Source of the DNA: a virus
Direction: 5' to 3' (one strand)
Virus record (IMG/VR): IMGVR_UViG_3300014720_000221
Location: 1 to 21,548 of that record
DNA length: 21,548 nucleotides
Under the pieces are notes generated by a model. That model had not been told where the DNA came from. It was given only the letters and a program-made list of their open reading frames with translations, and ran no database searches. The position numbers and the translations under genes were made by a program. Below are positions 1 to 21,548 of the stretch, one piece after another. Each line of letters starts with the position of its first letter. Position 1 is the stretch's first letter.

Positions 1-150
1 CGCTTGTGCGGTTTTAAGTTTCTCTTCCAACAACTTCACGAACTTCATCAATTCATCCGCACCCGCATCTTCGTTGAACAGAAACTCCCCGAATACTTCC
101 CTGCCAATGTTTGCTTTCTTGGCGAGTTCAACCGCTTCTTTATTAGTCAT
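1..150 (-). CDS. Partial gene, N-terminal 50 codons of an unknown protein
   Basis: Reading leftwards from ATG at 150, an open frame runs off the left edge without a stop. The product begins MTNKEAVELAKKANIGREVF and is helical and charged, with a KLLEEKLK-like stretch near the edge. Its start overlaps the stop of the preceding gene by 8 bases, as elsewhere in this operon. Only a weak GGCGAG-like site precedes the ATG, so translation may be coupled to the gene before it. The family is not recognised and the length of the full protein is unknown. Confidence 0.6.
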   Translation of the reverse strand, partial: MTNKEAVELAKKANIGREVFGEFLFNEDAGADELMKFVKLLEEKLKTAQA

Positions 151-496
151 TGGAGTCTCGCCTATGTTTTGCCCCCATGTAGATGCCAAGCAATACATGT
201 AGGCTAGCCTTCTGTTCCTCGGGGCTGTCGAACTCAAACCCCACGCTCTCCCAAACTTGCAGTCTTTCCCACAGTTCTTCAATCACATCTGCTACATGGG
301 CAGCAACATCATCAGGCACGACTTCGCAAGTCATGACACCGTCTTCATTTTTTGTAGGTTCGCTTAGCGTCTGTTGATTGCGCAGATACGCACACAAGTC
401 TTTCAGATACTCGCCTTCTTCCTCGGGCTTGAGTTCGCCGTGCCCGTCCCACTTGCTCAAATTATCTTCACTCACCGTCATCTCCCATAAGTGCAT
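143..496 (-). CDS. Unknown acidic phage protein, 117 aa
   Basis: The product is acidic and mostly helical, with a central DDVAAHVADVIEELWERLQVW segment and a C-terminal LLGIYMGAKHRR. No family is recognised. The ATG at 496 is preferred because AGGA lies 9 bases upstream on the minus strand. An alternative ATG at 481 would leave 112 aa but has a GGAG directly abutting it, too close to work. The frame stays open further upstream, but that part overlaps the previous gene, which has its own good start, so it is treated as non-coding. With the chosen start the gene overlaps the previous one by 29 bases and the next by 8. Confidence 0.65.
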   Translation of the reverse strand: MHLWEMTVSEDNLSKWDGHGELKPEEEGEYLKDLCAYLRNQQTLSEPTKNEDGVMTCEVVPDDVAAHVADVIEELWERLQVWESVGFEFDSPEEQKASLHVLLGIYMGAKHRRDSND

Positions 497-674
497 CGCC
501 AAAAGTCCTGCCTGATACGGTACTCCTTGCTCCTTCAAGCACAAACCTAGCAGCCAATAGCAGCGCTGCTTCGTCCTCGTTGTCGGGGTCGTCGTAAACT
601 GTATCACCATACGCATTAAGCACGGCGTTATACAGGGTGTGCATAACTTCCCAACCCACTTTCAGTTGATACAT
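468..674 (-). CDS. Unknown small phage protein, 68 aa
   Basis: A short protein beginning MYQLKVGWEVMHTLYNAVLN, with an acidic middle (YDDPDNEDEAALLLAARF) and an acidic C-terminus. No domain is recognised. The ATG at 674 has AGGA 7 bases upstream. It overlaps the end of the preceding gene by 13 bases and the start of the next by about 29, so these genes are almost certainly co-transcribed and translationally coupled. Confidence 0.65.
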   Translation of the reverse strand: MYQLKVGWEVMHTLYNAVLNAYGDTVYDDPDNEDEAALLLAARFVLEGARSTVSGRTFGDALMGDDGE

Positions 675-910
675 CTCATCATCCTAGACTTTTCGTTCAT
701 CCAGTAACGCGGCCACAGAAACACTTCTTTCTTGACCGCACCAAGAATCTCCAACTCAACTTCTTTTTTCTCTGCGCCTCCCGGTGCTACGAAAGTTCCT
801 TTATCTAGGTAGTGAGGTAGCCAAGGCTGCGCCTTCAAGTAGTACATATAAGACTTCTCGGTTATGGCTGTTGCGTTATCGCCGTAGTTTTTCTTCTTCA
901 CTTCTCCCAT
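662..910 (-). CDS. Unknown small phage protein, 82 aa
   Basis: Begins MGEVKKKNYGDNATAI and contains aromatic and basic segments (SYMYYLKAQPWLPHYL, VFLWPRYWMNEKSR). No family is recognised. A strong purine-rich site (GGAGGAGGG) precedes the ATG at 910 and itself lies inside the last codons of the preceding gene, which it overlaps by 13 bases. There is no signal peptide or membrane segment. Confidence 0.7.
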   Translation of the reverse strand: MGEVKKKNYGDNATAITEKSYMYYLKAQPWLPHYLDKGTFVAPGGAEKKEVELEILGAVKKEVFLWPRYWMNEKSRMMRCIN

Positions 911-1227
911 TTTATTACCCTCCTCCTATCAGATGACAGGCACTCCCCTGTTTTGCGGTACAGCGTACCTGTACGTACATCCGCCATGACCTCAAAGATT
1001 TTACCGGCAGTCATAATTTTTACCGGGGTCACGTTGATGATGCTTCGCTCCTTGTATTTCGTGCTTATATAGTACGTCTCAACCATAGCGCGGCGGGTCT
1101 CAACTTTAAGTTTTGTGTGGTTGGTGTTGCCCTCGTAGAACTTGTACACATCTACGTCCTGCAAGCAATCACCATCCTCAGAAAGAATAAGAACCTTGCT
1201 GCACTCAGGCTGCGTCGGGGAGTTCAT
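898..1227 (-). CDS. Unknown phage protein, 109 aa
   Basis: Begins MNSPTQPECSKVLILSEDGD. The alternation of short hydrophobic and charged stretches (KVLILSED, VDVYKFYEG, RRAMVETYYIST, SIINVTPVKIM) suggests a small beta-rich fold. No known motif is visible. The ATG at 1227 has GGAG 7 bases upstream. It overlaps the previous gene by 23 bases and the next by 13. The C-terminus is basic (SSDRRRVIKWEK). Confidence 0.7.
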   Translation of the reverse strand: MNSPTQPECSKVLILSEDGDCLQDVDVYKFYEGNTNHTKLKVETRRAMVETYYISTKYKERSIINVTPVKIMTAGKIFEVMADVRTGTLYRKTGECLSSDRRRVIKWEK

Positions 1228-1414
1228 TCAGTTTCTCCAGTCTGTCTGTACCCCATGCTCTCAACAACCTTGCTTCAACTACCATCTCATTGCACATCTT
1301 GGGGATACCTGTGTAGTTGTTGTGTAGACAAGCCTCATGCAATTCTTTAGCCAACTTGTCCATCTTCAACAGCATCGGGGCGTAATCAAACAGTTCGGGG
1401 TGAATGTGTTGCAT
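1205..1414 (-). CDS. Unknown small phage protein, 69 aa
   Basis: Begins MQHIHPELFDYAPMLLKMDK and is predicted helical, with a Cys/His-containing middle (LHEACLHNNYTGIPKMCNEM). The spacing is not that of a recognised zinc finger. The ATG at 1414 has a good AGGAG 5 bases upstream. The last 23 bases overlap the next gene. Function unknown. Confidence 0.7.
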   Translation of the reverse strand: MQHIHPELFDYAPMLLKMDKLAKELHEACLHNNYTGIPKMCNEMVVEARLLRAWGTDRLEKLNELPDAA

Positions 1415-1422
1415 AGTGTCTC

Positions 1423-1605
1423 CTAAAAAACTGCGTCTTCAGTAACTTCAAAAATACTTGGGGGCTTGGGTACATCCAACTTAACTACCCGCATACCAAC
1501 CCCCAAGTTTCTCTGAGCCTCACGCTTAGTATGGTACTTGCGCAGCGGCTCCCCATCTTCATCCAGAACAACGAATGCGAACGGCCTATCATTATCGCTG
1601 CGCAT
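1423..1605 (-). CDS. Unknown small phage protein, 60 aa
   Basis: Begins MRSDNDRPFAFVVLDEDGEP and continues with KYHTKREAQRNLG, a layout seen in small phage proteins that pair a short beta hairpin with a helix. The ATG at 1605 is chosen because AGGGG lies 5 bases upstream. A TTG at 1620 would add five residues, but those codons are the ribosome binding site itself. It starts 15 bases after the stop of the 344-aa gene and ends 8 bases before the next. Function unknown. Confidence 0.65.
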   Translation of the reverse strand: MRSDNDRPFAFVVLDEDGEPLRKYHTKREAQRNLGVGMRVVKLDVPKPPSIFEVTEDAVF

Positions 1606-1620
1606 GTGCTCCCCTTCCAA

Positions 1621-2655
1621 TCAGTCTTTCTTATAGTGGTCGAGCAAATACTCCTCGGTGTACCTATCTCTTTTGGCATATCTATAAAACGTGCCTTTGT
1701 ACCCATGTTCGGGGAACTGCGGCAGCTCTATCACGTCGCTTCTATTCATGAACCCCGCGTTGCGCAACAACATATCACGCACTTTAATCACGGCAGGCTT
1801 AACATTGGCTGTGCTAATAAGGTCTAGTTTCTTGTTTTTCTTCCATTTATTACGCTCGAAGTAGTCAGAAAACTTAACTTTATCTGTGAGTTTCCACGCT
1901 TCTTTGTCGCACACCCTCTCAAAAGCATTCCCCGCATGACGCAGCAATGTAGGAATCGTGTTTGGGTCTAGCATCGCATCTGCATCGGGGCCATGCATAA
2001 TAGCGTTGACATACTTAGACACATCGGTAGAAGCATTGCCGTAGTAAGGAACGAAATCCGCTAACAGTCCATCACCCCTAGCATGCTCCCGTATCCCGTG
2101 CTCTTGTACATACAGCACATCGAACAGCGACTCTAGTATGCGCTTAAAGTCCTTGCGTTGTTGCTTGTCTTCCTCAGATGCAAAGTACTTACAGAAAGAA
2201 AGGTGCCATGAACGGTCAAGGATTAGTTTGTTGTTGCTATCTAGGGTAAGGAAAGCAGAGGGTTGATGCGGGGAATGGGCGAGATACAAGATAGCGTCTC
2301 TCCCATCCGGGGTGTTGAAGCGCTTACCGCTACGCCACCCATGTCTGTCCACGAACTTCTTTGTTGATGATGAGTTGTAGTAGCGGATGCTCACGTGGCG
2401 GGTGCCGTCGAGGTTGGGTTCAAAGTAGCGGACCACTGGGGTATCAAAAAGAATCAGGTCGTACGCCTTGCGTCCGCTAACCGTCACTTCGCCTACCCTG
2501 TATTTCTTGTACGCGCCGCCTCTATCGGGGTGCATGGGTCGCTCGGTTTTAGCCATGCCGTTGCCTTTTAGGGGGGCGGTTGTGTTGAAGAACTTTTGTG
2601 CTTGTTCAAAGCACATCAAGTGGGGGAGTTTTTCTACGAGGCATGTGAAAACCAT
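1621..2655 (-). CDS. Unknown phage protein, 344 aa
   Basis: The longest unrecognised protein of the left arm. The N-terminal part (about 40-130) is rich in beta-type stretches (YRVGEVTVSGRKAYDLILFD, HVSIRYYNSS). The middle contains basic helices (EEDKQQRKDFKRILESLFDVL, about 180-200) and the C-terminal third is strongly basic (SDYFERNKWKKNKKLDL, then YRYAKRDRY). Basic character with many aromatics would fit nucleic-acid binding, but no catalytic motif is visible. The ATG at 2655 has GGAG 9 bases upstream. The gap before it holds one of the palindromes. Function unknown. Confidence 0.75.
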   Translation of the reverse strand: MVFTCLVEKLPHLMCFEQAQKFFNTTAPLKGNGMAKTERPMHPDRGGAYKKYRVGEVTVSGRKAYDLILFDTPVVRYFEPNLDGTRHVSIRYYNSSSTKKFVDRHGWRSGKRFNTPDGRDAILYLAHSPHQPSAFLTLDSNNKLILDRSWHLSFCKYFASEEDKQQRKDFKRILESLFDVLYVQEHGIREHARGDGLLADFVPYYGNASTDVSKYVNAIMHGPDADAMLDPNTIPTLLRHAGNAFERVCDKEAWKLTDKVKFSDYFERNKWKKNKKLDLISTANVKPAVIKVRDMLLRNAGFMNRSDVIELPQFPEHGYKGTFYRYAKRDRYTEEYLLDHYKKD

Positions 2656-2676
2656 GATAGGTATCTCCTATATAAG

Positions 2677-2690
2677 TGGACAGTTGTCCA
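2677..2690. repeat. Intergenic palindrome, TGGACA-GT-TGTCCA
   Basis: Perfect 6-bp arms around a 2-base centre, in the 42-base gap between the 196-aa and 344-aa leftward genes and about 8 bases upstream of the GGAG of the latter. Same architecture and position as the other palindromes of this arm but with a different arm sequence. Confidence 0.75.
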
Positions 2691-2697
2691 TAAAGAA

Positions 2698-3288
2698 TCA
2701 ATCAAAATAAACTTCTTCGTGTGCGTCCTCCAAGCGCTTGTATAAATCCTTTGCAAAGTCTTGTGCATCGTTGAGCATGTGTGCCCACAGGCGGTTGTAG
2801 TTATTGTAGTTATACAACTCGGTTTCCCAACACCAACCCGTTGCTTTCAGTAGTTCTTTCACTGGCGTATGCTCGAACGGTCCACCCCACTTACCCATAG
2901 TCTCAACGTCGTTGCTACCCATGCACGTCCAGTAGATGTCGCTCATGGTCATGGTCTTTTCGTGGGTGTAGTACCCGTTAGAAGTAATCTCCACTTTGTT
3001 GTCGAACACACCGGCATGGAACAACCAGAACATAACTTCCAGCGTCCCGTTGTCTATGCCTTCGATGCCGCCGTTCTCTAACTTCCACTCAATGTAGGCA
3101 GCGGGACGTAGTACCCCAACCCAAGAAGCACCATCAAATTGGCTATGGAAACCGCTGTAGAAAACCCTGTCTATTTCAAACCCCCTTTCGGGGGCTTGGG
3201 TCTTGGCTTCTGCGATGATGCTATCTGCTATCGCTTTGTAGTCTGCGTTTCTATGTGCGCGTTCTACTTTATCTTCAATCGTTTCCAT
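2698..3288 (-). CDS. Unknown protein with SGF-x-SQ-x-DGAS motif, 196 aa
   Basis: Residues 43-56 (FYSGFHSQFDGASW) match, from memory, the SGF.SQ.DGA signature of a phage/plasmid family sometimes labelled 'antitoxin of toxin-antitoxin stability system'. That label is a database name, not a proven role, and no toxin partner is seen beside it. The rest is rich in Trp, Tyr and Asn (MSDIYWTCMG, WCWETELYNYNNYNRLW). Start: ATG at 3288 with GGAGG 8 bases upstream. A TTG 15 bases earlier is in frame but would put the Shine-Dalgarno inside the gene. It overlaps the previous gene by 14 bases. Confidence 0.75.
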   Translation of the reverse strand: METIEDKVERAHRNADYKAIADSIIAEAKTQAPERGFEIDRVFYSGFHSQFDGASWVGVLRPAAYIEWKLENGGIEGIDNGTLEVMFWLFHAGVFDNKVEITSNGYYTHEKTMTMSDIYWTCMGSNDVETMGKWGGPFEHTPVKELLKATGWCWETELYNYNNYNRLWAHMLNDAQDFAKDLYKRLEDAHEEVYFD

Positions 3289-3514
3289 TCTCAGTACCTC
3301 CAATCAGGTCCATCAGGTCACGGCCCGTGGCAAAGTAAATAACAAGACCCTGCGGAGGGTCGGTGTCGAGTGCCTCATACCCTGCGAATACACCGGCAAG
3401 GAAGTCTGCATGTGCTCGCTTGTATGTCTTGCCGTTGGTGGGGTTGAGCCGGTGCGTTGTTGCGTATCCGTCCCATTGCTTTGCGATGGTCAGAAGTTCT
3501 TCACACTTGGTCAT
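3275..3514 (-). CDS. Unknown small phage protein, 79 aa
   Basis: Begins MTKCEELLTIAKQWDGYATT. The middle reads TYKRAHADFLAGVFAGYEAL and the C-terminus is acidic and polar (LIGGTENGND). No family is recognised. The ATG at 3514 has AGGAG 6 bases upstream. It overlaps both neighbours by 14 bases, so the three genes between 4061 and 2698 probably form a coupled set. Confidence 0.7.
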   Translation of the reverse strand: MTKCEELLTIAKQWDGYATTHRLNPTNGKTYKRAHADFLAGVFAGYEALDTDPPQGLVIYFATGRDLMDLIGGTENGND

Positions 3515-4061
3515 TGCTATCTCCTTGGGTTTGTGCAGGCTGTGCCTGCTGTTGTTGGCGCAGCATCTCTGCTGCTAGTGCTTCGATGAATTCAGAGTCC
3601 TTGAGAATCTCCAAGAGATTTTGCTTGGCTACCTCATCCACATCCACGTTGTCATCAAAGTACTCACTCACCGCATCCTTCACGGCATCGTCTACTTCTA
3701 GGTTGTTGCACAGCCAGTTGTCTACATGCGATTCAATCTCATCATCGAAGTCGTAGTTGTTAAGGACACGTTCAACCGCCTCATCAATATCAAAGTGGTC
3801 GGATGCATCGAAGTTACGGAAGTAGTGGTCTACGTCCTCTTCTATGTACTGCTGTAAGGATTCATTAACTTCCGCATCGATAAGCCTTTCAGCCCACTCC
3901 TTGAACCACACGGCTTCTTGCAACACCACATCTACTGCTGCCTTGAAGTTCTCCTCAGTTGGCATGAACAGGTCGTTGGGTTGGGCGGCTACGCTCGGGG
4001 TCTTGAGGGTATGAGCGAGGTCGAGTTCCATTTGCTGCGGGGTAATAGTGCATACACACAT
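3501..4061 (-). CDS. Acidic helical-repeat protein downstream of the MoxR-VWA block, 186 aa
   Basis: Very acidic. Residues about 85-155 hold roughly four degenerate 16-19-residue amphipathic units, each starting with an acidic F/V-D-x-D/E element (FDIDEAVERVL, FDDEIESHV, EVDDAVKDAV, DVDEVAKQNL). The C-terminus is Gln-rich (RQQQQAQPAQTQ). Similar acidic repeat segments occur in phage proteins of unknown role. The ATG at 4061 has a strong GGAGG 8 bases upstream. It is the next gene after the MoxR ATPase, separated by a hairpin and a palindrome. It could be a partner or substrate adaptor of that system, but only position suggests this. Confidence 0.7.
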   Translation of the reverse strand: MCVCTITPQQMELDLAHTLKTPSVAAQPNDLFMPTEENFKAAVDVVLQEAVWFKEWAERLIDAEVNESLQQYIEEDVDHYFRNFDASDHFDIDEAVERVLNNYDFDDEIESHVDNWLCNNLEVDDAVKDAVSEYFDDNVDVDEVAKQNLLEILKDSEFIEALAAEMLRQQQQAQPAQTQGDSNDQV

Positions 4062-4083
4062 AGTAGATACCTCCTATTTAAAA

Positions 4084-4097
4084 GGGTCACATGACCC
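4084..4097. repeat. Intergenic palindrome, GGGTCA-CA-TGACCC
   Basis: Perfect 6-bp arms around 2 bases, lying between a tetraloop hairpin (4104-4121) and the GGAGG of the 186-aa gene. On the transcribed strand it is followed by TTTT. Confidence 0.8.
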
Positions 4098-4103
4098 GAA
4101 AGA

Positions 4104-4121
4104 TGGGGGCCGAAGCCCCCA
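4104..4121 (-). terminator. Hairpin with cUUCGg loop after the MoxR gene
   Basis: A 7-bp stem (T GGGGGC / GCCCCC A) with a C(UUCG)G tetraloop when read on the minus strand, 12 bases after the MoxR stop. No run of T follows directly (ATCTTTC), so it is a weak terminator at best. It may instead be an RNA-stabilising or processing element. The same 16-base GC core forms the true terminator after the capsid gene at 20591. Confidence 0.45.
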
Positions 4122-4132
4122 AAACTTACTGC

Positions 4133-5275
4133 TTACATCAACTCACGATGCTCCTTGAGCATGGCTGCATACGCTGCGACAGTCAGGTACAAACCAACAA
4201 ACTTACTGTCGTTCACGCTACCAACAAACATGGTCTGCATCTCGCTGCGCATACGGGACACGTACCGGCAAACCTTCTCAGCCTGCATACGGTCTTGAGC
4301 CTTGCTGACTAGCATGCTGACCTGCACCACCTGCACCATCGGGTCATCATGGATTGCTGCCTTGTCGGGGTCGGCGATGATTGCATCGAACGGGGTAATG
4401 CTTGCACCCAGTCGCACATACGCACCAAGTTTGTTGGCATACACCGCACCCACGACACCAGTAAGCATGGCATCAAGAGTTACGGCGCTGAGACCCTTCG
4501 ATGCCCAGAGAATATCGCTTGCTGCATGCAGCGAACGAGGGGTTACATACGCAAGTTGCGACGGGTCACGCGGGTTGAAAATCATGGGGTTGTCTTTCGC
4601 CAACTCCCGACCCTCAAACTTACCACCCTTCTCATAGTCGAGGAACGAATCAAACACCTCGGTATGCTCACCGCGCTCTGGGTTAAGAGAGGCAAGGATG
4701 AAGGGGTGGATGTTGTTATCGACACCCCACTTGTGCCACTCCGCTGCGGTGGGTTTGCGCATGTACATCTGGACAAGACGGTTGCGCATATGCGGTTTGG
4801 ATACATCGCCAAGACCCTCGACACCAAGGTTTGTAGCGGTGATGGTGATGCTGCCCTCGGGGAACTTGAAGGGTCCAATCTGCCGGTCATACACGATAGG
4901 CGAAAGATACTGCTGGATGCGCTGCGGTGCCTTGAACAACTCGTCGATGAAGATGGCAACAGGTTTGCTGTTGGGTACACCGTACTGGTTGTGCTTGCTG
5001 ACACCGAACCGCTCGTTGGGTAACTCACGGGAGACACCGTTCTCACGGTCAAGGTCAGGCATCCACACCGAACCATCGCTCAACTCGGGTGCAACTACAG
5101 GAACTGAGAAGAAGTAATCCTTGTAGTCGGGGTCCTTACGTAGCGCATGGTAGATAGCGGTCTTACCGATGCCGTTCTCACCAGAGATGAGGATGGTGCG
5201 CTTGTGCCCGATAGCCTTGATGGCCTTGACGATTTCTTCCATCGAAAGGAACGGGGTGTTGGGGTTTGCATACAT
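4133..5275 (-). CDS. MoxR/CobS-like AAA+ ATPase, 380 aa
   Basis: AAA+ ATPase of the MoxR/CobS type. Walker A GENGIGKT is at residues 32-39, Walker B VAIFIDE at 106-112, a sensor-1-like TATN at 146-149, and an arginine-finger candidate in MRNR (163-166). The short N-terminus running straight into the P-loop and the helical C-terminal half are usual for this group. MoxR ATPases are known to work with VWA-domain partners in protein remodelling and metal-centre or complex assembly; CobS is the ATPase of cobalt chelatase. Here the VWA partner and a DUF3150 protein lie immediately upstream in the same operon. The ATG at 5275 has AAGGAGG 7 bases upstream. The phage-specific substrate is unknown. Confidence 0.88.
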   Translation of the reverse strand: MYANPNTPFLSMEEIVKAIKAIGHKRTILISGENGIGKTAIYHALRKDPDYKDYFFSVPVVAPELSDGSVWMPDLDRENGVSRELPNERFGVSKHNQYGVPNSKPVAIFIDELFKAPQRIQQYLSPIVYDRQIGPFKFPEGSITITATNLGVEGLGDVSKPHMRNRLVQMYMRKPTAAEWHKWGVDNNIHPFILASLNPERGEHTEVFDSFLDYEKGGKFEGRELAKDNPMIFNPRDPSQLAYVTPRSLHAASDILWASKGLSAVTLDAMLTGVVGAVYANKLGAYVRLGASITPFDAIIADPDKAAIHDDPMVQVVQVSMLVSKAQDRMQAEKVCRYVSRMRSEMQTMFVGSVNDSKFVGLYLTVAAYAAMLKEHRELM

Positions 5276-5316
5276 GGTGATACCTCCTTAGAGAAAAGAA
5301 ACAACACAACAACAAA

Positions 5317-5331
5317 GGGACACGGTGTCCC
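5317..5331. repeat. Intergenic palindrome, GGGACAC-G-GTGTCCC
   Basis: Perfect 7-bp arms around one base, in the 96-base gap upstream of the MoxR gene and after a tetraloop hairpin. On the transcribed strand it is followed by a pyrimidine tract rich in T and then AAGGAGG. Confidence 0.8.
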
Positions 5332-5339
5332 CGAAAGGA

Positions 5340-5357
5340 ACTGCGCCGAAGCGCAGT
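5340..5357 (-). terminator. Hairpin with cUUCGg loop after the DUF3150 gene
   Basis: A 7-bp stem (ACTGCGC/GCGCAGT) closed by a C(UUCG)G loop on the minus strand, extended by two more pairs after a mismatch, 14 bases after the stop at 5372. Downstream comes CCTTTCGGGG, the same CTTTCGGG seen after the hairpin at 4104. It lacks a clear T run, so a terminator role is uncertain; attenuation or mRNA processing is equally possible. Confidence 0.45.
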
Positions 5358-5371
5358 CCCAAACCTTACTA

Positions 5372-6277
5372 CTAAAAATCCAACCGTGCAACCAAGTCGT
5401 CCATCTCTTTCTTCAACTCCTCACGTGCGGGGTAGTCGTTGCGTACTGTCTCGACATGGATACCCCCGACAATGCGCTCCAACTCTGCGCGTACTTCTTC
5501 AATCTTGGGGTCGCCTGTGATGTTGAGTGCAGGCACCAGTTCGCACAGACTCTTTGCCGCTTCGAGCGTGGACTCATAGAACCTGCGCGGCTTGGCCTCG
5601 TTACCCACATAGTCAACCGTCAACTGCTCAGCCAGATGGGTAACCGCACCAGTCAACCGCTCACGCACATCCGCTACTGCCACCTCGATGCGCTTGGCGT
5701 ACACCTCATTCAGCCTAGCCTTGAGTTCTTCCTGCGCTGCCACACCCACATCAACACGGAAGTCACCCGCAGTAGGCAACGGCAGATACGTCACCTTGAA
5801 CGCAAACCTACGTGCGATGTCGGCGACATCAGGAAACTCTGCGCGGTTGAACAGTGCACCCAATGCCATAGCCTGTGCCGTGATGAGACTCGGGTAGATA
5901 TGAATGAAGTCGTTGACCATCTGCGCGAACGTATCCTCAAACTCTTTCATCGCCGTGTCGAACTCAATGAACCTGGCGGTGGGGAGCAAGCGCATACCAC
6001 GGTCTGACCACGGCACGGTGTTGGCTGTCACATACTCCCGAACCTTCTGCGTGAACGAGATGATGCTGTCCAACTCCGAAGTACCTGCGAGCAGGTGCTT
6101 GTTCACACGCGCTGCGTTTTTAGCCTTGGCACCCTTGGCAGTCTGCACCTCAGCCGTTGTACCCTTGTCGAGTTTACGGGCTGTCCACACCGATGCATTG
6201 AACTCCACAAGCATGGAGCAGGTGTCGAGGTTGTAACGCGGGATGTCGATGGCGATGTTGCTGTCGTTCAAGTTCAT
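5372..6277 (-). CDS. DUF3150-like protein between MoxR and VWA genes, 301 aa
   Basis: A mostly helical protein, probably of the DUF3150 family. The assignment rests on remembered family features and on the association of this family with AAA+/CobS-like and VWA/CobT-like genes on plasmids and phages. The N-terminus (MNLNDSNIAIDIPRYNLDTC) carries short strands, followed by an ASVWTARKLDK segment, an Ala/Lys-rich stretch (AKGAKAKNAARVNKHLL, about 48-64) and long helices with coiled-coil character (about 110-140 and 185-300). There is no signal peptide or catalytic motif. The ATG at 6277 has AAAGGAG 6 bases upstream and starts 17 bases after the VWA stop, so the two are co-translated. It is probably the third subunit of the MoxR-VWA machine. 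Biochemical role unknown. Confidence 0.75.
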   Translation of the reverse strand: MNLNDSNIAIDIPRYNLDTCSMLVEFNASVWTARKLDKGTTAEVQTAKGAKAKNAARVNKHLLAGTSELDSIISFTQKVREYVTANTVPWSDRGMRLLPTARFIEFDTAMKEFEDTFAQMVNDFIHIYPSLITAQAMALGALFNRAEFPDVADIARRFAFKVTYLPLPTAGDFRVDVGVAAQEELKARLNEVYAKRIEVAVADVRERLTGAVTHLAEQLTVDYVGNEAKPRRFYESTLEAAKSLCELVPALNITGDPKIEEVRAELERIVGGIHVETVRNDYPAREELKKEMDDLVARLDF

Positions 6278-6294
6278 AACATTCTCCTTTGGTT

Positions 6295-7614
6295 TTAGAG
6301 ATTAACACTACTTACATGGACCACCTTGCCGAAGGGTGGGGTGAAGCGCTCGTTATCAAGTACGCCCCAGAGGGACGGACAAGACGGCTGAGTCTTGAGA
6401 GTGTCGATGTATCCATCGGTTAGCCATACGATTGCAGCAGGGTCGATGTTGTTGGCAGCGATGTAGTCGAGGACGCACTGCGGTGATGTACCCCCACCCC
6501 CTGCCGGTGCAAGCAAGCCTGCTATATCGTCATAATTACTTTCATCAAACGTCTGCGCAGCAGCGACCTCGGTATCCCACCACAGCACGTGTACCTTGGA
6601 CGGCTTGACGGTTCGCAGGATGTTGGCTACCTCACCAAAGAGCACGGGGTACACCGGACCCATCGAACCTGACGTATCACCGGCCACCACCAACTCGGGC
6701 ATGGAATTGGAATACAGGGATGGCATGAGCAGGTCTAGCGGTTGGAACCTGCGGTTGGGTGGGGCGAACGTACCCTCGTCGTCGCCTTGGCATGCATCGG
6801 TAAAGAAGTCCTGCATCGGCCCACGCCAGTCAGTGATGCGCTCAGCAGCGATAGCGTCGAACCTACCCCCGCTACCAAGTTTGGCTAGGGCTTTCTTGTG
6901 CATGATGTTGCCCTGCTCGATGGCATCGTTGAGTTTCTTCTCCAGTTCTGCTAGTTCATCTTGGCTCATGTCGCTGAAGTCAGGGAAGTCGTGTTCATCG
7001 AAGCCACCCTGTCCTGCCAATGCGTCCTGTGCAGATATGGCAGGCCCACCCTTCACATCCTCTTGTTGCTTGGCGTTGGGGTCAGGTGACCCGTTGCTTG
7101 GCTTGCCGTTAGGGTTGGGGTTACTGCCGTTGGGTTTGTTGGGGTTCTGCATGTTGAGCAGTTCCTTCAGCACCTCCATCCAAGACATACCGGCGAAGCG
7201 AGCGTCAACCAAGGCACCACCCGGAGGACGTTCTACAAACTGCGCAGCCCCCGGTGTTGTCTCGATGAGCCAGTTGATTACGAAGTCCATAGACATGTTG
7301 GACAGGTCGGGGTACTTGATACATATGCTGCGGTACGCAGGCATGTGGTGCTTGAGAAACTTGTGTAGAAGTTCGTGAAATAACAAGTACCGTGCTTGCT
7401 TGCGGTTGAGGGGTGCGAAGAAAGCGGGTCCGACCTTGATGTCTTTCCCGTTAGTGCATGCGGTGGGTACGCTGTCATCCAAAAAGATTTGACCATGCAC
7501 AAGCACACCACCAAGGCGACAGAAATGCGGGTGCTTGAGGGTGTCGTTGCCAATCGCTTGGATGCGTTGTTGGAGCGTGAGTTTGTCCCAACGGTCTTGA
7601 TATAGTGCTGACAT
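6295..7614 (-). CDS. Zincin-like / VWA-like protein (DUF2201 type), 439 aa
   Basis: Two-domain protein. The N-terminal part has a zinc-protease-like HELLHKFLKHH at 80-90, which fits HExxHxxxxxH with H80, E81, H84 and H90. A low-complexity Asn/Pro/Gly linker follows at about 155-190, then an acidic helical segment. The C-terminal VWA-like domain has a complete MIDAS: DTSGS (313-317), Thr in GGGGTS (about 376) and Asp in LTDG (400). This layout is that of the DUF2201 putative metallopeptidase plus VWA-like family, whose relatives pair with MoxR ATPases. Whether it cleaves protein is untested. The ATG at 7614 follows AGGAG by 5 bases; an upstream in-frame start would read through the palindrome and is rejected. 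It begins the VWA-DUF3150-MoxR set. Confidence 0.88.
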   Translation of the reverse strand: MSALYQDRWDKLTLQQRIQAIGNDTLKHPHFCRLGGVLVHGQIFLDDSVPTACTNGKDIKVGPAFFAPLNRKQARYLLFHELLHKFLKHHMPAYRSICIKYPDLSNMSMDFVINWLIETTPGAAQFVERPPGGALVDARFAGMSWMEVLKELLNMQNPNKPNGSNPNPNGKPSNGSPDPNAKQQEDVKGGPAISAQDALAGQGGFDEHDFPDFSDMSQDELAELEKKLNDAIEQGNIMHKKALAKLGSGGRFDAIAAERITDWRGPMQDFFTDACQGDDEGTFAPPNRRFQPLDLLMPSLYSNSMPELVVAGDTSGSMGPVYPVLFGEVANILRTVKPSKVHVLWWDTEVAAAQTFDESNYDDIAGLLAPAGGGGTSPQCVLDYIAANNIDPAAIVWLTDGYIDTLKTQPSCPSLWGVLDNERFTPPFGKVVHVSSVNL

Positions 7615-7627
7615 ATAAACTCCTCTC

Positions 7628-7644
7628 GGGGACACGGTGTCCCC
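7628..7644. repeat. Intergenic palindrome, GGGGACAC-G-GTGTCCCC
   Basis: Perfect 8-bp arms around one base, filling most of the 35-base gap upstream of the VWA gene, 3 bases from its AGGAG and 5 bases after the preceding stop. Confidence 0.85.
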
Positions 7645-7649
7645 ATAAA

Positions 7650-7853
7650 TTAAAGCGTTCTAACAACAAACAAGACTGCCCAGTACAGAGCGGTCAGCCA
7701 TGCTACTACACAAAGCACTGCTACAACAGGGTTCAACTCAAACTTTTTTCTCTCCTCCTCGTAGAGAACGGGTTCATATCCATAAGCCTCTCGCATCGAG
7801 CGGGGTAGGCGGTAGTCGTGGGGTCTGTGCTCACTAAAAAACTTCTCATTCAT
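7650..7853 (-). CDS. Small membrane protein, 67 aa
   Basis: The N-terminal 40 residues are polar and charged (MNEKFFSEHRPHDYR, then YEEERKKFEL). A single membrane helix follows at about 42-64 (NPVVAVLCVVAWLTALYWAV), ending in RTL. With a charged N-terminal domain it is a C-tail-anchored candidate. The start at 7853 has GGAG 6 bases upstream, one base after the previous stop. It is directly upstream of the VWA gene and may link that system to the membrane, which is inference from position only. A lysis role cannot be excluded but nothing else here supports one. Confidence 0.7.
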   Translation of the reverse strand: MNEKFFSEHRPHDYRLPRSMREAYGYEPVLYEEERKKFELNPVVAVLCVVAWLTALYWAVLFVVRTL

Positions 7854-7854
7854 C

Positions 7855-8061
7855 TCACTCTCCCTTCGGGTCATCTGACCCCATAAAATCCCGCCAAGCA
7901 AACAGCGGACCTACCCTGCGTTCGATGTGCGTCTTGTACACCTCATGGTTGGCGGTGATTGACTTCGCTCGCTTCTTGGCATCGTCCTTCAATGCCTTCT
8001 TCTCTATGTATGTAAGCGGAGCGTTGGGGTGTACTGCGGGTTGGAACTTCTTATGTGGCAT
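7855..8061 (-). CDS. Unknown basic small protein, 68 aa
   Basis: Basic N-terminal two-thirds (PLTYIEKKALKDDAKKRAKS) and an acidic tail MGSDDPKGE. The tail codons are the palindrome at 7868-7881 plus the Shine-Dalgarno of the next gene, so this C-terminus is dictated by a regulatory element. The ATG at 8061 has AAGGAG 7 bases upstream. It overlaps the previous gene by 11 bases. Function unknown. Confidence 0.65.
   Translation of the reverse strand: MPHKKFQPAVHPNAPLTYIEKKALKDDAKKRAKSITANHEVYKTHIERRVGPLFAWRDFMGSDDPKGE
7868..7881. repeat. Palindrome inside a gene end, GGGTCA-TC-TGACCC
   Basis: Perfect 6-bp arms around 2 bases. Unlike the others it lies within codons (Gly-Ser-Asp-Asp-Pro) at the 3' end of the 68-aa gene, but it keeps the same distance to the next gene's Shine-Dalgarno. 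Confidence 0.8.
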
Positions 8062-8314
8062 CTTTGTTCTCCTTGGCTAGTCGTGCTTTCTGCATGCGCT
8101 CGTAGACTTTCTTGTGTCTGAGGTACGTGTCCTTCGAGATTTTTATCCGCACTGTAACAAGCATCTCGTCGCCCGTGTCTCCGGCTTTGAGGGAAGTCCA
8201 GTCGTTGTGCGTGTACACCCAGTCGATAGCGCCTTCTTCTTTCCCCGCCTTCTCTAGCGCGTAACGGTGCGCCTTGCGCGGGGGGTTCATTGCTTCTAGG
8301 TATGTCTTATGCAT
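8051..8314 (-). CDS. Unknown small phage protein, 87 aa
   Basis: Begins MHKTYLEAMNPPRKAHRYAL, has a beta-like middle (DEMLVTVRIKISKDTYLRHK) and a basic helical C-terminus ending KENKDAT. No family is recognised. The ATG at 8314 has GAGGAG 7 bases upstream and overlaps the previous gene by 8 bases. Its last codons contain the ribosome binding site of the next gene, almost identical to the one that precedes its own start. Confidence 0.65.
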   Translation of the reverse strand: MHKTYLEAMNPPRKAHRYALEKAGKEEGAIDWVYTHNDWTSLKAGDTGDEMLVTVRIKISKDTYLRHKKVYERMQKARLAKENKDAT

Positions 8315-8435
8315 CTTTGTTCTCCTCGTTTTGTTCCTGCATCAACTGCTCAACCTCACGTTCTTGCCTTTCGAGTTCACTGAAAAGCATGTCCATCATC
8401 TCATCCACTACCTGTTTCACTTGCGCTTCATTCAT
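8307..8435 (-). CDS. Very small acidic helical protein, 42 aa
   Basis: MNEAQVKQVVDEMMDMLFSE then a Glu/Gln-rich helix ending ENKDA: a single amphipathic, probably coiled-coil, helix. The ATG at 8435 has GGAG 7 bases upstream and starts 2 bases after the stop of the 48-aa membrane gene. Longer in-frame starts read through that gene in another frame and are rejected. Function unknown; it could be a partner of one of the small membrane proteins. Confidence 0.55.
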   Translation of the reverse strand: MNEAQVKQVVDEMMDMLFSELERQEREVEQLMQEQNEENKDA

Positions 8436-8437
8436 CT

Positions 8438-8584
8438 TCACTCTCCTCTCATAACACCAGCGACGCAGACCAACACGCCCAACAGCCAGAACAGCGCGGC
8501 CATGAACACATCTACAAACACAACAGCACACCACAGGCTCAGGCTGAACAACAGCACGGCCACGATTGCGCTTTCTACGTTCAT
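8438..8584 (-). CDS. Two-helix membrane microprotein, 48 aa
   Basis: Begins MNVESAIVAVLLFSLSLWCA. Nearly the whole chain is hydrophobic, with two candidate membrane helices (about 6-25 and 27-45) and a charged tail RGE. The ATG at 8584 is preceded by GGGAG 6 bases away, in a 22-base block identical to that before the 67-aa membrane protein. Its tail segment VLVCVAG resembles VVCVAG in the 36-aa membrane protein at 10994, and the DNA there shares about 15 bases. A holin-like role is conceivable but there is no endolysin nearby. Confidence 0.6.
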   Translation of the reverse strand: MNVESAIVAVLLFSLSLWCAVVFVDVFMAALFWLLGVLVCVAGVMRGE

Positions 8585-8598
8585 CTCACTCTCCCTTC

Positions 8599-8615
8599 GG
8601 GGACATCGTGTCCCC
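8599..8615. repeat. Intergenic palindrome, GGGGACA-TCG-TGTCCCC
   Basis: Perfect 7-bp arms around 3 bases, in the 33-base gap between the zinc-motif gene and the 48-aa membrane gene, immediately upstream of GAAGGGAGAG (minus strand). Confidence 0.85.
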
Positions 8616-8617
8616 AA

Positions 8618-9373
8618 CTAAAAAACCGCAGGTACCCTGCGGAGCCAATGCACCCTGCGATGCAGGGTTTCCAACTCGTTGCGCTCGTCTTTGCTGAGCA
8701 TCATCTCCCACCTGTCAGGGCCGCGCACACCACGGGCTAGGTAGTCTTCGACTTTCAAGCGGCATTGCAGCAACAACTCAATCTTTCTTTCCCTGTACAG
8801 GGAGTCCGGCATCTTCCGTGTCACCTGTAGTTTCTCTGTGATTTGTTGGCGCAGTGCGGCGATGGTCGGGGTTGTTATCTTTGCTGCGAGAGAGTTCCTT
8901 TTGATGCTTGCGCATACGTTGCACTTGATGTGCAGGGTCTTAATCGTTGTGTCTTCGCGCCATCCGTACTTGCGAGCCAGTTGCTTGGATGGTTTGCGTG
9001 TGAAGTGCGAGAGGGGTTTGGTTTCAAGGCAGGTCGGGCAGGTCTTGAGGTTCGGGTCATCCGGCTGTTTGGGCTTGCATTGCACGTAGACTTTTTCGGT
9101 TCTGTACCAACCCACATCCTTGGCGGCAGCAACAAGAATCTCTTTTAGTTTTTTTGTGGTCAGGTCGGTGAACCCGTGCTTGCTCCATGCTTTGTCGATG
9201 GCGGTTAGGGTTAGGCTGTATGCATCCTTCGCTTTTTCTTTGCTGTTCCTGATGCGGTTTTGGAGCATGTTGCGTGCCTTGTACGTCTTGATTCGCTCGG
9301 TTTCCTCCCATGTGTAGAAGGTGCGCTCGGGTACGGTAAGGCTGTAGTCGGTTGTAATCTTGCCTCTAGTCAT
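8618..9373 (-). CDS. Zinc-binding (CxxC...CxxC) phage protein, 251 aa
   Basis: Basic protein with a four-cysteine zinc motif: CPTC at 112-115, followed by LETKPLSHFTRK, and CNVC at 151-154. The CxxCxxxKPLxxF pattern is familiar from phage zinc-ribbon and endonuclease-VII/HNH-type proteins, but no clear HNH catalytic His-Asn-His set is visible here. Flanking helices are Arg/Lys-rich, so nucleic-acid binding is likely. The ATG at 9373 follows GGGGG by 5 bases; an upstream in-frame extension would encode the palindrome and promoter and is rejected. It has its own promoter at about 9430. Confidence 0.7.
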   Translation of the reverse strand: MTRGKITTDYSLTVPERTFYTWEETERIKTYKARNMLQNRIRNSKEKAKDAYSLTLTAIDKAWSKHGFTDLTTKKLKEILVAAAKDVGWYRTEKVYVQCKPKQPDDPNLKTCPTCLETKPLSHFTRKPSKQLARKYGWREDTTIKTLHIKCNVCASIKRNSLAAKITTPTIAALRQQITEKLQVTRKMPDSLYRERKIELLLQCRLKVEDYLARGVRGPDRWEMMLSKDERNELETLHRRVHWLRRVPAVF

Positions 9374-9403
9374 TGGAACCCCCTGTGTTTGTGGTTTGTT
9401 CAA

Positions 9404-9419
9404 GGGGTCATGTGACCCC
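9404..9419. repeat. Leader palindrome, GGGGTCA-TG-TGACCCC
   Basis: Perfect 7-bp arms around 2 bases. It begins at or next to the transcription start predicted from the extended -10 box at 9426-9431, so it could be an operator overlapping +1 or a hairpin at the extreme 5' end of the mRNA. Confidence 0.85.
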
Positions 9420-9425
9420 ATCGGT

Positions 9426-9455
9426 AGCATAGCACTTCCGGGGTTCTCGGTACAA
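9426..9455 (-). promoter_or_regulatory. Predicted sigma-70 promoter for leftward genes
   Basis: On the minus strand: TTGTAC (9455-9450), 18 bases, TATGCT (9431-9426), with TGC directly upstream of TATGCT giving an extended -10. The predicted start is near 9419. It would drive the 251-aa zinc-motif gene and those beyond it. Confidence 0.5.
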
Positions 9456-9473
9456 TCTCCCACAAAACTCAAG

Positions 9474-9724
9474 TGTACTAGTCGGGAATTGGACGTTTTA
9501 GGTACGGACGAGGGGCAGCAGACACGGGGCTTCTAGGTTCTTCGTCCTTGGCTATCCTACGTTTCTGGAAATAAACACACAAACAAAAAAAGAAAAACAA
9601 AAATCTATGGGAATACATATATACATACATACTACTACTACTACTATAGATATATATATATAGAGAAACGGACGAAAAACAAAGAAGCCCCGCAAACACT
9701 GGCTTAGCGTCGGTCTAGGAACGT
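9474..9724. other. AT-rich non-coding interval with microsatellites
   Basis: No convincing gene is seen in about 250 bases. It holds an A-rich tract (9577-9603), alternating ATACAT repeats (9613-9630), a run of TAC triplets (9630-9646) and an alternating TA run (9650-9662). This composition is unlike the rest of the window. It could be an AT-rich unwinding element, a promoter-proximal region or a remnant of a lost gene. A minus-strand frame through it encodes runs of Tyr, Ser and Phe from the repeats and is not accepted as a gene, although its last 30 codons (ending YLKRPIPD) look more protein-like and may be a gene relic. Confidence 0.5.
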
Positions 9725-9817
9725 CTACCCGCCGATGATTTCGGATATGGTGTCGAAATCGCTCAAAAATTGAGCAGTTGGGTAGATACTGGTTTTTTTC
9801 TTTTTAGTTGCCCCCAT
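9725..9817 (-). CDS. Possible 30-aa microprotein coupled to the 59-aa gene
   Basis: ATG at 9817 lies inside the last codons of the 59-aa gene (14-base overlap) and the frame closes at TAG 9725. The product begins MGATKKKKTS and ends DFDTISEIIGG: a basic head and an acidic tail, unlike a random frame. A stop lies directly before the ATG and there is no Shine-Dalgarno, so translation would depend on coupling. It may also be chance. Confidence 0.3.
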   Translation of the reverse strand: MGATKKKKTSIYPTAQFLSDFDTISEIIGG

Positions 9818-9983
9818 TCAGGCTTTTCACGTGGGCGTTCCACTTGTCCGCGCCTTCGGCCATGCGGTAGATGTTCTCAAGCACAACCTTGCGGGATTCG
9901 GGGTTCTTCCTTTGCGCCAATTCGACGAGCAGCGGCACTAGGTCAACCCACTTGGGGGTGATGTTGATGGTTGTGATTTCCAT
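9804..9983 (-). CDS. Small conserved-looking phage protein, 59 aa
   Basis: Begins MEITTINITPKWVDLVPLLV and continues with RKVVLENIYRMAEGADKWNA. This pattern, a short beta strand then PxWxxLxPLLxxL and a C-terminal helix with RMAxxADxWN, matches from memory a widespread small phage/prophage family of unknown function. The ATG at 9983 has GGGAG 8 bases upstream, 20 bases after the previous gene. It probably has a regulatory or binding role, but this is not established. Confidence 0.7.
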   Translation of the reverse strand: MEITTINITPKWVDLVPLLVELAQRKNPESRKVVLENIYRMAEGADKWNAHVKSLNGGN

Positions 9984-10003
9984 GCTTGGTTCTCCCTGTT
10001 ATG

Positions 10004-10270
10004 TTAGGAATGGAAGGTGAACTTGTGGTCTTCGTCACGCCAGATTGCGCCCATCGTGTAGGAAGCATTGGGGTTGGTTGAACTGGTGTAACGAACGATG
10101 AGGTCGGTGTCGGAGTGGTGGTCGAGGTAGATGTTGACCGTATCGAAAACATTGTCTGTGATACCCCAAAGGGATAGGTAGCCCAACGCTTCTGTCAGGT
10201 CGATGTGGTCGGTGTTGCGAGCCAGTTCCTTGAAACTGTCTTGCTTGATGTTGATGATGATGGTTCTCAT
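10004..10270 (-). CDS. Unknown small phage protein, 88 aa
   Basis: Begins MRTIIINIKQDSFKELARNT and contains LGYLSLWGITDNVFDTVNIY and a C-terminal beta-like part (LIVRYTSS, SYTMGAIWRDEDHKF). No family is recognised. The ATG at 10270 overlaps the previous stop in ATGA, with GGAGG 10 bases upstream, showing translational coupling to the 52-aa Cys-motif gene. Confidence 0.7.
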   Translation of the reverse strand: MRTIIINIKQDSFKELARNTDHIDLTEALGYLSLWGITDNVFDTVNIYLDHHSDTDLIVRYTSSTNPNASYTMGAIWRDEDHKFTFHS

Positions 10271-10425
10271 GCTTGGGTATCCTCCTCGTTGATGTTGTTG
10301 ACAGGCATGCTCGTCGGGCGGTGTGCGCAGAATTCGCAGGTTGGGTCACCGCATTCAGGCTCAGTCCACTGGCCTGTCTCGGCATCGTATAAAGCGTCGT
10401 ACTTCGGTGAATACAGGATGGTCAT
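10267..10425 (-). CDS. Small Cys-motif protein, 52 aa
   Basis: Begins MTILYSPKYDALYDAETGQW and contains ECGDPTCEFCAHRP, a compact C-x4-C-x2-C-x-H cluster that could bind zinc. The ATG at 10425 has AAAGGAG 5 bases upstream. A longer in-frame start would encode the palindrome and part of the previous gene and is rejected. Coupled by ATGA to the next gene. Function unknown. Confidence 0.65.
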   Translation of the reverse strand: MTILYSPKYDALYDAETGQWTEPECGDPTCEFCAHRPTSMPVNNINEEDTQA

Positions 10426-10440
10426 GCTTGCTCCTTTCAT

Positions 10441-10456
10441 GGGGTCATGTGACCCC
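10441..10456. repeat. Intergenic palindrome, GGGGTCA-TG-TGACCCC
   Basis: Identical in sequence to the site at 9404. It lies 6 bases after the stop of the 56-aa gene and directly before ATGAAAGGAG (minus strand), a flank shared with the site at 11535. Confidence 0.85.
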
Positions 10457-10462
10457 ATAGGT

Positions 10463-10633
10463 TTACTTCTTGAGACGGAGGGGGGTGATGTCAGTGTTAC
10501 GCCCAATGAAACCAATCCACTCGTCGGCTTCCGCTTCACGAGTCTGGGCGACACGAACACGCTTGGGTATTTCACGCAGTTCCTTGCGTACTGGACGCAG
10601 CGCGTCCTTGAGTTGCCGGTTAAGAGTTTTCAC
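10463..10633 (-). CDS. Small basic protein, 56 aa, GTG start
   Basis: Very basic helix-rich protein: MKTLNRQLKDALRPVRKELR, then IPKRVRVAQTREAEADEW and a tail ITPLRLKK. Nucleic-acid binding is plausible. The GTG at 10633 is chosen because GGGAG lies 6 bases upstream. The ATG 36 bases further up has no such site and would cover it. Function unknown. Confidence 0.6.
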   Translation of the reverse strand: MKTLNRQLKDALRPVRKELREIPKRVRVAQTREAEADEWIGFIGRNTDITPLRLKK

Positions 10634-10680
10634 ATGGTTCTCCCATAAATGTCGTTGGCTAGACGGCATAGGCTCATCAG

Positions 10681-10697
10681 GTGCTGTGCCACAGCAC
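10681..10697. repeat. Intergenic palindrome, GTGCTGTG-C-CACAGCAC
   Basis: Perfect 8-bp arms around one base, the same 8-1-8 architecture as the site at 7628 but with an unrelated arm sequence. It lies in the 90-base gap between the 52-aa and 56-aa genes, next to a GC hairpin. Confidence 0.8.
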
Positions 10698-10699
10698 GA

Positions 10700-10713
10700 C
10701 CCCCTCGCGGGGG
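10700..10713 (-). terminator. GC hairpin with GCGA loop
   Basis: CCCCC/GGGGG stem with a GCGA (GNRA-type) tetraloop on the minus strand, 10 bases after the stop of the 52-aa gene. No T run follows, so it is a weak terminator or a stabilising element. It repeats the 'hairpin then palindrome' order seen at 4084-4121 and 5317-5357. Confidence 0.4.
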
Positions 10714-10723
10714 TTTCGCCGGA

Positions 10724-10882
10724 TTAATCAAGCAAAGGCATTTCCTCCACGGAAAACTCCACCATGACTTCGGGGTTCTCACGCTTGACCATCTCAACCT
10801 CCGCGAGAAGCCCCGCAAGCGAATCGAACGCCTTGAACCCTAGCCACGGTTCTGTAATGCGCAGCATCCACACAGTCTTCAT
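10724..10882 (-). CDS. Unknown small protein, 52 aa
   Basis: Begins MKTVWMLRITEPWLGFKAFD and continues with LAGLLAEVEMVKRENPEVMV, ending VEEMPLLD. A probable beta-alpha-beta mini-fold. The ATG at 10882 has GGGGG 5 bases upstream, one base after the stop of the 36-aa membrane gene. Codon use is like its neighbours. No family is recognised. Confidence 0.6.
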   Translation of the reverse strand: MKTVWMLRITEPWLGFKAFDSLAGLLAEVEMVKRENPEVMVEFSVEEMPLLD

Positions 10883-10883
10883 C

Positions 10884-10994
10884 TCAACCCCCACAACCAA
10901 TAAGGCTCAGGCCGTACTGAAGGCCCACGATGAAGGCTGCGCCAGCGACGCAGACCACGAGTACTGCCACATCTGCAAAACTTTCAGTTTTCAT
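10884..10994 (-). CDS. Single-helix membrane microprotein, 36 aa
   Basis: Begins MKTESFADVAVLVVCVAGAA. One membrane helix spans about residues 9-32, and the tail is IGCGG. The ATG at 10994 has GGAGG 5 bases upstream. The frame stays open upstream through the palindrome and terminator but there is no start signal there. It shares a VCVAG segment and about 15 bases of DNA with the 48-aa membrane protein at 8438-8584, suggesting partial common origin. Function unknown. Confidence 0.6.
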   Translation of the reverse strand: MKTESFADVAVLVVCVAGAAFIVGLQYGLSLIGCGG

Positions 10995-11016
10995 ACCATC
11001 CTCCAAAGAAGTTATG

Positions 11017-11030
11017 GGGTCATGTGACCC
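11017..11030. repeat. Intergenic palindrome, GGGTCA-TG-TGACCC
   Basis: Perfect 6-bp arms around 2 bases, between the terminator at 11040-11077 and the GGAGG of the 36-aa gene. On the minus strand it is preceded by CTATC, as is the site at 11535. Confidence 0.8.
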
Positions 11031-11039
11031 GATAGACAC

Positions 11040-11077
11040 AAAAGAAAACCGCGCAGAGAGTTCCCCCCCCTGCGCGG
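11040..11077 (-). terminator. Rho-independent terminator after the 139-aa gene
   Basis: On the minus strand, CCGCGCAG pairs with CTGCGCGG around a 13-base loop containing a run of G, followed by TTTTCTTTT. It lies 22 bases after the stop at 11099, so the first leftward gene can be terminated separately from those behind it. Confidence 0.75.
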
Positions 11078-11098
11078 CCATGCAACAACTGTCAAAAC

Positions 11099-11518
11099 TT
11101 ACTTGGCGATTTGCAACTTCGCCAACTTGCGGAACGCAGCACGACCCTTCGCGTCCAGTTCAAGGTACATCGACACAACATCTTCCACCTTCACAACCTT
11201 GTTGGCCGCCTTGCGGCCTTGCCTCGTACCACGGGAAACCTCGCCCTTCAACTGAGCGAGCACATCACGCAACAACGTCTTGGCCCCTTCATAGTTTGCG
11301 TGGGCCGAATCCAGAACCCACGGCGTGAGAGCCTTGCCACCAACGGCCTGCTTGAGCGCGCAGCCAGTAACTTTGCCAACAGCAGCAACAACGTCCTGAC
11401 GTTCCGCGCCCTTGAGAGCTTCTGCGAGAGCCGTGCGAGCCTTGGAGAATGTGGCGATAGCCTTCACGAACTCCGGCTTGGCGACAGGGGCGAGTGCAAC
11501 AACGGTTTGCTTGGTCAT
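11099..11518 (-). CDS. First leftward gene, unknown basic protein, 139 aa
   Basis: Lys/Ala-rich helical protein: MTKQTVVALAPVAKPEFVKA, a middle LLRDVLAQLKGEVSRGTRQG, and a basic C-terminus (KGRAAFRKLAKLQIAK). It is the promoter-proximal gene of the left arm, with its own promoter, leader hairpin, palindrome and downstream terminator, so it can be expressed as a single-gene unit. The ATG at 11518 has AAAGGA 6 bases upstream. The high Lys/Arg content fits a DNA-binding or host-takeover protein, but no known fold is recognised. Confidence 0.7.
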   Translation of the reverse strand: MTKQTVVALAPVAKPEFVKAIATFSKARTALAEALKGAERQDVVAAVGKVTGCALKQAVGGKALTPWVLDSAHANYEGAKTLLRDVLAQLKGEVSRGTRQGRKAANKVVKVEDVVSMYLELDAKGRAAFRKLAKLQIAK

Positions 11519-11534
11519 TTCATTTCCTTTCATG

Positions 11535-11548
11535 GGGTCATCTGACCC
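11535..11548. repeat. Leader palindrome, GGGTCA-TC-TGACCC
   Basis: Perfect 6-bp arms around 2 bases in the leader of the first leftward gene, directly before ATGAAAGGA (minus strand). Flanks match those of the site at 10441. Confidence 0.85.
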
Positions 11549-11559
11549 GATAGGTTAAC

Positions 11560-11598
11560 AACAAAACCGGCAAAGCCCTGTACTGCGGGGCTTCCCGG
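11560..11598 (-). terminator. Leader hairpin with T-rich tail (possible attenuator)
   Basis: On the minus strand, CCGG-x-AAGCCC pairs with GGGCTT-xx-CCGG around a 9-base loop and is followed by TTTTGTTGTT. It begins almost exactly at the start predicted from the promoter at 11606-11611. It could terminate a short leader RNA of about 40 bases, or be a 5' stabilising hairpin. Confidence 0.5.
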
Positions 11599-11605
11599 CA
11601 CTAAT

Positions 11606-11614
11606 AGTATACCA
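11606..11614 (-). promoter_or_regulatory. Predicted leftward promoter, extended -10
   Basis: On the minus strand TGG-TATACT gives an extended -10 box (TATACT, 5 of 6 to consensus). No convincing -35 box lies at the right distance, as is common for extended -10 promoters. It would be the main promoter of the left arm, with a start near 11599. Confidence 0.5.
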
Positions 11615-11775
11615 CAGATAGGGGCTTGAAGGCTCGGGCGGCGAACCCCACCGGGGGGGCATCACCCTGTTTTGCGGCAAGGCTGCGCGTAGCCATGAAG
11701 CACTATTCCTCAGCCATACAACGCATTTTGTAAAATCACTGTAAACTTGTCGCCAACACAACTCCCCACCACTAC

Positions 11776-11781
11776 TATAAA
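11776..11781 (+). promoter_or_regulatory. Candidate rightward -10 box
   Basis: TATAAA followed by AT, 31 bases before the HNH start codon. No -35 match is seen 16-18 bases upstream, so an activator or a phage-modified polymerase might be needed. The call is tentative. Confidence 0.3.
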
Positions 11782-11812
11782 ATTCCCACACCTCTTGTCA
11801 AATCTTAGACAT

Positions 11813-12226
11813 ATGCCCTCTACCCACTACGAAAAATACAAAGCCAAACACATAATTCGAGTACGCGCCAACAACGACCGATTGAAAAAAGAGTGGCACG
11901 ACTACAAAGCCTCCCTAGCATGCGCTAACTGTGGAGCCGCACACCCCGCCATAATTGACTTTCATCACGTAAACCCCAACGACCCCGACAAGCAAAAGGT
12001 AAACGAACTCATAAACAGCAAGCGCTTTACTGCGGCATACAAGGAAATCAAAGAGAAGTGCATAGTTCTCTGCGCCAACTGCCACCGGATACACCACTAC
12101 AACGAACATCACGGACAAAAAAATCCCCCAGAGGACAGTCCGTCTGGGGGCGCTTGGGAAAAAGCGAAGGTGATGCAAGGAGAGGTACGTGTCAAAACGC
12201 TTGCGCTAGACACAAAAGCACAATAA
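11813..12226 (+). CDS. HNH endonuclease next to the terminase genes, 137 aa
   Basis: Typical small HNH nuclease: CANC (37-40), the catalytic-type DFHHV (49-53), and CANCHRIHH (87-95), with two CxxC pairs for a structural zinc. The N-terminus is basic and helical. Residues 101-137 after the core are low in conservation features and run through a hairpin in the DNA. Free-standing HNH proteins beside terminase genes are known to take part in packaging in HK97-like phages (gp74); others are homing nucleases. The ATG at 11813 is preferred although no Shine-Dalgarno is visible; an upstream TTG would extend it by 22 residues into the promoter region. First gene of the right arm. Confidence 0.85.
   Translation: MPSTHYEKYKAKHIIRVRANNDRLKKEWHDYKASLACANCGAAHPAIIDFHHVNPNDPDKQKVNELINSKRFTAAYKEIKEKCIVLCANCHRIHHYNEHHGQKNPPEDSPSGGAWEKAKVMQGEVRVKTLALDTKAQ
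12117..12150 (-). terminator. Strong minus-strand terminator inside the HNH gene end
   Basis: CCCCCAGA pairs with TCTGGGGG, with an inner GGA/TCC and one bulged base. Read on the minus strand it is followed by ATTTTTTT. It is thus oriented to stop leftward transcription, although it lies in the coding tail of a rightward gene. Confidence 0.65.
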
Positions 12227-12266
12227 ACTAAAAACCATCGCTAATCAAGCGCGTAACACAAACATA

Positions 12267-12869
12267 ATGAAATTTTTTGAACACCTGCTTACGCAGGAAG
12301 CACACACCCCCGCAATAATTGCAGGCGACGCCCCGTTTACCCCCATTAAAGACGCCGAACCGCACGAGATTGTCGATGCGCAGGTTGCTACTTTGGATTG
12401 GTTGAAAGAATTGGGGTGTGTAGACGACGAAGAAATCATCAGCAAAGCCGAATCACAGGCCGCACGAGACGCATTTAGTAGCGCTCTTACCCTACCGCCC
12501 GACAAGCAAAAGCAAAAACTCCTGAATCTTAAGACCCCCGCCGCCGTACAGAAGCATGTAGCCATGTTGACTGAGTTTGACTGGCAATTTGTCCAGCAGG
12601 CGAAAGAAATACGTGGTTACACAGTGGCTCAACTACTCGAAGAGACCCAACACCCAGATGCAAAAGTAAGGCTAAAAGCCTTGGAGTTACTTGGTAAAGT
12701 AACGGAAGTCGCGTTGTTTACAGAAAGAATCGAAGTTAAGAAGACTGAGATGAAAGACGAGGAACTCGACGCCCGCATCAAAGAGAAGTTGGCTAAATAT
12801 GGAGTCGGGGATGTCATCGACATCACGCCAAAAGAAGAAATACCCGTCAAAGACGAGGAAGAGGAATGA
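12267..12869 (+). CDS. terS: Terminase small subunit, 200 aa
   Basis: Placed directly before the large terminase, with an ATGA overlap. The C-terminal half (EIRGYTVAQLLEETQHPDAK, then VRLKALELLGKVTEVALFTE) matches the small-terminase signature seen in many podovirus-like phages. The C-terminus is acidic (VKDEEEE). It would recognise the packaging site and load the large subunit. The ATG at 12267 lacks a clear Shine-Dalgarno; the 40-base gap before it holds nothing recognisable. The N-terminal domain, which usually binds DNA, is poorly defined here. Confidence 0.8.
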   Translation: MKFFEHLLTQEAHTPAIIAGDAPFTPIKDAEPHEIVDAQVATLDWLKELGCVDDEEIISKAESQAARDAFSSALTLPPDKQKQKLLNLKTPAAVQKHVAMLTEFDWQFVQQAKEIRGYTVAQLLEETQHPDAKVRLKALELLGKVTEVALFTERIEVKKTEMKDEELDARIKEKLAKYGVGDVIDITPKEEIPVKDEEEE

Positions 12870-14395
12870 AATTCCTGAGCGAAGCCGAGCTAGCTGCCAT
12901 ACAAGCGGCGTTGCCGTTGATGTCACCGGAAGAAAAAGCCGAACTGCTGGAAGATTTGGAAGAGAAAGAACGCCGCTACACTCTTAACAAGTCCCAAACA
13001 TCCATGCTCGCGTTTGCACGCGCCGTGTACCCCGGTTTTAAGGAAGGCCCCCAGCACAGAAAGCTGGCAAAGATATTCAGCGACGTTATCGCAGGTAAGA
13101 AAAAGCGGGTCATCATCAACATCGCCCCTCGTATGGGTAAGTCTGAGTTCTCTTCGTACCTGTTCCCTGCTTTCTTTTTAGGGCAATTCCCCGAGAAGAA
13201 GATTATTATGGGTACCCACACCGCCAGTCTGTCCGAAGACTTTGGCCGAAGAATTAGAAACCTGATTGATAGCGATGAGTACAAAACGATATTCCCAGCT
13301 ACGCAAGTTGCGTCAGACCAGAAAGCCGCTGGTAAGTGGAGTACGGCTAAAGGCGGTCAGTATTATGCTGTGGGTGTGGGCGGTGCGCTGGCTGGTCGCG
13401 GCGCTGATTTGTTTGTTATTGACGACCCACATTCTGAACAAGACATAAAAGCTAACAGCAAGGCTACGTTCGAGAATGCGTGGTCATGGTTCCAGACTGG
13501 TCCGTTGCAGCGTCTGATGCCGGGTGGTGCGATAGTTGTAATCATGACTCGTTGGAGTCTGCTCGACCTGACAGGGAAGCTGATTGATTTCCAGACCAAG
13601 AACCCCGACGCCGACCAGTGGGAGATAGTAGAGCTACCGGCAATCCTGCACCAAGACACCGAGAAAGAAAAAAGTCTTTGGCCTGAGCAGTGGAGTCTGG
13701 AAGCCCTGCGTTCCAAGCGCGCAAACATGGACCCCCGGTTCTGGAATGCACAGTACATGCAGCAGCCTACGGCTGATAGCGCTTCTTATATCTCCCGCAA
13801 GTCTTGGCAAATCTGGCCTAGCGACGACCCGCCCTCATGTGACTACGTGATTCAGTCTTGGGATACGGCGCACGATACAAAGTCTACATCTGACTACAGC
13901 GCCTGTACTACGTGGGGTGTTTGGTATAACGAGGAAGATGGGAACAGCCCAAACTTAATTCTGCTTGATGCGTTCAAAGACCGGATGGCGTTCCCGGAAC
14001 TGAAAGAAGTAGCGCTCAAGCATTACAAAGATTGGAACCCAGATGCGTTTATCGTGGAAAAGAAAGCCGCAGGAGCGCCGCTGATTCAAGAACTTAGGCG
14101 TATGGGGATTCCAGTTCAGGAGTTTACCCCGAGTCGAGGTAACGATAAGATTGCACGGGTAAATGCGGTTTCTGATTTATTTGCGTCTGGTAAAGTGTGG
14201 GCACCAGATACCCGCTGGGCTAGAGAAGTAATCGAAGAAATTGCATCGTTCCCTGTAGGCGAGCATGACGACTATGTGGATACGACAACGCAGGCGCTCC
14301 TGCGGTACCGCCAAGGAGGGTTCATCAGTTTGGATTCCGATGAGCGGGAGAACAACTACCTTTACCAAGCACGCAGACGTGCGGCCTACTACTAA
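12866..14395 (+). CDS. terL: Terminase large subunit, 509 aa
   Basis: ATP-driven packaging motor and nuclease. N-terminal ATPase: Walker-A-like APRMGKS (87-93), Walker B LFVIDDP (182-188), coupling motif MTRW (227-230). C-terminal RNase H-like nuclease: Asp in SWDTAHD (333), Glu in VEKKAAG (398) and the DDYVD cluster (468-472). Length is normal for the family and the gene looks intact. It overlaps terS by 4 bases with GAGGAAGAGGA upstream of the ATG. The motor docks on the portal, encoded 9 bases downstream. Confidence 0.95.
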   Translation: MKFLSEAELAAIQAALPLMSPEEKAELLEDLEEKERRYTLNKSQTSMLAFARAVYPGFKEGPQHRKLAKIFSDVIAGKKKRVIINIAPRMGKSEFSSYLFPAFFLGQFPEKKIIMGTHTASLSEDFGRRIRNLIDSDEYKTIFPATQVASDQKAAGKWSTAKGGQYYAVGVGGALAGRGADLFVIDDPHSEQDIKANSKATFENAWSWFQTGPLQRLMPGGAIVVIMTRWSLLDLTGKLIDFQTKNPDADQWEIVELPAILHQDTEKEKSLWPEQWSLEALRSKRANMDPRFWNAQYMQQPTADSASYISRKSWQIWPSDDPPSCDYVIQSWDTAHDTKSTSDYSACTTWGVWYNEEDGNSPNLILLDAFKDRMAFPELKEVALKHYKDWNPDAFIVEKKAAGAPLIQELRRMGIPVQEFTPSRGNDKIARVNAVSDLFASGKVWAPDTRWAREVIEEIASFPVGEHDDYVDTTTQALLRYRQGGFISLDSDERENNYLYQARRRAAYY

Positions 14396-14404
14396 GGACT
14401 AAAC

Positions 14405-16828
14405 ATGGCTGTTGATAAATCTTTGTACCAGACCCCCAAGGGTATCGAGGAACTTGCCGACGAGATGGGCGAAGAGCCTATCGAGATTGAAGTTATTGAG
14501 GCTGAGATTGGTTTTGAAGAACCTGAAGAAGAGTTTGAAGAAGCCGGTGAGTTCTACGAGAACTTGGCTGACGAGATTGGTGAAGGCGCACTACAGTCTC
14601 TTGCCAACGACCTAGCTAACGACATCGACAACGACCTCTCCTCCCGCAAAGACTGGGAAGATGCATACAAGGAAGGTCTGACTCTGCTTGGTCTGAAATA
14701 CGAGGAACGTACGGAGCCGTGGTCTGGTGCGTGCGGGGTGTTCCACCCGATGATTACGGAAGCAGTTGTGCGCTTCCAGTCTGAGACCATCATGGAGACG
14801 TTCCCGGCAAAGGGTCCCGTCAAGACGCAGATTATCGGTAAGCAGACGCCTGAGAAGCTGGACGCAGCCCAGCGCGTTGAAGAAGATATGAACTACCAGT
14901 TGACGGAGAAGATGACTGAGTTCCGTCCTGAACATGAGCGCATGTTGTGGAGCCTCCCGGCTACGGGTTCGGCTTTCAAGAAGGTCTACTTCGACCCCAG
15001 CCTTGAGCGCCAAGTATCTTTGTTTGTGCCTGCTGAAGACATCATCCTGCCGTACGGCACGACTGAACTGAGTACCTGCCCGCGTGTTACGCACCGCATG
15101 CGTAAGACCAAGAACGAGATTCTTAAACTTCAAGTAGCGGGATTTTATAGGGACGTTGAACTAGGCGAACCTTCAAAATTCAAGGATGAGATTACCAAGC
15201 GTAAGGATGAAGAGACCGGCTTCTCGGCTAACTACGATGACCGCTATGAGTTGTATGAGTGCCACGTAGACCTCGACCTGCCGGGCTATGAAGATGTTGA
15301 TGACGACGGTGAGAAGACTGGCGTTGGCCTGCCGTATGTGGTGACGATGCTGCGTGGTAGTAATGAGATTCTTGCAGTGCGTCGCAACTGGAAGGAAGAA
15401 GACCCGCTCAAGCTCAAGCGCCAGCATTTTGTGCATTATCAGTACATCCCCGGCTTCGGTGCGTACGGCTTCGGTCTGTTCCATCTTATCGGGGGTTACG
15501 CCAAGAGCGCTACGTCCATCATGCGTCAACTGGTGGATGCGGGGACTCTCTCCAATCTGCCGGGCGGTTTGAAGTCGCGGGGCCTCCGTATTAAAGGTGA
15601 CGACACTCCGATTGCTCCGGGTGAGTTTAGAGATGTGGATGTCGGTAGTGGCGCTATCAGGGACAACATCCTGCCGTTGCCGTACAAGGAGCCTTCGGCT
15701 GTTCTGTCTGGGTTGATGGACAAGATTGTCGATGAAGGTCGCCGCTTCGCTGCTACGGCGGACATGAAGGTCTCGGATATGTCGGCTCAAGCTCCTGTGG
15801 GTACGACGCTGGCTATTCTGGAGCGGATGCTGAAGGTGATGTCTGCCGTTCAGGCTCGGGTGCACTATGCGTTCAAGCAGGAGCTTCGCCTCCTTGCTGC
15901 CATCATTCGGGACTACACCGACGACGAGTACACGTTTGAACCGCTTGACGGGCCACCTGCTGCCAAGAAGAGCGACTACAACCACGTCGATATCATCCCG
16001 GTAAGTGACCCCAATGCAGCGACTATGTCGCAGCGGGTTGTTCAGTATCAGGCAGCTATTCAGCTTGCCTCGCAAGCACCGCAGATTTACGACCTTCCCG
16101 CTCTGCACCGTCAGATGCTTGAAGTTCTTGGAATCAAGGATGCTAGTAAGCTGGTGCCGAATACCGACGACCAGAAGCCGCGTGACCCTGTCAGCGAGAA
16201 CATGGCAGTTATCAAGGGTAAGCCCGTCAAAGCGTTTTTGTATCAAGACCACGAAGCGCACATCAAGGTACACATGTCAGCCATGCAGGACCCGCTTATT
16301 CAGCAGATGATTGGGCAGAACCCACAGGCAAATCAAATCATGGCGGCTATGACTGCGCACATCGCAGAGCATGTTGGGTTTGCATATCGCACAAAAATTG
16401 AGCAAGCGATGGGTGTTGACCTGCCGATGCCCGATGAAGAGATGTCGCCTGAAGTTGAAGTGCAGTTGTCCCGTTTGGTTGCGCAGGCTGCTCCGATTGT
16501 TCTTCAGGAAAGCCAAGGCCAAGTCGCTCAACAAGAAGCCGCCGCACAACAGCAGCAGATGGCTAACGACCCGCTCATCCAGTTGCAACAGCAAGAACTT
16601 GAAATCAAGTCGCGGGAGCAGTCGATGAAGGAACAGAAAGCAATGGCTGACGTTCAGCTTGAGCAACAACGCATTGAGATTGAGCGTCAGAAAGTAGAGG
16701 GCGAGTTGTTTGCCAAGGGCATGAAGATTAGTAGTGACACTGTGCAAAAGACTCGGGAAGTAGAAACAAAGCAGTTTGTTGAAGGCACAAAACTCGGCCT
16801 TAACGCCGCTAAAGGAACTAATAAGTGA
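14405..16828 (+). CDS. Portal protein, 807 aa (P22-like class)
   Basis: Forms the dodecameric vertex through which DNA enters. Assignment rests on position after terL, its size, and typical features: an acidic N-terminus (about 1-60), a conserved WSGACGVFHPMITEAVVRFQ block, an FGAYGFGLFHLIGGYAKSAT core and a DMSAQAPVGTTLAILERM stretch seen in large portals. The last about 130 residues are Gln/Glu-rich long helices, like the C-terminal coiled-coil barrel of P22 portals. ATG at 14405 with AAGGA 6 bases upstream. It ends in GTGA overlap with the next gene. Confidence 0.88.
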   Translation: MAVDKSLYQTPKGIEELADEMGEEPIEIEVIEAEIGFEEPEEEFEEAGEFYENLADEIGEGALQSLANDLANDIDNDLSSRKDWEDAYKEGLTLLGLKYEERTEPWSGACGVFHPMITEAVVRFQSETIMETFPAKGPVKTQIIGKQTPEKLDAAQRVEEDMNYQLTEKMTEFRPEHERMLWSLPATGSAFKKVYFDPSLERQVSLFVPAEDIILPYGTTELSTCPRVTHRMRKTKNEILKLQVAGFYRDVELGEPSKFKDEITKRKDEETGFSANYDDRYELYECHVDLDLPGYEDVDDDGEKTGVGLPYVVTMLRGSNEILAVRRNWKEEDPLKLKRQHFVHYQYIPGFGAYGFGLFHLIGGYAKSATSIMRQLVDAGTLSNLPGGLKSRGLRIKGDDTPIAPGEFRDVDVGSGAIRDNILPLPYKEPSAVLSGLMDKIVDEGRRFAATADMKVSDMSAQAPVGTTLAILERMLKVMSAVQARVHYAFKQELRLLAAIIRDYTDDEYTFEPLDGPPAAKKSDYNHVDIIPVSDPNAATMSQRVVQYQAAIQLASQAPQIYDLPALHRQMLEVLGIKDASKLVPNTDDQKPRDPVSENMAVIKGKPVKAFLYQDHEAHIKVHMSAMQDPLIQQMIGQNPQANQIMAAMTAHIAEHVGFAYRTKIEQAMGVDLPMPDEEMSPEVEVQLSRLVAQAAPIVLQESQGQVAQQEAAAQQQQMANDPLIQLQQQELEIKSREQSMKEQKAMADVQLEQQRIEIERQKVEGELFAKGMKISSDTVQKTREVETKQFVEGTKLGLNAAKGTNK

Positions 16829-17025
16829 ACGACTACGTAAACGTAAAACTCTTTCATGAGTATTTGCGCAAGGAAATGAATAACTACGCAGACGATGTTG
16901 CAACCGGTGTCTGTGCTGATTTTGCTGCTTACAAAGAACTGTGTGGGGTGATACGAGGCTTGGCCCTTGCAGAGCGGTTGCTAATCGACCTCGCAAAAGA
17001 GAAAGACGAAGACGATGACGAATGA
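16825..17025 (+). CDS. Small helical protein after the portal, 66 aa
   Basis: Starts at GTG overlapping the portal stop (GTGA), with AAGGA 8 bases upstream. Helical: MNDYVNVKLFHEYLRKEMNN, then GVIRGLALAERLLIDLAKEK and an acidic DEDDDE tail. Small proteins of this type are often found after portals in related phages, but the function is unknown. It overlaps the co-chaperonin gene by 11 bases. Confidence 0.7.
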   Translation: MNDYVNVKLFHEYLRKEMNNYADDVATGVCADFAAYKELCGVIRGLALAERLLIDLAKEKDEDDDE

Positions 17026-17413
17026 AAATTCGATAGATGAAGTGCAACAAGAACCGGAGTACACCAATGAAGAAAAGGCTCGCCAACTTCCTGAACCTAC
17101 TGGCTGGAAAGTTCTGTGCGCTGTACCAGCGATTGACGAGAAGTTTGACGGCACTAGCCTCTACCGTCCGGACAGTCTTGCAAAACTGGAAGAACACGCT
17201 ACGACAGTTCTTTTCGTAATAGCACTAGGCCCCGACGCATATAAAGACGACCGCAAGTTCCCCGCCGGTCCTTGGTGTGCAGAGGGTGATTTTGTTTTGG
17301 TCCGTGCCTATTCGGGTACACGTTTCAAGATTCACAGTAAAGAATTCCGCCTGCTTAATGACGACCAGATTGAGGCGGTTGTTCAAGACCCTCGCGGTAT
17401 TACCCGTGCGTAA
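17015..17413 (+). CDS. GroES-like co-chaperonin, 132 aa
   Basis: After an about 28-residue acidic extension, the chain fits a chaperonin-10 fold: GWKVLCAVPAIDEK (30-43), a segment at about 44-62 that replaces the GroEL-binding mobile loop, TVLFVIALGPDAY (64-76), then PAGPWCAEGDFVLVRAYSGT and KEFRLLNDDQIEAVV. The LGPxAY, GDFVLVR and RLLNDxxIxAVV elements match phage-encoded GroES-like proteins. Such proteins (T4 gp31 is the classic case) pair with host GroEL to fold capsid proteins. Position between portal and scaffold supports that role. The start overlaps the preceding gene by 11 bases. Confidence 0.8.
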   Translation: MTNENSIDEVQQEPEYTNEEKARQLPEPTGWKVLCAVPAIDEKFDGTSLYRPDSLAKLEEHATTVLFVIALGPDAYKDDRKFPAGPWCAEGDFVLVRAYSGTRFKIHSKEFRLLNDDQIEAVVQDPRGITRA

Positions 17414-17423
17414 GGAGTAACAA

Positions 17424-18377
17424 ATGAGCGAACAGGATAATTACGAATACGAAGATGTAGGGACTCCCGAAGATGAGGAGCTTCAGGTTGACTTTGATGC
17501 GGAAGAGGACGTTGAGCTTGAAGTAGTTGACGACACCCCCGAAGAAGACCGTGGTCGCAAGCCTCTTGCAAAGGACGTGGATGACCCTACGGATGACGAG
17601 ATTGAGCAATACGGTGACAAGGTAAAGACCCGTATTAAAGAATTGACGCATGCTCGTCATGACGAGCGGCGAGCCAAGGAGGCGGCTCATCGAGAAAAGG
17701 AAGAAGCTCTGCGTCTTGCACAGCAAATCCTTGAAGAGAACAAGCGTCTCAAGGCATACGTAGATAGTGGGCACAAGACCTACGCTGAAGTACTCAAGGC
17801 TAAGTCCGAGATGGAGCTTCAACTTGCGCGTGATAAGTTCAAGGCGGCGCAGGAAAGTTACGACACGGATGAGATTCTGGCTGCACAAGAAGCGCTGTCT
17901 GATGCCAAGATGCGGTTTGAGCAAGCTAAGAGTTTTAATCCTACCCCTTTACAAACAGAAAATACTCAAGTATATAGTGAGCAAACAGCCGTACAACCCC
18001 CGCAGCTTGACGACCGTACTCTGCGCTGGCAGCAAAAAAACCAGTGGTTCGGCACTCCGGGATACGAAGAGCTAACTAGTTTTGCTCTTGGGCTGCATCA
18101 AAAGCTGATTAATCAAGGGATAGACCCCAAGACTAATCCAGATGGATACTTCGGGCGAATTGACGCCCGCATGCGGGAAGTTTTTCCAACGGTATTTGGG
18201 GAAACAGCTAAAGCTGCAACACAGGCTAAAAAGCCCGCTACTGTCGTAGCATCGGCTTCTCGGGCTTCTGGCGGTAAAAAGGTCCAGTTGACTACAACTC
18301 AGCTAGCCCTCGCTAAGAAGTTTGGCCTTACCCCCAAGCAGTACGCAGAAGCGTACGTCAAGACTCTGGAGAAATAA
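17424..18377 (+). CDS. Scaffolding protein, 317 aa
   Basis: Acidic N-terminus (about 1-60, many Asp/Glu), a long coiled coil rich in Glu, Lys and Ala (about 65-170), a Gln/Pro linker, then a C-terminal region ending in a basic Lys-rich helix (about 285-317). This layout is classic for internal scaffolds, whose basic C-terminal helix contacts the capsid protein. Position three genes before the major capsid protein agrees. ATG at 17424 with AAGGAG upstream. No protease motif is visible, so scaffold removal is probably by exit rather than cleavage, an inference. Confidence 0.8.
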   Translation: MSEQDNYEYEDVGTPEDEELQVDFDAEEDVELEVVDDTPEEDRGRKPLAKDVDDPTDDEIEQYGDKVKTRIKELTHARHDERRAKEAAHREKEEALRLAQQILEENKRLKAYVDSGHKTYAEVLKAKSEMELQLARDKFKAAQESYDTDEILAAQEALSDAKMRFEQAKSFNPTPLQTENTQVYSEQTAVQPPQLDDRTLRWQQKNQWFGTPGYEELTSFALGLHQKLINQGIDPKTNPDGYFGRIDARMREVFPTVFGETAKAATQAKKPATVVASASRASGGKKVQLTTTQLALAKKFGLTPKQYAEAYVKTLEK

Positions 18378-18378
18378 C

Positions 18379-18822
18379 ATGACCCGCACTCCCCGCGATA
18401 TTGAAACCCGCGCCACTACTACTCGTGCAGTGTATGTTCCACCTAGCACACTGCCCGTACCCACTCCGCAACCCGGCTACTCTTTCCGGTGGATTGCAAC
18501 GGCGGTTCTAGGTCAGGCTGACCCGTCCAACGTGTCGAAGAAGATGCGTGAAGGATGGGAACCAGTCCGAGCCGAAGACCACCCCGAACTGCAACTCGCC
18601 CCGAATCAGAATGGCAATGTGGAGCTTGGCGGATTGATGTTGTGCAAGATGCCGTCTGACCGTGTTGAGGCCCGTAACCAATATTACGAAAATCACGCGC
18701 AAGCGCAGATGGAATCTGTGGACAACAGTTACTTACGTAACAACGACCCCCGCATGCCGATGTTTAGTGAGAAGCGGTCTACCACTAGCAGAGGCGGCGG
18801 ATTTGGTAATGGAACTAAATAA
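18379..18822 (+). CDS. Conserved-type head-module protein, 147 aa
   Basis: Begins MTRTPRDIETRATTTRAVYV, then a Pro-rich stretch (PPSTLPVPTPQPG), then SFRWIATAVLGQADPSNVSK and a GWEPVRAEDHPEL block that recurs in phage head operons between scaffold and capsid genes. It ends in a Gly/Ser-rich tail (TTSRGGGFGNGTK). The role is unknown; a capsid-associated or scaffold-partner protein is likely. Start at 18379 with GGAG 7 bases upstream, just after the scaffold stop. Confidence 0.7.
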   Translation: MTRTPRDIETRATTTRAVYVPPSTLPVPTPQPGYSFRWIATAVLGQADPSNVSKKMREGWEPVRAEDHPELQLAPNQNGNVELGGLMLCKMPSDRVEARNQYYENHAQAQMESVDNSYLRNNDPRMPMFSEKRSTTSRGGGFGNGTK

Positions 18823-18832
18823 GGAGCTATAA

Positions 18833-19639
18833 ATGGCTTACCCGACTGTTGACAAGCCCTACGGGCTTCAGCCGATTAATCTAATCGGTGGTCAGGTGTT
18901 CGCGGGTTCGACCCGCATGTTTCCGATTGCTAGTGGTTACAACACCAGCCTGTTTAACGGCCAAGTTGTGCAACTGACGACGGATGGCACTCTGATTGTA
19001 AACCCCACCACCACCGGTACTTCCCCTCTAGCGGGCATCGTTGGTGTTTTCCTTGGTGTTGAATACACCAATCCCGGCACTAATCAAAAGATTCGTGCCC
19101 AATACTGGCCTGCCGGTACGGTTGCTTCGGACGCTGTCGCTTATGTTTGCGATGACCCGGATACCGTGTTCAAGGCTGTTATCTGCAACACCGGTCAAAC
19201 CGTTGCTGCTCTGGGTCAATGGGCTGTTGGCAAGAACGCTGCCCTCATCCAGAACGGCGGTTCGACTACCACTGGTGACGCTCTTGTTGCCATCGGCGGT
19301 CAAGCCCCGGCTGCTACTAACACCATCGTTCGCGTTGTCGGTCTTGTTCCGGATACGGCGCAAACCACGACCTCGGTTGGTAGCACCAGCGGTTCTAGCA
19401 CCACTGTCACTCTGACCGCAGCTAACACTGCTATCAAGCCGTACATGAGTGTCACCGGCACCGGCGTTACTGCTGGTACCTATGTGGTGTCCATCTCTGG
19501 TACGACCCTGACCCTGTCGGTGGCCGCTAACCTTACGTCTGTTACTCTGACCTTCGCCGGTGCTCCGGAAGTTCTGGTCAAGTTCAACCACGGTTGGCAT
19601 TCGTACTACAACTCGACCGGCGCTGCCGTCGCTACCTGA
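18833..19639 (+). CDS. Putative capsid decoration/structural protein, 268 aa
   Basis: Begins MAYPTVDKPYGLQPINLIGG and carries YWPAGTVASDAVAYVCDDPD and VFKAV, features of a phage structural protein found directly before the major capsid gene. Residues about 178-243 form a Thr/Ser/Val-rich beta module (SSTTVTLTAANTAIKP, VTGTGVTAGTYVVSISGTTL) resembling short beta repeats common in phage surface proteins. The chain then resumes with VLVKFNHGWHSYYN. Probably on the head surface. ATG at 18833 with AAGGAG upstream. Confidence 0.7.
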   Translation: MAYPTVDKPYGLQPINLIGGQVFAGSTRMFPIASGYNTSLFNGQVVQLTTDGTLIVNPTTTGTSPLAGIVGVFLGVEYTNPGTNQKIRAQYWPAGTVASDAVAYVCDDPDTVFKAVICNTGQTVAALGQWAVGKNAALIQNGGSTTTGDALVAIGGQAPAATNTIVRVVGLVPDTAQTTTSVGSTSGSSTTVTLTAANTAIKPYMSVTGTGVTAGTYVVSISGTTLTLSVAANLTSVTLTFAGAPEVLVKFNHGWHSYYNSTGAAVAT

Positions 19640-19651
19640 TAGGAGTTAATC

Positions 19652-20560
19652 ATGGCAATTTCTCGTGCCCAGCTACTTAAGGAACTCCTGCCCGGCCTGA
19701 ACGCGCTGTTCGGTATGGAGTACTCTCGCTACGGCGAGGAACACAAGGAAATCTACGAGACCGAAACCTCGGAACGTTCCTTTGAAGAAGAAACCAAGCT
19801 GTCGGGCTTCTCGGCTGCTCCGGTGAAGAACGAAGGTCAAGCCATCGCGTACGACAATGCGCAAGAAGCTTGGACTGCTCGTTACAACCACGAGACCATC
19901 GCTCTCGGTTTCTCGCTCACGGAAGAAGCAGTGGAAGACAACCTGTACGACACCCTGTCGGCTCGTTATACCAAGGCTCTCGCCCGTGCTATGGCTTACA
20001 CCAAGCAAGTCAAGGCTGCTGCGGTTCTGAACAACGGCTTCTCGTCGCAATATGTTGGCGGTGACGGCGTTGCTCTGTTCTCGGCCTCGCACCCTCTGAT
20101 TTCTGGTGGTGTCAACAGCAACACCCCGGTTGTCGCCGCTGACCTGAATGAAACGTCGCTTGAAGCTGCGGTCATTCAAATCGCTGCGTGGACGGATGAA
20201 CGTGGTCTGCTGATTGCCGCTAAGCCACGTAAGCTGATTGTTCCGCCGAGCCTGATGTTCGTTGCTACCCGTCTGCTGGAAACCGAACTCCGTGTCGCTA
20301 CCGCTGACAACGACATCAACGCTCTGAAGAGCAACGGTTCGATTCCGGAAGGCTACGGCGTCAACCACTTCCTGACCGACAACAACGCTTGGTTCCTGAC
20401 GACCGACGTTCCGAATGGTCTGAAGCACTTCGTTCGTACGCCGCTGGCTACGTCAATGGATGGAGACTTCGACACCGGTAACGTTCGTTACAAGGCCCGT
20501 GAGCGCTATTCTTTTGGGTGGTCGGACCCACTGGGCATGTTTGGCTCGCCCGGCGCGTAA
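19652..20560 (+). CDS. Major capsid protein, 302 aa
   Basis: HK97-fold-type major head protein, related in pattern to Mu gpT-like capsids. Begins MAISRAQLLKELLPGLNALF, with an N-terminal extended region (EIYETETSERSFEEETKLSG), FSLTEEAVEDN and FSASHPLISGG segments, and a C-terminal FVRTPLATSMDGDFDTGNVR then YSFGWSDP. The length is usual for an uncleaved capsid protein with separate scaffold. Codon use shifts towards CTG, GTT, GGT and AAC, as expected for high expression. ATG at 19652 with AGGAG upstream. A strong terminator follows. Confidence 0.88.
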   Translation: MAISRAQLLKELLPGLNALFGMEYSRYGEEHKEIYETETSERSFEEETKLSGFSAAPVKNEGQAIAYDNAQEAWTARYNHETIALGFSLTEEAVEDNLYDTLSARYTKALARAMAYTKQVKAAAVLNNGFSSQYVGGDGVALFSASHPLISGGVNSNTPVVAADLNETSLEAAVIQIAAWTDERGLLIAAKPRKLIVPPSLMFVATRLLETELRVATADNDINALKSNGSIPEGYGVNHFLTDNNAWFLTTDVPNGLKHFVRTPLATSMDGDFDTGNVRYKARERYSFGWSDPLGMFGSPGA

Positions 20561-20588
20561 TAAAAACCCAGTATTTTCAAGGGTTTCA

Positions 20589-20617
20589 GAGGGGGCTTCG
20601 GCCCCCTTAGTTTTTTC
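20589..20617 (+). terminator. Rho-independent terminator after the capsid gene
   Basis: AGGGGGC-TTCG-GCCCCCT hairpin with a cUUCGg loop followed by TAGTTTTTTC, about 30 bases after the capsid stop. Confidence 0.9.
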
Positions 20618-20646
20618 TTGACTTTCAAGACGAGTCCAAGTACATT
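20618..20646 (+). promoter_or_regulatory. Predicted promoter of the second HNH gene
   Basis: TTGACT (5 of 6) at 20618-20623, a 17-base spacer, and TACATT (4 of 6) at 20641-20646, 30 bases before the HNH start. It overlaps the T run of the preceding terminator. Confidence 0.6.
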
Positions 20647-20675
20647 ACCTGTTACTAAGTCTCACAGGAAAATGT

Positions 20676-21296
20676 ATGGATATCCAAGACCTACCGAAGA
20701 CGCGCAAAGAAGCTAAAGAACTTGGGACTAAGTATTACTTCACAGGAGAGCCGTGTAAGCACGGCCATATAGCCCCGCGTAAAACTAAGGGTGCATGCGT
20801 TGAATGCTTAAAAGCGGAGTGGCAACAAGCCGCTAGTAAACGTGAGGAGTACTTCAGAGAGTACAACCAGCGGGAGGAAGTTAAAGAAGCTAAGCATGCT
20901 TGGTATCATCAGAATAAAGACAAAGTAGTAGCTTCTGCGTATGCCCAGCCTATACACCTCAAAAGAGCATATCAAAAAGCTTGGAAGGAGCGAAACGGGG
21001 TTTGGACCCGCGCCGACACCAAAGCGCGCCGACGTAAGCACAGAGAAGCCACGCCACCGTGGCTATCACGCAAACAAAAGTCTGATATACGGCAGCTTTA
21101 CCAAATAGCCATAACGATGAGTCAGACTACTGGAGAACAATACGTAGTTGACCACATTTATCCGCTTAGGTCAGAAACCGTCTGTGGACTTCACGTTCCT
21201 TGGAATCTAAGGGTTGTTACACAGAAGGAGAACTTGATGAAATCAAACGCACTTCCAGACGACAGCATGGCCCTTGCATTCCCCTTAAAGAACTAG
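20676..21296 (+). CDS. HNH endonuclease with N-terminal zinc motif, 206 aa
   Basis: N-terminal cluster CKHGH (27-31) and CVEC (41-44) suggests a zinc-bound DNA-binding element. The middle is a long, very basic helical region (about 50-130). The C-terminal HNH core has YVVDHIYPL (156-164; D159, H160), LHVPWNLRVV (172-181; H173, N177) and ENLMKSN (185-191). Intact, with its own terminator upstream and promoter, inserted between two structural genes: the layout of a free-standing homing endonuclease. Start at 20676 with AGGA 6 bases upstream. An alternative role as packaging nuclease is less likely at this position. Confidence 0.85.
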   Translation: MDIQDLPKTRKEAKELGTKYYFTGEPCKHGHIAPRKTKGACVECLKAEWQQAASKREEYFREYNQREEVKEAKHAWYHQNKDKVVASAYAQPIHLKRAYQKAWKERNGVWTRADTKARRRKHREATPPWLSRKQKSDIRQLYQIAITMSQTTGEQYVVDHIYPLRSETVCGLHVPWNLRVVTQKENLMKSNALPDDSMALAFPLKN

Positions 21297-21392
21297 TATA
21301 AACAAACCATCTAGGAAACCCAGCCCGTACGACTGACCTAGCAGACTTTGTAGAGACTTACGGGCATAGTGCTACAACACAAGGAGCATGCG

Positions 21393-21548
21393 ATGAGTCG
21401 CACAACTTTCTCTGGTCCGGTAAAGTCGGACAACGGTTTTGAAGGTTCTTTTGTCGGTACGCTTAACAGCACCGAGACCGGCAATACCATCACCACTACT
21501 AACACCGCAACCTCGGGCACCTTCCAGCCCCTCGTTGTTTCCACCACC
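21393..21548 (+). CDS. Partial gene, probable phage structural protein (52 codons)
   Basis: Begins MSRTTFSGPVKSDNGFEGSF and continues rich in Thr, Gly and Asn up to the window edge. The S/T-FSGPVKSxNGF opening resembles small phage head/surface proteins that follow the capsid gene. ATG at 21393 has AAGGAG 6 bases upstream. The 96 bases before it, after the HNH stop, contain no gene or clear promoter; they may hold the former junction into which the HNH gene was inserted. Confidence 0.6.
   Translation, partial: MSRTTFSGPVKSDNGFEGSFVGTLNSTETGNTITTTNTATSGTFQPLVVSTT

Follow-up and report, generated by a model that had tools for sequence, protein, structure and literature searches.

The short palindromes strung along the leftward early operon of the viral DNA studied here are very probably DNA binding sites, and the comparative sequence analysis points to a fast-evolving regulator of these sites, the product of the first early gene of the phage itself. 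The window, by which we mean the whole stretch analyzed, comprises the 21,548 bases of the IMG/VR virus record IMGVR_UViG_3300014720_000221; it is probably a fragment, and a megablast search of it against isolated phages gave no match.

Palindromes in the Window Fall Into Two Site Types

An earlier note on this DNA had listed eleven palindromes, and all of them were recovered, each within two bases of where it had been reported. The same note assigned their arms to four or more classes. Several different arms do exist, but nine of the eleven belong to just two types, the one at 2677 is doubtful, and that at 10681 stands outside the family. Together with a copy overlooked earlier, the window holds ten sites of these two types: GGGTCA-N2-TGACCC in seven exact copies (starting at 4084, 7079, 7868, 9405, 10442, 11017, and 11535) and GGGACA-N3-TGTCCC in three (5317, 7629, and 8600). 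Operator-like sites of the first type lie in the leader of early gene 1 (11535..11548), 68 nt past the stop codon of this gene (11017..11030), at 10441..10456 and 9404..9419, where the arms extend to GGGGTCA-N2-TGACCCC, at 7868..7881, and in the leader of a 186-amino-acid gene (4084..4097). The seventh, at 7079..7092, is the overlooked copy; it is placed within the VWA/DUF2201 coding region, where it encodes NGSPDP. The description of the family as intergenic fails for this copy, and the statement that the palindromes usually lie just upstream of a Shine-Dalgarno sequence is correct for the window.

Among the operator-like sites of the second type, those at 8599..8615 and 7628..7644 read GGGGACA-N3-TGTCCCC; the former has an intrinsic terminator-like hairpin 10 nt upstream (8626..8642, minus strand), and the latter occupies the leader of the VWA/DUF2201 gene. 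The third (GGGACA-N3-TGTCCC, 5317..5331) is found in the leader of the AAA ATPase gene. The genes for the AAA ATPase and the DUF3150-like and DUF2201/VWA proteins follow one another at 4133-7614 (minus strand), a module that is conserved in relatives. TGGACA-N2-TGTCCA at 2677..2690 is a possible divergent member, as each arm departs by one base from GGGACA and the centre has 2 nt. The palindrome GTGCTGTG-C-CACAGCAC (10681..10697, minus strand), with arms unlike all others, has another hairpin beside it at 10699-10714.

As the earlier note had claimed, sites with the shared arms are confined to the leftward arm of the window. It had also held that an equal density of palindromes in the rightward arm or in shuffled sequence would speak against a specific family. 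For the family sites no such balance exists, but generic palindromes (arms of six or more, each window arm compared separately with dinucleotide shuffles) exceed the shuffles on both sides, with 34 against 12.8 in the leftward arm and 24 against 10.0 in the rightward arm. Hence, the distinctive property is the shared arm word and not symmetry itself. The rightward arm carries a typical UUCG-loop terminator at 20590-20607 (plus strand), and the gene before it ends at 20560.

Related Viral Contigs Each Carry Their Own Palindromic Word

Terminase and ATPase searches yielded 160 loci from relatives, in which genes were called with a simple script; since the contigs overlap in ancestry, the counts of loci and sites that follow are not counts of independent events. 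Of about 65 related viral contigs, the majority possess one such family, with 3-10 copies placed in the opening 3-7 kb of the early operon, and a palindromic word recurring at least three times is present in about 85 loci as against 0 of 49 shuffled loci. In the 67 loci with families of at least four copies, 308 perfect sites stand against 17 with a single arm mismatch, and the spacing is constant in 292 of the 308. Within a genome the arms are near-invariant and the centre is free; between genomes the arms differ, with all copies changing together. The half-site words vary widely among relatives and include GGGAACA, GTGGGACA, GTGAGACA, GCGGACA, GCTGACA, GCAGACA, AGTATCA, TGTGGTCA, TGTGGAGA, GGACGGA, and GGGGAGA, among others. 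The concerted nature of these changes can be seen in two sets of close relatives, L101/L102 and L106/L109/L116, between which five orthologous junctions switch from TGTGGTCA to TGTGGAGA, several of them with nearly unchanged flanks.

Non-coding DNA makes up about 30% of the sequence, yet intergenic gaps hold 217 of 279 sites, which often come directly after the preceding stop codon. In three near-full-length records (65-66 kb), every copy is located inside a single stretch of the early region, about 5-6 kb long, and searches of these records with the half-site return nearly always a full palindrome in that stretch, along with a few chance half-sites. Among isolated phages, the nearest terminases are those of 023Pt_psg01, DSL-LC04, and HTVC027P (about 52%), and the parts of these phages that were read contain no comparable family of palindromes. 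Integrases of the tyrosine or serine recombinase families gave no match in 12 relatives, several of which are fragments. We read the carriers of the family as freshwater phages, going by the kind of contigs and not by a recorded habitat.

The N-Terminal Domain of Early Gene 1 Tracks the Half-Site

The first leftward gene of the window, early gene 1 (11099..11518, minus strand), encodes a candidate palindrome binder of 139 amino acids with a variable N-terminal domain followed by C-terminal helices. Candidates for the same gene occupy the same place in about 100 loci, and here, too, it is mostly the N-terminal part that varies and the C-terminal end that is more conserved. Between the two sets of close relatives with switched junctions, gene 1 ranks with the least conserved of the genes they share (57-58% identity), as compared with 87-88% for the small terminase subunit and 96-99% for the ATPase region.

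Differences between half-sites follow differences between gene 1 N-terminal domains (Mantel r 0.41 in 63 loci and 0.54 in 31 loci), and in the 31 loci the correlation persists when five other proteins and the gene's own C-terminus are taken into account (partial r 0.56, p 0.0005), with the proviso that Mantel permutation removes the shared ancestry of the contigs only partly. Given the gene 1 N-terminal domain, the values for the large and small terminase subunits, the ATPase, the zinc protein, a 325-amino-acid protein, and the gene 1 C-terminus are near zero or negative, and none of these six shows a significant positive partial correlation with the half-site. The pair L115 and L109 is instructive in this respect: their other genes are similar (0.73-0.94), their gene 1 N-terminal domains are unrelated, and their half-sites read CGGACA and TGGAGA, respectively. 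On the basis of these sequence comparisons, the gene 1 protein is likely the binder of the palindromes, with the N-terminal domain alone tracking the half-site.

This protein belongs to no family that we could recognize. Alignments of 22 members gave no convincing match to Pfam (alignment A1) or to PHROGs (alignment A2), and type I gene 1 found no match in 50,697 phage records or in bacterial genomes. Fold models (pLDDT about 82) depict a helix-helix-helix-hairpin-helix arrangement without a significant neighbour in the PDB and viral libraries; the MarR/LysR-like and KH-like matches obtained were insignificant.

In One Subgroup, a Single Residue Changes With One Half-Site Base

In type I gene 1 proteins whose half-sites belong to the C-x-GACA group, the residue x of the motif AM[x]RVL, located in the helix predicted to come after the beta-hairpin, changes with the half-site base in third place. 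Asparagine accompanies CGGACA, tyrosine or histidine CTGACA, and glutamine CCGACA; tyrosine was found with GCTGACA in three loci, among them L017, the half-site of which was read from L123 on the same contig. An initial version of the rule relied on an aspartate or asparagine two positions N-terminal of this one in the motif. It did not hold in L216, and as the present position was chosen after that failure, the following check on newly fetched loci is not fully blind. Seventeen distinct new proteins with asparagine go with CGGACA; one protein with tyrosine and one with histidine go with CTGACA, one with glutamine goes with CCGACA, and GTATCA accompanies two proteins bearing a QG motif. Some of the new proteins are close to earlier ones, which puts the effective number below the count. 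Type I proteins with GTATCA also carry asparagine, which limits the rule to the C-x-GACA group, and L138 (CGGACA) has a differing helix, so that one residue does not set the whole half-site. The rule was observed in proteins that are distantly related to the gene 1 protein of the window.

DNA Sites or RNA Hairpins, and Which Protein in Which Role

The earlier note had favoured an RNA hairpin on the ground that symmetry outlasts sequence change, and had named a dimeric DNA-binding regulator as the alternative. It is the alternative that our data strongly support, through a candidate protein whose sequence, even at single residues, changes along with the half-site; the argument for RNA loses its footing, given that the arms hardly change within a genome and do not covary. 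In the subfamily ACT-N-GC.GACA, the variable bases N of the two sides are complementary in 19 of 44 sites, with 18.1 expected from composition, and positions outside the core likewise behave as composition predicts for independent half-sites. A G-U pair is tolerated by RNA alone; at the variable positions of the palindromes, G-U is not favoured over A-C. Taken together, fixed arms, a free centre, missing covariation, and the presence of sites within genes speak for a symmetric DNA site. Hairpins in mRNA leaders, acting as 5'-end stabilisers, cleavage sites, or translational control elements, would suit the many sites found between a stop codon and a Shine-Dalgarno sequence and those relatives in which the hairpin immediately follows a -10-like element at the ATPase gene; such a 5'-terminal hairpin after a sigma70 promoter occurs there in some relatives and is not general. 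A T-run follows 42 of 286 sites, often just past gene 1, and such sites may double as intrinsic terminators, for which RNA folding would be relevant. Nevertheless, with arms that track a protein residue and an Rfam search of the window that gave no match, we regard leader hairpins as an improbable explanation of the family. Still further down the scale, and practically negligible, is chance or low-level repeat noise: the excess of generic palindromes in both window arms might suggest it, but the shared 12-base words, 3-10 copies per genome, never arise in shuffles, and their recurrence refutes it.

If the palindromes are DNA sites, another early protein might bind them, with gene 1 following by linkage. 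The obvious candidate is the CxxC...CxxC zinc-type protein encoded at about 8618-9373 (minus strand), which is conserved in the early regions of relatives and appears to bind nucleic acids. Its correlation with the half-site vanishes once gene 1 is controlled for (0.05, p 0.28), whereas gene 1 retains its own in the converse analysis, and the residue-to-base rule sits in gene 1; the zinc protein thus finds no support as the factor, and we deem this explanation highly improbable. Gene 1 protein could, on the other hand, bind the palindromes for a purpose other than repression, be it partition, a replication origin, packaging, organisation of the early-region DNA, or activation of early transcription. 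Clustering of the sites in a single region next to the terminase genes, their lack of a tie to promoters, and their flexible position relative to start codons would fit such a role, but their strong preference for early-operon gaps and the way they bracket gene 1 appear regulatory, and no ParA-like gene came to notice in passing, so that we consider it rather unlikely. Upstream of the gene for the zinc-type protein there is a long non-coding gap, which contains an AT-rich tract with ACT and TA simple repeats (9600-9670).

Many relatives also possess a second kind of hairpin, in which the stem changes (GCC...GGC), the loop stays similar (CNGTT/CNGTC), and the position is mostly 8-10 nt before a Shine-Dalgarno sequence (L095 at 3786, L159 at 3981, L138 at 1401, L150 at 1313, L166 at 5203, L164 at 1248, L129 at about 6643, and L148 at about 5692). 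Unlike the palindromes, this element looks like a true RNA structure.

A Model for the Control of the Early Operon

A site is present at gene 1, either in its leader, inside it, or no more than 150 nt past its stop codon, in 62 of 63 loci (leader, 32; in the gene, 23; past the stop, 51). Leader and in-gene sites were never seen together in one gene 1 among these loci, as if they replaced each other. In the window, an intrinsic terminator-like hairpin (11047..11079, minus strand) is situated past gene 1 and upstream of the 11017 site, and a probable leftward early promoter, TTGACA-16-TATAGT with 11 of 12 consensus matches, is found at 11774..11801 (minus strand). The relative L009 (terminase 92% identical, gene 1 45%) has the same promoter hexamers and the same GGGTCA-N2 word, one copy of it within gene 1. 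The bracketing of gene 1 by sites suggests that the gene may be negatively autoregulated. No enrichment of -10-like elements was found before the sites, which are generally not tied to sigma70 promoters, and a block to elongation is therefore likelier than promoter occlusion.

These observations lend themselves to an operator model that we consider probable. The gene 1 protein would bind the palindromes as a homodimer on double-stranded DNA, each arm serving as one half-site and the 2-3 bp centre going unread. Bound protein would act, in the manner of stoperators, as a roadblock to RNA polymerase at points along the early operon, some of them next to or inside an intrinsic terminator; gene 1 would thereby repress itself first and the early genes next. 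The coexistence of 2- and 3-nt centres in the window, and of 5- and 6-nt centres in the relative G002, is unusual for one rigid dimer. The joint rapid turnover of site and protein might reflect competition among co-infecting relatives, which would then form immunity groups, and superinfection immunity is perhaps the role of the system.

Dispersed operators with a cognate regulator are already known as a kind; what would be new here are the protein family and the palindromic sites. In the accounts cited here, Cluster A mycobacteriophages such as L5 and Bxb1 have many dispersed repressor sites, the stoperators, mostly away from promoters; the motif varies from phage to phage in step with the repressor, and the sites block elongation (PMC6550527, PMC9283540). 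The palindromes resemble them in being multiple (3-10 per early operon), phage-specific, spread along transcribed DNA mostly off promoters, and matched to a phage-encoded candidate repressor. However, stoperators are described as asymmetric 13-bp sites, mostly in one orientation, numbering as many as about 30 in a genome and bound by a repressor that acts as a monomer in temperate phages (PMC6550527, PMC9283540), whereas our sites are perfect palindromes without orientation and restricted to the early operon, and the candidate regulator is the product of a first early gene in phages whose examined relatives yielded no integrase. SPBRE of the Bacillus phage SPbeta is likewise a short repeated intergenic element first found in silico and later recognized as the operator of MrpR, but it lies in promoter regions, and MrpR is a recombinase-like master repressor of a temperate phage (PMC10516654). 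The SAS/ESAS elements of Cluster K mycobacteriophages are also repeats upstream of translation starts and in part inverted repeats with a variable spacer; they differ in that SAS, 13 bp long and asymmetric, lies at the ribosome-binding site, ESAS has imperfect arms of 17 bp, and no trans-acting partner is known (PMC3203893).

It is conceivable, although we put this forward tentatively, that widespread integrase-less freshwater phages encode small DNA-binding regulators belonging to a new family, with fast-diversifying words, a readable residue-to-base code, and immunity groups in apparently lytic phages. If the operator model is right, a function and a concrete binding code could be assigned to an uncharacterised gene family, tens of natural protein-operator pairs would become available for studying the evolution of DNA specificity, and the question would arise why seemingly lytic phages retain a repressor-like system whose specificity turns over like that of immunity groups.

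The two site types of the window perhaps stem from exchange with a phage of the GGGACA type. The sites at 7868 and 8599 have an identical downstream flank (GAAGGGAGAGTGAG) and differing words, a pattern that conversion of one of the leaders would produce. At the ATPase gene of L145 and L147, GTGAGAC-type and GCGGACA palindromes stand together, the rest of L147 being of the GTGAGAC type, and the GCGGACA palindrome is possibly an imported operator.
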